A stretch of DNA of 56,303 nt, from assembly GCF_000338295.1 (NCBI RefSeq), contig NZ_ANMO01000102.1, positions 1 to 56,303 of the forward strand. The letters are read 5' to 3'. How positions within the stretch are numbered: the stretch's first letter is position 1; each line of letters opens with the position of its first letter. This DNA is from Rhodopirellula europaea 6C (lineage in GTDB: Bacteria > Planctomycetota > Planctomycetia > Pirellulales > Pirellulaceae). The notes under the pieces were generated by a model. The model worked only from the letters and a program-made list of their open reading frames with translations, was not told where the DNA came from and did not search any database. A program made the translations under genes and the position numbers. This document shows, in pieces, positions 1 to 56,303 of this stretch.

Positions 1-3000
1 CGATCAGTTCGATGTCGACCAATCCACCGGCACCGCGTTTCAGGTTGTTTGGTCCGGCGGTCGATTCGCTGTTCTCACGCCACTCACGAAGTTCGCCATT
101 CATGCTGTCTCGCCAACTGACGCTTCGTGTCACGCGGCGAAGCATACGTTCAACCGATTCACGCGCGTCGCGAGAACCTGAGATCGGACGGGCTTTGCAC
201 AAGGCAACCGATTGCCAAAGCGACGCCGTTCTTTGACGAAACGGTTTGAGGAATTGGTCGCGTGACATCGCCAAGACAGATTCGTCCGCTCCCCCAGCGA
301 AAGGCAAGTCCATTTCATACAAACGTCCTTCGTTGGATTGATCCATTCGACGAAGGATATTGCCGGCGAGTTGATTGAAGAATTGACGATTGGAAAGCGT
401 GGATCGAGGACCACCAACACGGCGTTGGGTCTCGCCTTCGGCTGTGTACACGAACGTGACATCGAGGTCGCTGTGGTAATTCATCTCGCCACCCGCGAAA
501 CGACCCAATGCCACGGTAACCAGCTCTGATGGTTCTCCGTTTGAGGCGAGTGGATCACCGTATCGTCGTGCGAGGAGTTCGTGTTCCTGATCAACCACTC
601 GTCTCAAGCAAGCTTCTGCGATGTCAGTCAATGACCGGCTGATCGCCTCAATCGATTCTTTGCCAAGCAAATCGCGAACACCGATCCTCAGGTGAGCACT
701 CGCTTTAACGTGTCGCAAAACCTCGACAATCTCATCAACTCCATCGCACAATCGAATCGTCTGAGCGTCTAAACGTTCGGTGGTGGGCAAGCGATCCATT
801 ACCAAAGAGTCAATCAACTCGTCGATCATTCCTGGGTGATCGATCAAGATGTTCGTCAAATAGGGGGCCAACGAACACATCGAGATCGTGAGACGCAGTG
901 TGGCGTCGTTGGTTCTCAATAGTTCCCACAACGTCGCTTTCGCACCGATCGAATCTGTCATCGCGACCAAACGAGCGAGTGTCGAATCGGGATCGGGTGA
1001 GGCCGAGATTTCTTGCAACACGCGTGGAGCGACGGCGGCAAAGAAGTGGCGGCACCGGCGTGGGGACAAGAACGAAACCGTCTCTTGACTGAGCGCGATC
1101 ACGTTCGAAATTGCTTGCGGAACATTGCTGAACCGATACTGAGCGATCGTATGCTCGAACGCATCGATCTCGGGATCCGGGTCCAAAATTAATTCTGTGA
1201 TTACCGCTAGGTCGCGATGAACGCCAGTGTCACTTTCGGACCTTTCGTCCTGCCCTTCGCCAGATTCAGGCAACTCGCTCGGTGGCACTTCATCGACCAT
1301 CAAGTGGTTGATGATTTTCCGGTTCACATCGAATGTTTCCTGCAACATTTTCGCGAATCGTTCGGCGTCGCCTTTGACGTGGATCGCTTTGCCGCTCTCG
1401 GCTTTCGTTCGGACGCCTAGACGCCAAGCAAGACTCGCCCGCACGTCGGGATCGTCAGGCAGATGCGAGATGCGATGATCAAACAAAACAGCCAGCAAGT
1501 GCTCCAAACGGCAAAGTTTCGCGTGGTTGGTCGACAGAATGGTGGCTTCTTGCGAAGTCAAACATCCGTGACGCGAAAGTTCGGTGATGGCGTGAAGTGT
1601 TCCGGTGACTCGAACGTCAGGAAGGTCCCCACCGTGCAGCAGTTGTAGAAATTGGATCGTCAATTCAATGTCGCGGCGACCGCCGGGGACATCGGAAATC
1701 GGTGTGCCTTCGGTAGACGTTGTTGCGAGGGCCCGCTTCTCTAGCTTGCGACGCAGGACTCTGATGTCAGCGATCTCGCTGCGGGTCAGCAGGTGATGGT
1801 AGACCCATGGTTCTATGCGATTGAGAAACTTTTGGGACAACGCTTCGTTTCCCGCCGCGTGCCTAGCTTTGACGAACGCGAGCCGCTGCCAGGTGCGGCC
1901 GTTCCTTTCGTAGTGCGTCGCCGCTTCGTTGATGCCGAAGAAGTCGATGTCCGCCCCAGAGTTGACGCTGGTTTGTCTTCCCAATGAAGGCTGAGGTCGT
2001 GTCGATTGAACGCCGAGTCGCTGAGTGTCCGACAACGCCAATTCGTTTTGTGTGGGTTGGTGATCAAACCGCAGGCTGAACGGGATCACTTGACTGCCGT
2101 TGGACTGCAGCAATTCCACCAGACTTTGCGCGACCCGCCTGTGAAATTCGACGTGGCTGGAATTTTTGCGGTCAATTTGGTCGCACAGTAGCAAAAGGTC
2201 CAGTTGCGATTCGTAGCCGATTTCTTGTCCGCCATAATTGCCCAGAGCGATGACTGAGAATTGAGGCTGACTTCCGTCGATGCGCTGAGGAGCCGGCTTT
2301 CTGGCTGAGACGGATGTGATCGCGAACGCCAACGCGGCCTCCATGATCGCGTCGGTGACGAAGCTGATCTGCATCTGAACTTTGTCCGGTGGCAATTCAC
2401 GGACAAATTCGCCGTACGCAATTCGCAGAATTTCGCGACTGGCGAAACGCCGGATCGCAAAAGCGGCTCGGCGGTTTGTTTGGATCGTCTCCATTTCGCC
2501 CGATAGTTCGTCGAGCAAAACGGATCGCTGGGCGGGCGAGCCGTCGCTGGCTCGGATCAGGTCGAAGCTTTCCGGGTCATTGATCAGCAATTTCGCGATG
2601 GCGGGACTCGTGCTCAAAACTTGCAGCAACGCCGGCAGCATCATCGGGTCGCGTTCGAACAACGCGAGCAACGCCATCGGGCTGCGAGAAACGCCGATGA
2701 ACTGACTCAATCGATCGATCGATTCGTCAGGATCGTCGGTTAAGTGCAGGTGCTCAGCCAAACCTGACCACAGGAATTGCAGCAAATCATCAGATACACC
2801 GCTGTCGGCGATCGCGGCCAAAGATTTGGCAACACGAAGCGGATCGGCGACATGTTCGGGGCTTAGCGGCGAGTAGTCGGCCCAGTCACTCATCCCATCC
2901 ATCCAGTCGCATTCGAGGGCTCCACGGAACTTCGCGTCGTCGAGTTGCGTCCAAATGATCGAACCGCATTCGCGATTGAGCTGTTTTGTTTCGACGCGAC

Positions 3001-3139
3001 GAGCGAGTTTAAACGGTGGGTGGGGATCGTTGTAGCGGACGGTGGGGCACCCTGATTCACCGCCGCAACTCAAGGAGGGTTTGCTATTGCTGGTCGGGTG
3101 GATCGTCGTCCCCACGGACCAGCTGGGTTGATCCACCAT
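1..3139 (-). CDS. glnE: Bifunctional glutamine synthetase adenylyltransferase/adenylyl-removing enzyme, 3' end cut by window edge
   Basis: GlnE adjusts glutamine synthetase activity by adding or removing AMP according to nitrogen status. About 1046 codons are visible from an ATG at 3139 and the frame runs off the left edge without a stop. Two nucleotidyltransferase-like domains can be read. The N-terminal one has LGNYGGQEIGYESQLD (Q312, D314), followed by PGGRRDIELTIQF near residue 487. The C-terminal one has LGRFAGGEMNYHSDLD (D891, D893), followed by GGLVDIELI at the edge. In E. coli GlnE the first domain removes and the second adds AMP. The DxD of the first domain is reduced to QxD here, while that of the second is intact. 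The helical C-terminal end is missing. Family assignment is secure from the duplicated architecture; the start is the first ATG before a continuous conserved frame. Confidence 0.93.
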   Translation of the reverse strand, partial: MVDQPSWSVGTTIHPTSNSKPSLSCGGESGCPTVRYNDPHPPFKLARRVETKQLNRECGSIIWTQLDDAKFRGALECDWMDGMSDWADYSPLSPEHVADPLRVAKSLAAIADSGVSDDLLQFLWSGLAEHLHLTDDPDESIDRLSQFIGVSRSPMALLALFERDPMMLPALLQVLSTSPAIAKLLINDPESFDLIRASDGSPAQRSVLLDELSGEMETIQTNRRAAFAIRRFASREILRIAYGEFVRELPPDKVQMQISFVTDAIMEAALAFAITSVSARKPAPQRIDGSQPQFSVIALGNYGGQEIGYESQLDLLLLCDQIDRKNSSHVEFHRRVAQSLVELLQSNGSQVIPFSLRFDHQPTQNELALSDTQRLGVQSTRPQPSLGRQTSVNSGADIDFFGINEAATHYERNGRTWQRLAFVKARHAAGNEALSQKFLNRIEPWVYHHLLTRSEIADIRVLRRKLEKRALATTSTEGTPISDVPGGRRDIELTIQFLQLLHGGDLPDVRVTGTLHAITELSRHGCLTSQEATILSTNHAKLCRLEHLLAVLFDHRISHLPDDPDVRASLAWRLGVRTKAESGKAIHVKGDAERFAKMLQETFDVNRKIINHLMVDEVPPSELPESGEGQDERSESDTGVHRDLAVITELILDPDPEIDAFEHTIAQYRFSNVPQAISNVIALSQETVSFLSPRRCRHFFAAVAPRVLQEISASPDPDSTLARLVAMTDSIGAKATLWELLRTNDATLRLTISMCSLAPYLTNILIDHPGMIDELIDSLVMDRLPTTERLDAQTIRLCDGVDEIVEVLRHVKASAHLRIGVRDLLGKESIEAISRSLTDIAEACLRRVVDQEHELLARRYGDPLASNGEPSELVTVALGRFAGGEMNYHSDLDVTFVYTAEGETQRRVGGPRSTLSNRQFFNQLAGNILRRMDQSNEGRLYEMDLPFAGGADESVLAMSRDQFLKPFRQRTASLWQSVALCKARPISGSRDARESVERMLRRVTRSVSWRDSMNGELREWRENSESTAGPNNLKRGAGGLVDIELI

Positions 3140-3487
3140 TGGGCCGAAATGATGACAACGAATTGCGAATCTTGCGTGACATCACTCAGACGTGACCTAC
3201 GTTTTCATATGCGAGGCGGGGGAACGTCGTGCATCAAATAATCACGAAGTTGAGGCGTGTGGTGGTTTTTCATCGAGCGTTGCGGGAACGCAACATCGGT
3301 GATGTCTTGAGCCCACACGTCACGTCGCAAGCTTATCCACCCCGCAGGCGGGTAATCCGCCTAAACCTCTATGCGACAACGGTTTGCTATGATTTATGCG
3401 TTGCCTCAACAGGCGACTGGCACCGCCGGTGCTTGGTCTCATTCACCCAACCGTGTTGATGTTGTTTCGGGTGTCGAGGAGACCTTG
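3140..3487. promoter_or_regulatory. Divergent spacer between glnE and the sigma factor gene
   Basis: About 350 bases lie between the two divergent starts and should hold both promoters. A TATGAT hexamer at 3388-3393 resembles a -10 box, but no convincing -35 lies at the proper distance. A small inverted repeat (GGCGG/CCGCC around GTAAT) lies at 3347-3361. No conserved coding frame was recognised. An in-frame extension of the sigma gene back to 3371 is open but is probably not translated. Confidence 0.35.
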
Positions 3488-5077
3488 ATGGGAAAGAAGC
3501 TCAGCCGCCGTAGCTTGCAGGACGACGCCTTTGATGCCGAGGATTCGGTGAATCGCCGATCACGCACGATGGGGCAAGAGTTCTCGGATTCTATTTCCGA
3601 GGAAATCGAATTGGGTGCGGCGGGGGATGAAGACGCTGTTTCGCGTCGTGATGAGTTTCCAACCGACCCAACCGAAGATCCCGTGCGGATGTATTTGATG
3701 CAAATGGGGCAGATCCCATTGCTGACACGAGATCAAGAAGTGGCCGCTGCCCAGCAGATCGAAGCCACTCGTGAACGATATCGCCATTGCATGATGGCGA
3801 CGGATTTTATGTTGCAAGCCGCTTTGAAGTTGCTGCAACAAGTCCGTGACAAGCAATTGCGTTTGGACCGCACAATCGAAGTCAGTGTGACCAACGCGGC
3901 TGAGAAGAAGGCGATCATGAAACGGATCGTTCCCAACACTCGAACGCTCGACTACTTGCTGCGTCAAAATCGTGGCGACTACATGGTGGCGATCAACTCG
4001 TCGTTGCCGATGCGTCGTCGACGTGCCGCTTGGCGGAACCTAGTGATCCGCCGAAACAAAGCGGTTCGTTTGGTTGAAGAAATGAACCTTCGGACCAACA
4101 AATTGCAGCCCATCTTTGAAAAGCTGCGTCGCAGTTGCGAACGCATGCAAGAAATCAAAGCCATTCTGGCGGACGCTCACCGTTCGACCATGCCGGGTAT
4201 GCCATCAGGTGATGAGCTGCGTTCCGAGCTTCGCAGTTTGATGCGATTGACCTACGAAACACCTCGCACGCTGTCTCGCCGAGTCGAACGATGTGATACC
4301 TATCGCGATGACTATGACGCGGCCAAGCGTGTTCTGTCCGCCGGGAACCTGCGATTGGTCGTTTCGATCGCCAAAAAATATCGCAACCGCGGTCTGTCGT
4401 TCTTGGATCTGATCCAGGAAGGCAACACTGGTTTGATGCGAGCGGTCGACAAGTTCGAACATGCTCGTGGCTACAAGTTCAGTACTTACGCAACATGGTG
4501 GATTCGGCAGGCGATCACGCGAGCGATTGCGGATCAAAGTCGTACGATCCGTGTGCCCGTTCACATGATCGACACGATGAACAAGATTCGCCAGATCACT
4601 CGTGATTTGGTCCAAGAGCACGGACGCGAACCAACCGCCGAAGAAGTTTCCAAGCGAAGCGGTTTGTCGCTGGATGACACTCGTGTGATCCTGAAGATGA
4701 GCCGTCAACCATTGTCGCTGGATCAACCGGTGGGCGATCACGACGACAGCGTCTTCGGCGAATTCCTACAAGATCACCGGGACGATGATCCATTGGTCGA
4801 AACCAACCGAGAGGCTCTCAAGCATCAGATCGACTTGGCGATGGAAACGCTGAATTACCGCGAACGGGAGATCCTTCGCTTGCGATACGGTTTGGCTGAC
4901 GGGTACACGTACACGTTGGAAGAAGTCGGCCGGATTTTCCAGGTCACTCGCGAACGTGTTCGTCAGATCGAAAGCAAGGCTGTTCGCAAGTTGCAACAAC
5001 CTTATCGAGCCAAGTCACTGGTCAGCTTCTTGGACGGAGCTGAGGTGTCGTTGTTCGAAGGCAGCGAAGCAATCTAA
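3488..5077 (+). CDS. rpoD: RNA polymerase primary-type sigma-70 factor (RpoD/SigA-like)
   Basis: This 529-residue sigma factor directs RNA polymerase to promoters. Region 1.2 is at about 62-100 ([21 protein letters not shown]). A long charged non-conserved region spans about 100-270. Region 2 at 285-345 includes [20 protein letters not shown] and [15 protein letters not shown]. Region 3 is at 355-430, and region 4 at 445-510 has [15 protein letters not shown] and the helix-turn-helix [20 protein letters not shown]. All core-binding and -10/-35 recognition segments are present. No region 1.1 was recognised. The ATG at 3488 is chosen because GAGGAG lies nine bases upstream; the open frame to 3371 has no homologous-looking residues. 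It may be the vegetative sigma or one of several RpoD paralogues, which the window alone cannot decide. Confidence 0.93.
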
Positions 5078-5093
5078 TATCGACGGTGCAAGA

Positions 5094-5117
5094 CTCGCTC
5101 GGTTTCGACCGAGCGAG
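5094..5117. terminator. Hairpin terminator between convergent rpoD and aroC
   Basis: This is a perfect 10-bp stem (CTCGCTCGGT/ACCGAGCGAG) closed by a TTCG tetraloop, 16 bases after the sigma factor stop and 14 bases before the aroC end. There is no clear T tract on either strand, so termination efficiency is uncertain. Its position between convergent genes suggests use in both directions. Confidence 0.7.
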
Positions 5118-5131
5118 CAACGTTTGCCCGT

Positions 5132-6346
5132 TCAAAAAAGCTTGATCGAGTCACCACAATGTGCGGTGGCTTGATACGCCAACACTGAGTTGAGCAGTTC
5201 GATCGCCATGCGTGATTCCAAAGTCACGCCAGCTCGCACGCCGACGCATGGATCGTGCCGGCCCTTTGCCAATTCAAATTCAATTTCGTCCAAGCGTTTG
5301 TTGACGGAATCTTGTGGCAGGTTGATGGTCGAGGTGGGTTTGAAACCAACTCGTGCCACCAATGGACTGCCCGTTGTGATGCCGCCGATTAATCCACCGT
5401 GCGTGTTGGATTGATAACCTTGGCTGCGAATCGGATCGTTGTTCTCGCTTCCGGTCCTCTCGATGACATTGACTCCCGATCCGATCTCGCAAGATTGGAC
5501 CGCATTGAGTCCACCGAGCGCTCCCATCAGCCGAACCTTTAGGCTTTGGTAGAGTGGTTGACCGAGCAGGGGCGGGACGCCGACGGCAACCACTTCCACA
5601 GCCGCACCTAGAGAATCGCCGCGTTTGCGAGTTTCCTTGATCAGCTCGCCCGCTTCATTTGCAAAGTCGTGATCGATCGATGCGATCTCGGCTTCACCAA
5701 GCGAGGTTTCGATTTCGTCAACGTTGTCGATCGTCAGCGTGTCGGCCAAGCTCTTTTTGGATTTCAGCGATCCGACTTGGCAAATGGACGAGACAAACCG
5801 CGTTCCAAAACACTCTCGCAGAATGATTCGAGCAACGCTGCCGCCAATCACATCGGTGATCGTGGAACGATAGCTCGATCGTCCGCCGCCGCGAACGTCG
5901 ACGAAGCCTTTGGATTGATGAAACTTCACCAAGTCGGTGTGCCCGGGACGGACTTCGCCGGTCGGGCCGCTGAACTGGGTGTAGTCGCCTGACTTTTTGC
6001 TGGTCGACAAAACGATTGCTGCGATGGGTTCACCGGTCGTGAATCCATCTTCATAGCCTTCTGTTTCGAAGGATTGATCGTCGACATCGACCGTCAGTTT
6101 CGATCCGGTCAGCAACGCGTCCGTGTCGTCTTGATACAGACCGCTTAGAAAGACAACTTTGTCCTTCTCGTTTCGGGGCGTGCCATGTTTGTTACCGCCG
6201 GGGCGACGTCGATCAAGGAACGGTTGCACATCGCAGCGACTAATCCGGAATCCCGGAGGGGATCCATGAATAATCGTTGTGACCGCGGGGCCGTGACTTT
6301 CGCCAGCGCCCGCAACTGCGAAATGGGGACCGCCTAGGATTTCCAT
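5132..6346 (-). CDS. aroC: Chorismate synthase
   Basis: AroC converts 5-enolpyruvylshikimate-3-phosphate to chorismate using reduced FMN; it is the last shared step to aromatic amino acids, folate and p-aminobenzoate. The protein has 404 residues, slightly longer than usual. It has GESHG near the N terminus, DRRRPGG, RPGHTD, the glycine-rich RGGGRSS segment, QSNTHGGLIGGI and GRHDPCVGVRA near the C terminus. The segment after RGGGRSS reads YRSTITDV where most chorismate synthases have ARETAxRV, so this part of the signature diverges. The start overlaps the end of the upstream aminotransferase gene by 13 bases, which indicates co-transcription. pabB, which uses chorismate, lies elsewhere in the window. 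Confidence 0.93.
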   Translation of the reverse strand: MEILGGPHFAVAGAGESHGPAVTTIIHGSPPGFRISRCDVQPFLDRRRPGGNKHGTPRNEKDKVVFLSGLYQDDTDALLTGSKLTVDVDDQSFETEGYEDGFTTGEPIAAIVLSTSKKSGDYTQFSGPTGEVRPGHTDLVKFHQSKGFVDVRGGGRSSYRSTITDVIGGSVARIILRECFGTRFVSSICQVGSLKSKKSLADTLTIDNVDEIETSLGEAEIASIDHDFANEAGELIKETRKRGDSLGAAVEVVAVGVPPLLGQPLYQSLKVRLMGALGGLNAVQSCEIGSGVNVIERTGSENNDPIRSQGYQSNTHGGLIGGITTGSPLVARVGFKPTSTINLPQDSVNKRLDEIEFELAKGRHDPCVGVRAGVTLESRMAIELLNSVLAYQATAHCGDSIKLF

Positions 6347-7608
6347 TGGAAACCGGCTCCGCTCAACCGGGCAGCCGTTTCGGCCATCAAAGCGTCTTCG
6401 GCGGCTTCGTCTTCGGCGATGTAGGTCACGCTGAAACGAAGGAACGAACCGGCGTCATCCCATGGCACGGTGACGATACCGTTTTCTTCGATCAAGAATC
6501 GAGTCGCGTCTTCCGCGGCAGCAAAGGTTTCGCCACTCGCCGTACCCGTGGGCGACTTGGTGTAAAGGAAGTACGTGCCGCCTGGCATTTCAGCTTCGAA
6601 ACCGCAGTCACGCAGGACCTTGACCAACTTTTCCATTCGTCGGCGGTACTTGGTGCGAATGCGTTCGGGAATCGAGTCGTCGTCGAGAGCCGCGGCAGCC
6701 GCTTTTTGAGTGGCGATGAACTGACCACTGTCGCTGTTGTCTTTGACGTCCGAGAACGCTTTGACGACCAATGGGTGACCGGCGACGAATCCCATTCGCC
6801 ATCCGATCATGTCGTAGCCTTTGCTCATCGAGTGAACTTCGACACCGACATCGAGTGCACCGGGAACTTCGAGGAAACTGGTGGGTTTGCCATCAAAAGT
6901 CAGCATGATGTGGGCGGCATCGTTGACGACCACGAACTCCTTTTCTTTCGCCAGTGCGATCACGTCTTCAAAGAAAGACTTCGGTGCGGTGCCGCCTGTG
7001 GGCGAGTTCGGGTAGTTGAGAATCATCAACTTCGTACGCCGATACACGTCGTCAGGAATCGCGCCCAAGTCTGGCAAGAAATTGTTCTCAGCCAGCAAGG
7101 GCAAACGGTACACGTCGCCACCGTAGTAACGAGTGTGTGTGCCGGCGACTGGATAGCCGGGCACGGTCATCATCGTGATGTCGCCTGGGTTGATGAAGCA
7201 GGCTGGCAACATCGCGTAGGCGGGCTTGCTGCCGATGCAGTGGTTGATCTGCGTTTCAGGATCCAACTTCACGCCGAATTGACGCTGCATGAAGCGAGCG
7301 GCGGCTTCCTTGTACTCGGCGACACCGTTGTCGGCATATCCGCGATTTTCGACTTGGTTGATTTCGCGGCCCATCACTTCGCGAATCGAGGCGTCGGCCA
7401 TCGAGTCGTTTTCGCCGATTCCGAAATCGAGCAGCTGTCGTTCCGGGTGATCGGCGAGGGCTTTCCGCTTGGCTCGCTTGATCTTTTCGAACTTGTAAAT
7501 CTCGGTGCTTTTGCCGTAGTTCGCTCCGCCAATTCGTTCGGCAAACAGCGATTGAATGTACGGGTCGGAGTTCTGAGTGGTTTCGGAAGCTGCGGCAGCG
7601 GAAGACAT
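6334..7608 (-). CDS. PLP-dependent class I/II aminotransferase, probable LL-diaminopimelate aminotransferase type
   Basis: This is a fold-type I aminotransferase of 424 residues from the ATG at 7608. Visible motifs are FGIGENDSMAD near the N terminus, ENRGYADNGVAEYKEAAARF, NYPNSPTGG (substrate/PLP Asn), VVNDAAHIMLTF (PLP-ring Asp) and SMSKGYDMIGWRMGF carrying the Schiff-base lysine, with FLRFSVTYIAED near the C terminus holding the carboxylate-binding Arg. The overall pattern resembles the DapL group, which makes LL-diaminopimelate for lysine and peptidoglycan, but other substrates are possible. An open extension to 7737 has no conserved sequence, and the ATG at 7608 precedes the natural start of the fold. 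It overlaps aroC by 13 bases, an amino-acid biosynthesis pair. Function at substrate level is inferred. Confidence 0.8.
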   Translation of the reverse strand: MSSAAAASETTQNSDPYIQSLFAERIGGANYGKSTEIYKFEKIKRAKRKALADHPERQLLDFGIGENDSMADASIREVMGREINQVENRGYADNGVAEYKEAAARFMQRQFGVKLDPETQINHCIGSKPAYAMLPACFINPGDITMMTVPGYPVAGTHTRYYGGDVYRLPLLAENNFLPDLGAIPDDVYRRTKLMILNYPNSPTGGTAPKSFFEDVIALAKEKEFVVVNDAAHIMLTFDGKPTSFLEVPGALDVGVEVHSMSKGYDMIGWRMGFVAGHPLVVKAFSDVKDNSDSGQFIATQKAAAAALDDDSIPERIRTKYRRRMEKLVKVLRDCGFEAEMPGGTYFLYTKSPTGTASGETFAAAEDATRFLIEENGIVTVPWDDAGSFLRFSVTYIAEDEAAEDALMAETAARLSGAGFQWKS

Positions 7609-7894
7609 TTGCGACCCATCGAGATCGTTCGGGAAATGAAATGAGCGAGCCAAATGTTTTAGCTGCGAATGATGCATTCGTCGAGGTCGCGAGATCCTCG
7701 CCTTGGGCCTTCGAATCGTGTCGCATGCTTGATCCACTCGCCCACGCTGCAGATGACGGAATCAGGACGATCGCCCATGAAATCGCCACGCCGGCAATCG
7801 GCAGCGACCCGATTCAGCGATACAATTGACGGTTGCTGAGCCCTCCGGAGAGATGGGGCCGAACCGTCGCCCGCCCTTTGTCCCGCGTTCATCC

Positions 7895-8740
7895 ATGTCC
7901 GAGCCCGTTTTTTCCAGTCAAGACAATCCCAGCCAGGACAACGCCTATCCCCCGGCCGAGTCGGGTGACGAGGTGAATGTTGGACGATCGGCGGCCTCTC
8001 GCAGCAAGCGTTCTCGCGACGAAGCCCGTCATGAAGCGGAGATGCGTGAGGCTCGCGGCCAGTATGAGGAATTGGCTGAACTGGCCGGATCGCTGGCTCA
8101 CGAGATTAAAAACCCGCTCTCGATCATTCATATGAACATCGACTTGTTGAGCGAAGATCTGATGGAGATTGATTCTCCGTCGAGCCGGCGCTGCCAAAAT
8201 CGAGTCGACATGGTTCGAAACCAATGCGAGCGCATGGAAGGTTTGCTGCGAGATTTTTTGCGATTCGCCCGTTTGCGTCACATCGATTTGGTTCCTGGCA
8301 GTCTGAACGATCAGATCCAGCAAGTCCTCGATGCCTATCAGGCTCAGGCTGATTCTCAGGACGTGGAATTGCAACGGTATTTGGATCCCGACCTGCCATC
8401 GATCCGTTTGCACAGTGATGCGTTGCAATCGGCACTGATGAACTTGGTGAAGAACGCTTTGGAAGCGATGCCCGACGGCGGCCAACTTTGGGCACGAACG
8501 TACAGCACTCGCGGCGGCGTGAACTTGGATTTGATCGACACCGGAACCGGCGTCGACGATAACACGGTGCTGCACATGTTCGAGCCTTTCTACAGCACAA
8601 AAGACGGTGGGTCCGGACTCGGTCTGCCGACCGCTCGAAAAATCATCGAAGCTCACGGGGCACGCATTTCCGTGCAAAGCGAAACCGGCCGCGGGACCAA
8701 ATTCAGTTTGCAATTCCCGGTGCCAGCCCGATTGGGATGA
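7895..8740 (+). CDS. Soluble two-component sensor histidine kinase
   Basis: This 281-residue kinase has no membrane segment and no recognisable PAS or GAF sensor. The H box LAGSLAHEIKNPLSIIH carries the phospho-accepting His (about residue 69). It is followed by a dimerisation helix, the N box (LMNLVKNALEAM, about 181-192), the G1 box (LIDTGTGVDD), the F segment (FEPFYSTK) and the G2 box GGSGLGLPTARKI (about 238-250). The N-terminal 45 residues are polar and probably disordered. The organisation resembles NtrB-type kinases that act on sigma-54 response regulators, but no response regulator is nearby, so the partner is unknown. The start is uncertain: an ATG at 7853 and a TTG at 7826 are also in frame. 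Confidence 0.88.
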   Translation: MSEPVFSSQDNPSQDNAYPPAESGDEVNVGRSAASRSKRSRDEARHEAEMREARGQYEELAELAGSLAHEIKNPLSIIHMNIDLLSEDLMEIDSPSSRRCQNRVDMVRNQCERMEGLLRDFLRFARLRHIDLVPGSLNDQIQQVLDAYQAQADSQDVELQRYLDPDLPSIRLHSDALQSALMNLVKNALEAMPDGGQLWARTYSTRGGVNLDLIDTGTGVDDNTVLHMFEPFYSTKDGGSGLGLPTARKIIEAHGARISVQSETGRGTKFSLQFPVPARLG

Positions 8741-8941
8741 TCCACACCCAAGAATGACTGATGGCGGGGAATGGGTGGAAATGACCATTTCTGACCGGAT
8801 CAATCGTTGACGATCGCACGGCTCGACTTCACGAAAAGACGTGCGAGAAAAACTCACTGATACCGCCTCCGCACTACCGGTCTGTCACAGCTAGAAGTGA
8901 GGGTTGATCGTCGTGAACGCCGCCATGAGTCCCTGGATTTA

Positions 8942-8960
8942 CACCAGTTCAGGACTGGTG
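8942..8960. promoter_or_regulatory. Short hairpin upstream of the L[ST]xxQ-thioredoxin gene
   Basis: A perfect 7-bp inverted repeat (CACCAGT/ACTGGTG) with a TCAGG loop lies 72 bases upstream of the next start. It may be part of the leader, an operator, or a weak terminator for the kinase gene 200 bases earlier. There is no T tract. Confidence 0.3.
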
Positions 8961-9032
8961 GCTTCGTCCACTACCCTAAAAATAAGTCGTGATAGACCAC
9001 CAACGATTCTGCCTTTTCAAAAGAGATTCCCT

Positions 9033-10133
9033 ATGTCGATTCGAGTTGTTTTGATCTTGTTCGTCGCGGCAATGGGGACGTTGTCGGCATCGTTGATGTC
9101 GCCTCCAGCGGTCGCGGCTGAACCGTCTGCCGCACCGGCTCAGCCGTACGTGTTGCAAATGATCCGTGACGATTCCGTTCACGCGGAACTGCAGCTTTCC
9201 ACCGACCAAGTGGAACAGGTGTACGACGCCATTGGCGAAGTCGATCCTCGATGGTGGGTCAACCGAATCGCTCCACTGGAAAAGCAAGGCAACGAGATTC
9301 GCGAGCTGACGGCGATGTTGAAATCACGACTCTCCAGCATCTTGTCCGACGATCAGATGAATCGTTTGGAGCAACTGGAAAAGCAAGCCGCGGGGACTCG
9401 GTTCGTGGTTCATCCCGATGCGGTCACGGCTCTGGGGCTGAGCGATCGCCAAGTCGAAAACCTGAAGGAAACCTTTGCCGCAACGGACAAAGAGGTCGCG
9501 AAACTGCAGAAGCAGGTTGCAGACAAGGAACTGGAAGCCACCGAGGCGGCCGCAGACGTGGCCGCGATCCAGGCACGTGAACGCCAGAGTTTGGTAGGCG
9601 AATTGACTCGGGATCAGCAAGCCAAGATTGGGGCGTTGTTGGGCAAGACGTTTGATTTTTCCAAGGTGAAACGAACCTACCCAAGAGCACCGGAGTTTGT
9701 GCTCGACGGTGCTGAGTGGCTTCAAGGGGAACCCGCGACGATGGAAGATCTGCGGGGCAAAGTTGTCGCTGTGTATTTCTACGCGTTTCAGTGCATCAAC
9801 TGCCAACGGAACTTCCCGCACTACCAAGCCTGGCATGAAGATATGGCCGACAAGGGATTGGTGGTGATCGGGATTCAACGACCCGAAACGTCCGCCGAGC
9901 GAAGCCGAGAACGTGTGTTGGCAGCCGTCAAGAAAGATGGTTTCGAATACCCCGTGTTGTTCGATGAAGAATCCGGCAACTGGAACGCTTGGGGAAATAC
10001 GATGTGGCCGACGACCTACTTGATTGACAAGAAGGGGTTCATTCGCAGATGGTGGCAAGGCGAAATGAACTGGCAGGGCACCCCCGGTGAGCAGCAAATG
10101 CGAGAGAGCATCGAGCAATTACTTGCCGAGTAG
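9033..10133 (+). CDS. Exported protein with four L[ST]xxQ motifs and a C-terminal thioredoxin-like (TlpA/AhpC-type) domain
   Basis: The protein has 366 residues. A signal peptide (about 1-29, ending AVAAE) points to export. Residues 40-205 are helical and carry four L[ST]xxQ motifs: LSTDQ (55-59), LSDDQ (104-108), LSDRQ (136-140) and LTRDQ (191-195), with heptad-like helices between. Such motifs are known from the CpxP/Spy family of periplasmic chaperones and envelope-stress sensors. Residues 215-366 form a thioredoxin fold with the redox pair C254-I-N-C257 and a cis-proline in MWPTTYLID. The role is inferred to be envelope thiol/disulfide chemistry coupled to a helical sensing or client-binding part. 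The ATG at 9033 is chosen because it gives a clean signal peptide and has an A/G-rich AAAAGAGA upstream. Confidence 0.82.
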   Translation: MSIRVVLILFVAAMGTLSASLMSPPAVAAEPSAAPAQPYVLQMIRDDSVHAELQLSTDQVEQVYDAIGEVDPRWWVNRIAPLEKQGNEIRELTAMLKSRLSSILSDDQMNRLEQLEKQAAGTRFVVHPDAVTALGLSDRQVENLKETFAATDKEVAKLQKQVADKELEATEAAADVAAIQARERQSLVGELTRDQQAKIGALLGKTFDFSKVKRTYPRAPEFVLDGAEWLQGEPATMEDLRGKVVAVYFYAFQCINCQRNFPHYQAWHEDMADKGLVVIGIQRPETSAERSRERVLAAVKKDGFEYPVLFDEESGNWNAWGNTMWPTTYLIDKKGFIRRWWQGEMNWQGTPGEQQMRESIEQLLAE

Positions 10134-10419
10134 GCTGTGGGGGATTGTATTGACGGGGCGTTGAGGCGAAGACAATCGCTTGTCGATTCAGCCATTTGGA
10201 ATGTGTCGGCGTCCGGTAACCGCGGGCTATCGCCGATCGGATGATTGTTTGATCCCCGAACTTATCGCATCGACAGCCTATTCACTTCGGTTTCGGTGGA
10301 AGGAACCGTGGCGAACGCCAGCACGGCTGATACGATTGGAATGCAACGAATCGAGGTAAGTCACATTCGGTGTGTCGCTGCCAGCTAATTTACCCCTGAC
10401 ATAGAAGCTGAAACTCAGA

Positions 10420-11370
10420 ATGGAACAGTCCTTTCTCGCCTACCTTCGCGGTCGAACTCGCCAATTGCCTCAGGTCGCGGTCGGCATTGGCGACGATGCG
10501 GCTGTGATCGATTGGCCGGGATCCGCCGCGTCCGACCAACCTCAGCTTCGTCAGGTCGCGTGCACGGATCAGATTCTCGACGGGGTCGATTTCCGATCGG
10601 AAGATCAGTCGCTGTGCGACATTGGTTTCAAAGCCATGGCGATCAACCTCAGTGATATCGCGGCAATGGGAGCGAAGCCTTCTTCGGCGTTGGTGACCCT
10701 GGCGTTGCCCGCCGAAAACGCAACCGAGATTGCCGGCGAAGTCTACGAGGGCATCCTCGAAGCGGCACAAAAGTATCAAGTTGCGATCGCGGGCGGCGAC
10801 TTGTCGACCTATGACGGCCCTCTGTCGATCAGCATCACCATTCTCGGTTGGACGGAGAAACCATGGTTGCGTACGGGTGCCGAAGAAGGTGACGCTTTGT
10901 TCGTCACGGGAGCTTTGGGCGGTAGTTTGCTGGGGCGACATCTTCGACCTGAACCACGCGTTGAGTTGGCCGCAAAGCTCAAAGACAAAGTCAACGTGCA
11001 TGCTGCGATCGATGTCAGCGACGGATTCAGTTTGGATCTCGACCGGATGCTCGCCGCCAGTCGCATGGGGGCGGAGTTGGAACTTGAAACACTGCCGATC
11101 TCAGAAGCCGCACATCAGTTTGCTGAGAAAAGTGGCCGGACTCCGCTTGAGCATGCTTGGAGCGACGGCGAAGACTTCGAACTGATTTTCTGTGTGGCGC
11201 CCGAAGAAGCGGCGATCATCGAATCGACCGATTGGGGCGTGCCGGTAACGCGAGTTGGCAGAGTCGTTGGGCGAACTGGGCTATGGAAACGAGTTGCGAC
11301 CAGCAAGTTTGAACGAGTGTTCCCGCAAGGTTTCGTGCATGGCGAAACCGATGTCGCCGCGACCAATTGA
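10420..11370 (+). CDS. thiL: Thiamine-monophosphate kinase
   Basis: ThiL phosphorylates thiamine monophosphate to the active cofactor thiamine diphosphate with ATP. The protein has 316 residues, the normal family length. The N terminus has VGIGDDAAVIDW (metal- and nucleotide-binding Asp pair), CTDQILDGVDF, MAINLSDIAAMGA and AGGDLS. A C-terminal AIRS-like half has VTGALGGS, AIDVSDGFSLDL and SDGEDFELIF. These are the characteristic ThiL/AIR-synthase motifs in the right order. gcvH follows after 19 bases on the same strand, so the two are probably co-transcribed. The 286-base spacer before this gene contains no recognised gene or terminator. Confidence 0.92.
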   Translation: MEQSFLAYLRGRTRQLPQVAVGIGDDAAVIDWPGSAASDQPQLRQVACTDQILDGVDFRSEDQSLCDIGFKAMAINLSDIAAMGAKPSSALVTLALPAENATEIAGEVYEGILEAAQKYQVAIAGGDLSTYDGPLSISITILGWTEKPWLRTGAEEGDALFVTGALGGSLLGRHLRPEPRVELAAKLKDKVNVHAAIDVSDGFSLDLDRMLAASRMGAELELETLPISEAAHQFAEKSGRTPLEHAWSDGEDFELIFCVAPEEAAIIESTDWGVPVTRVGRVVGRTGLWKRVATSKFERVFPQGFVHGETDVAATN

Positions 11371-11389
11371 TCCAACGAGCGCAATCTAA

Positions 11390-11902
11390 ATGAACGATTC
11401 CGATTCGGACCTTGGAAAGCAATTCACGTTCGCAATGGGCGAGTTTGATGCGTCGTTTCCCAAAGGTTATCGCTACGCGAAAAATCACATGTGGGCGACG
11501 CCATCGCCGGACCAATCGGCTGCCACCGGCGATGATCAATGTGTGTGGCGGTTTGGTTTGTCGGCTTACGCCGTGCGTCTGCTGCAAGACGTCTACTTCC
11601 TGGATTGGATCGTGGACCCCGGGACGCCCTTGTCGGTCCGCAAAACGATCGGATCGATCGAAAGCAAGAAAGCGGAAAGCGATTTGTTTTCGCCCATCGC
11701 CGGTGAATTGGTTGCGATCAACAGTGACGCGATGGACGAACCTTCGGTCATCAATGCGTCGCCTTACATCGACGGATGGCTGATCGAAATTCGTGGCAAC
11801 TCATCCGAAGAAAATCTGTTGTCTTCTGACGTCTACGCCGAGCATCTCAACGAGGCCTGGGAAGTCGCTCAGCGAACGATCAAAGGCCAGGCCAACCACT
11901 GA
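11390..11902 (+). CDS. gcvH: GcvH-like lipoyl carrier protein
   Basis: Glycine cleavage H protein carries the aminomethyl group on a lipoylated lysine between the P, T and L proteins. The 170-residue product is longer than the usual ~125-130 residues, owing to an N-terminal extension and a small insertion (about 38-50). The core is recognisable: YRYAKNHMWA (family YTxxHEW), FGLSAYAVRLLQDV, and the lipoyl loop GSIESKKAESDLFSPIAGE, where one of the two lysines is the modification site. SPYIDGWLIEI matches the C-terminal NxxPYxxGW signature. No gcvT or gcvP is adjacent. It follows thiL by 19 bases. It may serve glycine cleavage encoded elsewhere or a different lipoyl-dependent reaction. Confidence 0.85.
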   Translation: MNDSDSDLGKQFTFAMGEFDASFPKGYRYAKNHMWATPSPDQSAATGDDQCVWRFGLSAYAVRLLQDVYFLDWIVDPGTPLSVRKTIGSIESKKAESDLFSPIAGELVAINSDAMDEPSVINASPYIDGWLIEIRGNSSEENLLSSDVYAEHLNEAWEVAQRTIKGQANH

Positions 11903-11918
11903 GCCACAAAGCTTGTAG

Positions 11919-11938
11919 CTCGGTGGTCCCTCACCGAG
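11919..11938. terminator. Hairpin between convergent gcvH and sialate O-acetylesterase
   Basis: A 7-bp perfect stem (CTCGGTG/CACCGAG) with a GTCCCT loop lies 16 bases after the gcvH stop and 48 bases before the end of the convergent esterase gene. No T tract follows. It is plausible as a bidirectional terminator. Confidence 0.5.
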
Positions 11939-11986
11939 TTAAAGCTCTGCGACCTCAAACGACGTTCACATTGATGATCTTCGCGA

Positions 11987-14185
11987 TCATTTCACCGGAC
12001 GAACCAGGACCTGCAGTTTCTTGCTGGCGTACTGAGCCGCGTTGCTGGTGAAGGTCCAATCTTTGTGCTCGCCAGAATGGTTGCCAATTCCCAGATCAGC
12101 ACCCGAGCCTTTCTTCCAATTGTTGATGGCAAAGACGGTTTGGCGAGCACTCACATTGTGAACTTGCATGCAGCCGTAGCCATCCACTGGCATACCGGGA
12201 TCATCGCCAAAGTCGAAAGCGGTCCCGGATGCGCCCGGCACTTTGGCGGCATTGCTAGGGCTGTAATTGTTGGGCCAAAATTCAATTCTGCCGTTCTTGA
12301 TTTCGTTCCCCGACGACACGCTGCTGTCACTGGCGTAGACATTCATTGACTCGACGGTTTGTTGGAACTTTGCCTTTGCGTCGACGGTCGGAATTCCAAT
12401 TTTCGCAATGTCGTCGGTGAATGCGTCCATGCTGACAAAGACTGACTTGACGTTGCCGCCGGCATCTTCGAGAGACACCAAGTAAGCCACTCGATCGAAC
12501 TCGGAGATGTCTTCATGTCGGTCGACGTCGTACTGGATCTTTGATCCCAGCTTGCTCAGGTCCAACTCATAAACCAGTTCGTAGTCCGCCGCGTTTGGAA
12601 TCGTTTGAGCAAACTCGGGCACCTCGCCGGCTCGGAATGCAGAAAGCGGCAGTCCGGTTGCTCCGCGAAGATTGGGTTCGGCAAGTTTGTCCCATCCAAA
12701 TCGCATCGCGGTTGGTTGCTGGACTTTTGCAGAAGACAAAACGATTTCATCGCCTTCGATCTTGGCATCTGCTTTTTGGAATCCGCCGGAGTTGGGGCCG
12801 ATGATTTCGAACCAATCAGGCGCCTCACCATCGCTGGTTGTTAGTTTGCCGCCGGTGTGTTTGAACCGAAGACGCAGTTGATTGTCCTCCGTTTGTATCG
12901 AGTCCAACACAGGGCTGTGCGCGACCAGATCGGTTTTTCCGTAATCGTGGTGCAGTGCCAAGTCGGCCAAACGCTTGCCAACATCTTGTTTGTTCGGCGG
13001 GTGAATGTCATTGACGGTCGCGATGTCGTTGGTGACGACCATGCCCGTGTTTGGAATGGCTAGAGCAGCTGCTTGTGCTTCCCAGAACTTGGCCAAGATC
13101 GATCCCGCTTCGTCGCCATATTGATAAGGTGCGATCTGTACGAAGTAGAACGGGAACGGCCCTTGGTTCCACTTGGCTCGCCAACCTTCGATCAGAGCCC
13201 GCATTTTCGCGGTGTACAGCATTCCTTCGCGATGATTGGCTTCACCTTGGTACCAAATCGCACCTCGGATCGGCATGTGGATCAACGGATGAATCATGCC
13301 GTTGTAAAGCGTTGTCGGTTGGCTGCGGGTTGTGAACGGCGTCAACGAGCTTGGGTATTCAGGGGCAGGCTCGATGAATGAGTCGTTTGCCAATGCTTCT
13401 TCGGCTTTCGCGACCCAGTTTTTGGTCGATTGCAGGTGCTTCTGAAGTGCTGATTCAAACGCGTCTGTTCCCGGTGTGCGTTGCGTGACCGATTCGGAGA
13501 TGTCTTTGAGTTCTTCGACACCTTCGAACCCAACCGGTGGCGTCCATGGTTCGATACGAGTCCCGCCCCAAGATGAGTTGACCAGTCCGATCGGCACGTT
13601 CAGCTCTTGGTGCAGTCGCCGAGCCATGAAGTAGCCGGCGGCGGTGAATTGGCCAACGGTTTCGGGGGAGCAGACTTGCCAAGGTGCGGGAACGTCATCC
13701 GCGGCAACCGGCGAAGGAACACGCGGTACTTTCATGTGCCGGATCTGCGGGAAGTTTGCCGCTGCGATTTCTTCTGCTGCGTTGACGCTGGACTGGACTC
13801 GCCATTCCATGTTGGATTGACCCGAGCACAACCAAACTTCTCCGACCAAAATGTCGGTGAGCTGAATTTCGTTGTTGCCGGTTACCTTGATCGCAACCGG
13901 ATCGGCGCTGGCGGAGCGGGCGGGAAGCTCCACCATCCAATTCCCCTTGCCGTCAGCGGTCGCGGTCGCTCGATCGTCTCCGATAGAAACTTCGATCTTC
14001 TCCGATGGCTCGGCCCAACCCCAAACTCGGATCGGCTTTTCTTGTTGAACGACCATGTGATCGGTGAAGAAGCCTGGCAACTTCACATCGCCGTGGGCGA
14101 TGAGCGGTTGCAAAATGCTCGCGGAAAGAGCAAGAGCGATGGCCGCAAACAGCGAACTTCTGGGACGCGAACCGAGTTGTGTCAT
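11987..14185 (-). CDS. Secreted sialate O-acetylesterase-like SGNH esterase with extra C-terminal domain
   Basis: The protein has 732 residues with a signal peptide (about 1-32). A beta-rich N-terminal domain (LPGFFTDHMVVQQ) precedes an SGNH/SASA esterase domain. VGEVWLCSGQSNMEW at about 115-129 holds the nucleophile Ser and oxyanion Asn; GLVNSSWGGTRIEPW, WYQGEAN and DIHPPNKQDVGKRLA follow, the last holding the catalytic Asp-His pair. This family removes O-acetyl esters from sugars such as sialic acids or acetylated polysaccharides. A further ~190 residues after the usual end (from about 540) are beta-rich and of unknown function, perhaps carbohydrate binding. It is the last gene of a three-gene unit: DUF6807, SDR (41 bases upstream), esterase. 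An open extension to 14260 lies upstream of the signal peptide and was rejected. Confidence 0.88.
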   Translation of the reverse strand: MTQLGSRPRSSLFAAIALALSASILQPLIAHGDVKLPGFFTDHMVVQQEKPIRVWGWAEPSEKIEVSIGDDRATATADGKGNWMVELPARSASADPVAIKVTGNNEIQLTDILVGEVWLCSGQSNMEWRVQSSVNAAEEIAAANFPQIRHMKVPRVPSPVAADDVPAPWQVCSPETVGQFTAAGYFMARRLHQELNVPIGLVNSSWGGTRIEPWTPPVGFEGVEELKDISESVTQRTPGTDAFESALQKHLQSTKNWVAKAEEALANDSFIEPAPEYPSSLTPFTTRSQPTTLYNGMIHPLIHMPIRGAIWYQGEANHREGMLYTAKMRALIEGWRAKWNQGPFPFYFVQIAPYQYGDEAGSILAKFWEAQAAALAIPNTGMVVTNDIATVNDIHPPNKQDVGKRLADLALHHDYGKTDLVAHSPVLDSIQTEDNQLRLRFKHTGGKLTTSDGEAPDWFEIIGPNSGGFQKADAKIEGDEIVLSSAKVQQPTAMRFGWDKLAEPNLRGATGLPLSAFRAGEVPEFAQTIPNAADYELVYELDLSKLGSKIQYDVDRHEDISEFDRVAYLVSLEDAGGNVKSVFVSMDAFTDDIAKIGIPTVDAKAKFQQTVESMNVYASDSSVSSGNEIKNGRIEFWPNNYSPSNAAKVPGASGTAFDFGDDPGMPVDGYGCMQVHNVSARQTVFAINNWKKGSGADLGIGNHSGEHKDWTFTSNAAQYASKKLQVLVRPVK

Positions 14186-14226
14186 GGTGAAAAACTTTGC
14201 TGGGAAGGAGGGGGAGGGAAAGCAGA

Positions 14227-15087
14227 TCAACGTTCTGCGGGGAGGTCGGGTTGTTGCCACGCACTCATGCCGCCATCGACCAGCAGCGTTTGTCCGTGAA
14301 CGTGCTGGGCGACATCACTGAGTAAAAAGATTGCCGCACCCACGCATGCATCAGGCGACGGGATTTGGCCATTGGGTGTGTGCAATTGCATCCACGATTC
14401 GATGGAAGCATCGTGATTGACCACATCGGTGAGTCGGGTGCGAACCAGACCGGGGGCCATTGAGTTGACACGGATTCCATGTGGGGCCAATGACACGCAG
14501 AGCGAACGGACCATCGAAGCCACGGCGCCTTTCGAAGTGTCGTAGGCGGTGTGATCGGGTTCGGCTAAGAAGCCATTGATTGAACCGGTGAATAGGACGC
14601 GACCGGCGATTTGGTTTTGTACCCAACGTTTCGCGAAGGCTTGCGTCAGAAAGTACCCTGCCCCGACGTTCAAATTCATCGTGGTCTGATAACGCTCGGG
14701 AGTCATTTCCAGAAACGGCACGTCGATGAACGTTCCCGCGTTGTTGACCAACGTGTCGACTCCCGGCAACGCCTCGTCAATCTTGGCTAGCAGGTCATCG
14801 ATCCAGGTTTCGGCGGGCTTGGACAAATCGCAGAGTATCAGCTCGGCGGTCCGGCCGTTTTCGCGGCAAGCGGTTAAAGTGGCTTCGGTCGCGGCGTCTC
14901 GTTCCAGACCAATCAAAACCAGGTCCGCGCCGACGCTGCTTAGTCCACGGGCGATCGCACCGCCGACACCTTGCGTGCCGCCAGTGACGACGACGCGGCG
15001 TCCGTCCAAACGAAATCCATTTGGATGAAACGCCGCTGCAGCAGATTCCGGTGAAGCGTCACCGGGGGATGCATCTGGCGAATTCAA
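14227..15087 (-). CDS. Short-chain dehydrogenase/reductase (SDR)
   Basis: This classical SDR has 286 residues. TGGTQGVGGA at about 36-45 is the Rossmann dinucleotide-binding loop and VNNAG is the structural motif. The catalytic Ser is in LFTGSINGF, and the Tyr and Lys are in YDTSKGAV. The C-terminal LLVDGGMSAW is typical. The first ~28 residues are a low-complexity Ala/Pro/Ser extension. The only start option before the fold is the TTG at 15087, which overlaps the stop of the DUF6807 gene (TTGA), indicating translational coupling. Together with the esterase downstream it suggests oxidation or epimerisation of a sugar released outside the cytoplasm; the substrate is unknown. Confidence 0.9.
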   Translation of the reverse strand: MNSPDASPGDASPESAAAAFHPNGFRLDGRRVVVTGGTQGVGGAIARGLSSVGADLVLIGLERDAATEATLTACRENGRTAELILCDLSKPAETWIDDLLAKIDEALPGVDTLVNNAGTFIDVPFLEMTPERYQTTMNLNVGAGYFLTQAFAKRWVQNQIAGRVLFTGSINGFLAEPDHTAYDTSKGAVASMVRSLCVSLAPHGIRVNSMAPGLVRTRLTDVVNHDASIESWMQLHTPNGQIPSPDACVGAAIFLLSDVAQHVHGQTLLVDGGMSAWQQPDLPAER

Positions 15088-16172
15088 AGCGACGGTTTGG
15101 TTTCTGAGTAATCAGCGAAGTGCTGCTCTGTTTTTTCGCGATCAAAGTCACCGTCGTGCAACACGATGCGGAAATGAAGATCCAAGTGTTCTCCATCGGC
15201 AATCTTGACGCCGTCGTATTCCGGTTGGCCAAAGTGATGGCGTCCAAACGGGTTGGCCGCGAACAAACCGTACGTGCGAACGTGCCAGTAGCAGTCGGGT
15301 TGCGAGTTATCGGGATGATAAAACATCGTGATGCCCGCTGTTGGCCAATCAGATGGCTCGTCCGAATCGGCTTGTAGAATTGGGCCGCTGTAATCAACCC
15401 ACGAAGACTTCTTGCCCCATGCGGCTCCGTCTTTCAAGCCTTCCGCGTTCTGTCCGGTGCCGCCGAGTTTCGCATCGACTTTCATCGTGCCTGCCACCCG
15501 GGCTCCCAGTGTGCCTTCCTTGGTGTCACCAAATACAACGTCGCCATCGGTTGCCATCAAACGAACGTCCAAGTCGATGACGGTGTCGCCCTGCGATTCG
15601 GAAAAACTCCAACGTCGTTGATCACTCAAGACGCGGTTGCCATCGGGGTCGTTCCAATCGTTCTTCGTGGTCAGGGTGACTCCGTTTTCAGTTTCTTCTT
15701 TCGAGAGTGATGTCTGTACGACGTAGCCGGTGTGTGGCGTTGGCTTGTCCAACCAGAAGTCGAACTCGTTGACGATCCCATGGGTGAACCAAAGCGAACG
15801 ATGGTGATGGTGATCGTCTTTTTCGTACTTCCCCTTTTCCTCCATTGGGTAGTCGCGGGTCAGCGGTTGTCCCGATGGCGAATGCAACGGATAGAGCCCG
15901 GGCGTGCCGAGGAGGCTGGAGTGGTGACGGGCGATCAATTTTCCACCCCGATAAATCTCAACATCCTGTTGATTCGAATCCTTATCATCAGACGCGACGG
16001 TTTTGGCTTCCCACGTGGCAGTGGCGTCGGCGGTTGCTGCTGCAGGTGGGGCGGCGGAAACGGCCTGAGCGATCGACAACGCTGCGACGGCGACGCAGGC
16101 ATGTTGAGTCAGTGGCCGAAGGAACCGGTGAAAACAGAGTTGATTCATCAAGGTGAGTCCGTTTGGGTTCAT
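15084..16172 (-). CDS. Secreted DUF6807 family protein
   Basis: The protein has 362 residues from the ATG at 16172 (an ATG at 16148 is also possible), with a signal peptide ending near AVSAAPP. The domain has the DUF6807 look (often labelled PmoA-like in databases, although there is no real relation to methane monooxygenase): PLHSPSGQPLTRDYP, a histidine cluster KDDHHHHRSLWFTHG, and a beta-sandwich-like remainder ending NPFGRHHFGQPEYDG and HFRIVLHDGD. The His cluster could bind a metal. The family is frequent in planctomycete and Bacteroidetes sugar-degradation loci, but its reaction is not known to me. It heads the operon with the SDR and esterase. An open extension to 16622 would run into the divergent gene and was rejected. 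Confidence 0.8.
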   Translation of the reverse strand: MNPNGLTLMNQLCFHRFLRPLTQHACVAVAALSIAQAVSAAPPAAATADATATWEAKTVASDDKDSNQQDVEIYRGGKLIARHHSSLLGTPGLYPLHSPSGQPLTRDYPMEEKGKYEKDDHHHHRSLWFTHGIVNEFDFWLDKPTPHTGYVVQTSLSKEETENGVTLTTKNDWNDPDGNRVLSDQRRWSFSESQGDTVIDLDVRLMATDGDVVFGDTKEGTLGARVAGTMKVDAKLGGTGQNAEGLKDGAAWGKKSSWVDYSGPILQADSDEPSDWPTAGITMFYHPDNSQPDCYWHVRTYGLFAANPFGRHHFGQPEYDGVKIADGEHLDLHFRIVLHDGDFDREKTEQHFADYSETKPSL

Positions 16173-16427
16173 AGTCAGTGGGAATGCGTTTGAATGATTG
16201 GCGGCAATCGTTGACCGAAGTGATCGCGGTCCCAATGGCATCGGGAGTTTTTCGTGATCGCGGTGCAACCAGTTGCTGCAAGGGTGGGATTGGGAGGGGG
16301 GAGCGAAAATCAGCGAGCAAACTGAGCGTCTGATTGGCCGGTTGCTCGCAGGTCGATGGATTATGATAGAGGGGGACGAAGCACGATGCCATCTTTTCTG
16401 ATTTCTGTTTTTTCCGGAGCGGACACA

Positions 16428-18383
16428 ATGTGTCACCGAGGCGGTTCGAAGTGTTTGATCTGGGGTGTGTTGTTGCTGTTTTGCGTTGGCGGACCCAATG
16501 CGGACGCCCAACGAACGAATCAGAGAAACGTCAAGAAGCCAAACGCAAAAACAAAGATTCGGCTCCCTGAAAGCGTTCGCACGAAGAAGCCGGTGGACAT
16601 GGACGTCGCTCCCGTCCGGCAATCCAGTCGCGATGAGATTCGCTACGCGGCAAACGAACTCGATACCTTCATCGAGCGAGAGTTATTGGCCGAAGGAATC
16701 GCCCCTCAAGAATTGGCCAGCGACGAAGTCTTTCTGCGCCGGATTTACCTGGACGTTGCCGGCCGTATTCCAACTCTGCAAGAAGCGGAACAGTTCCTCG
16801 CATCGAAATCAAGTGATCGTCGAGAAGAGCTGATCGATCAATTGCTCTCCAGCCCCGACTACGTCAGCCACACGTACAACTGGTGGGCGGACACGCTGCG
16901 TCTGGTGGATCGCCCTCAACCCAACTTGGTTGCCGATCCATACAACGGATACGTCAAGGAATCGATCGCCGAGAACAAACCGTACGACCAATGGGTCTAC
17001 GAGATGCTGACGGCGGACGGCAAAGTTTGGGACAACCCGGCCGTCGGTTTCCAGCTTCGTGACGATGGAATGCCGCTGCCATATATCGACAATACGGTGC
17101 GAGTTTTCCTGGGCACACAGATCGGATGCGCTCAGTGTCACGATCACCCGTTTGATGAGTGGTCGCAGTACCAGTTCTATCAGTTGGCTGCGTTCACCGC
17201 CGGTACCAGTACCCGCATGCGAAAAGGCGATCCCGGTTATGAAAAGACGAACCCCGCCAACGCCCTCATCAACGAAGGCAAGAAACGATTCGACAAGGGC
17301 CGTGTGCCCGGAGAGTTCCAACGTATCGCTCGAGCGAACACTTACATCGTCAGCGAACGACCTCGACGTTTGCGTTTGCCTCATGACTATGCCTATCGCG
17401 ATGCCAAGCCAAAGGATTTTGTCGAGCCAAAGGTGCTGTGGGGAGAGATCCCATCGTCCGCCGCCAAATCCTCACCCCGTGAGCAATTCGCGGCGTGGGT
17501 AACCAGCCCCGAAAATCCTCGGTTCAGCCAAACGATAGTGAACCGCCTGTGGAAGCGTCTGATGGGAGTTGGCTTTGTCGACCCAGTCGATGACTTTCGG
17601 GATGAGAATCCATGCGTCAACGAAGCCGCGATGGATTACTTGTGCAAAGAGCTGGTTCGCCGCGGTTTTGATTTGAAAGAGCTGACACGCATTGTGCTGT
17701 ACAGCCAAACCTACCAACGCAAAGCCGTCGACTATGACATCACCGACGGTGACTTGTACTACTTCCCCGGACCCACCGTTCGTCGGATGACCGCCGAGCA
17801 GGTTTGGGACTCGATCTTGACGCTGGCGGTCGACAACCCTTGGCCATTTCAGCGTCCAACGGCAGAAGAAATGAAGCCAGTGATGGACCTGGATTTTTCC
17901 AAGGTCGATTTCGCGGAGGTCCAACGACGATCCGCGAAGTTCAAGGAAACTTATTTCGCGTCCGTTTACAAACGGAATCTCAATCAACACGCCTATCAAC
18001 GCAACGTGTTGTGCCGTGCCAGCGAATTGCCAGCACCATTGCCTGCGGATCACTTTCTGCGTCAGTTCGGACAGGGCGACCGAGAGGTCATCAATGGTTC
18101 TCAAGACGAAGCCACCGTGCCGCAAATTTTGGCGATGTTCAACGGTCCAATCACTCACGTGATGCTGGAGCCCGGATCGGCTTTGGTCGACAACGTTTTG
18201 GAAAAGAACAACATCAAGAAACGGATCGATGCCATCTTCCTGAGCGTCTTGACGCGCGAGCCATCGACGGAAGATCGCGTCCTCGCCTCTCGCGAATTAT
18301 CGAGTCAGAACCAGACCGGTGTCGGTTACGGAAACATCATTTGGGCATTGCTCAACACTCGAGAATTCCTGTTCGTCCAGTGA
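16428..18383 (+). CDS. Secreted DUF1549/DUF1553 domain protein
   Basis: The protein has 651 residues with a signal peptide (CLIWGVLLLFCVGGPNADAQ). DUF1549 (about 70-290) contains FLRRIYLDVAGRIPT, WWADTLR, and IGCAQCHDHPFDEWSQ, which includes a CxxCH motif of the kind that can bind haem c. DUF1553 (about 360-640) contains FAAWVTSPENPRFSQTIVNRLWKRL, VDPVDDFRDENPC, LVRRGFDLKELTRIVLYSQTYQR and RRMTAEQVWDSI. The ATG at 16428 is chosen because GGAG lies eight bases upstream; ATGs at 16386 and 16356 lack this. Pairs of DUF1549 and DUF1501 proteins are a planctomycete hallmark. No function is established, though an envelope redox or polymer-degrading role is often guessed. Confidence 0.88.
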   Translation: MCHRGGSKCLIWGVLLLFCVGGPNADAQRTNQRNVKKPNAKTKIRLPESVRTKKPVDMDVAPVRQSSRDEIRYAANELDTFIERELLAEGIAPQELASDEVFLRRIYLDVAGRIPTLQEAEQFLASKSSDRREELIDQLLSSPDYVSHTYNWWADTLRLVDRPQPNLVADPYNGYVKESIAENKPYDQWVYEMLTADGKVWDNPAVGFQLRDDGMPLPYIDNTVRVFLGTQIGCAQCHDHPFDEWSQYQFYQLAAFTAGTSTRMRKGDPGYEKTNPANALINEGKKRFDKGRVPGEFQRIARANTYIVSERPRRLRLPHDYAYRDAKPKDFVEPKVLWGEIPSSAAKSSPREQFAAWVTSPENPRFSQTIVNRLWKRLMGVGFVDPVDDFRDENPCVNEAAMDYLCKELVRRGFDLKELTRIVLYSQTYQRKAVDYDITDGDLYYFPGPTVRRMTAEQVWDSILTLAVDNPWPFQRPTAEEMKPVMDLDFSKVDFAEVQRRSAKFKETYFASVYKRNLNQHAYQRNVLCRASELPAPLPADHFLRQFGQGDREVINGSQDEATVPQILAMFNGPITHVMLEPGSALVDNVLEKNNIKKRIDAIFLSVLTREPSTEDRVLASRELSSQNQTGVGYGNIIWALLNTREFLFVQ

Positions 18384-18469
18384 CGCGGACTGTCACGAAT
18401 TGATGTTTCTTTTCAATCCTCATCCCACTCATCACCCGCGTTGCGGTTCAGCCCCCACGAGATCGAATC

Positions 18470-19777
18470 ATGGCCGGAATTGAATTCACCCTGGAAGATC
18501 GACGACGATTCATCAAACGATTGGCAAAGCAAACACTCGGCGTGTCGTTCGCCGGTGGCATGCTAGGTGGACCGTGGTGGGATGAGTTGTCGCCTCAAAA
18601 CCGTGCACATGCGGCATCGGCATCCGCCAAGAAAGCCAAGCACATCATCTATCTGTTCATGGATGGTGCGATGTCACACTTGGATACCTTTGATCCGAAA
18701 GAAGGCGTGGAGGAGGCGGGGGAGACGAAACCGATCTCAACGCGAGTGCCCGGCATTCAGTTTGGCGACCGATTTCCAAAGCTGTCGTACCTAGCAGGTG
18801 CAATCGCGACGGTTCGGTCCTTGTCGACAGAAACCGGGGCTCACGAACAAGGCCGCTATTTGATGCGGACCGCGTACAAGCAAATCAATTCCATTCAGCA
18901 TCCCGGTATGGGAGCGTGGATGGTCGATCGACAAGGTCGCGCAAACAGAGAACTGCCGGGCAACTTTTTGATCGGCAGCGGCAACCGGCATCCGGGAGCC
19001 GGCTTCTTACCGCCGGCGCTCTCGCCCGTCCCGATTGCGAATGCAAACTCTGGTTTGCAAAACATCAAATTGCCAAAGTATCTGGATGAGAAACTGTTTT
19101 ACCGACGATTGGCTTTGGCCAACCGATTCGACAAATCGTTTCAGTCACAGCGCACGAACAACGACGTCGAAGCCTACAACCAGCTTTACCTGGAGACTCG
19201 CAAGCTGATGGGAAGCGAGCATTTGAAGGTCTTCGATTTGAACGAAGAAGATGCAAAGATCCGCGATGCCTATGGTCGCAATTCGTTTGGCCAAGGTTGC
19301 TTGCTCGCACGCCGTTTGGTGGAATCGGGAGCTCGGTTTGTCGAGGTCAATTTCGGTGGATGGGACATGCACCAAGACCTCTATTCTCGTTTGGACGAGA
19401 AGGCGACCCAGGTCGATGACGGGATGGGCTTTTTGCTTCGCGACCTTCACTCGAAGGGATTGCTGGATGAAACGCTCGTGGTTTTAACGACCGAGTTTGG
19501 GCGAAAGCCCAAGATCAATGCGAATGCGGGTCGGGATCACCATCCCGGAGTGTTCTGCAGCTTGTTGGCAGGTGCCGGAATCAAGGGTGGCCAAGTGTTG
19601 GGGGCATCGGATAAGCACGGCAGCTATGTCGATGAATACCCGGTCAGCGTTTCATCGTTCAACAAAACCATCGCTGCGGCGGCCGGATTGCCGTTGGACG
19701 AGGAGTTCTTCGCGCCCAACGGACGTCCCTTTAAGATCGGGGGCGACGACGATCCCATCCCCGAACTTCTTGCCTGA
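18470..19777 (+). CDS. DUF1501 family protein, probable Tat export, alkaline-phosphatase-superfamily fold
   Basis: The protein has 435 residues. The N terminus has DRRRFIKRLAKQTLG, close to a twin-arginine motif, followed by a weakly hydrophobic stretch and AHAAS. The body matches DUF1501, a relative of sulfatases and alkaline phosphatases: IIYLFMDGAMSHLDTFDPK (first metal site), THE-like STETGAHEQGRY, GWDMHQDLY, LVVLTTEFGRKPKINANAGRDHHPGVF (second metal site, with the GRDHH typical of the family). It starts 86 bases after the DUF1549 gene and is followed at 12 bases by a transporter gene. The partner relation with the DUF1549 protein is established by recurrent pairing in planctomycetes; the reaction is unknown. 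Confidence 0.88.
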   Translation: MAGIEFTLEDRRRFIKRLAKQTLGVSFAGGMLGGPWWDELSPQNRAHAASASAKKAKHIIYLFMDGAMSHLDTFDPKEGVEEAGETKPISTRVPGIQFGDRFPKLSYLAGAIATVRSLSTETGAHEQGRYLMRTAYKQINSIQHPGMGAWMVDRQGRANRELPGNFLIGSGNRHPGAGFLPPALSPVPIANANSGLQNIKLPKYLDEKLFYRRLALANRFDKSFQSQRTNNDVEAYNQLYLETRKLMGSEHLKVFDLNEEDAKIRDAYGRNSFGQGCLLARRLVESGARFVEVNFGGWDMHQDLYSRLDEKATQVDDGMGFLLRDLHSKGLLDETLVVLTTEFGRKPKINANAGRDHHPGVFCSLLAGAGIKGGQVLGASDKHGSYVDEYPVSVSSFNKTIAAAAGLPLDEEFFAPNGRPFKIGGDDDPIPELLA

Positions 19778-19789
19778 TGTAAGCTCCCA

Positions 19790-20839
19790 TTGTCAGAAAC
19801 AGCTCAGTTGGTCTCGCATCGTCGTGCTGTTCTGGCGTTGGTCGTTGTCAACGTTCTCTGGGGATCTTCTTTTCCCTTCATGAAGACGTTGAATCTTCTC
19901 GCTGACGAACACTTTGGTGTGGATGAGCACACGGCCTCTGGAGCTTTTCGGGCGGCGGCATCTGCGTGGATGATCGGTTTGCGATTTACATTGGCCTTCG
20001 CGATGTTCGCGATCTGTTGCCGGGGCGTGATGAGACGCGTTCGCTGGCCGCACTTCCTCGCCGGAGTCGCGATCGGTTGCTTGTTCGTCATCGGCATGGT
20101 TTTGCAAGTAGCCGGGCTATCGACCATTCCCGCATCTCGCAGCGGGTTCCTGACCAGCCTCGCTGTGGTTTGGACGCCCGTACTCGCAACGCTTTTTGAA
20201 CGACAACGTCCACGAGTAATCGTTTTGCTCGCCGCCGGAGTTTCCTTGTTCGGTGTGGCGATTCTGACTGGATTGCTGCAGTGGGCCGACGGCGGCCTGC
20301 GTTTCGCACCCGATGGACTTGGGCAATGGAAAACTGGCGACACGCTGACGCTGCTGGCGGTGCTGTTCTTCAGCGGCCAGATCGTTGCGGTCGATTGGTT
20401 TGGAAAACGGTTGGATTCGCTCGCATTCACACCATCCATGTTCGGAACCACCGCCGTGTTGGCGTTGCTGTTCTTCGTGCTGATCCAGCCCAGCATCCCT
20501 GAGTTATCGGCAATCGATTCGGCTAGCGCGGGATGGTACGCATTGACGATTCAGCCGAGGTTCTACGTTCTGATCGTGTTGCTTTCGATCTTTCCGTCGT
20601 TGGTCGCGTTCTCGCTGATGAATCGATTTCAACCTAGCGTGTCACCGACGCAAGCATCGGTGCTCTACACCCTGGAGCCTCTGATGGCGTCCACCTGGGC
20701 CATGTTCGTTCCCGGGCTGCTCAGTGTTTGGTGTGCCGTCCAGTACGCAAACGAAACGTTGACCTTTGAACTCGTGCTCGGCGGAACCATCCTGATCCTC
20801 GCCAACCTGCTGGCACTCTGGCCATCAAAGGAAGCGTGA
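19790..20839 (+). CDS. EamA (drug/metabolite transporter) family membrane protein
   Basis: The protein has 349 residues with about ten hydrophobic segments arranged as two halves. The N-terminal AVLALVVVNVLWGSSFPFMKTL is the usual first EamA helix (V/NxxWGSSF), and PxxxGFLTSLAVVWTPVLATLFERQRP closes the first half. The second half ends with ASVLYTLEPLMASTWAMFVPG, the typical EamA glutamate-proline helix. These exporters move small metabolites; the substrate is unknown. The start is a TTG 12 bases after the DUF1501 stop, because the first ATG would remove helix 1. It is probably the last gene of the DUF1549/DUF1501 unit. Confidence 0.85.
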   Translation: MSETAQLVSHRRAVLALVVVNVLWGSSFPFMKTLNLLADEHFGVDEHTASGAFRAAASAWMIGLRFTLAFAMFAICCRGVMRRVRWPHFLAGVAIGCLFVIGMVLQVAGLSTIPASRSGFLTSLAVVWTPVLATLFERQRPRVIVLLAAGVSLFGVAILTGLLQWADGGLRFAPDGLGQWKTGDTLTLLAVLFFSGQIVAVDWFGKRLDSLAFTPSMFGTTAVLALLFFVLIQPSIPELSAIDSASAGWYALTIQPRFYVLIVLLSIFPSLVAFSLMNRFQPSVSPTQASVLYTLEPLMASTWAMFVPGLLSVWCAVQYANETLTFELVLGGTILILANLLALWPSKEA

Positions 20840-21486
20840 TGAATACGCGAGAACTGTCCTAAACGGTTCCGTCACGTGGCCGTCCGAACCGAAGCTTCAC
20901 AGTCCCGGCAAGGGCTCTGTCACCACTCCCGTAACCAAGAACGCAACTTCAAACCTCTTGCCTTGGGAAACCGATGCTCTTGCATCGGAATGTCTTTTCA
21001 CTAATAGAGACTCCCCAGAAATTGCTAGCACCGCCCCCGTTGGGGCTTTGCAATCTTGGTGCCGTCACAACCCAGGGCCTTGCCCTGAGCTGGCATAGGG
21101 TTGCCCCGTTGGGGCGAAGTCGTGGAACAAAACCTACGCAGCCCAAAGCAGCGTCCAACCCAAAGATTGAGCAACCAGCCTCATCACCACACAACTCATT
21201 TTCTAACCTCACATCTTCGAATCGATTCACGGCTGCCCTCACTCCGTGACCACGCGAGATAATGTGACGCGACAGAACCGTGCTGCGCTGACATCCTTCA
21301 GCGAGCCGCAAAGGGGGCACCCTGACGCAGGGAATTCGATGGGCATTTTGGCTGCGAGATTGAACGCACCGGCGGACGCGAGTGTTCTTCCGCAGCCCCT
21401 TCGGATGTGTAATCTTGGTGCCCCGTCCTCGGGATGACGATCCTGGCGGTCACCGAACCGAACGCACCTTCCCTGCCGAAACCAAC
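20840..21486. other. 647-base spacer with repeat-like, hairpin-rich DNA
   Basis: No convincing gene was found. The segment holds the cluster of three GC-rich hairpins at 21033-21115. A second block at about 21299-21445 repeats the phrase AATCTTGGTGCC seen at 21051-21062 in a similar setting. This looks like dispersed non-coding repeat material; short open frames here are probably incidental. Confidence 0.5.
21033..21115. repeat. Cluster of three small GC-rich hairpins
   Basis: Three palindromes lie within 83 bases: GCCCC/GGGGC at 21033-21046, CAGGGC/GCCCTG around CTT at 21073-21087, and GCCCC/GGGGC around GTT at 21103-21115. The outer two share the direct repeat CCCGTTGGGGC. The order suggests a dispersed palindromic element; only one full copy is in the window. 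Confidence 0.5.
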
Positions 21487-22296
21487 ATGTCTCACGAATC
21501 AGCCGATGCCCAGAGTTCAGCTGCACGTTCCACCGAACCCAATCTCGATTCGACGAAATTTGCCGAGGTGACATCAGGGGTCTATCGTCGCTTTGATGCG
21601 GAATCGGTCTGGATGGCGTTGCGTTATGCGGTCGGGCAACGATTGTTCGATGAGAACCCGACGATCATGTTGATGTTCGTGCGAATTGCGGAGATCTATC
21701 CGGAGGCTCATGCACGATTGCAGGAGATCCGGTCCCAGGAATCCGGTCCGTTGCGTCAAGCGATTGACTTGATTGTCGATCCCCCCAGCGAGCTTCGTGA
21801 AGCGAAGTACCTGCCCGATTCGATTCAGTCGCCCGGTGAGATGGATCTGTGTTGGGCGGAATTTCTAGTGACCGGGAAAACGGAAGTCATCGAGAAGATT
21901 GTTGCAGTGCTGGACCGTGACGACCGGACTCGTGAATTCCTCAATGAAACGCTCTCCAGCGACGCGACTGATTTTCAATTGTCCGATGCGGAGCGCACTG
22001 AGCTTCAACAATTCGGAATCGGAATCGGAAAGTTGTCGGAAGATGACTGCTGGGAGGTCATGACGCCAGGTGATTGCGATCTGTTTCTATGGCTGGCGAT
22101 CAAAGACCAAAATGAAACCTGTTCGCGAATTTTGCAAGCCATGGACGAACCACTGAAACTGCACTTGGCGAGCAAGGGAGCCGCGTTATGGTCACTTCAG
22201 GCGAATGCTACGCAGCACGGGACAATTCGCTTGCTTTGTGAGCAGGCAAGCAAGCAACCTGGTGGCTTCGGGCGAAAACTTCTAGTCATCGCCTAA
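21487..22296 (+). CDS. Conserved-looking hypothetical protein
   Basis: I do not recognise this 269-residue protein. It is acidic, probably cytoplasmic (no signal peptide or membrane span) and predicted mostly helical, with a Ser/Ala-rich first 20 residues. The segment AVGQRLFDENPTIMLMFVRIAEIYPEAHARL looks like a helical repeat of the TPR/HEAT kind, but no repeat period is clear. The ATG at 21487 is the best start; the frame opens earlier, but through the repeat-like spacer. Its end overlaps the end of the convergent gene by 15 bases, an unusually tight convergent arrangement. Confidence 0.6.
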   Translation: MSHESADAQSSAARSTEPNLDSTKFAEVTSGVYRRFDAESVWMALRYAVGQRLFDENPTIMLMFVRIAEIYPEAHARLQEIRSQESGPLRQAIDLIVDPPSELREAKYLPDSIQSPGEMDLCWAEFLVTGKTEVIEKIVAVLDRDDRTREFLNETLSSDATDFQLSDAERTELQQFGIGIGKLSEDDCWEVMTPGDCDLFLWLAIKDQNETCSRILQAMDEPLKLHLASKGAALWSLQANATQHGTIRLLCEQASKQPGGFGRKLLVIA

Positions 22297-23313
22297 TATT
22301 GATTCGAACTCACGGGGGATCTCACCGCCGTCGCCGGTTGCCCGGAACATCCCCCCATCAATGTTATCTGAAATCACAGCACCCTCCGGAAAGACAATCG
22401 AGACGTCGTTGGGATCGACCGTTCCGACCACGTATTCGAGGATGCTGGTTGTAAACACATTGACGGTTGGAGTCCCGTAGCGATTATTCATCGATTTAGA
22501 ACGCGTCGTGTCATCAACCGTTTCCAAAAGCACTCGACCATCCAAGCTGCTGTCTTCGTAGGAAAAAACGACGGACCTTTCAAGTATCGGCTCAATCGCG
22601 CCATCCGCAATGATCTCACGACGGTCTTCCACCAGGCGGAAACCGAGCTTCTCGGAGAATCTTAGGACGCGAGTCCCAATTCTTTCATTGGATGATTCAT
22701 TGTGTATCGGAAGCGTTAAGGAAGGATGTTCTTTCTCTCCCTTGGAGCTCAGCTGCCAATCGCTTTTCGAACTCAATATTGAGGAAAGAAACGTCTGACC
22801 ATTCGCGTCTTCCATTCCAAAAAAGTAATATCCAATCCGAAAGAGACGTTCAGACCCATTTCGCCCTTTGTGAATCCGACCATAGGTAGTCGCGGTCGGA
22901 CCAGCAACTGGGTCATAAACCTTTGACTTGTCATCGCTGCCGTCGTACTCCAAGACCGAATGAAACAGTTGTTCTCCTGCATTCGCGTCTTGACCCTCCG
23001 TCGCGATCACCTCCAAACGAAATGAGTCATCCAACACGTGTGCCGTATACGCGTATCGCTTATCGAATTTCAACAAGCTGCCGACCGTCCCCGATTCATC
23101 CTCGAAGAACGCATTTGTAGCAGTTGCCTTAACTTGCACGTTCTTCGGAACCGAGCACTGTTGCTTCAACTTCCCAGCAATGAAACTAACCGACCAGCCT
23201 AGCGTCGGCGACGACGTACTGGCTGGGGGAACACTTTCGGCTTCATCAGCACCTGCAATAGGAAGAGCGGAAAGACAGATCAGGCAACAAGCCAGCAGGC
23301 GTCTATTTGACAT
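22282..23313 (-). CDS. Secreted hypothetical protein
   Basis: I do not recognise this 343-residue protein. The first 22 residues (RRLLACCLICLSALPIAGA) form a signal peptide, possibly of lipoprotein type, although the cysteines lie within the hydrophobic core. The rest alternates short polar and beta-prone stretches, consistent with a beta-rich extracellular domain. Codon choice appears less GC-biased than in neighbouring genes, with more A/T third positions by eye, which may indicate a later arrival or low expression. Its 3' end overlaps the convergent unknown gene by 15 bases. No functional prediction is possible. Confidence 0.65.
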   Translation of the reverse strand: MSNRRLLACCLICLSALPIAGADEAESVPPASTSSPTLGWSVSFIAGKLKQQCSVPKNVQVKATATNAFFEDESGTVGSLLKFDKRYAYTAHVLDDSFRLEVIATEGQDANAGEQLFHSVLEYDGSDDKSKVYDPVAGPTATTYGRIHKGRNGSERLFRIGYYFFGMEDANGQTFLSSILSSKSDWQLSSKGEKEHPSLTLPIHNESSNERIGTRVLRFSEKLGFRLVEDRREIIADGAIEPILERSVVFSYEDSSLDGRVLLETVDDTTRSKSMNNRYGTPTVNVFTTSILEYVVGTVDPNDVSIVFPEGAVISDNIDGGMFRATGDGGEIPREFESILGDD

Positions 23314-23661
23314 TGCAACGGTACTATTTCGAGTTCGAGCAACTGTGATGAGCAGGAACTCGTTACGTGAGTCAAATAAGGGCGGTTCGTTGCCTCGGCT
23401 TGCGTCGCCATCGTACTGCCGGAAACAGGTCGCGTTTGCCTGCGAGTTATTTACCCCTGTTAGAGTCGCCGAAAAGTTTCAAAGGGAGGCAATTGACTAT
23501 TGGCAGAACCGCGGGAGTTGCTTCGTTAGTGGCATCGTCGCCGGGTGCGATTGAGGCGGTTCTTTCTTTGGTGGAACCGCCCCTGAAACGTTTTCGATTC
23601 AGAGGCGGTAGGTTGTCTGCTTTGCCGTAAGACGCCAAGCAGCTTTTGGTAATCCGTCTCT
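23314..23661. other. 348-base spacer between the sulfatase end and the secreted hypothetical protein start
   Basis: It should contain the promoter of the gene starting at 23313, on the minus strand. The hairpin at 23555-23581 is the only clear structure. Small open frames on both strands have no family resemblance. Confidence 0.4.
23555..23581 (-). terminator. Hairpin downstream of the sulfatase gene
   Basis: A perfect 8-bp stem GGCGGTTC/GAACCGCC with an 11-base loop lies 80 bases beyond the sulfatase stop on its own strand. No T run follows. It may terminate the sulfatase transcript or simply be a repeat. Confidence 0.4.
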
Positions 23662-25095
23662 TTAGGAGCCGATCAGTTCGCCGGAAAGTTCAAGGTTGTC
23701 GCCGAGTTCTTTTTGCAAACTTTGCAGTTGCTCGAAGAGGTGTTTGACGATCGGTTGCATGGCGGGATTGGTGGCCAGGTCGGTTTGCTCGCCGGGATCG
23801 TTTTGCATGTCAAACAGTTCTACCGTTTGGGCTTTGGGGAACACGATGAGTTTGTGCTCGGGTGTGCGAATGCTGCGTTGCAGATTCAGGTAGGCGCCGT
23901 AGATGGCTGGGTACGGTGTCACGCCTCCGTCCATCAATGGAAGCACGCTGTGGAAGTCAACGTGATCGGGTTTCTCGATCTTTGCTAGTTGCAATGTTGT
24001 TGGCATCACGTCTTGCAGGTAGATCGGTTCTTCAATTCGTACGCCCGCTTTAACGCCAGGGCCTTTGACGAGAAACGGCACGCGAACGCTGTGGTCGTAC
24101 GGGTTCTGCTTTCCGAGAAGACCATGTTGGCCGACTGCGAGGCCATGATCAGCAGTGAAGAAAATCCATGTGTTGTCGGCTTCTCCGGATGCTTCGACCG
24201 AATCGAGGATGCGGCCGATCATCGCGTCCATGTGCGTTAGCAACGCGTAGTACTCGCGACGATGAACTCGAACGGCGTATTCGGTTCGTGGAAACGGCGC
24301 CAGACGCTCATCCCGAAGTTTGCGTCCACATCCAATTTCTTCCGCATAGGGATGCAGTGGCTGGTAGTTTGCAGGAACCAAGATGTTTTCCGCAGGGTAT
24401 TTGTCGAGGTATTCCTGCGGAGCCTGGCGGGGGTCATGAGTGGCGTTGAAGGCCAAGTACATGAACGCAGGTTGGTCGTGCTTGGCCGCGTCGGCGAAGA
24501 AGTCATCGGAGTGGTTGGCGATGACCTCGCTCCAGTGCGTGCCGCCTTCCCAGAATCCGCCCCACTTGGGATCTGATGGCGACCACGGATCGGGTTGGCC
24601 CTCAATCGGCCGGTTGTAGCCTTCCGGGAAATCTTTGGGCATGCCGGGGCGGGTATCTCGAACGACGTCAAATGACTTCTCGGCGTTTGCCCGGCAGTGC
24701 CACTTACCAGTCATGTAGGTACGGTAGCCGGCGGACTTCATCATCTCGCCCCACCAGCGTCCTTCCTGACGTTCCTGTTCGGATTGGTTGTAGATTTCCT
24801 GTGCTTGCCAAACAAAACGTCCCGAGTTCAGCATCGTGCGGCTGGCTAGGCAAACGGCACCGCTCCAAGAGCCCATGTTGTAGGCGTGATTGAACGACGT
24901 GCCTTCGCGAGCGAGGCGATCGAGGTTGGGAGTCTCAACCTCTTCATTGCCAAGTTCCGCGATGGAATCAAAGCAAAGGTCATCTGCGAAAATGAAGATG
25001 ATGTTGGGGCGTTCGTCCGCGAAAGATTGAGCCGCGGAGAGGTTCAGGAAAAGCGTGCCTAGAGCGAGGCACGCTGCGATCATTGAGCGAGGCAT
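23662..25095 (-). CDS. Secreted type I sulfatase (variant CxAxR active-site motif)
   Basis: The protein has 477 residues with a signal peptide (about 1-27). The N-terminal metal site is RPNIIFIFADDLCFDS, and the formylglycine segment is VCLASRTMLNSGR, in which the Cys is the residue oxidised to formylglycine. The usual Pro at +2 is Ala, a variant tolerated in some type I sulfatases. YMTGKWHC holds the Lys/His pair, HDPRQAPQ follows, and TADHGLAVGQHGLLGKQNPYDHSVRVPF is the second metal site. The substrate is probably a sulfated polysaccharide or small ester from algae, but the subfamily cannot be fixed by eye. The ATG at 25095 was chosen over a TTG six bases earlier. Confidence 0.9.
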   Translation of the reverse strand: MPRSMIAACLALGTLFLNLSAAQSFADERPNIIFIFADDLCFDSIAELGNEEVETPNLDRLAREGTSFNHAYNMGSWSGAVCLASRTMLNSGRFVWQAQEIYNQSEQERQEGRWWGEMMKSAGYRTYMTGKWHCRANAEKSFDVVRDTRPGMPKDFPEGYNRPIEGQPDPWSPSDPKWGGFWEGGTHWSEVIANHSDDFFADAAKHDQPAFMYLAFNATHDPRQAPQEYLDKYPAENILVPANYQPLHPYAEEIGCGRKLRDERLAPFPRTEYAVRVHRREYYALLTHMDAMIGRILDSVEASGEADNTWIFFTADHGLAVGQHGLLGKQNPYDHSVRVPFLVKGPGVKAGVRIEEPIYLQDVMPTTLQLAKIEKPDHVDFHSVLPLMDGGVTPYPAIYGAYLNLQRSIRTPEHKLIVFPKAQTVELFDMQNDPGEQTDLATNPAMQPIVKHLFEQLQSLQKELGDNLELSGELIGS

Positions 25096-25177
25096 GAGCA
25101 AGAAAGCTAGGTGGGAGGTGGGGAAGAAGCCTCCCAGTCTAGCTCAATGAATTTGCTTTGGGGGAACTCGATGGAGT

Positions 25178-26851
25178 TCAGCTGGCACCGAGTTCGACGT
25201 CAATTTTGGCATCTCGTGCTGCGTCGCGAAGTTTGCTCAGTGCACGAGCTTCCAATTGACGAACTCGTTCTTTGGTCACGCCCATTTCTTCGCCGACCTC
25301 TTTCAAGGTCAAAGGTTCCACGCCGCGTTGCAGACCAAAGCGAGCGGTGATGATCTTTTGTTCGCGTTCATCCAGGCGATCCAAGATGCGAGCCAACTCA
25401 CGTTGACGTTGCAGCTGAACGGTCTCTTCCAAGTACGGGTCCAAGCGTTCGTCTTGATGTGCGACGAACATCTCGTCCGGCGTTGCTCGGAAGCGATCGC
25501 GATGTTTGAATTCATTCGGAATGGTCCGAGCGAAGTTCTTCATGATCGCCCATGAGGCGTAGGTGCTGAACTTGTTGCCTCGCGAGTAATCGAATTTCTC
25601 GACTGCTCGGATCAAGGACATGTTGCCGTCGCTGATCAGCGAGAAGAAATCTTCCGCCGATGCAACGTGGCGTTTCGCGATGGAAACCACCAAGCGCAAG
25701 TTCGCTTGCACGATCTTGTTCTTGACCTTGACCGCTTCTTCGTACAGTGATTGGATTTGGTCCATCACTGCCGTATCCATGCGATCGGCGTCTGTCAATG
25801 ATTGACGCAGTTTGTTCGCACGGTGCTTCAGGTAGTTCATTTTGCGGAAGAGGTGACCCTCTTGTTCCCGCGTCAACAGCGGCACGTCGTACAACGCAGC
25901 CAAGTAGCTCGGCAATTCCGAAGGGGCTCGCACTTTACGAGCGGTTTCGGAAACGGGCATCTCAGCCAAGTACTCGCTTTCGCGAGACGTGTCTTCGAAG
26001 TCTTCGTTGTAGATGTACTCAAGCGGCATCTCGAGCAAATGCTGCATCCGAACTTCGTTCAAAATCCGCTGGATGCTTGTTCGAGTTCGTTTGAACCGTT
26101 TGCACAATTGCGGGATGGTCGCACCGTGCAATTGCAATTGGTGAATGACTCGCTTGTCTTCGTCGCTGAGTGTTTCTCGGTGATGAGGGAAAATGGCCAG
26201 TTGGCGATTCTTGGCGTCGAAATTCTTCAGCGTGTAGCGAACCGTTTCAGGCGAGCGATGCATGATCGTCGCGATTTGCTGGATCACTTCGGCGAAGGTG
26301 GCGCCACCCTCGACCAATTGCCGAGCACGTTCGACCATCTCGGTCTTTTCGTTGTCGGTCAGTTGGCTGAATCGTTCGCCACGACGGACTTTGTCGCGGT
26401 TGTTGGCGATGAATCGATCGACGCTGCTGTTGAGAAAGCCAACGCGTTTTCGTTTGCCAAACAAGAATTTGCGACTGACCAAACCGGCGTCACGCCAGCG
26501 GCTGATTGTTTTAGTTGAGACGTGGAAATTGCGGCTGAGGTCGGCCACAGTGTGCACGTGTTCGCCGGCTTCGTTGGCGCCGATGTCGGCCGAATCCGAC
26601 AAGTCTTCGATTAGCAAACGCAGGTCGTGCACCAAATCAGCCGACGCGATTGTTTGTCGCAGCGATGATTCGGGACGGTAGTTGGTGATGCGGAACGTGA
26701 CGTAATCCATCGAATAATCGCGATCGGGCTGAATTTCCGACAGCAACTTTTCGGCCAACAACGACTGTTCGATCTTCTTCGCTCGGGGGCTAAAGCGAGA
26801 CAATTGATCGCGAAGTTCTTTGACAGCAATGTTTCGGTAAGACGTATGCAT
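25178..26851 (-). CDS. Sigma-70 family factor with N-terminal half carrying three helix-turn-helix segments
   Basis: This 557-residue protein has two parts. Residues 1-270 hold a MerR/excisionase-like HTH at 99-150 (TVADLSRNFHVSTKTISRWR), a second HTH-like segment at about 179-211 (GGATFAEVIQQIA, RSPETVRYTLKNF) and a third at about 237-267 (HGATIPQLCKRFKRTRTSIQRI). Residues 311-557 form a sigma factor: region 1.2 (LPSYLAALYDVPLLTREQE), region 2 at 384-450 ([30 protein letters not shown]) and region 4 at 485-545 (LDEREQKIITARFGL, TLKEVGEEMGVTKERVRQLEARALSKL). Region 3 is very short. The N-terminal half probably contacts DNA or regulates promoter choice. The long 760-base spacer upstream and a divergent gene for a secreted protein are noteworthy. 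Confidence 0.9.
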   Translation of the reverse strand: MHTSYRNIAVKELRDQLSRFSPRAKKIEQSLLAEKLLSEIQPDRDYSMDYVTFRITNYRPESSLRQTIASADLVHDLRLLIEDLSDSADIGANEAGEHVHTVADLSRNFHVSTKTISRWRDAGLVSRKFLFGKRKRVGFLNSSVDRFIANNRDKVRRGERFSQLTDNEKTEMVERARQLVEGGATFAEVIQQIATIMHRSPETVRYTLKNFDAKNRQLAIFPHHRETLSDEDKRVIHQLQLHGATIPQLCKRFKRTRTSIQRILNEVRMQHLLEMPLEYIYNEDFEDTSRESEYLAEMPVSETARKVRAPSELPSYLAALYDVPLLTREQEGHLFRKMNYLKHRANKLRQSLTDADRMDTAVMDQIQSLYEEAVKVKNKIVQANLRLVVSIAKRHVASAEDFFSLISDGNMSLIRAVEKFDYSRGNKFSTYASWAIMKNFARTIPNEFKHRDRFRATPDEMFVAHQDERLDPYLEETVQLQRQRELARILDRLDEREQKIITARFGLQRGVEPLTLKEVGEEMGVTKERVRQLEARALSKLRDAARDAKIDVELGAS

Positions 26852-27614
26852 AATCTAGGTTTCCCATGCCAGATTGTCCGTGCCGTTGTCCATGCGACCC
26901 CGGCGGGTCGTCAGCACGTCAATCCAATTTGCCCGGAGGTCGCCTTATCCATAAGACGATCGGTTAGATCGGGCGGGGAGACTTTGTCTCTGGAACCACC
27001 AAGAAGGGGGCTCTCAAAAACCATCCAATTTCTCACCACCGTCTCTTCCGGCGCGACTCCGTGCCACGCCAGTTGAAGAAAACCGAGCATCAGAGCACTG
27101 AATTTCGGCAGACTTCGTGGGCTGTACTGATTAGAGCGTGTGATCTCGTCGAGAGTTCGCTGAGACCACCGTTGATAGCGAAAAAGACGAGTTTTTTCGT
27201 CTCCGACACGTCGCCAAGTTTCCCTCGTTGACCCAATGTCAAACCGATAGTGAACCTGTCGAAATGCGCGGCTACCCTGCCCAAATCAGGACGGAGGGTC
27301 ACTAGTGAAAGTTTCAGGCCAAACGATGCTCCCAAAGTCGAAAATCGCATTTGACTTTGCAAGTGTCCCGCAAAACGCTTGGTTTTCGCTGGCACAAAAT
27401 TTTTGAGCACGCGGCAAGTGTCCTTGTCGCTGTCAAAAAAGTGCAAAGTTTACAATCAGTTTGAAACTTTGGCGGTCTCACAATGAGAAAGCCGGCAAGA
27501 AGGACGAGATCGGATCAACCGCGAGAACCGGTCGAGCCGATTGAACAGATTGAGACCGCTGCTGCGATGCGGTCGCGCGATTTTCGACTCTGCCGCCAAT
27601 CCGCTGAATAGATC
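26852..27614. promoter_or_regulatory. 760-base divergent regulatory spacer
   Basis: This separates the sigma factor start from a divergent gene for a Tat-exported protein. It holds a 10-base direct repeat GCAAGTGTCC at 27359-27368 and 27414-27423, and an 8-bp inverted repeat CAAAGTTT/AAACTTTG at 27444-27451 and 27464-27471 with a 12-base spacer. A 42-codon open frame lies at 27483-27611. A 118-codon frame on the minus strand (27090-27446) has no protein-like features. Most of the spacer is AT-richer than coding DNA and could hold leader RNAs. Confidence 0.4.
27483..27611 (+). CDS. Possible 42-residue small protein or leader peptide
   Basis: An ATG at 27483 opens 42 codons ending TAG three bases before the next start. 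The product is Arg/Glu-rich and polar (starts MRKPARRTRSDQPREP). There is no strong ribosome binding site (GGCGG 8 bases upstream at best). Placement between an inverted repeat and the next gene would suit a leader peptide, but chance is a fair alternative. Confidence 0.25.
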   Translation: MRKPARRTRSDQPREPVEPIEQIETAAAMRSRDFRLCRQSAE

Positions 27615-29225
27615 ATGACGAATTCGACTTCCAAACGTGTCACTCCGAATTCTTCGCCCGCATCTCGCCGTGCGTTCCTGGGACGCTTGGTCGCAATCGG
27701 CGGCATAGCAGGAACCTTAGGAACGAGCCAAATCGCCTCCGCGGCAGGTTCATCGACGAACGACGTGATTCTTCGGCCGCGTCTCGACCTCGGGCTCTAC
27801 CGCGTTCGAATGGAGATGGACGTAAAAGGCAACGTCAATCTGACGAAGGATCCGTTGCTCGCATTGACGGCGAAACCGAGTACCAAACAGCAATTGCCGA
27901 TCACGGCGAAAGTCGCATTGGACTACGAAGAGCGTTATCTGCGACCCAAAAATGCCGATATGGAATCGCCAATCATTGCCGCCGAACGGCACTACCACTC
28001 GGCTCAGGGTGTGAGCCGGTTGAGCCGGATGGATCAGACCACCGAATTGCGTGACAATTTGGGCCTCGTGGTGGCTCGTCGTGACACATTGCCGGAGGCG
28101 ATTTATGCCTCCGACGATTACTTGAATCACGACGAATTGGATCTCCTGCGGACCCCCATCGCCAGCGTCGCTCTGGACCGACTTCTGCCGACTCAAACGT
28201 TGTCGATTGGCGAAAAGGTCGCGTTGGATTCGAATGATTTGGCATCGGCTTTCAACCTGAGTGGCGTGGTCAAAAGCGACGTCGAAATCAGTTTGGTTTC
28301 CAACGATGCCAGCAACGCGAAGTTGCAGTTTCAAGGAAAGATGGATGGTTCGGTCAGTGGTGTTCCGACGCAATTGCGAGTGTTGGGCAAATTGACATTC
28401 CAGCATTCCACTCGGACCGTCACTTGGGCGGCAGTCGCGATCCACGAGACTCGCGAAATTGGAATGGCGGAACCTGGATTCGACGTCACCGCGACGATTC
28501 GAATGATCCGCAAACCGCTTGAGAAACCTCAGGTTTTGCCCGCTTCCGCGGTCGCCGTCGACTTTGACTCGCCGCCACCATCGGACCGAATGCTGATGGC
28601 AGTGGATTGCGAGAAAATCGGCGTCAACGCGCTTCTGGACCGTCGTTGGCGGATCATGCAGGACGGCGCCGGACAGGCGATCCTGCGAATGATTGAGAAC
28701 GAGCAAAGCATCGCTCAGTGCAATCTGCGGTCGCTGCCGCGTCTTCCGGAAGGCAATCAGTTGACGCTGGAGGCATTCGAAGCCGACGTTCAGCGAACTT
28801 TGGACAAGCAGCTCGACCAATTGGTGCGGTCCGAAGAGCAGTTGTCTGACTCCGGCCTGCGAGTTTTGCACGTCACTGCGACGGGCGAAGTCGAGGGGAT
28901 TCCGATCCAGTGGATCATGATGCACTTCAGTGACGATTCGGGTCGCCGCGTCCAGGCCACCCTGACGATGGAAGGCGACAGCGTGAATGATTTAAGCGGA
29001 TCGGACGTCCAATTGGCGGCATCGTTGCAGTGGTCCGGCCCGGCGGTCACCGCGGGCGAGGAAATCGAGCTGGATCCAGCAGAAAAATCCGGCTTGGACG
29101 GCACGGAAACAGCTTCCTCGGCCGGTCAGCAATTAAGATTAGAGCCGGCTGACCTGGTTGCTCCGAGCAAAAATCGTCCGGAGCACGTAATCTCAGCCAG
29201 TGACCTTCCCACGACCAAGCGTTAA
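27615..29225 (+). CDS. Tat-exported hypothetical protein
   Basis: I do not recognise this 536-residue protein. Residues 15-45 hold a twin-arginine signal (ASRRAFLGRLVAIGG, ending IASAAG), implying export in a folded state. Two mature parts are visible. Residues 50-310 are beta-rich, and residues 330-480 include DRRWRIMQDGAGQAILRMI and a repeated style of sentence. The acidic C-terminal tail (about 490-536) is probably disordered. No catalytic motif is apparent. The next gene starts 12 bases later and also encodes a secreted unknown, so they probably form one operon and may act together in the envelope. Confidence 0.75.
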   Translation: MTNSTSKRVTPNSSPASRRAFLGRLVAIGGIAGTLGTSQIASAAGSSTNDVILRPRLDLGLYRVRMEMDVKGNVNLTKDPLLALTAKPSTKQQLPITAKVALDYEERYLRPKNADMESPIIAAERHYHSAQGVSRLSRMDQTTELRDNLGLVVARRDTLPEAIYASDDYLNHDELDLLRTPIASVALDRLLPTQTLSIGEKVALDSNDLASAFNLSGVVKSDVEISLVSNDASNAKLQFQGKMDGSVSGVPTQLRVLGKLTFQHSTRTVTWAAVAIHETREIGMAEPGFDVTATIRMIRKPLEKPQVLPASAVAVDFDSPPPSDRMLMAVDCEKIGVNALLDRRWRIMQDGAGQAILRMIENEQSIAQCNLRSLPRLPEGNQLTLEAFEADVQRTLDKQLDQLVRSEEQLSDSGLRVLHVTATGEVEGIPIQWIMMHFSDDSGRRVQATLTMEGDSVNDLSGSDVQLAASLQWSGPAVTAGEEIELDPAEKSGLDGTETASSAGQQLRLEPADLVAPSKNRPEHVISASDLPTTKR

Positions 29226-29237
29226 CGACGGCTTTTC

Positions 29238-30308
29238 ATGTCAATCATCGCCACACGAACTCGATCTTTGGACGCCTCTTCGGCCGGCTTGCCGCCGCGG
29301 TGGGGCTGGACCGGCGTGATGGCGCGATGGAGCCAAAAATCGATCGTCGCTGTCGCGATGTGCGTTTCGGCGAGCACCATTTGTGGCTCCGCACACGCAC
29401 AAGAGGCTGCTCCGTCGGCCAAGGTGCAAACTGAATTCGCACCGGGAGTTGTGACCGCGATTCCACCGGCTCCGGATCCGAAGGAAACCTTCGATGGTCC
29501 ACTGACGCTGAAATCGATTATCAACAGCCATCCCGAGATCGCTTGGCAGAGCGACAATCATCCCAACGGCGAGCCTCATTTCGAGCCACGCTCGCGCACG
29601 CTGGAAGAAATGGCGAAGCAAGTGATTTTGCGTCGCGAAATCTTTTGCTTTGAGTTTTCGTTCAAACCACTTCGCCAGATGTACCTCGATCTGCCTCGTC
29701 CTGACGGCCGATTGCAACGCAAATTGGTGCATTACATGGTGTATCGCGTTCGTTACCGCGGCGGCGATTTGCGTCCCGCCGTTGACGATCCGGACAATCC
29801 GATCTACCAGCGAATCGAATCGGTCAGCTACAGCTCCCGCCGGTTCTTTCCGATGTTGGTGCTGAGGGATCACGAAAGCGATCGCAGTTATGTCGATCAA
29901 ATTCTGCCGATCGCCCGCGATCGCATCGCGATTCGTGAGCAAATCACCGCTCCACTGCACAATTCGGTCGATATCAGCACGGTCAAAATTCCACGAACCT
30001 CCGACGAGAGCGCACCTGGCGTTTGGGGGGTGGCGACTTGGGTGGACGTGGAACCCGGTTTGGATTTCTTCTCAATCGACGTGTTCGGTTTGACGAATGC
30101 ATTCGAACAGGACGGTGAAGGCGAAGACGCACCGTATCGCCGCAAAGCGTTGACGTTGAACTTCTATCGCCCTGGCGACAGAATGGACCAAACGGAAGAT
30201 CGCGTTCGCTTTGGCGTGCCCGCGTATTCGGATCCGGAAGAGCAAAAATACATGCTGGATCAATATGGGCTGGAACAACGACTTGATTACACGTGGACGT
30301 TCCGCTAA
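29238..30308 (+). CDS. Secreted hypothetical protein, partner of the preceding gene
   Basis: I do not recognise this 356-residue protein. A long N-terminal region (about 1-55) ends with a signal peptide (SIVAVAMCVSASTICGSAHAQE); the functional start could be the internal ATG MARWSQKS at residue 28. The mature part has a conserved-looking middle segment (FEFSFKPLRQMYLDLP, LVHYMVYRVRYRGG) with beta-strand character and no known catalytic motif. It follows the Tat-exported protein by 12 bases and precedes rpmA by 58 bases. A role in the cell envelope is inferred from secretion only. Confidence 0.75.
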   Translation: MSIIATRTRSLDASSAGLPPRWGWTGVMARWSQKSIVAVAMCVSASTICGSAHAQEAAPSAKVQTEFAPGVVTAIPPAPDPKETFDGPLTLKSIINSHPEIAWQSDNHPNGEPHFEPRSRTLEEMAKQVILRREIFCFEFSFKPLRQMYLDLPRPDGRLQRKLVHYMVYRVRYRGGDLRPAVDDPDNPIYQRIESVSYSSRRFFPMLVLRDHESDRSYVDQILPIARDRIAIREQITAPLHNSVDISTVKIPRTSDESAPGVWGVATWVDVEPGLDFFSIDVFGLTNAFEQDGEGEDAPYRRKALTLNFYRPGDRMDQTEDRVRFGVPAYSDPEEQKYMLDQYGLEQRLDYTWTFR

Positions 30309-30366
30309 CCTCTCGCCCTCTCAAAAATCTACAACCATTTCTCACTGATCAAAACGCAGAACTTCG

Positions 30367-30612
30367 ATGGCACACAAAAAGGGTCAGGGCAGCAGCCGCA
30401 ACGGTCGTGACAGCAACGCTCAACGTCGTGGTGTCAAGAAATTCGGCGGTGAAGCCGTTATCGCCGGCAACATTTTGGTCCGTCAGGTTGGAACGAAGTT
30501 CCATCCAGGTGCCGGTGTTGGAATGGGCAACGACTACACCTTGTTCGCATTGGTCGACGGCAAAGTCCGTTTTGACCGCGAAGGTCGTCGCGTCAACATT
30601 GACGTTGCCTGA
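30367..30612 (+). CDS. rpmA: 50S ribosomal protein bL27
   Basis: bL27 is a small protein of the large ribosomal subunit that reaches the peptidyl-transferase centre with its N-terminal tail. The 81-residue product starts [22 protein letters not shown], with the mature-type N terminus and no cleavable Firmicutes-type extension, followed by [29 protein letters not shown]. The usual partners rplU (bL21) and obgE are not beside it; instead a secreted unknown gene precedes it and a helicase gene follows after 25 bases. The identity is certain from sequence. Confidence 0.97.
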
Positions 30613-30637
30613 ATAAAAACCGGCTGACTCTTCTTCC

Positions 30638-32653
30638 TTGAGCACGTTTGATGTTGCGGGTCTGAACCCGCCGCAAGCCAAAGCGGTGCAGACGTTGTCT
30701 GGCCCGCTTCTGGTGCTCGCCGGTGCTGGCACGGGAAAAACCCGCGTCGTGACGTTTCGCATTGCGAATCTGATCAAGCACGGCGTGAAGCCTGATCGCA
30801 TCTTGGCGGTGACGTTCACCAACAAAGCGGCTGGTGAAATGCAGGATCGCGTCGGCGAACTGCTGGGCTACAAGAATCAAAAACGTAAACGTGGCCAAAA
30901 GGGCCCGCCGAAGCCCACCATCAGCACGTTCCATGCTCAGTGCGTGAGGATCCTCCGCGAGCATGCGCCCGCGATCGGATTTCCCGCGACTTTCGCGATC
31001 TATGACCGCAGTGACCAAGAGTCGCTCGCGCGGGCGATTCTGCGTGAGTTGCGGTTGCCGAACACGGCTTTAAAACCCGGTGACATGCTTTCGATCATCA
31101 GTGGTTGGAAGAGTGCGTCCGTGTTTCCGGAACAAGCGATGAGCATCGCGAGCACCGACAAAGAGCATTTCGCAGCGTCTGGTTACCGCCGATATCAAAA
31201 CGGTCTGCGTGCTCGCGGGGCGATGGATTTTGACGATCTGCTGCTGCACACTGAGACGTTGTTCGCCGAGCACACCGACATTCGCGATCGCGAAGCGGGC
31301 AAGTATGACCACGTCTTGGTTGACGAATATCAAGACACCAACGGCAGTCAGTACCGGATCACCAAGCACCTGACTGAGGTGCATCGGAACCTTTGCGTCG
31401 TCGGCGACGATGATCAATCGATCTATGCGTGGCGCGGTGCGGACGTGTCGCACATCCTTAGCTTCAGCAAGGATTGGCCGGACGCGGAAGTGGTTTGGTT
31501 GGAAGACAACTATCGCAGCACCGGTGCCATCCTTGAGATGGCCAACACGCTGATTGATTTCAACACGGTTCGTCACGACAAGGTGCTCAAGCCGTTTCGC
31601 CCATCAGGCAAGCGTCCTCGGATTGTGCAGCACAAGGATGAGCAAGCTGAGGCCGAGACGGTCGTTCGTGAGATCAAGCACCTGATTGAAAACGAACACA
31701 TCCAGCCCAAAGACATCGCCATCCTGTTTCGCACCAACGAACAGCCTCGTTTGTTCGAGACGGAACTGCGAAAGCATGATGTGCCGTACGTGATGTTGGG
31801 TAGCCAGTCGTTCTTTGACCGACGTGAAGTCCGTGACATCGTTGCGTATCTGAAATGGATCAATCAGCCCGACGATGAGATCTCGCTGTTGCGCGTGATC
31901 AACACGCCCGCTCGCGGACTGAGTAACAAGTCCGTGCGGATGTTGGTCGATCGCGCCGTGTCGAAGGGCATCCCCGTTTGGCAGGTGATGAACGATCCTG
32001 AATCGGTTGCGGATCTGACCCCGGCGGCTCTTCGGGGGATCGATCAGCTGAAGCAATTGCTGGGCGATGTGCAGCAACGGTTGGCGAACGAAACGATGCG
32101 GGAGGGTCTGGAGACGCTGTTGCAGCGGACCGCCTACGCCGATGAAATCGCTCGGCTTTACGATCAACCCGATGAGCGTGAATCGCGCATGGCATCGATC
32201 GGCGAAGTCGCCAACGCGGTCGCGGCTTACGAGGACAAGAATGAAGAGCCTGATTTGTCGGGTTTCTTGTCCGACATCGCATTGGCCGGTCGAGAGATGG
32301 GCAGCGAAAAGGACAAGTTGGCAATGAAGAACGCGGTTTGGTTGTTGACCATGCACGCGGCCAAAGGATTGGAGTTCCCGGTCGTTTACATGGTCGGGAT
32401 GGAAGATGGCATCCTGCCTCACAGTCGAACGCTGAAAGGCGGGATGGAAGAAGACATCGCCGAAGAGCGGCGTTTGTGTTACGTCGGCATCACACGCGCC
32501 CAAGATCAGTTGACGATGTCGCTGGCTTTGACGCGTCGCAAATGGGGCAAGCCTCGTCCGACCAAGCCGAGCATGTTCCTGTACGAGATCACCGGGCAGG
32601 CCGACAATCCAAACAAGTATCGCAAGCGGAAACAGGGCGCGTCACGGTCGTAA
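30638..32653 (+). CDS. UvrD/Rep/PcrA-type superfamily 1 DNA helicase
   Basis: This 671-residue 3'-5' helicase acts in repair or replication restart. Superfamily 1 motifs appear in order: LNPPQAKAV (Q motif), GPLLVLAGAGTGKTRVV (Walker A), TFTNKAAGEM (Ia), YDHVLVDEYQDTN (Walker B), VVGDDDQSIYAWRGA (III), WLEDNYRST (IV), LLTMHAAKGLEFPVV (V) and EERRLCYVGITRAQDQL (VI). The length and short C terminus fit Rep/PcrA-like enzymes rather than RecB. The start is a TTG 25 bases after rpmA; the frame has no earlier ATG. The C terminus is basic (KYRKRKQGASRS). Exact role among UvrD paralogues is undetermined. Confidence 0.92.
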   Translation: MSTFDVAGLNPPQAKAVQTLSGPLLVLAGAGTGKTRVVTFRIANLIKHGVKPDRILAVTFTNKAAGEMQDRVGELLGYKNQKRKRGQKGPPKPTISTFHAQCVRILREHAPAIGFPATFAIYDRSDQESLARAILRELRLPNTALKPGDMLSIISGWKSASVFPEQAMSIASTDKEHFAASGYRRYQNGLRARGAMDFDDLLLHTETLFAEHTDIRDREAGKYDHVLVDEYQDTNGSQYRITKHLTEVHRNLCVVGDDDQSIYAWRGADVSHILSFSKDWPDAEVVWLEDNYRSTGAILEMANTLIDFNTVRHDKVLKPFRPSGKRPRIVQHKDEQAEAETVVREIKHLIENEHIQPKDIAILFRTNEQPRLFETELRKHDVPYVMLGSQSFFDRREVRDIVAYLKWINQPDDEISLLRVINTPARGLSNKSVRMLVDRAVSKGIPVWQVMNDPESVADLTPAALRGIDQLKQLLGDVQQRLANETMREGLETLLQRTAYADEIARLYDQPDERESRMASIGEVANAVAAYEDKNEEPDLSGFLSDIALAGREMGSEKDKLAMKNAVWLLTMHAAKGLEFPVVYMVGMEDGILPHSRTLKGGMEEDIAEERRLCYVGITRAQDQLTMSLALTRRKWGKPRPTKPSMFLYEITGQADNPNKYRKRKQGASRS

Positions 32654-32774
32654 CGTGTGGAGTTGAAGACGTTGCTTCAGCGATCGTTTGTTCTTCAGAA
32701 GATCGTTCGGCTTTGGCTCGGGGAAGGTAACACGCGCCGCTTCCCGTGCTCGGCCCTCACCCTCGCGTACGCCT

Positions 32775-32821
32775 GAACGGCGTCGCTCGACCTCTCCCCA
32801 AACTTCGTTTCGGGAGAGGTG
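32775..32821. repeat. Hairpin repeat, inverted copy of the element at the right edge
   Basis: This 47-base element contains GAACGGCGTCGCTCGACCTC followed by a hairpin. The 9-bp stem ACCTCTCCC/GGGAGAGGT encloses an inner AAAC/GTTT pair around TTC. Its reverse complement matches 56258-56303 almost base for base. It sits between the convergent helicase and sulfatase genes, so it may also end transcripts. Confidence 0.75.
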
Positions 32822-32940
32822 CACCGTGTGTAAATCAGCCGGAAAGCGGCATCAAAAAACTGCACGACCTCAGGGAGGGTGATGGTGAAATGTCTGACGA
32901 TACGAACTAAGAAGCCGCACGATTCCTTCAACAACGGCGA

Positions 32941-34431
32941 TCAGTCCTGGAAGGGATGCCAAGGCTGTTGCCCATATTTGGACTGTAGGAATTTCGCGTC
33001 GACTTCTTTGTACCAGCGATGCAGGCGGTCTCTCATCGCCGCAACTCGTTCGGCGTTTTGCTCGGCGACATCGTTGAGTTCGCCGATGTCTTCTTTCAGG
33101 TTGTAAAGGTGCACTCGGCCGTCTTCGTAGCGTTCAACCAGCTTCCAATCCCCTTCGCGAATGGCGCCGCCGGGGAAGCCGCCTTGGTTGCTGTAGTGAG
33201 GGTAGTGCCAGTACAGCGATTCGCGATCGAGGGTTGGTTCGCCACGAAGCAATGGTTTCAATGACACACCGTCAACGATCTTTTCCGCGGGTGGCGATTG
33301 GCCACAAAGATCCAAAATGGTCGGATAGAAATCGATGCTGCAAACGGGTTCGCCGCTGGTCGTTCCTGGCTTTGTGATTCCCGGAGCACGAATCATGAAC
33401 GCCTCGCGGATTCCACCTTCGTAGACCCAACCCTTGCCACCTCGCAGCGGCAGGTTCGAGGTTGGCCAGCCTTCGGAGGTGCTCAGGCCACCGTTGTCGG
33501 AGGTCAAGATCACGATGGTTTCTTCGGTGAGTCCCAGGTCATCGATTTGCTTGAGCACACGGCCGACAGCCTGGTCCATTGCCTCGACCATCGCCGCGTA
33601 GGTGGCATGGTTTTGCAGGTGACGCACCGGTCGTCCTTCCCACTCAGCCTTTCCCCAAACCTTTTCCTCTTCTCCAAAAGCTTCTTTGTCGGTCAGGCCG
33701 AGACGCTTGGCTTTGTCTTTGTATTTCTGCACCAGTTCGGGCGGAGCCATCAACGGAGTGTGGACGCTGTAGAACGACAGGTACGTGAGGAACGGTTCGT
33801 CTTTGTGTTGCTCGATGAACTTGGAGGCTTCTTTGGCAAGGCGATCTGGAAGGTGTTCGCCGGTGGTGTTGTCTTCGAGACGCGGATTTTCGAACGGAGA
33901 AAAGTATCGTTTGCCGCTGTATGGACCGCCGGCGTTGTGACCGCCTTGGTTGACATCAAAACCTTGGTGTTCGGGCCAGTATTCTTCGGATGGTCCGAGG
34001 TGCCATTTGCCAGCGAAGAAGGTGGCGTAGCCAGATGACTTGAGTGATTCAGCAAGCGTGGTTTCTTCCAGTGGCATCCGGTTGTTCAGCGGCGCGGGCC
34101 GGAACTTGCCTGGGCGGGTGCCGGTGAAGAAATTGGTCGCGTCGACGCGAGTTGGATACTTGCCGGTCAGGATGCTGTATCGGGTGGGGCTGCAGACCGG
34201 GTTGGCGGCGTAGCCGTCCGTGAATCGCATGCCCGATTTCGACAATTGGTCGATGTTGGGTGTCTCGTAAAACGTGTCCGGGTTGTTCGCACCAATGTCC
34301 ATGTAGCCAAGGTCATCGACCAAGAAGAACACCACGTTAGGCGGCGACTTTTCATCTCCACTAGCTAGCGTGGATGTTGCGACTGCAAGGAGCGGCAACA
34401 GTGCCATGGAAAGGAATGTGCGGTTCAACAT
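32941..34431 (-). CDS. Secreted type I arylsulfatase
   Basis: The protein has 496 residues with a signal peptide (about 1-25). PPNVVFFLVDDLGYMD is the first metal site and NPVCSPTRYSILTGKYPTR is the canonical formylglycine motif CxPxR with the GKYxxR extension. FAGKWHLG contains the catalytic Lys and His, VHTPLMAPP follows, and ILTSDNGGLS is the second metal site; WVYEGGIREAFMI is a typical late segment. It is a complete sulfatase of the arylsulfatase A type, probably acting on sulfated algal polysaccharide. It lies 47 bases after a kinase-like gene and is likely to be co-transcribed with it and the upstream redoxin gene. Confidence 0.94.
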   Translation of the reverse strand: MLNRTFLSMALLPLLAVATSTLASGDEKSPPNVVFFLVDDLGYMDIGANNPDTFYETPNIDQLSKSGMRFTDGYAANPVCSPTRYSILTGKYPTRVDATNFFTGTRPGKFRPAPLNNRMPLEETTLAESLKSSGYATFFAGKWHLGPSEEYWPEHQGFDVNQGGHNAGGPYSGKRYFSPFENPRLEDNTTGEHLPDRLAKEASKFIEQHKDEPFLTYLSFYSVHTPLMAPPELVQKYKDKAKRLGLTDKEAFGEEEKVWGKAEWEGRPVRHLQNHATYAAMVEAMDQAVGRVLKQIDDLGLTEETIVILTSDNGGLSTSEGWPTSNLPLRGGKGWVYEGGIREAFMIRAPGITKPGTTSGEPVCSIDFYPTILDLCGQSPPAEKIVDGVSLKPLLRGEPTLDRESLYWHYPHYSNQGGFPGGAIREGDWKLVERYEDGRVHLYNLKEDIGELNDVAEQNAERVAAMRDRLHRWYKEVDAKFLQSKYGQQPWHPFQD

Positions 34432-34478
34432 GTCACAGAGTTCCGGTTGTGTCTGGCAAGAGGCGGGCGACGTGAATT

Positions 34479-35555
34479 TTAGTCGCTATTGGAGTGACCG
34501 TGCTGGTCGTCCAATGAATCCAAGGCGATGTCGACCATGCGGCGAGAGTATCCCGTCAGTTTCGCGTGTCCGGGACACCATCCTTCTAAGAAGCGAACAA
34601 AGTCCGCCCAAGCGACCGGGTACAGTTTACGCCAGGAAATTTCCAGTGACGTGAATTCGACTTGCTCGATGCCGCGAGTTGACATTGCGTCGCGCAACAC
34701 TTCGAAGTAGGTCGCGAGATAGCGTGATTCATTGCGTTGGCATTCCGATTCACTGACGCAGCTGCTCAGGAAATAAGCGACGTCTTTCATGCCGCAGCCT
34801 CGACCAACGTATTGGAAATCCACCATGGCGGGCGGCCGGTGTGACTTGGTCGCGAAACACATGTTCGCGACTTTTGCATCGCCATGAACCAGCGTTTGAA
34901 ACTCGCTCTGATTCAATCGGTCGTCCAGTTTATTCGCGGCATCTTTGAGTTCTCCCGCCGGCATCGCGTCGAATTCATCGGGGCGAGTCGACAGGTGCCA
35001 GTAAGTGCCAATGGGCCAAAGGTCTTTCCATTGATCGGATTGTTCCGCCGTGTGCAGGAAGCTCGCGTGAAAATTCGCGAGCCATCGAAGTCCTTGGTCG
35101 ACCCCCGTCGCATCGAGACCGTGGTGTCGGATCGGATATCCTGCTTGATCAAGGTCTTCGAGAACCATGATCTGCCCCGACGGCAAGTCTGCTTGCGCGA
35201 GGCACTCGGCGACTCGGCAGGATTCGTCGCATCGGCTGGCGTGATGAGAATAGAAGGCCGATTCCACTTCGTAGGATCGAAGTTTGCGATTGTGAGATTG
35301 GGATGTGTTCCATCCGCGAGGGTGACCGCCGCCCTGCTCTTCCAAAGCGGGCGGCGAGATTTGCTTGACGATGACGCTGGTGAATTCGCTCGCCTCCGTG
35401 GTCGACGCCGGATTCAGCCAATTGGATTGCTTCAGTTGGACTCGCAGGATTTGTCCGTAACCACTCCAGAGTGTTTGGACGTGGCGGACCTCTTCGATCG
35501 AAGTGGATCCGGAGATTTCTTGCAGCCAATCGGCCGATTCGGGCGTCAGTGTCAA
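34479..35555 (-). CDS. Small-molecule kinase-like protein (aminoglycoside phosphotransferase / ecdysteroid-kinase-like)
   Basis: This 358-residue protein kinase-like fold has no signal peptide. The N-terminal lobe contains FTSVIVKQISPP (likely ATP-contact Lys) and MVLEDLD (hinge). The C-terminal lobe has QTLVHGDAKVANMCF, the catalytic loop (HGDxxxxN), and PAMVDFQYVGRG, in which the Asp takes the DFG role. This pattern is shared with choline/aminoglycoside kinases and the ecdysteroid 22-kinase family (EcKinase/DUF1679-like). It would phosphorylate an unknown hydroxylated small molecule. The start is a TTG overlapping the redoxin stop (TTGA), so translation is coupled. Confidence 0.8.
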   Translation of the reverse strand: MTLTPESADWLQEISGSTSIEEVRHVQTLWSGYGQILRVQLKQSNWLNPASTTEASEFTSVIVKQISPPALEEQGGGHPRGWNTSQSHNRKLRSYEVESAFYSHHASRCDESCRVAECLAQADLPSGQIMVLEDLDQAGYPIRHHGLDATGVDQGLRWLANFHASFLHTAEQSDQWKDLWPIGTYWHLSTRPDEFDAMPAGELKDAANKLDDRLNQSEFQTLVHGDAKVANMCFATKSHRPPAMVDFQYVGRGCGMKDVAYFLSSCVSESECQRNESRYLATYFEVLRDAMSTRGIEQVEFTSLEISWRKLYPVAWADFVRFLEGWCPGHAKLTGYSRRMVDIALDSLDDQHGHSNSD

Positions 35556-36148
35556 AGTTGATCCAGAATGGTGGTCGCTGCCGTGCGACCTCGGTGAGTT
35601 CGACTGATATTCACGAAGTCAATCTTGCCATCTTTGCCGATAACGATGGTGGTTGGGTAGGCGGTTTCGTGAGGAGCATCCCAGCGAAGGCCATATGCGC
35701 TGACAAGTTTGTAGTCCGGATCCAACAACATCGTGAACGGGGCGGGCAGTTTGGTGTCCTTGAGGAAGTCTTTCGACTTCGCCTTCAGTTCTGCCGCGGG
35801 ACCCGGGTAGACCAACAAAACTTCTGTGTTGCGTGCCTGGAAGTAATGGGCATGCCGGATCAAGTCGGCGACCTGGCCAGCACACGCGGGGCACTGGCGG
35901 CCGGGAAAGCCTCGCAGGATTGCGATGACCACCGGGCCTTCGCCGGTGATTTCGCTGAGGCGAACGGTGTCGGAACGTTTTCCCGCGGCCACCTCCAATT
36001 CGAAGTCCTGGGCCATGTGGCCGACCTCGGGTTCGGATCGAACGATTTTGAGTGTCGATTCGACGGCAGTTGCGGTGCCAATACAGAAAACGTTGCTTGT
36101 CGCAGCAACAGCCAGCGTAATCGCCAGCCAATTGGGCTTGGAAGTCAT
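35552..36148 (-). CDS. Exported AhpC/TSA-type redoxin
   Basis: The protein has 198 residues with a signal peptide (about 1-29). The thioredoxin fold begins VGHMAQDFELEVAAGK. Its active site is FPGRQCPACAGQ, giving a CxxC pair near residue 90, in the position of the peroxidatic Cys of peroxiredoxins. YPTTIVIGKDGKIDFVNI carries the cis-Pro strand and the C terminus ends DQL. It could be a peroxiredoxin of the BCP type or a disulfide reductase acting outside the cytoplasm. It is the first gene of a three-gene unit and its stop overlaps the kinase-like start. Confidence 0.85.
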   Translation of the reverse strand: MTSKPNWLAITLAVAATSNVFCIGTATAVESTLKIVRSEPEVGHMAQDFELEVAAGKRSDTVRLSEITGEGPVVIAILRGFPGRQCPACAGQVADLIRHAHYFQARNTEVLLVYPGPAAELKAKSKDFLKDTKLPAPFTMLLDPDYKLVSAYGLRWDAPHETAYPTTIVIGKDGKIDFVNISRTHRGRTAATTILDQL

Positions 36149-36288
36149 TGTGTCGTCTCATTTTGGGGCAGAAAGATCAACGCACTTGTGCACGCATAAA
36201 TGGCGTGTTCAAAATGAGCATCGGTTCTCCGCAGTGCACCGCTTGAGGGCCAATCGTCAATCCTGAGCGGGGTCGCTAGATTGGTCGC

Positions 36289-37290
36289 ATGAAATCCGCG
36301 ACACCCGACGATCTTCCCCGAACCGGAGTGAAGCCTGATCTTTCCCGGTCAGCGTCTCAATGCTTTGAATCCTTGTGGAGCCGGGCGATTGAGTTGCGTT
36401 CTGTGCCGCTGACGATCGCTGGAGCACGTGTTTTGGACGCCGGTGTGACGTGCAGTGGATCTTTGGAAGCGGGGCTTGGGCTAGCCAGGCTTTGTTTGGG
36501 TGATTTGGCGAATGTCCGGTATGTGCCGGCGACTGCCGACGATTTGGTTGGCTTGTCAGTGGCGATCCAAACGGACCATCCGGTACTGTCCTGCCTGGGT
36601 GGCCAATACGCTGGTTGGCCGGTTTCGGTCGACGACTACTTCGCGATGGCGAGTGGGCCGATGCGGTGCTTGCGTGGTAAAGAAGCCATGCTGGAAGAAC
36701 TGCAGCTTTCACGTACGGCAAACGAAGGTGAATTCGCGGTTGGGGTTTTAGAGTCCGACAAATTGCCCGGCGATGACGTCATGGAAGCGATCGCGGACGA
36801 GTGTGGCGTCGACCCCAGTCGTCTGTGCTTGGCGGTTGCTCCGAGCACGAGCATTGCCGGCAGCGCCCAGGTGGTGTCGCGAAGCGTCGAGACCGCCCTG
36901 CACAAGTTGCACGCGTTGGAGTTCGACGTGACCCGTGTTGTGTCCGCTCATGGCGACGCACCACTGCCTCCTCCCGCGAAGAAAGGCGATACGATCGGTG
37001 GGATCGGGCGAACCAACGACGCGATGCTCTACGGTGCTCGGGTATCGCTTTGGGTCGATGCGGAGGACGACGCGATCGAAAGCGTTGCGGCAAAGGTACC
37101 GAGTGAATCCTCCGAGGATCACGGGCGACCCTTCGCGGAAATCTTCAAAGAGTACGAATACGATTTCTATCGAGTCGACCCAATGCTGTTCAGTCCCGCC
37201 GTTGTGACGATCCACTCGTTGCAATCGGGAAGAACGTGGCGTCATGGTCAGATCAGCCTCGACGTCATGCGAAAATCGTTCGGGCTATGA
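36289..37290 (+). CDS. mch: Methenyltetrahydromethanopterin cyclohydrolase
   Basis: Mch hydrolyses methenyl-tetrahydromethanopterin to formyl-H4MPT in the archaeal-type one-carbon pathway also found in methylotrophic bacteria and planctomycetes. The 333-residue product has the family signature GARVLDAGVTCSGSLEAGLGLA, HPVLSCLGGQYAGWPVS, MASGPMRCL, VAPSTSIAGSAQVVSRSVETALHKL, and HGDAPLPPPAKKGDTIGGIGRTNDAMLYGA. All segments expected for Mch are present and full length. The stop overlaps the start of an ATP-grasp gene (ATGA), forming a coupled operon. In planctomycetes these genes are thought to serve formaldehyde oxidation or detoxification. Confidence 0.95.
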   Translation: MKSATPDDLPRTGVKPDLSRSASQCFESLWSRAIELRSVPLTIAGARVLDAGVTCSGSLEAGLGLARLCLGDLANVRYVPATADDLVGLSVAIQTDHPVLSCLGGQYAGWPVSVDDYFAMASGPMRCLRGKEAMLEELQLSRTANEGEFAVGVLESDKLPGDDVMEAIADECGVDPSRLCLAVAPSTSIAGSAQVVSRSVETALHKLHALEFDVTRVVSAHGDAPLPPPAKKGDTIGGIGRTNDAMLYGARVSLWVDAEDDAIESVAAKVPSESSEDHGRPFAEIFKEYEYDFYRVDPMLFSPAVVTIHSLQSGRTWRHGQISLDVMRKSFGL

Positions 37291-38294
37291 GTCGCGAAAG
37301 TGTGTTGGTGCTGGGCGGGCGAGATGCGTTGGTTGGGGCATCTCGTTCACAACCGCTCGGCCGAGCCGCGACGTTGGGATGGCATTTGTCCGAGCTGCAA
37401 GCCGCGGCTTCGCGTCGGTCGGTTCAACTTCACTTCGCCGACTACGAATCGTTGCGAAGTCAAATCGGTCGCAAGGCAGATTTGGAATCGCTGCATTCTG
37501 ATTCGCTGCATTCGACAGTGTGGTGCCAACGGCACGATGGATCGGATTCGAGTGAGCGATCTTTGGATGACTTCGGTGCCATTCTGACTCGCACCATGCC
37601 GGCTGGATCATTGGAACAGATCACGTTTCGGTTGGCGGTGTTGCATGATTTCGTCCGACGGCAGAGCCGGTTGAGAACGACTGCGATCGTCAATCCTCCG
37701 GCCGCGTTGGAGCTTGCCATCGACAAGTTCGCAACCTTGGCTCGCGTGAAGTCGCTCGGTATTTCGACACCCGCAACGCATGTCGTGCAATCCCGAGTTG
37801 CGGCGATGCAGGCTTTTGAAGAGTTGGGCGGTGACGTTGTGGTCAAACCAATCTTTGGCGGCGAAGGTCGCGGTGTCATGCGAGTTTGCGACACGGAACT
37901 TGCCTGGACCACGTTCTCGACTCTCACGCAAATGAACGCGGTTTGTTACGTTCAGCAGTTCGTGCCTCCCGGCGGGGTCGACTTGCGAATGCTCATTGTT
38001 GGCGAGCACGCTCATGCGATCCGTCGTCGCAGCAATTCCGACTTCCGTACCAATGTTCGAGGCGGCGGTCAAAGCGAGCTGGTTCCAATGCAGGCATGTT
38101 TGGAACAATCGGCTCGGCTTGTTTGCGAGGACTTTGGATTGAAGCTCGCCGCGGTCGATTGGTTGGAGACAGACTCGGGTGAATTGCAATTGATTGAGGT
38201 CAACGGAATTCCCGGTTGGAAGGGAGCCCAGCGAGTCGTGCAAGAATCGATCGCGGATCAAATTCTCGAAGTTTTGGTGAGTGAAAATGAGTGA
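37287..38294 (+). CDS. RimK-like ATP-grasp ligase (OrfY-like, C1/H4MPT-associated)
   Basis: This 335-residue ATP-grasp enzyme begins at the ATG at 37287, overlapping the mch stop by four bases. It has an N-terminal pre-ATP-grasp part, then VKPIFGGEGRGVMRV (ATP-binding loop), YVQQFVPPGGVDLRMLIVG and LQLIEVNGIPGWKGAQ (metal-binding Glu/Asn). This is the RimK family, which attaches amino acids such as glutamate. Genes of this kind (orfY) sit next to mch in the C1 clusters of methylotrophic bacteria and are thought to help make the H4MPT-type cofactor. Function as a cofactor ligase is inferred from this context. Confidence 0.85.
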   Translation: MSRESVLVLGGRDALVGASRSQPLGRAATLGWHLSELQAAASRRSVQLHFADYESLRSQIGRKADLESLHSDSLHSTVWCQRHDGSDSSERSLDDFGAILTRTMPAGSLEQITFRLAVLHDFVRRQSRLRTTAIVNPPAALELAIDKFATLARVKSLGISTPATHVVQSRVAAMQAFEELGGDVVVKPIFGGEGRGVMRVCDTELAWTTFSTLTQMNAVCYVQQFVPPGGVDLRMLIVGEHAHAIRRRSNSDFRTNVRGGGQSELVPMQACLEQSARLVCEDFGLKLAAVDWLETDSGELQLIEVNGIPGWKGAQRVVQESIADQILEVLVSENE

Positions 38295-40032
38295 TGGTCC
38301 ATGCGGTCGAGAGTCGTCTCAGGTCCTCGCCGAAACCGCGGGCTCATCCGGCAACGTTGCGTCGCGACTGACCGCAATCGCGAAAATATTGCCTGGTGCG
38401 ATCGCCATCGCGGAACCCTCTGGACCCGCCAAGCGGGATGGATCGGATCGTGACTACGCGCTGACAACGTTCAAGACGTTGGACGAACGAAGCACTCAGA
38501 CCGCTCGAGGATTGTTGGCCTCGGGAATCGAACCTGGCATGCGTATGGTCAGCTTGGTTCCCTTTGGAGCCCAGTTCATCGAGCTCGTTTTCGCGATGAT
38601 GAAGGCCGGCGTCGTGGTCGTGCTGATTGATCCCGGGATGGACCGAAAACACCTGATCGGATGTTTGCAGGAAGTGAACCCGGATGGCTTTTTGGGGATC
38701 CCAAAAGCACAGGCAATCAGAACGATTCTGCGAAGCAAATTTCCCAATGCGAAACGCAACATCACGGTGGGGCGGCGTTGGTTCTGGGGTGGCAAAACGC
38801 TCAAGCAGATTTTGGAGCTGGGTAACCAAAATCCCTCGCTGTCACTTCCCGATGTTCAGACGCTCGACGATGCGGCGGTGATCTTCACAACAGGCAGTAC
38901 CGGGCCGCCCAAAGGCGTCGCCTACACGCATCAAACCTTTCATGCCCAGATCGATCGAATTCGCAGCCGCTACGAGATTCGCCAAGGCTCACGCGATTTG
39001 GCGTGCTTTCCCTTGTTTGGTTTGTTCGATGCGGTGATGGGAGTGACGACGGTCATTCCTGACATGGATCCCACACGACCCGCTGATGTGGATCCGCAGA
39101 AGTTGATTCAGGCGGCGCGACAATGGGAAGTGGATCAATCGTTCGGTTCACCTGCACTTTGGAAAACGGTCACACGGTGGTGCGAAGCGAACGCGGTCGG
39201 ACGACCATTTCCAACTTTGAAACGCGTTCTGTCGGCAGGGGCACCCGTTCCAGCGGCGACGCTGCAATCGCTTCGACGATTCGTTCACGAAGACGCCAAA
39301 ATCGAGACGCCGTACGGAGCGACCGAGGCGCTACCAATCGCTTCCATCGAATCGCGAGCTGTCATCTCGGAAACCGGTCCAGCAGCATCGAAAGGCAAAG
39401 GTGTTTGTGTTGGTTCTCGGTTTGACGGTGTGCAGTGGAAAGTGATCGAAATCGATGATGGTCCAATCGCAAACATCGATGAAACCAAAGAGTTGCCACG
39501 GGGCAAGATCGGTGAGTTGATCGTGAGTGGGCCGATGGTGACTCGGCGATATGTCACGCGAGCGGACCAAAACGCTCTGCACAAAGTGCATGATGAGTCA
39601 GGCGATACTGCCGAACAGTTTTGGCATCGGATGGGTGATGTTGGTTACCTCGACGATCAAGATCGTTTTTGGTTTTGCGGTCGAAAAGCACATCGGATCG
39701 TATCGGCCAAGCGTACGTTTTTCACGATTCCATGTGAGTCGGTTTTCAACGTGGATGAACAAGTCGATAAATGCGCATTGGTCGGCGTTGGAAAGCCGGG
39801 TGAGCAGACGCCGGTGTTGGTCGTTCAGCCCATCGACCTGACCATCGGTGGCGATACCAGTCGAGCGAAGGAATTGGAGGCGAGGCTTCGCGATCGAGCA
39901 GCTCGTAATCCGCTGACGCAGCGGATCGATCGTTTTGTCATTCGTGATCAACCGCTACCGGTCGACATCCGGCACAACAGCAAGATTTTCCGCGAAAAGT
40001 TGGCTGCGGAATTGAATGGCGACATCCAGTGA
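38287..40032 (+). CDS. OleC-like adenylating enzyme (AMP-dependent synthetase family)
   Basis: This 581-residue ANL-superfamily enzyme starts at the ATG at 38287, overlapping the ATP-grasp stop by eight bases. The core motifs are IFTTGSTGPPKGVAYTH (P-loop), KIETPYGATEALP (A5), HRMGDVGYLDDQDRFWFCGR (A7/A8), and VDIRHNSKIFREKLAAEL with the catalytic C-terminal Lys. The pattern, especially YGATEALP and IRHNSKIFREKL, resembles OleC, the beta-lactone synthetase that closes beta-hydroxy acids in long-chain olefin synthesis. No oleA, oleB or oleD is nearby. It may act on a different substrate in this C1 operon. Confidence 0.8.
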   Translation: MSDGPCGRESSQVLAETAGSSGNVASRLTAIAKILPGAIAIAEPSGPAKRDGSDRDYALTTFKTLDERSTQTARGLLASGIEPGMRMVSLVPFGAQFIELVFAMMKAGVVVVLIDPGMDRKHLIGCLQEVNPDGFLGIPKAQAIRTILRSKFPNAKRNITVGRRWFWGGKTLKQILELGNQNPSLSLPDVQTLDDAAVIFTTGSTGPPKGVAYTHQTFHAQIDRIRSRYEIRQGSRDLACFPLFGLFDAVMGVTTVIPDMDPTRPADVDPQKLIQAARQWEVDQSFGSPALWKTVTRWCEANAVGRPFPTLKRVLSAGAPVPAATLQSLRRFVHEDAKIETPYGATEALPIASIESRAVISETGPAASKGKGVCVGSRFDGVQWKVIEIDDGPIANIDETKELPRGKIGELIVSGPMVTRRYVTRADQNALHKVHDESGDTAEQFWHRMGDVGYLDDQDRFWFCGRKAHRIVSAKRTFFTIPCESVFNVDEQVDKCALVGVGKPGEQTPVLVVQPIDLTIGGDTSRAKELEARLRDRAARNPLTQRIDRFVIRDQPLPVDIRHNSKIFREKLAAELNGDIQ

Positions 40033-40059
40033 ATGGAGGCTGGATGTTTCGAAGGATCG

Positions 40060-41520
40060 TTAGCTTTCCGTCGGTCGAATCGCACGCAATAGACCAGCAG
40101 CTTTGGTCCATGTTTCTTCGAGTTCGCTTTGCGGTTCGCTGCGAGCGGTGACGCCTCCGCCGACGGGAAAGTGCCAGTGGCCGTCTCGCTGGGTGACGGT
40201 TCGAATCAAGATGTTGAAATCCGCGTTGCCGGAAACGCTGATGTACCCGATCGATCCGCAGTAGGCTCCGCGTGGTTGCCCTTCGAGTCGGGCGATGGTT
40301 TTCATCGCTTCGATTTTGGGAGCACCAGTGATGCTTCCACCGGGGAAACAAGCTGCCAACAGCTCGCTGATTGTGACGTCGTCACGCAAGTCGCCTTGGA
40401 CGGTCGACACTAGGTGTTGAACACTTTGGTAGCGTTCAATTTCGCAAAGTCCGGAGACGCGAACGCTATCGTCTTTGCAGGCGATGGAAAGATCGTTTCG
40501 CATCAGATCCACGATCATGATGTTCTCGGCTCGGTCCTTGGCACTGCCGCCGAGAACCTGAGCCAAGCGTTCGTCTTCGATCTCATCTCCGGTGCGCGGC
40601 ACGGTTCCTTTGATTGGGCGAGTGACAACGTGGCGATCACGCACCTGCAGAAAACCTTCCGGTGAGGAGCTCAGGATTTGCTCGTTGCCGACATCAAAGA
40701 AGGCTGAATAAGGTGCCGGGTTTGATCGGCGCAAACGACCGTAGAGTTCTTCGGCGTCGCAAGTCGCGGGATGCGAAAGCGTCTGAGCAAGATTGACTTG
40801 GAATGAGTCACCCGCACGGATTCGGTCGATGATCTCGGCGACCGCCTCGACGTAGCGTTGCGAGTCGATGTTGCTTCGGACACCAGACTCTTTGGTCGGA
40901 TGGCCTGTTGATTCTGAGTTTTGGTTCGGTGGCGGTGAGCTGGCAACAGAATGTTCGGTCGTCGAGTTCAAGCGTTCCAGCGCTTCTTCACCACGGCGGC
41001 GAGCTCTTTCAGGATCTGCCTTCAGCGAGCCATCCAGGCCGTTGCTGATCAAGGTTGCTTCGCCGGAGGAATGGTCCACCGCGATGGTCCAGTCGTAGAT
41101 TCCGATCGCCATTCCAAGTTGAGGTCGACCGCCTAAGAAGCTCTCAGGCATTCGGGTCGTTGGTTCCAACCACCAGGCCGCTTCGTACGGAATCAGCCCC
41201 GCCAGCCCGCCGCAAAAGGGAGGCAGTTCGGGAGAGTGGCCGAAGTCCGCGATTCGAGAACACCAATTGTGGAGTTTGGGCCACGGATCGGGATCTGTGA
41301 GGGAGGCATTGAGCCAGCCGACCGGGTCCGCTGCCAGGAACGAGTATCGTCCTCGGTCGTGCTCGTGGTCGGACGCTGAGTCGAACCAGAGCCGATGTTT
41401 CGTTCCCGCGAGCCTTCCGAACAGGTCTTCCAGGTCACTGACCCGGCCGAGCGAATGCGTCCACAGAGCGATCTTTTGTTTGTTGATAGCGGAGTGGGCT
41501 TTCTTGGCAGTCTGCTGCAT
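40060..41520 (-). CDS. pabB: Aminodeoxychorismate synthase component I
   Basis: PabB converts chorismate and ammonia to 4-amino-4-deoxychorismate, the precursor of p-aminobenzoate for folate and methanopterin-type cofactors. The 486-residue protein has the chorismate-binding C-terminal domain: VEAVAEIIDRIRAGDSFQVNLAQ, AFFDVGNEQILSSSPEGFL, TRPIKGTVPR (PIKGT is the PabB form; anthranilate synthases carry PIAGT), MIVDLMRNDLS, FPGGSITGAPK and AYCGSIGY. The ATG at 41520 is used because the longer frame to 41613 would run into the clpC terminator. It converges with the mch operon with 27 bases between the ends. A glutaminase subunit (pabA) is not in the window. Confidence 0.92.
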   Translation of the reverse strand: MQQTAKKAHSAINKQKIALWTHSLGRVSDLEDLFGRLAGTKHRLWFDSASDHEHDRGRYSFLAADPVGWLNASLTDPDPWPKLHNWCSRIADFGHSPELPPFCGGLAGLIPYEAAWWLEPTTRMPESFLGGRPQLGMAIGIYDWTIAVDHSSGEATLISNGLDGSLKADPERARRRGEEALERLNSTTEHSVASSPPPNQNSESTGHPTKESGVRSNIDSQRYVEAVAEIIDRIRAGDSFQVNLAQTLSHPATCDAEELYGRLRRSNPAPYSAFFDVGNEQILSSSPEGFLQVRDRHVVTRPIKGTVPRTGDEIEDERLAQVLGGSAKDRAENIMIVDLMRNDLSIACKDDSVRVSGLCEIERYQSVQHLVSTVQGDLRDDVTISELLAACFPGGSITGAPKIEAMKTIARLEGQPRGAYCGSIGYISVSGNADFNILIRTVTQRDGHWHFPVGGGVTARSEPQSELEETWTKAAGLLRAIRPTES

Positions 41521-41572
41521 CGCGATCAATCGGGATCGAAAATTTGCCCGAGTGATATCGGGCCATTGGTGC

Positions 41573-41610
41573 AAAAAAAATGCCTCGGCGAGGGTTGGCT
41601 CGCCGAGGCA
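41573..41610 (-). terminator. Intrinsic terminator of clpC
   Basis: This is an 11-bp perfect stem (TGCCTCGGCGA/TCGCCGAGGCA) with an 8-base loop, followed on the minus strand by eight T. It lies 26 bases after the clpC stop and is the strongest rho-independent terminator in the window. It also rules out an upstream start for pabB. Confidence 0.95.
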
Positions 41611-41635
41611 CACTGATTGTCATTCGCGGAGCGAA

Positions 41636-44215
<2,580 letters not shown>

Positions 44216-44622
44216 ATTCTCCGTCCCTTAGACCAGACCGACTGTCAAACTGGCGAATCTTTCGACCCGATGTTTCCCTACGCAAACCGTACGCCACAAG
44301 TCACCCACAAGACGAGGGAAGTCACGTTCCGTCGCCTCAAAAACCAATCAATTGCAGGGAAAATCGATTCGCAAATGCAATTCGCGAAAACGAGCTTCGA
44401 CGCACAACCGGCCGGTTCCCCATACCGTGCTCACTTCATCCTACCGTTTTGTCCCAACAACGGGGATAGGACTTCGTTGGTCATCTTGTACGTTGGAACC
44501 GCTTTGATGGTTTCCATTTCGGCTTTGTCGACCTCAGTGCTCGAACTGTGCTGTTGTCGATGACGGATCGTACGATTTGAATCGGTCGTGCCGGCACCCA
44601 ATATTCCCTGGAGAATGCACCT
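44216..44622. promoter_or_regulatory. 407-base divergent spacer between clpC and the arsenosugar genes
   Basis: It should hold both promoters. On the arsS side, TTGAAT at 44577-44582 and AATATT at 44600-44605 (17-base spacing) could form a sigma-70 promoter, followed by GGAG nine bases before the GTG. A 10-base palindrome ATCGTACGAT lies at 44567-44576, next to the putative -35, where an operator would sit. No gene was recognised. Confidence 0.35.
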
Positions 44623-45621
44623 GTGACGAGTTTGCTACCGATTGTGAATGAAGGTCTACCCACCGGATTGGTGCCGACATTCGCATCTCGGGTCGCAGGT
44701 GGGGCTCTCTGGCGCAACCAATTGAACCAGTTGCAGATCAACCTCGGCAAACTTTGCAATCAAACGTGCACCCACTGTCACGTGGACGCCGGTCCGACCA
44801 AGAAACGCGAAAACATGGACGACCGCACGGCGGATCGTTTGCTGGAGTTGGTGGAGGAGTGCTCGTCGATCACCACGGTTGATTTGACCGGCGGCGCACC
44901 GGAGATGAACCCGAATTTCCAACGGCTGGCCGCCGCGTTTCGAGCAGCGGGGCTGCGTGTAATCGACCGATGCAATCTCACAATTCTCAGCGAGCCCGGT
45001 TTTGATTGGGTGGCTGATTTTTTGGCCGAGCACGAAATCGATGTCGTGGCGTCACTGCCTTGTTACTTGGAAGACAATGTTGACGGGCAACGCGGCGGCG
45101 GCGTGTTTGGACGCAGCATCGATGGGCTGGTGAAATTGAATGAACTCGGGTATCGCCGCGGCAGTGACACGCATCGGCTGGATTTGGTCTACAACCCCAC
45201 CGGACCGTCGCTTCCGCCGGATCAAGCCAAATTAGAAGCCGACTATCGCCGCGAATTGGCCGCTCGGTACGGGATCGAGTTCGGCAGTTTGCTGACAATC
45301 ACCAACATTCCGATCCGTCGCTACGCCCAGTACCTTCAGAAACGTGGTTTGTTGGACGACTATCTGCGGTTGCTGTCGGATAACTTCAATCCAAATGCCA
45401 CGGATGAAGTGATGTGCCGATCGCTGGTGTCCGTCAGCTGGGATGGCCAAATTTTCGATTGTGATTTCAACCAGATGATTGGTTTGTCTCAGAAACCTCG
45501 CACGGTTTGGTCCATCGAATCACTGGACGAGCTGGTCGACCAACCGATCGCTTTGGCCGATCACTGCTATGGATGCACCGCCGGTGCCGGCAGTGGTTGT
45601 GGCGGCGCACTGCTCCACTGA
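44623..45621 (+). CDS. arsS: Radical SAM protein of the arsenosugar (ArsS) type
   Basis: ArsS-type radical SAM enzymes add a ribosyl-derived group to dimethylarsenic in arsenosugar synthesis. The 332-residue protein has NLGKLCNQTCTHCHVDAG, the CxxxCxxC site for the 4Fe-4S cluster (three cysteines near residues 46-53), VDLTGGAPEMNPNF, VIDRCNLTILSEPGFDWV, LPCYLEDNVDGQRGGGVFGRSI, and a Cys-rich C terminus CYGCTAGAGSGCGG (likely second cluster site). The start is a GTG with GGAG nine bases upstream. A methyltransferase of the ArsM type follows after 85 bases. Identification is from motifs and context; the exact reaction here is inferred. Confidence 0.85.
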   Translation: MTSLLPIVNEGLPTGLVPTFASRVAGGALWRNQLNQLQINLGKLCNQTCTHCHVDAGPTKKRENMDDRTADRLLELVEECSSITTVDLTGGAPEMNPNFQRLAAAFRAAGLRVIDRCNLTILSEPGFDWVADFLAEHEIDVVASLPCYLEDNVDGQRGGGVFGRSIDGLVKLNELGYRRGSDTHRLDLVYNPTGPSLPPDQAKLEADYRRELAARYGIEFGSLLTITNIPIRRYAQYLQKRGLLDDYLRLLSDNFNPNATDEVMCRSLVSVSWDGQIFDCDFNQMIGLSQKPRTVWSIESLDELVDQPIALADHCYGCTAGAGSGCGGALLH

Positions 45622-45706
45622 TAGCAACCCCCTTTTCTACCAATACAGTTTTCGCCTGATCCGTTTGTCTTTCCCCGCAGTACACCGCACCCTGAAGTAA
45701 CCCGCA

Positions 45707-46804
45707 ATGTCGTCAATGAATGTGGAAGCCGCTGTCCGTGAACGCTATGCCCAAGCAGCCCATGAGCGCGAGGCCGAACTTTGTTGCCCGGTCGACTACG
45801 ACGCGAAGTACCTGAAAGTCATTCCGCAAGAAGTCATCGATCGCGACTACGGTTGCGGTGACCCATCAAAGTACGTTCGTCCCGGTGAGACGGTCTTGGA
45901 TCTTGGCAGCGGCGGCGGAAAGATTTGTTTCATCGCCTCGCAAGTGGTGGGCGAGCACGGTCATGTGATCGGTGTCGACATGAACGATGACATGCTCACG
46001 CTGGCTCGCGATTCGCAACCCAAGGTTGCCGAAGCGATCGGTTACGACAACATCACGTTTCGCAAAGGCAAAATCCAAGATCTCGCGATCGATCGAGATG
46101 AAGTCCAGGACTACCTGAAGCAACATCCGGTGACCGACGATGCTGGCCTGCGTGCACTGGAGGCGTACCTTGCCGAGCAGCGTCGCGAGTCGCCCATGAT
46201 TGATGACGAAACGATCGATGTCGTGGTCAGCAACTGCGTGTTGAACTTGGTCGACGCCGATGAAAAGGAGTTGTTGTTCGACGAGATCTTTCGCGTTCTG
46301 CGACCTGGCGGGCGAGCGGTGATCAGTGACATCGTTTGCGACGAAGAGGTTCCCGAGGCGATGCAAGCGGATCCGGAATTGTGGAGCGGCTGCATCTCGG
46401 GTGCATACAAGTTGTCAGCGTTCTTGGAAGCGTTCGAAAACGCGGGCTTCGAAGACATACAAATTGCGGTCCTGCAAACTGAACCGTGGCGAGTCGTCGA
46501 AGGCATCGCGTTTCGATCGATGACCGTGATCGCAACTCGCCCCGATGAGGATGCTCTTCAGTCCGGCGATGTTTCGGCGAGTGGATACCAACGGGTTTAT
46601 CGTGGTCCGTTCAAGTACGTGTGTGATGACGCCGGTCGAATGTACACGCGCGGTGAGGTATGCACCGATGAACTCGCCGAAGCGGCGTCGCGGGAAACCA
46701 TCGCCGATCAATTCGCGGTCTACACCAGCGACTCAAACGCAAAGCCCAAAAGCTTCTCCCTGCCAACCGCAACCGACTGCTGTTCCGGCGACAGTTGCTG
46801 TTGA
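45707..46804 (+). CDS. arsM: Arsenite S-adenosylmethionine methyltransferase, ArsM-like
   Basis: ArsM methylates trivalent arsenic with SAM, giving methylated arsenic for excretion or arsenosugar synthesis. The 365-residue protein has the SAM site VLDLGSGGGKICFIA and, in the expected relative order, the cysteines of the arsenic site (about C50 in YGCGDP, C177 in VVSNCVLNLV and C229 in LWSGCISGAY). An extra Cys pair at 26-27 and a C-terminal CCSGDSCC tail could also bind thiophilic metal. It follows the ArsS-like gene by 85 bases on the same strand. An alternative is a general methyltransferase, but the cysteine positions argue for arsenic. Confidence 0.85.
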   Translation: MSSMNVEAAVRERYAQAAHEREAELCCPVDYDAKYLKVIPQEVIDRDYGCGDPSKYVRPGETVLDLGSGGGKICFIASQVVGEHGHVIGVDMNDDMLTLARDSQPKVAEAIGYDNITFRKGKIQDLAIDRDEVQDYLKQHPVTDDAGLRALEAYLAEQRRESPMIDDETIDVVVSNCVLNLVDADEKELLFDEIFRVLRPGGRAVISDIVCDEEVPEAMQADPELWSGCISGAYKLSAFLEAFENAGFEDIQIAVLQTEPWRVVEGIAFRSMTVIATRPDEDALQSGDVSASGYQRVYRGPFKYVCDDAGRMYTRGEVCTDELAEAASRETIADQFAVYTSDSNAKPKSFSLPTATDCCSGDSCC

Positions 46805-46988
46805 GCCGTTCGGCTGGCTTGTTTGATCTCAGCTTCCCATTGTCTCGCTTTGGTGGGGTTGGTGTGCCACCCTGCGGCGATCGTTGAGTTAGAATGTTCG
46901 GACGAACGCAGGGAGTGGCGGATGCTGGTGTCGATGACGTGGCAACACCCCTGCGCAGGCGAATCGAACGCAGGCGGAATTGTTGGGC

Positions 46989-49736
46989 ATGTCAAAATCG
47001 GAGTTGAAATCGAGCGGAAAGACCAAGAGTCGACTTTTGTTGAAGGTCTTGCTGTTAACGCTGGTACTGATTGCCATCGTGGTTGGTGGCATCGGCTTGT
47101 ATCTCTATCAGGCGGAGCAAAACCGGTTGGCAGCTTCGGCGGCTTCGTCTGCCGCCATGGCCGAACGGATGAAACTGCAGGCCGAGCTGATGAGGTATCG
47201 GGACGAATCCAAGGTGACTCTGAAGGATCTGGAGTCGGAGGAATTCGTGGCATGTCTCGACCAGATTCCGATCGATGAGGAAACTCAAAAGTTGCGGCTT
47301 CGCGATGCGGTGAAGGCGCGGACGAAAGTCGACCCCCATCTGAAGACGGCATTGCTGGATGTGTTCAATGCCCCGCTGGTCGGCGACCGAACTCCCGTTC
47401 GGTACGCGGATCTGGTCGATGAATTCGCGAGCGATATCGATTTGATGCTGGAACGTTTTGTCGCGCGCAATCAGCAAAGTGAAAATGTCGAGCGTGTCAA
47501 AACGGCCCTTCGCCAGTGCTTGTTGGACGGATTCCGTTTCGAGCATCCGTCTGAAAAGGTCCTCGAGACAGTGAAGGCGGCGGAGACGCTTGGGGATCCG
47601 ATTGTTCTTTTTGCGTTGTTCAAAACGGATGCCGGAGTTTCCTACGAGAAGAAGTGGGAGCGAGTGACAACCGCATCGGATCGCATCGCTGAATCGCCAG
47701 AATTGTTCGATCCGATGTTCGTCGCGATGGTGCACGTGGACGCGTTACGGTTTCATGCCGACGACAGAACCTCAGATGAGTACGATGCGGCCGTGCAACG
47801 GTATCTTTCCGCTTGGCCTGCGGCCTGGCAGGAAGCGGCCAGGAGAAAACCAAGTGTTGGACGCGATCATATTTGTCTGAGTTCATTGTTCTTATCGCTT
47901 GGGCTTTTGAACTCCATTGCTCAGATGGATCTGGTCGAGGCATTGGTCTCCGTCGAGCAACCGAAAGTTCCCACGTACGTCGTTCATCACATCGTTGGGC
48001 AGCTATTTCGCGAAGTTGCGTGGGATCATCGCGGTACAAAGTTCGTATCGGATACGGATGCCTCTGCGATGGAGATGTTCGACAAACTTGCAACGATCGC
48101 CTCATCGCACGCGGTCGAAGCTTATTTGCTGCGACCGGAGTTGGCTTGGTTGGCTCGGCAACCATTGAAGCTGCAAATGGCCAATGGCAGCACTCCCCTG
48201 TCCGTGCATCATTGGTTCAGGCTGGCACTGAGCGGGCACATTGATCATCAATCCGCCTACTCGGACTACAGCTTGGCATTGATGCCTCGATGGGGCGGAA
48301 GCGAAGATTGGCAAAAGAACATCGCAAATAAATGTCTCGAGACGGAGACAGAAGATGGGGTGGTTGAGCTGCGTTCCAACGTTTTCATGGATGACTATCT
48401 GATGCGTCGCACGCCCGATGTCACGATGGTCGACGATCCGGCGAATCTATCGTGGGCGAAACGTTCCATTGCTGCCTGGAGCAAATTCAATCAGAGCAAC
48501 CGAACATATGGGTTCGGGATACGCGGTGCCGAGCTTGCCCTGCAAATTCTTTGGGAAGCAGGGCAGTTTGAGGATGTCTCTGAACTATTGGAAGTTCTTG
48601 GTCCCCGTACCGAACAGATCAACTGGGGAACACGCAACATGAACGAGGAGGAAGTGCGTTTCATTTGCAAGATGGCCGACGGCCCCGCTTACTTGTGGTG
48701 GATGCCGATTCAACAGCGACTGGTGTTCAATAGCGAAAGGTTGAATGACACCAATACGTCGGCTCTGCACTTGAGTTTGGATGCGTTGGAGACCGTTTGG
48801 CTTGATGATCAAAGTTTCGTTGCGTCACGATTTCCCGGGCTATCGGACGAAGAGATCGAGTCGAAGCGTGCCTACGCCAAACAAATCTTGGACAACCGGC
48901 GAACCCAGTTGAATCTCTTGGAACGGTACCATCGCGGCGAGATGATTCACTTCACCACCAACGAATTGGCTGCCAGTTTCACCCCAATCGGCACGCCCGA
49001 AAGTGTGGAGTTGCGTTCCAGTGCGAAGTGCCATCAGGACGCGATGCAAATGGCACGTGAGTTCGAAGACTTGGATGCGAATGAATTGGCCGATGCCGAA
49101 GCGGACGGCGGATCTGAGGTGCCGCAAAACGAAACGCTCGATGAGATTGCTGACGTCGCAGGCGGTTTTCGGGTGGCGACCGATTGGCTGGATTATACGT
49201 TCCTGCTTCGGAATCAGATTCGGTATCCGCTGCCAGCCACCTATGAAGTCACTGTCACGTTCATCGAAGCGCCCAGGTCGCCACACGGGGTGAGTCTGCT
49301 TTGTGGTCCCGATGGACTGGGCGGGCTGATGAACGAGTTGCGGGGAACGCAAATTCGTTTCTCACCCGGGGGTGAGTTCCTTCTGACCGATGAGCTCCCC
49401 GAGCGTTGGGGACGTACGCCCATCTTCCGCCAATGGATTTTGAAGGGGACCAAGAAACGAACGCGGCGATTGCGACTGGATATTGGCGAAAGTGGCTACC
49501 GAATCTTCGTCGATGGGGAGCAACTTCACGAGAGGGAAACCTCGCTCCAAACGAACGGTCTGTTCCAAGTCGGCTGTGCCAGTTCACGTCGCTTTGATCA
49601 AACGCCTGGCATACCACACGTTTTTAATGTTTATGACTTTCGTGTGCAGAAATTGGAGGAACCTCCCTTTCCAGATGCACCAAGTTACGACTCTGAATTC
49701 TTGGATTGGGAAGCTGGTTCGGATGGATTTCTTTGA
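46989..49736 (+). CDS. Large membrane-anchored hypothetical protein
   Basis: I do not recognise this 915-residue protein as a whole. A single hydrophobic helix at about 18-42 (LLLKVLLLTLVLIAIVVGGIG) anchors it, with the bulk probably outside the cytoplasm. Residues 50-650 are long and largely helical with no known motif. The C-terminal ~190 residues (ATYEVTVTFIEAPRSPHGVS to FNVYDFRVQ) look like a beta-jelly-roll of the concanavalin/DUF1080 kind. The ATG at 46989 was chosen; a TTG nine bases earlier is the only nearby alternative. It is followed 203 bases later by an SGNH hydrolase gene on the same strand. Function is unknown. Confidence 0.75.
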   Translation: MSKSELKSSGKTKSRLLLKVLLLTLVLIAIVVGGIGLYLYQAEQNRLAASAASSAAMAERMKLQAELMRYRDESKVTLKDLESEEFVACLDQIPIDEETQKLRLRDAVKARTKVDPHLKTALLDVFNAPLVGDRTPVRYADLVDEFASDIDLMLERFVARNQQSENVERVKTALRQCLLDGFRFEHPSEKVLETVKAAETLGDPIVLFALFKTDAGVSYEKKWERVTTASDRIAESPELFDPMFVAMVHVDALRFHADDRTSDEYDAAVQRYLSAWPAAWQEAARRKPSVGRDHICLSSLFLSLGLLNSIAQMDLVEALVSVEQPKVPTYVVHHIVGQLFREVAWDHRGTKFVSDTDASAMEMFDKLATIASSHAVEAYLLRPELAWLARQPLKLQMANGSTPLSVHHWFRLALSGHIDHQSAYSDYSLALMPRWGGSEDWQKNIANKCLETETEDGVVELRSNVFMDDYLMRRTPDVTMVDDPANLSWAKRSIAAWSKFNQSNRTYGFGIRGAELALQILWEAGQFEDVSELLEVLGPRTEQINWGTRNMNEEEVRFICKMADGPAYLWWMPIQQRLVFNSERLNDTNTSALHLSLDALETVWLDDQSFVASRFPGLSDEEIESKRAYAKQILDNRRTQLNLLERYHRGEMIHFTTNELAASFTPIGTPESVELRSSAKCHQDAMQMAREFEDLDANELADAEADGGSEVPQNETLDEIADVAGGFRVATDWLDYTFLLRNQIRYPLPATYEVTVTFIEAPRSPHGVSLLCGPDGLGGLMNELRGTQIRFSPGGEFLLTDELPERWGRTPIFRQWILKGTKKRTRRLRLDIGESGYRIFVDGEQLHERETSLQTNGLFQVGCASSRRFDQTPGIPHVFNVYDFRVQKLEEPPFPDAPSYDSEFLDWEAGSDGFL

Positions 49737-49939
49737 ACATCAATGCTCTGGTTGATACGCGTTCTCGCCGGGAGGGCTCTCTGCGAGATTCGCCGGTGGC
49801 GGTAGTCTCGAGCAGTCTGAAAAGACATTTGGATGAATTGTTGCTGATCGGGTAATGTGAGTCGTTGTTGGCCTTCTCCTCGCATTAAAGTTCAGTCACC
49901 GTCGTCCAATGTCCACCATCACCTCATCGGAGCCTATCG

Positions 49940-51493
49940 TTGAAGTACGAGCGTTTCACTGACGGCGGTCGTGCGAAAGAGGAGGTGCGTGCCTCGGGAG
50001 GACGACTTCGACGCAGGCGTTGGGTGAAGCGGTTGATGGCGATGCTGGTGGCTTGCTTGCCGGTCGTGCTGTTGGAGTTGGGGCTGCGCGGAATGGATGA
50101 TTCCGCCGACCTGGCAATCGACTACGATCCCTATGTGGGACTCAATCAACTGCGGCCCTTGTTTGTTCTGAATGAGGATTCAGATCGGTGGGAGATTCCA
50201 CCGGAACGATACAACTTCTTTCGGCCCGAATCATTCCCGGCGAAGAAAGCACCTGGGACTCGACGGGTATTCGTTTTGGGCGGGTCGACGGTTCAAGGCA
50301 GGCCGTATGCGACGGAAACTGCTTTCTCGACTTGGTTGCGTTTCCAGCTGGAATCAGCCGACAGTGATTTCGAATACGAGGTTATCAATTGCGGTGGAAC
50401 ATCCTACGCCAGCTACCGGGTCGCAAAGATCCTGGAAGAGGTTTTGGCGTACGAGCCCGATGCAATTGTTCTGTACACCGGGCATAACGAATTTTTAGAG
50501 GATCGCACCTATGCGCACGTTCGCGACATGGGCGTGGTGAGCCGCTGGGCCACCGCCGTTGGCTCCAAGCTGCATACGGTCCGCTGGGTGCAATCGTTTT
50601 TTGTTGCCTCCAAAAGACGAACGGAGTTGACCGCGAAGGTCGACACAATCTTGGACCGCCCCGGTGGATTGGAAAGCTATCAGCGTGACCCAATTTGGCA
50701 ACGCGGCGTGGAAGGGCATTTTGCCACCTCGTTGGAAAAGATTGCCAAGCGAACGCGGAAGAATGATTTGCCTTTGCTCATGTGCGTTCCCGTATCTGAT
50801 TTGGTCAATACGCCACCCTTCAAGATACAAACGCGATCGGATTGGACCGAGGACGAAGAAAATCGTTTTCGTTCGGCTTGGTCAATCGCCAGCGATTCGG
50901 ATCAGAGCCCATCTCGCCGCATCGATGCTCTTCGCGATTGCTTGGAAATGGATCCAGCCCACGCGGGAGCAAACTATGCCTTGGGACGGCTTCACTATGA
51001 CCGGGGTGACAGCGAACAAGCACGGCAGTATTTGATCGCGGCTCGTGATCATGATGTTTGCCCACTGCGAGCAACGAGTGCGATCGTTCAATCGACCAAG
51101 GCGATCGCCGAGCGATATCGGGTTCCGTTGATTGATACGCCAACGTTGCTGGACGAACGAGATTTTCGTGGTGCTTTGATCGCTGATCAAATTCCCGATC
51201 CGAGTCGGTTCGTCGATCACGTGCACCCCAGCATCGTCGGGCACCAAAGGATCGGTGCCGCGTTGGCACAGCAGTTTGAGAAGCTCGGTTGGGTGGAGCT
51301 GACCGAGCAAAGTGCGGTGCGATACGAGAACGCCGTCAAAGAACACCTGAGCAAGCTTGACCAGGACTACTATGTTCGTGGCAAACAGCGTTTGGAAGGG
51401 TTGCGGCGGTGGACGATGGGACGCGCAGGGCAGCTTGCAACAGAGATGGCGGACGATCCATCCAACTTGCAAGAAGACCAGCAACAACCCTGA
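49940..51493 (+). CDS. SGNH/GDSL-type hydrolase, membrane anchored
   Basis: This 517-residue protein has an N-terminal hydrophobic segment (LMAMLVACLPVVLLELGLRG). The SGNH fold is read as block I VFVLGGSTVQG (Ser), block II NCGGTSYASYRV (Gly), block III VLYTGHNEF (Asn) and block V VDHVHPSIVG (Asp, His). A TPR-like helical stretch (DPAHAGANYALGRLHYDRGDSEQARQYL) lies between blocks III and V. Such enzymes deacylate or acylate cell-wall or polysaccharide components. The first start in frame is a TTG at 49940; the region before the helix is basic, so a later start is possible. It may act with the large anchored protein upstream. Confidence 0.82.
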   Translation: MKYERFTDGGRAKEEVRASGGRLRRRRWVKRLMAMLVACLPVVLLELGLRGMDDSADLAIDYDPYVGLNQLRPLFVLNEDSDRWEIPPERYNFFRPESFPAKKAPGTRRVFVLGGSTVQGRPYATETAFSTWLRFQLESADSDFEYEVINCGGTSYASYRVAKILEEVLAYEPDAIVLYTGHNEFLEDRTYAHVRDMGVVSRWATAVGSKLHTVRWVQSFFVASKRRTELTAKVDTILDRPGGLESYQRDPIWQRGVEGHFATSLEKIAKRTRKNDLPLLMCVPVSDLVNTPPFKIQTRSDWTEDEENRFRSAWSIASDSDQSPSRRIDALRDCLEMDPAHAGANYALGRLHYDRGDSEQARQYLIAARDHDVCPLRATSAIVQSTKAIAERYRVPLIDTPTLLDERDFRGALIADQIPDPSRFVDHVHPSIVGHQRIGAALAQQFEKLGWVELTEQSAVRYENAVKEHLSKLDQDYYVRGKQRLEGLRRWTMGRAGQLATEMADDPSNLQEDQQQP

Positions 51494-51520
51494 TCCATCA
51501 AATGGCTTGTGCGATCACAA

Positions 51521-52246
51521 TCAGTACCCGGAGCTGCCGGTGGCGGTGACTTCGATCGCGGGAAGGCCAAGTTGTTTGCGGGCTTCGCCGAGCATCTCGG
51601 CGGTTCGGCTTGCACCGCAACGGGTTGCTCCGATGGCTCGGACTTCGAGCAACGTTGCGAGATCTCGGACGCCACCCGCCGCTTTGACTTGGACGTTTTC
51701 GCCAGAGTGTTGTCGCATCAGACGCAGGTCGTCCATCGTCGCGCCTCCGGTTCCGTAGCCGGTTGATGTCTTGACCCAGTCCACCTTGAGCTCGGTGCAG
51801 ATCTCGCAAAGACGAATCTTGTGTTCGTCTTGCAGGTAGCAATTTTCGAAGATCACTTTGATCTTTTGTCCCGCCGCATGGGTCAGTTCCGTCACGACGC
51901 CAATTTCGTTTTGGACGTAGTCCCATCCGCCGCTCAGGACTTGCGAGATGTTGACGACGAAGTCGAGCTCTTCGCAGCCGTCTTGAATGGCTTGTTCGGC
52001 TTCGGCTTTTTTGATCGCGGTGGTGTGACCGCCGTGAGGGAATCCGATCGTCGTTGACGCTTTCACTCCGGTGCCCGAAAGCTTCGCAGCACAGCGTTTC
52101 AAGTAGTAAGGCAAAATGCAAACGCTGGCGACTTCGTAGGCGATCGCCAAATCGATTCCGGAATCCAAGTCCGCTTCGGTCAGCGTGGGTGGAAGCAGCG
52201 AGTGATCAACCATCTTGGAGACGTCGTGATATTGATAATCAGCCAT
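51521..52246 (-). CDS. deoC: Deoxyribose-phosphate aldolase
   Basis: DeoC splits 2-deoxyribose-5-phosphate into glyceraldehyde-3-phosphate and acetaldehyde in nucleoside salvage. The 241-residue protein starts at the ATG at 52246. It has MVDHSLLPPTLTEADLD near the N terminus, ASVCILPYYL, the strand IGFPHGGHTT, and VDWVKTSTGYGTGGATMDDL with the Schiff-base lysine, followed by VKAAGGVRDL. The full TIM-barrel order is present. The gene stands alone, convergent with the SGNH hydrolase gene (27 bases between ends) and divergent from an alpha/beta hydrolase. No other deo genes are visible. Confidence 0.93.
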   Translation of the reverse strand: MADYQYHDVSKMVDHSLLPPTLTEADLDSGIDLAIAYEVASVCILPYYLKRCAAKLSGTGVKASTTIGFPHGGHTTAIKKAEAEQAIQDGCEELDFVVNISQVLSGGWDYVQNEIGVVTELTHAAGQKIKVIFENCYLQDEHKIRLCEICTELKVDWVKTSTGYGTGGATMDDLRLMRQHSGENVQVKAAGGVRDLATLLEVRAIGATRCGASRTAEMLGEARKQLGLPAIEVTATGSSGY

Positions 52247-52505
52247 GGTGAGCAAGTTTCCGTGAAGCGATTGCGATGCGGCGGGAGGTCGGATGTCGCG
52301 AAAAGGCGAAGCCGAAACCCCAAGAGCTTACCGCCCCGTCGCGGTGTCCACAATCAAAGCCCGGTATGCGAAAAAAACTCGGGACGCGAAAGATGATTGG
52401 CGGAAACGTTGCCGCTTCACTCGAGGCGTTGCGGGAAGCCTGGGGTGCAAACGAAGTGGCGATTGATACGATAACCTCGTTCAACCGACATCCAGGGACC
52501 AATCG

Positions 52506-53477
52506 ATGACTCTGCATCCTCAAGCACAAACGTTCGTTGCTTTGCTGAGGGAACTTCAGCCACCGCGGTGGGAAGACCTCGGCGTTGCCAAGGCGCGCCG
52601 TGGATTTTCAGCGTTGGTCGATAGTTTTGGTGCGGGGCCCACGATGGCATCGGTCGAGGATCGGATCGTGGAGGAGCAAAATTGCGACGGGGAAGTCTTG
52701 CGAGTCCCGGTGCGGATCTATCGTCCGGATGGTGTCTCAGAACTTGCTCCGGTCGTCATGTTCTTTCATGGCGGTGGCTGGGTTTTGGGAGACGTTGAAT
52801 CACACGACACAACTTGCCGTCGTCTCGCGGAGGCTTCGCAGGCGGCGGTGGTGTCGGTGGAATATCGGCGATCGCCCGAGTTACCATTCCCCGGTCCCGT
52901 CCACGACTGTTTGGTCGCGACCAAAGCGGTTGCGAAGCATGGTTTTTCTTGGGGCCTGGATGCGAGTCGTCTGGCGGTCATGGGTGACAGTGCCGGCGGC
53001 AACTTGGCCGCGGCCGTGACGCTGTCGGCCAAGGATGATCCCGATGTCGAGGTGAAGTACGTGGTGTTGGTCTATCCGGTGGTAACGCCGGCCTTTGACT
53101 CCGGATCGTATCGCGAATTTGAAACTGGGTTTGGGCTGACCAAACGAACGATGCAGTGGTTCTGGGGAAACTACTTGGGTCACGGTGGAGAAGGCTTGTT
53201 GGGTGTCGATGGAGTGAACGATGCCGAACCGCTGGCCGATTTGATGAAAGCCGACTTCAGCGGTTTCCCTCCGACTCACGTCTTGGTCGCCGGCTACGAT
53301 GTTTTGCGAGACGAAGGGTTGGCTCTGGCGGACAAGATCGAAGCATGCGGTGGGCACGTGACGCGAGAAAACGCGTCGGACATGCTGCACGGTTTCGTTC
53401 ACTTCGCGGGCCAGTTCGAAACCGGAGTCACTGCGATGCAGTCGCTCGGCAAGCGAATCGCGAATCAGCTTGGCTGA
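52506..53477 (+). CDS. Alpha/beta hydrolase of the hormone-sensitive lipase family
   Basis: This 323-residue cytoplasmic esterase has the HSL-type signature. MFFHGGGWVLGD is the oxyanion HGGG motif, LAVMGDSAGGNLAAAV holds the nucleophile Ser, VAGYDVLRDEG holds the Asp and DMLHGFVHF the His. There is no signal peptide or lid insertion. Preferred substrates of this family are short-chain acyl esters. The gene is divergent from deoC with a 259-base spacer. No partner gene is apparent, so the physiological role is unknown. Confidence 0.92.
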   Translation: MTLHPQAQTFVALLRELQPPRWEDLGVAKARRGFSALVDSFGAGPTMASVEDRIVEEQNCDGEVLRVPVRIYRPDGVSELAPVVMFFHGGGWVLGDVESHDTTCRRLAEASQAAVVSVEYRRSPELPFPGPVHDCLVATKAVAKHGFSWGLDASRLAVMGDSAGGNLAAAVTLSAKDDPDVEVKYVVLVYPVVTPAFDSGSYREFETGFGLTKRTMQWFWGNYLGHGGEGLLGVDGVNDAEPLADLMKADFSGFPPTHVLVAGYDVLRDEGLALADKIEACGGHVTRENASDMLHGFVHFAGQFETGVTAMQSLGKRIANQLG

Positions 53478-53707
53478 TCGCTGACGCCCCGTGATCCCCC
53501 GGCGATTTGCCGAAAACCCGCTTGGGATCTTGGCATTTTTTTCGCTTGCGACGAAAGCTTTCCCGTTGATCGAAATCGTCGGTTGGCAAACCGACTGTTG
53601 TCTGCCGCCGGTTGGTGGCGAGTCGGGTGCGCGGTAGGCTGCCGCGAATTCATCGCTTGTGCCAGAACGGCCTCTGCAGTGATGTTCGTTTCATTTGGAG
53701 AAATGCA

Positions 53708-55114
53708 ATGATGTTGGCTGCATCGCTAACCGAGATGCCCACCGCGTCCGCGCCAGCTTGGGTGATGGTGTTGTTCGCCGTCGTGATGATGGCGACCTAC
53801 GTTGGGGTCGCGGTCGAACGATTTCACAAGACGGTGGCGGCACTTTGCGGTGCAGCGGTCTTGGTGATCCTGAGCGTCGCGTTGGACTTGTTCGAATATC
53901 CAACCGTCTACAACTTTCTGAAAGAAGATCTCAACATCTTCGGAGTCATCATCGGCACCGGGGTATTGGTGGATGTCGTCGGGAAGAGTGGACTGTTTCA
54001 CTTCATCAGCATGTGGATCGTGCGGTTGACGGGTGGGCAAGCCAACCGGCTGTTCATGACGCTGTGTGTGGTCACGTTCTTGTTCGTCAGCGTGTTGACG
54101 ATCGTTCCCGCGATGTTGATCCTCAGTTCGTTGGTGCTGGTGATTTGCCGCTCGCTGGGATACAAGCCGATGCCGTTGTTGCTGTCGGTGGCGGTGTGTG
54201 CCAACAGTGGTGCGATCGCGACGTTCGCCAGCGGATTGCCCAACATCATGATCGGGACCGCGGCCGGTATTCCTTACGTCGATTTCTTGCGAGTCTCGCT
54301 GCCCTACGCCGTGGTCAGTTTGGTGGTCGCGATCGCGGGTTTGCGTTGGTTCTTTCGAAATGATTTGCCGTGGAAGCAATCCGACGAAGACAAAGCCGCG
54401 TTGAAACAGCAAATCGAGGGTTTCGATCCTTGGGCGTTGGTCGAGAACAAAAGCGTCTTGTTGCGAAGCTCCTTGATTCTGCTTTGCACCGTGATCGGTT
54501 TTGCGTTGGCACAACCACTCGGGGTTGGCATGGATTTTGTCGCGATGGTGGGAGCCACCGCGGCGTTGCTGTTTGCCGGCAAGGGAGTGGAGGATGCGAT
54601 TGGAAAGGTGAACTGGACCGTGATTTTGTTTTTCATGGGACTGTTCATCATCATCGGCTGCGTGAAGCACACCGGGGCGTTGAAATGGGTGGCTCAGCAG
54701 GTCGTCTTGGTTTCCGACAATCGAATTGAATTGTTGGTGCCATTGATGGGCGGTTTCTCGGCCGTGGCCAGCTCGATCGTCGACAACATCCCGGTCGCCG
54801 CGACGTTGATTCCAATTGTCCAAGATGTGTCGGGCGGTGACACGGGAGTGCCCGCCGAGCCGCTGTGGTGGACGTTGGTGATATGCTGCAACTTAGGTGG
54901 CAACGGAACGCCGATCGGATCGATTTCGTGCGTGATCGCGATTTATGCGCTGAAACGCGAAGCCGGCATTCATGTAGGTTGGGGCACTTTTTTGAAGCTC
55001 GGCGGTGGCATCATGGTGGTGCAGGTCATCGGCGCGATTGTCTATGTCATGTGGATGCACCATCAGGGATACATTCCCGATATCACCGCGACGCCAGTGT
55101 TGCCTGCCCACTGA
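53708..55114 (+). CDS. Ion-transporter-superfamily permease (ArsB/NhaD/SLC13-like)
   Basis: This 468-residue polytopic membrane protein has about eleven hydrophobic segments. SANSGAIATFASGLPNIMIG-like spacing (CANSGAIATFASGLPNIMIG) and CCNLGGNGTPIGS are the paired hairpin motifs of the ion transporter superfamily, in which related helical hairpins bind an anion or cation. The closest groups by appearance are ArsB, NhaD and SLC13-type transporters; the substrate cannot be assigned. The ATG at 53708 has GGAG eight bases upstream. It is followed at 29 bases by a universal-stress-like gene, so the pair is probably an operon. Extension to 53612 lacks hydrophobic or conserved character. Confidence 0.85.
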   Translation: MMLAASLTEMPTASAPAWVMVLFAVVMMATYVGVAVERFHKTVAALCGAAVLVILSVALDLFEYPTVYNFLKEDLNIFGVIIGTGVLVDVVGKSGLFHFISMWIVRLTGGQANRLFMTLCVVTFLFVSVLTIVPAMLILSSLVLVICRSLGYKPMPLLLSVAVCANSGAIATFASGLPNIMIGTAAGIPYVDFLRVSLPYAVVSLVVAIAGLRWFFRNDLPWKQSDEDKAALKQQIEGFDPWALVENKSVLLRSSLILLCTVIGFALAQPLGVGMDFVAMVGATAALLFAGKGVEDAIGKVNWTVILFFMGLFIIIGCVKHTGALKWVAQQVVLVSDNRIELLVPLMGGFSAVASSIVDNIPVAATLIPIVQDVSGGDTGVPAEPLWWTLVICCNLGGNGTPIGSISCVIAIYALKREAGIHVGWGTFLKLGGGIMVVQVIGAIVYVMWMHHQGYIPDITATPVLPAH

Positions 55115-55143
55115 GTTTTCTTTTCTAACGAGCGACTGAAGTA

Positions 55144-56091
55144 ATGGATCAATCACCCGATTTAGATCGTGACGTCGACGATTCGATGCGCATGTTCGAG
55201 CGAGCGAAGGTGGGATCGGCAACTCCGATGACGCCCATCCGGCCGTCGCGCGTGATGTTGGTTTTGGATGGTTCGCCGCAAGACGCGACGTCCATTGAAA
55301 CGGCAAAAACGCTTCGCGAAGAATTCAACACCGAGACGTTGGTGTTGGACGCCCGAGACGCTGCTCAACCGACCGATGCGGCGACCGAAGATGCGATTCA
55401 GGCGGCTCGGCAAATGAGCGGTGCTCGTGCGATCGCTCGTGGAGAAGGCGAAGCGTTCGAAGTCATTCTGCAGGCGTTGCGAACGCACGACGTGAACATG
55501 GTCCTTGTGCCCTGCCCATTTGGACGCTCCTTCGAGCGAGTCGGAACGGACAGCGTTGGGACCGTGATGGATGTTCTGCTGTCTCGGTGCCCGGTTCCGA
55601 TTTTGGTGACCCGCCGAGAAGACCAGGTGTTTCAGACTTGCCGTGGGCGAGTCCTGTTGATGGCGGGAAGCGAGTGTGACGTCGAGAGCCGAGCGGCGGC
55701 GTGGGCGTTTGGATTGGCGTCGCCGGGAGCCGAGGTCTCGTTGAACTTGATCGTCGAGAAAGAGCACTTCGAAAACGTGCGAAGCATTCTAGAGGCGATC
55801 CGTCCGGATGAAGCGTTTAATGTTGACAAGCTGAGCGATGCTCTGGCGCGATCGCACACGCAATTGCACGCCGCGATGAATGCGACCGCTCGAGAAATGA
55901 AGATGAGCTACGCATTGATCCCGCAAGCAGGCGAGCTCGCACCGCCGCATCCACTTTCCGATTCGACTCAGCAATTGCTGGTGATGCCATTGGAAGTCGA
56001 TGACCGATTCATCCAAGGCTTTGTGAACGATCGTCTTCGTCGCAGCCCGCATCCACTGTTGATCGTGCCCGGACACGTTCTGTCAGAATAG
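55144..56091 (+). CDS. Universal stress protein (UspA) family, two-domain
   Basis: This 315-residue protein has two UspA-like domains in series. The first starts SRVMLVLDGSPQDATS (about 35) and ends VMDVLLSRCPVPILVTRRE. The second starts GRVLLMAGSECDVESR and ends RRSPHPLLIVPGHVL. Typical nucleotide-binding glycines (GxxGxS/T-VxxxVLxxxxCPVLVV) are only partly preserved, so ATP binding is uncertain. The gene lies 29 bases downstream of a permease; USP proteins are often paired with, or fused to, transporters and may regulate them. It could bind nucleotide or report stress to the permease. Confidence 0.82.
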   Translation: MDQSPDLDRDVDDSMRMFERAKVGSATPMTPIRPSRVMLVLDGSPQDATSIETAKTLREEFNTETLVLDARDAAQPTDAATEDAIQAARQMSGARAIARGEGEAFEVILQALRTHDVNMVLVPCPFGRSFERVGTDSVGTVMDVLLSRCPVPILVTRREDQVFQTCRGRVLLMAGSECDVESRAAAWAFGLASPGAEVSLNLIVEKEHFENVRSILEAIRPDEAFNVDKLSDALARSHTQLHAAMNATAREMKMSYALIPQAGELAPPHPLSDSTQQLLVMPLEVDDRFIQGFVNDRLRRSPHPLLIVPGHVLSE

Positions 56092-56257
56092 GTTTTCGCT
56101 TCGCGAATCCTCGCGTGCTATCCGGAACGCCGCGAACGGAAAGAGCCCTTCTAGTCCGCACTCCAATCAGCCGATTGGCGTTAGCCACGGTTCCCACACG
56201 CTCCTCGAAGGAGCCTGAGCCGTTTCCGGTAACACGTTTGGTTGCCTTTCTGCACAA

Positions 56258-56303
56258 GACCTCCCCGAATCGAAGTTTCGGGGGAGGTCGAGCGACGCCG
56301 TTC
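56258..56303. repeat. Hairpin repeat, inverted copy of 32775-32821, cut by right edge
   Basis: GACCTCCCC and GGGGGAGGTC form a near-perfect hairpin around CGAATCGAAGTTTC-like sequence, followed by GAGCGACGCCGTTC. The element reads as the reverse complement of 32775-32821 with a few changes and is cut at base 56303. The preceding bases 56092-56257 hold no gene. Confidence 0.75.

Follow-up and report, generated by a model that had tools for sequence, protein, structure and literature searches.

Analysis of the window, the whole 56,303-nucleotide stretch of DNA, alongside its genome and those of its relatives suggests that the third gene of an overlapping three-gene operon very probably encodes a genuine OleC, belonging to a scattered olefin pathway and tied to one-carbon genes by an ancestral operon fusion. 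The operon lies on the forward strand and consists of mch, encoding methenyl-H4MPT cyclohydrolase (36289..37290); a gene for a RimK/MptN-type ATP-grasp ligase, most likely orf5/myfB, the methylofuran polyglutamate ligase (37287..38294); and oleC, encoding the putative beta-lactone synthetase of the olefin pathway (38287..40032). An ATGA start-stop overlap (37287..37290) joins mch to the ligase gene, whose ORF starts at ATG 37287, and an 8-base start-stop overlap (38287..38294) joins the ligase gene to the OleC-like ORF, which starts at ATG 38287 and has GTG 38281 as an alternative possible start. This layout, the presence of Mch and a RimK-like ligase, and the resemblance of the third product to OleC had been described in a first-pass annotation and were confirmed by the ORFs and by family models. 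As that annotation also stated, no ole partners are near: none of the six window genes in or adjoining the operon was oleA, oleB or oleD in the family scan. A promoter scan found no candidates, compared with 1.4 expected by chance, and was uninformative. The pabB-like gene adjoining oleC was rejected as a part of the system, being beside the operon only in G000, G130 and G174 among the loci examined.

The Mch protein scored over its cut-off (TIGR03120, 436 bits versus 228.8) and also matched PF02289 (356 bits), upholding the earlier placement of Mch in the methanopterin-type pathway. The ligase matched RimK (PF08443, 69 bits), and its best NCBIfam model was MptN_Meth, at 154 bits under the cut-off of 350. 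It is 28.5 and 27.5% identical to the ligases that follow mch on two proteobacterial plasmids and showed no meaningful similarity (E 0.48 and 8.4) to the second ATP-grasp protein of the proteobacterial cluster, encoded 5' of mch, whose gene we take to be orfY (MyfA). The earlier naming of the middle gene as orfY was therefore not borne out, and its location directly 3' of mch, the position of MyfB (Orf5), makes orf5/myfB the most likely assignment. Orf5 is the name given to the gene at the position after mch in PMC3615186, and PMC8141765 describes MyfB as adding glutamates to methylofuran in Methylorubrum. On the latter account, the ligase most likely serves the synthesis of methylofuran and not that of H4MPT, and its earlier placement in the methanopterin pathway was not supported.

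The third protein scored 681 bits against PRK09274/NF006754, over the cut-off of 478, and is the sole close OleC match in its genome, the next best reaching 42 bits. Against the olefin beta-lactone synthetase models NF045786 and NF045785 it scored 550 and 479 bits, under their cut-offs of 900 and 850. The clustered planctomycete OleC of G338 likewise fell under them (662 and 671 bits), indicating that these cut-offs fail to separate planctomycete OleC. Its adenylate-forming (ANL) motifs, TTGSTGPPKG, YGATEA, GDVGYLD and RHNSKIFREKL, agree with their counterparts in clustered OleC, and the protein deviates at 42 of the 170 columns invariant in six clustered OleC. The enzyme looks like an ordinary OleC, and the gene coupling is real.

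In the olefin pathway, OleA is a condensing thiolase, OleD a reductase, OleC the enzyme of ATP-dependent beta-lactone closure and OleB a beta-lactone decarboxylase; clustering with oleA, oleB and oleD is usual for oleC but not defining. The genome carries one homologue each of OleA, OleB and OleD, all on contigs other than that of oleC. The OleA (C21:3535-4572) scored 466 bits against PRK09258, over the cut-off of 285, and its best solved-structure matches were the group of PDB 3row and its kin, listed as 3-oxoacyl-[ACP] synthase III, which we take to be Xanthomonas campestris OleA; conserved Cys, His and Asn positions, presumably the catalytic ones, align. OleD and OleB were assigned by best, well-separated scores instead of a curated cut-off: the OleD-like protein (C193:14443-15417) scored 372 bits versus 133 for the next in the genome, and fell under the cut-offs of both OleD models, as did the clustered OleD of G338. 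The OleB-like protein (C173:36220-37083) scored 274 bits against a profile of six clustered OleB, the low end of a range of 261-539 among 77 positive genomes, including the six from which the profile was made, and it retains 56 of 80 invariant columns and the HDWGG nucleophile motif. Other candidates were set aside. At C202, a KAS III gene and the gene next to it are FabH-like (407 bits) and GalE (443 bits) and not oleA and oleD; of the KAS III genes at C236 and C154, likewise rejected as oleA, the former is FabH-like and the latter DpgA-like and under the cut-off; and the zinc-ribbon protein encoded between the oleC and oleD genes of G149 matched a family only in its ribbon and was not accepted as OleB. 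In the one-contig relative G130, whose OleC is 97% identical, the four ole genes lie at 0.52, 3.59, 5.54 and 6.91 Mb, and scattering is therefore not an assembly effect.

A survey of mch loci in the family of the window (Pirellulaceae, as inferred from named relatives) found oleC downstream of mch at a distance of one gene and in the same orientation, with 700-1500 bases between model matches, in 90 of the 121 scored genomes, spanning 25 of 46 scored genera, among the matches listed; the scored genomes are those present in both sets of matches (149 each). Rhodopirellula baltica and R. solitaria are cultured relatives that carry this operon. Close linkage was absent in 26 of the 121, with the two genes on different contigs in 22, some by contig breaks. 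Outside the family, none of nine genomes with both genes showed linkage, the genes being far apart on one contig in four and on different contigs in five. Of 49 loci, 45 have the ligase gene and oleC no more than 100 bases apart (a fiftieth, L025, was omitted, as its contig starts partway through the ligase gene). The two overlap or abut in 32, and in 22 of these oleC has an ATG that shares a 4- or 8-base overlap with the ligase stop, although these junction counts favour overlaps because starts were chosen nearest the upstream stop. Across 13 loci chosen as linked, no further true gene in the surrounding stretches of up to 5 kb was common to more than three, some stretches ending before 5 kb; reverse-frame ORFs common to 12, 6, 6 and 3 loci were taken to be shadows of the three genes and left out of the count. 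The arrangement is more than chance. The first-pass annotation was not aware of an earlier description, and no published description of the mch-oleC link was found in the open literature, among the matches listed.

We propose that the third gene encodes the genome's OleC, which would act as the ATP-dependent beta-lactone synthetase of head-to-head olefin synthesis, with OleA, OleD, OleC and OleB encoded at four separate places. In the family ancestor, oleC, probably with other ole genes, would have arrived behind the older pair mch-myfB; the others would later have moved off in most lineages, and oleC would have remained in third and final place in the operon, probably co-expressed with the other two genes and coupled to them in translation. 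If an ole cluster fused behind mch-myfB and then dispersed, oleD or oleA would be expected beside a linked oleC in a few relatives, and near mch-linked oleC we found oleA in G001, oleD in G149 and G054, and both in G018. In a quick OleC tree of 70 sequences (of 71 rows, a 30-residue row having been dropped), without bootstraps and with long outgroup branches, linked and unlinked family OleC were intermixed in one clade. The linkage could also have been gained repeatedly instead of once.

Co-occurrence across 149 genomes of the phylum connects OleC to OleA: 51 had both, four OleC only, two OleA only and 92 neither. Outside two families, f1 and f2, 31 of the 43 genomes with both genes have oleA and oleC on a single strand and no more than 2.5 kb apart. 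OleC is also positively associated with mch, being present in 11 of 14 mch genomes and 44 of 135 others, an association that stems mainly from f1 and f2; mch is absent from 44 of the 55 OleC-bearing genomes. The Fisher test used on these co-occurrence counts overstates independence because the genomes are related. Two draft genomes of the family, G030 and G067, keep OleC and OleA, with neither mch nor fhcD found, and G100 has mch, yet fhcD was not detected. Two further genomes, G002 and G145, considered as natural co-loss (mch not found, no OleC over cut-off), both keep fhcD and OleA, and G002 also OleB, making an assembly gap over the operon as likely, and the pair was set aside as evidence.

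Compatible with the fusion of a genuine OleC into the operon, and adding a purpose to it, is the possibility that selection keeps the operon because olefin synthesis has to be matched to one-carbon flux or to the supply of methylofuran, as it might be in a joint response to formaldehyde or at the membrane. We consider this unlikely. The breadth of tight linkage among the genera, the absence of other shared neighbours, the short ligase-oleC gaps and the separation of OleA, OleB and OleD from the operon in the genus of the window are in its favour, but linkage is lacking in a part of the family and in all nine genomes outside it, OleC is retained without mch in many genomes, the 13 compared loci were preselected as linked, and overlap alone slows re-arrangement. 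Equally unlikely is the proposal that head-to-head hydrocarbon synthesis in this family is wired translationally to the methylofuran/H4MPT formaldehyde pathway, with the mch-myfB message setting OleC output; if so, one-carbon load or methylofuran supply would gate membrane olefin formation. The weaker idea of the first-pass annotation, a link of some kind from one-carbon flux to hydrocarbon formation, may hold.

It is less probable still that the final product is a beta-lactone or some other oxidised compound and not an olefin, the OleB-like protein having another role. PMC7064751 describes oleACD clusters without oleB as making beta-lactones, and the OleB-like proteins of f1 and f2 score below most clustered OleB and are encoded apart from oleC in the loci examined. 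However, all 77 of the searched genomes with OleA encode one OleB-like protein and the two searched genomes without OleA and OleC encode none, and the nucleophile motif of the window genome's OleB-like protein is kept. Recruitment of OleC to cofactor synthesis, where it would adenylate a carboxyl group on a precursor of methylofuran or H4MPT, a role raised by the first-pass annotation, is very improbable and went unsupported: it draws on the operon shared with mch and the methylofuran ligase gene and on conservation of the linkage across the family, but it would leave without an OleC a genome that keeps single homologues of OleA, OleB and OleD, most OleC-bearing genomes lack mch, OleC persists where fhcD was not found, and mch-linked OleC forms no separate clade. 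Most of what the first-pass annotation had named as a refutation was in fact observed: homologues of its oleA, oleB and oleD are present elsewhere, and this gene is the sole close oleC match, the rest of that refutation concerning olefin production.

The olefin pathway looks complete but scattered, and anyone relying on clustered ole genes would therefore overlook it or mistake its OleC for an enzyme of cofactor synthesis. In addition to the corrected assignment of the middle gene, most likely the methylofuran ligase, the recurring mch-myfB-oleC operon provides a concrete hint that formaldehyde metabolism and membrane hydrocarbons may be connected. Compared with the OleC of the OleABCD pathway, the window protein is alike in sequence family, in adenylation motifs and in coming from a genome that also encodes homologues of OleA, OleB and OleD, whereas its gene stands apart from its partners, third behind mch and the methylofuran ligase gene. 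The oleA-oleB-oleC-oleD clusters of other planctomycetes (for example G338, locus L062) encode proteins that all have homologues in this genome, OleC included, but there the genes form one cluster without mch, whereas here they are scattered. The proteobacterial H4MPT/methylofuran clusters, with the order mch-orf5-orf7 (PMC3615186), likewise have a RimK/MptN-type ligase directly after mch; their third gene, at the orf7 position, is CitG-like (annotated as triphosphoribosyl-dephospho-CoA synthase), whereas that of the window is oleC.

Three overlapping genes lie on the + strand of the window: mch (36289–37290, +; Mch match of 436 bits, cut-off 229), a RimK-family ATP-grasp ligase (37287–38294, +; best NCBIfam model MptN, 154 bits, below the cut-off of 350) and an OleC-like ANL enzyme (38287–40032, +; PRK09274/NF006754, 681 bits, cut-off 478). 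The first junction is an ATGA overlap and the second an 8-base overlap, as described in the first-pass annotation. Adjoining oleC on the opposite strand is a gene for a PabB/TrpE-type chorismate-binding enzyme (40060–41613, −), which matches PF00425 with 298 bits and falls short of every NCBIfam cut-off listed; pABA leads to pterin cofactors, but among the loci read, such a gene was near the operon only in the window's genome, G130 and G174. Farther along (44623–46804, +) is an arsenosugar pair: the first gene encodes an ArsS radical SAM protein (TIGR04167; 419 bits against a cut-off of 300), the second an ArsM-like methyltransferase (NF040538, 358 bits, under the cut-off of 500).

The mch-myfB-oleC coupling (the middle gene is named below) is real and recurs. 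Neorhodopirellula pilleata, Rhodopirellula solitaria and R. baltica carry the same trio in the same order. In a draw of 199 genomes from the window's family, which we infer to be Pirellulaceae from named loci inside it in the tree, OleC-type and Mch proteins exceeded their cut-offs in 184 and 185, respectively. The survey of planctomycete mch loci for an adjoining ANL enzyme, proposed earlier, placed oleC one gene 3′ of mch on the same strand in 90 of the 121 family genomes with both places listed; the remainder comprised 5 within 4 kb, 4 otherwise placed on the same contig and 22 on another contig, a class affected by draft contig breaks (G054 is so scored, yet its ligase and oleC adjoin at a contig start). 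The tight form occurs in 25 of 46 genera. With each start chosen nearest to the upstream stop, mch and the ligase overlap or abut in 22 of 49 loci and lie at most 100 bases apart in 46, and the ligase and oleC do so in 32 and 45, respectively. In 13 loci picked as linked, compared over flanks of up to 5 kb, no further true gene was common to more than 3. For the nine genomes outside the family with both mch and OleC, the two were far apart on one contig (four) or on different contigs (five). A DtxR/MntR-like metal-dependent regulator adjoins mch in several relatives, and the copies at L055 14666–15373 (G001; Pfam Fe_dep_repress and Fe_dep_repr_C), L023 10363–11025 (G018) and L024 12051–12782 (G061) cluster together; ORF starts at L058 and L059 resemble it by eye.

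The evidence strongly favours reading the third gene as a true OleC whose olefin pathway is encoded at scattered loci. It is the only close OleC match in its genome (next best 42 bits), and homologues of the partners, whose presence elsewhere was named earlier as part of what would refute the proposed link, are each encoded by a single gene at another place: OleA-type (C21:3535–4572; PRK09258, 466 bits against a cut-off of 285; closest among solved structures to the 3row group), OleD-type (C193:14443–15417; 372 bits, next in that genome 133, cut-off of 580 not reached) and OleB-type (C173:36220–37083; 274 bits with a profile built from six OleB in clusters of other planctomycetes). The window protein scored 550 and 479 bits with two olefin beta-lactone synthetase models, under their cut-offs of 900 and 850, as did the clustered OleC of the planctomycete G338 (662 and 671 bits). 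Its adenylation motifs match those of clustered OleC, and it keeps 128 of the 170 columns invariant in six of these; among the 49 linked rows, 107 of the 170 are conserved in 90% or more, and among the 13 unlinked rows, 114 are. Each of the 13 genus members searched encodes a single OleA that passes the cut-off (422–477 bits; the runner-up reaches no more than 128) and a single OleD-like protein (364–382 bits; runner-up no more than 154), and OleA exceeded its cut-off in 188 of the 199 family genomes. Every one of the 77 OleA-bearing genomes searched with the OleB profile, including the six from which it was built, had a strong match (261–539 bits), and three had an additional, weaker one (113–156 bits); neither of the two genomes that lack OleA and OleC had any. 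G130, whose genome is a single contig and whose OleC is 97% identical, has OleD at 0.52, OleC at 3.59, OleB at 5.54 and OleA at 6.91 Mb, so assembly or contamination does not explain the scattering. An MFS transporter of a Tet(A/B/C)-like family directly adjoins oleD in the window's genome (L047 10415–12037, on C193; 307 bits) and in G130 (L048 8004–9506; 305 bits), both below the cut-off of 475.

Across 149 genomes of the phylum, OleC and OleA occurred together in 51, OleC alone in 4, OleA alone in 2 and neither in 92. The corresponding counts for OleC and mch were 11 both, 44 OleC only, 3 mch only and 91 neither, a positive association also, far less than that of OleC with OleA. When the window's family and family f2 are set aside, 43 genomes have both oleA and oleC, and in 31 of these the two genes share a strand and are no more than 2.5 kb apart. 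In the family genomes G030 and G067 (drafts 96 and 95% complete), OleC and OleA are kept and mch and fhcD were not found; the search for fhcD was likewise negative in G100, which has mch. The earlier suggestion that an OleC-like enzyme serves cofactor synthesis is thus not favoured, given the OleA-, OleB- and OleD-type genes, the OleC genomes lacking mch and the retention of OleC in G030 and G067. In G002 and G145, two drafts of one genus that have fhcD and OleA, the searches found no mch and no OleC over the cut-off; either the assemblies have a gap at the operon or the operon was truly lost as a unit.

The family OleC form one clade (SH-aLRT 98) neighbouring that of f2. Linked and unlinked rows are intermixed in the tree, with 10 label changes as built and 3 forced by well-supported branches; the 26-row clade that includes the window consists entirely of linked rows. 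Some relatives resemble intermediate stages. In G001, mch, the ligase gene, oleC and oleA follow one another on one strand, and a single small ORF was called on the opposite strand between the last two; in G149, mch and the ligase gene are followed by oleC, a gene for a zinc-ribbon protein, oleD and a fabF-like gene, an order shared by G054 from the ligase onward, with a different protein replacing the zinc-ribbon one. In G018, a WD40 gene separates mch from a stretch of ligase, oleC, oleD-like, fabF, two CrtI-like flavoprotein, FabZ-like, FabI-like and oleA genes. The simplest account is ancestral fusion followed by dispersal, in which an ole cluster would have joined 3′ of mch-myfB and the fused cluster would later have dispersed; repeated gain of the mch-oleC linkage is a less simple alternative. 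The fabF-like gene and two CrtI/carotenoid-isomerase-like flavoproteins beside oleC and oleD (L057 6943–18617, G018; L036 681–9597, G149; L025 1–9706, G054), joined in G018 by the FabZ- and FabI-like genes, look like a fatty-acid or polyene supply for the olefin pathway.

In keeping with the earlier remark that the link is not known to have been described, no published account of mch-oleC coupling was found in the open literature, among the matches listed. Because ole genes in planctomycetes are already in print (PMC7158056, PMC10176705), the novelty lies in the arrangement.

For the middle gene, orf5/myfB is a better name than the orfY of the H4MPT pathway initially assigned, with methylofuran rather than H4MPT as the probable cofactor. 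On two proteobacterial plasmids, mch is followed directly by a RimK-family ligase and then a CitG-like gene; the window ligase aligns with these post-mch ligases at 28.5% (E 6e-34) and 27.5% identity (E 7e-27) and gave no meaningful match (E 0.48 and 8.4) to the plasmids' other ATP-grasp gene, 5′ of mch. The Methylosinus trichosporium gene order is mch-orf5-orf7-fae-fae-orf17, in which orfY was not found (PMC3615186). Orf5 is MyfB, 33% identical to MptN and required for the methylofuran polyglutamate chain (PMC8141765). The ligase match, this gene order and the likeness of MyfB to MptN together suggest the name. The mch-myfB pair is found across phyla; whereas the proteobacterial plasmids have a CitG-like gene in third place, the peculiarity here is that the third gene is oleC.
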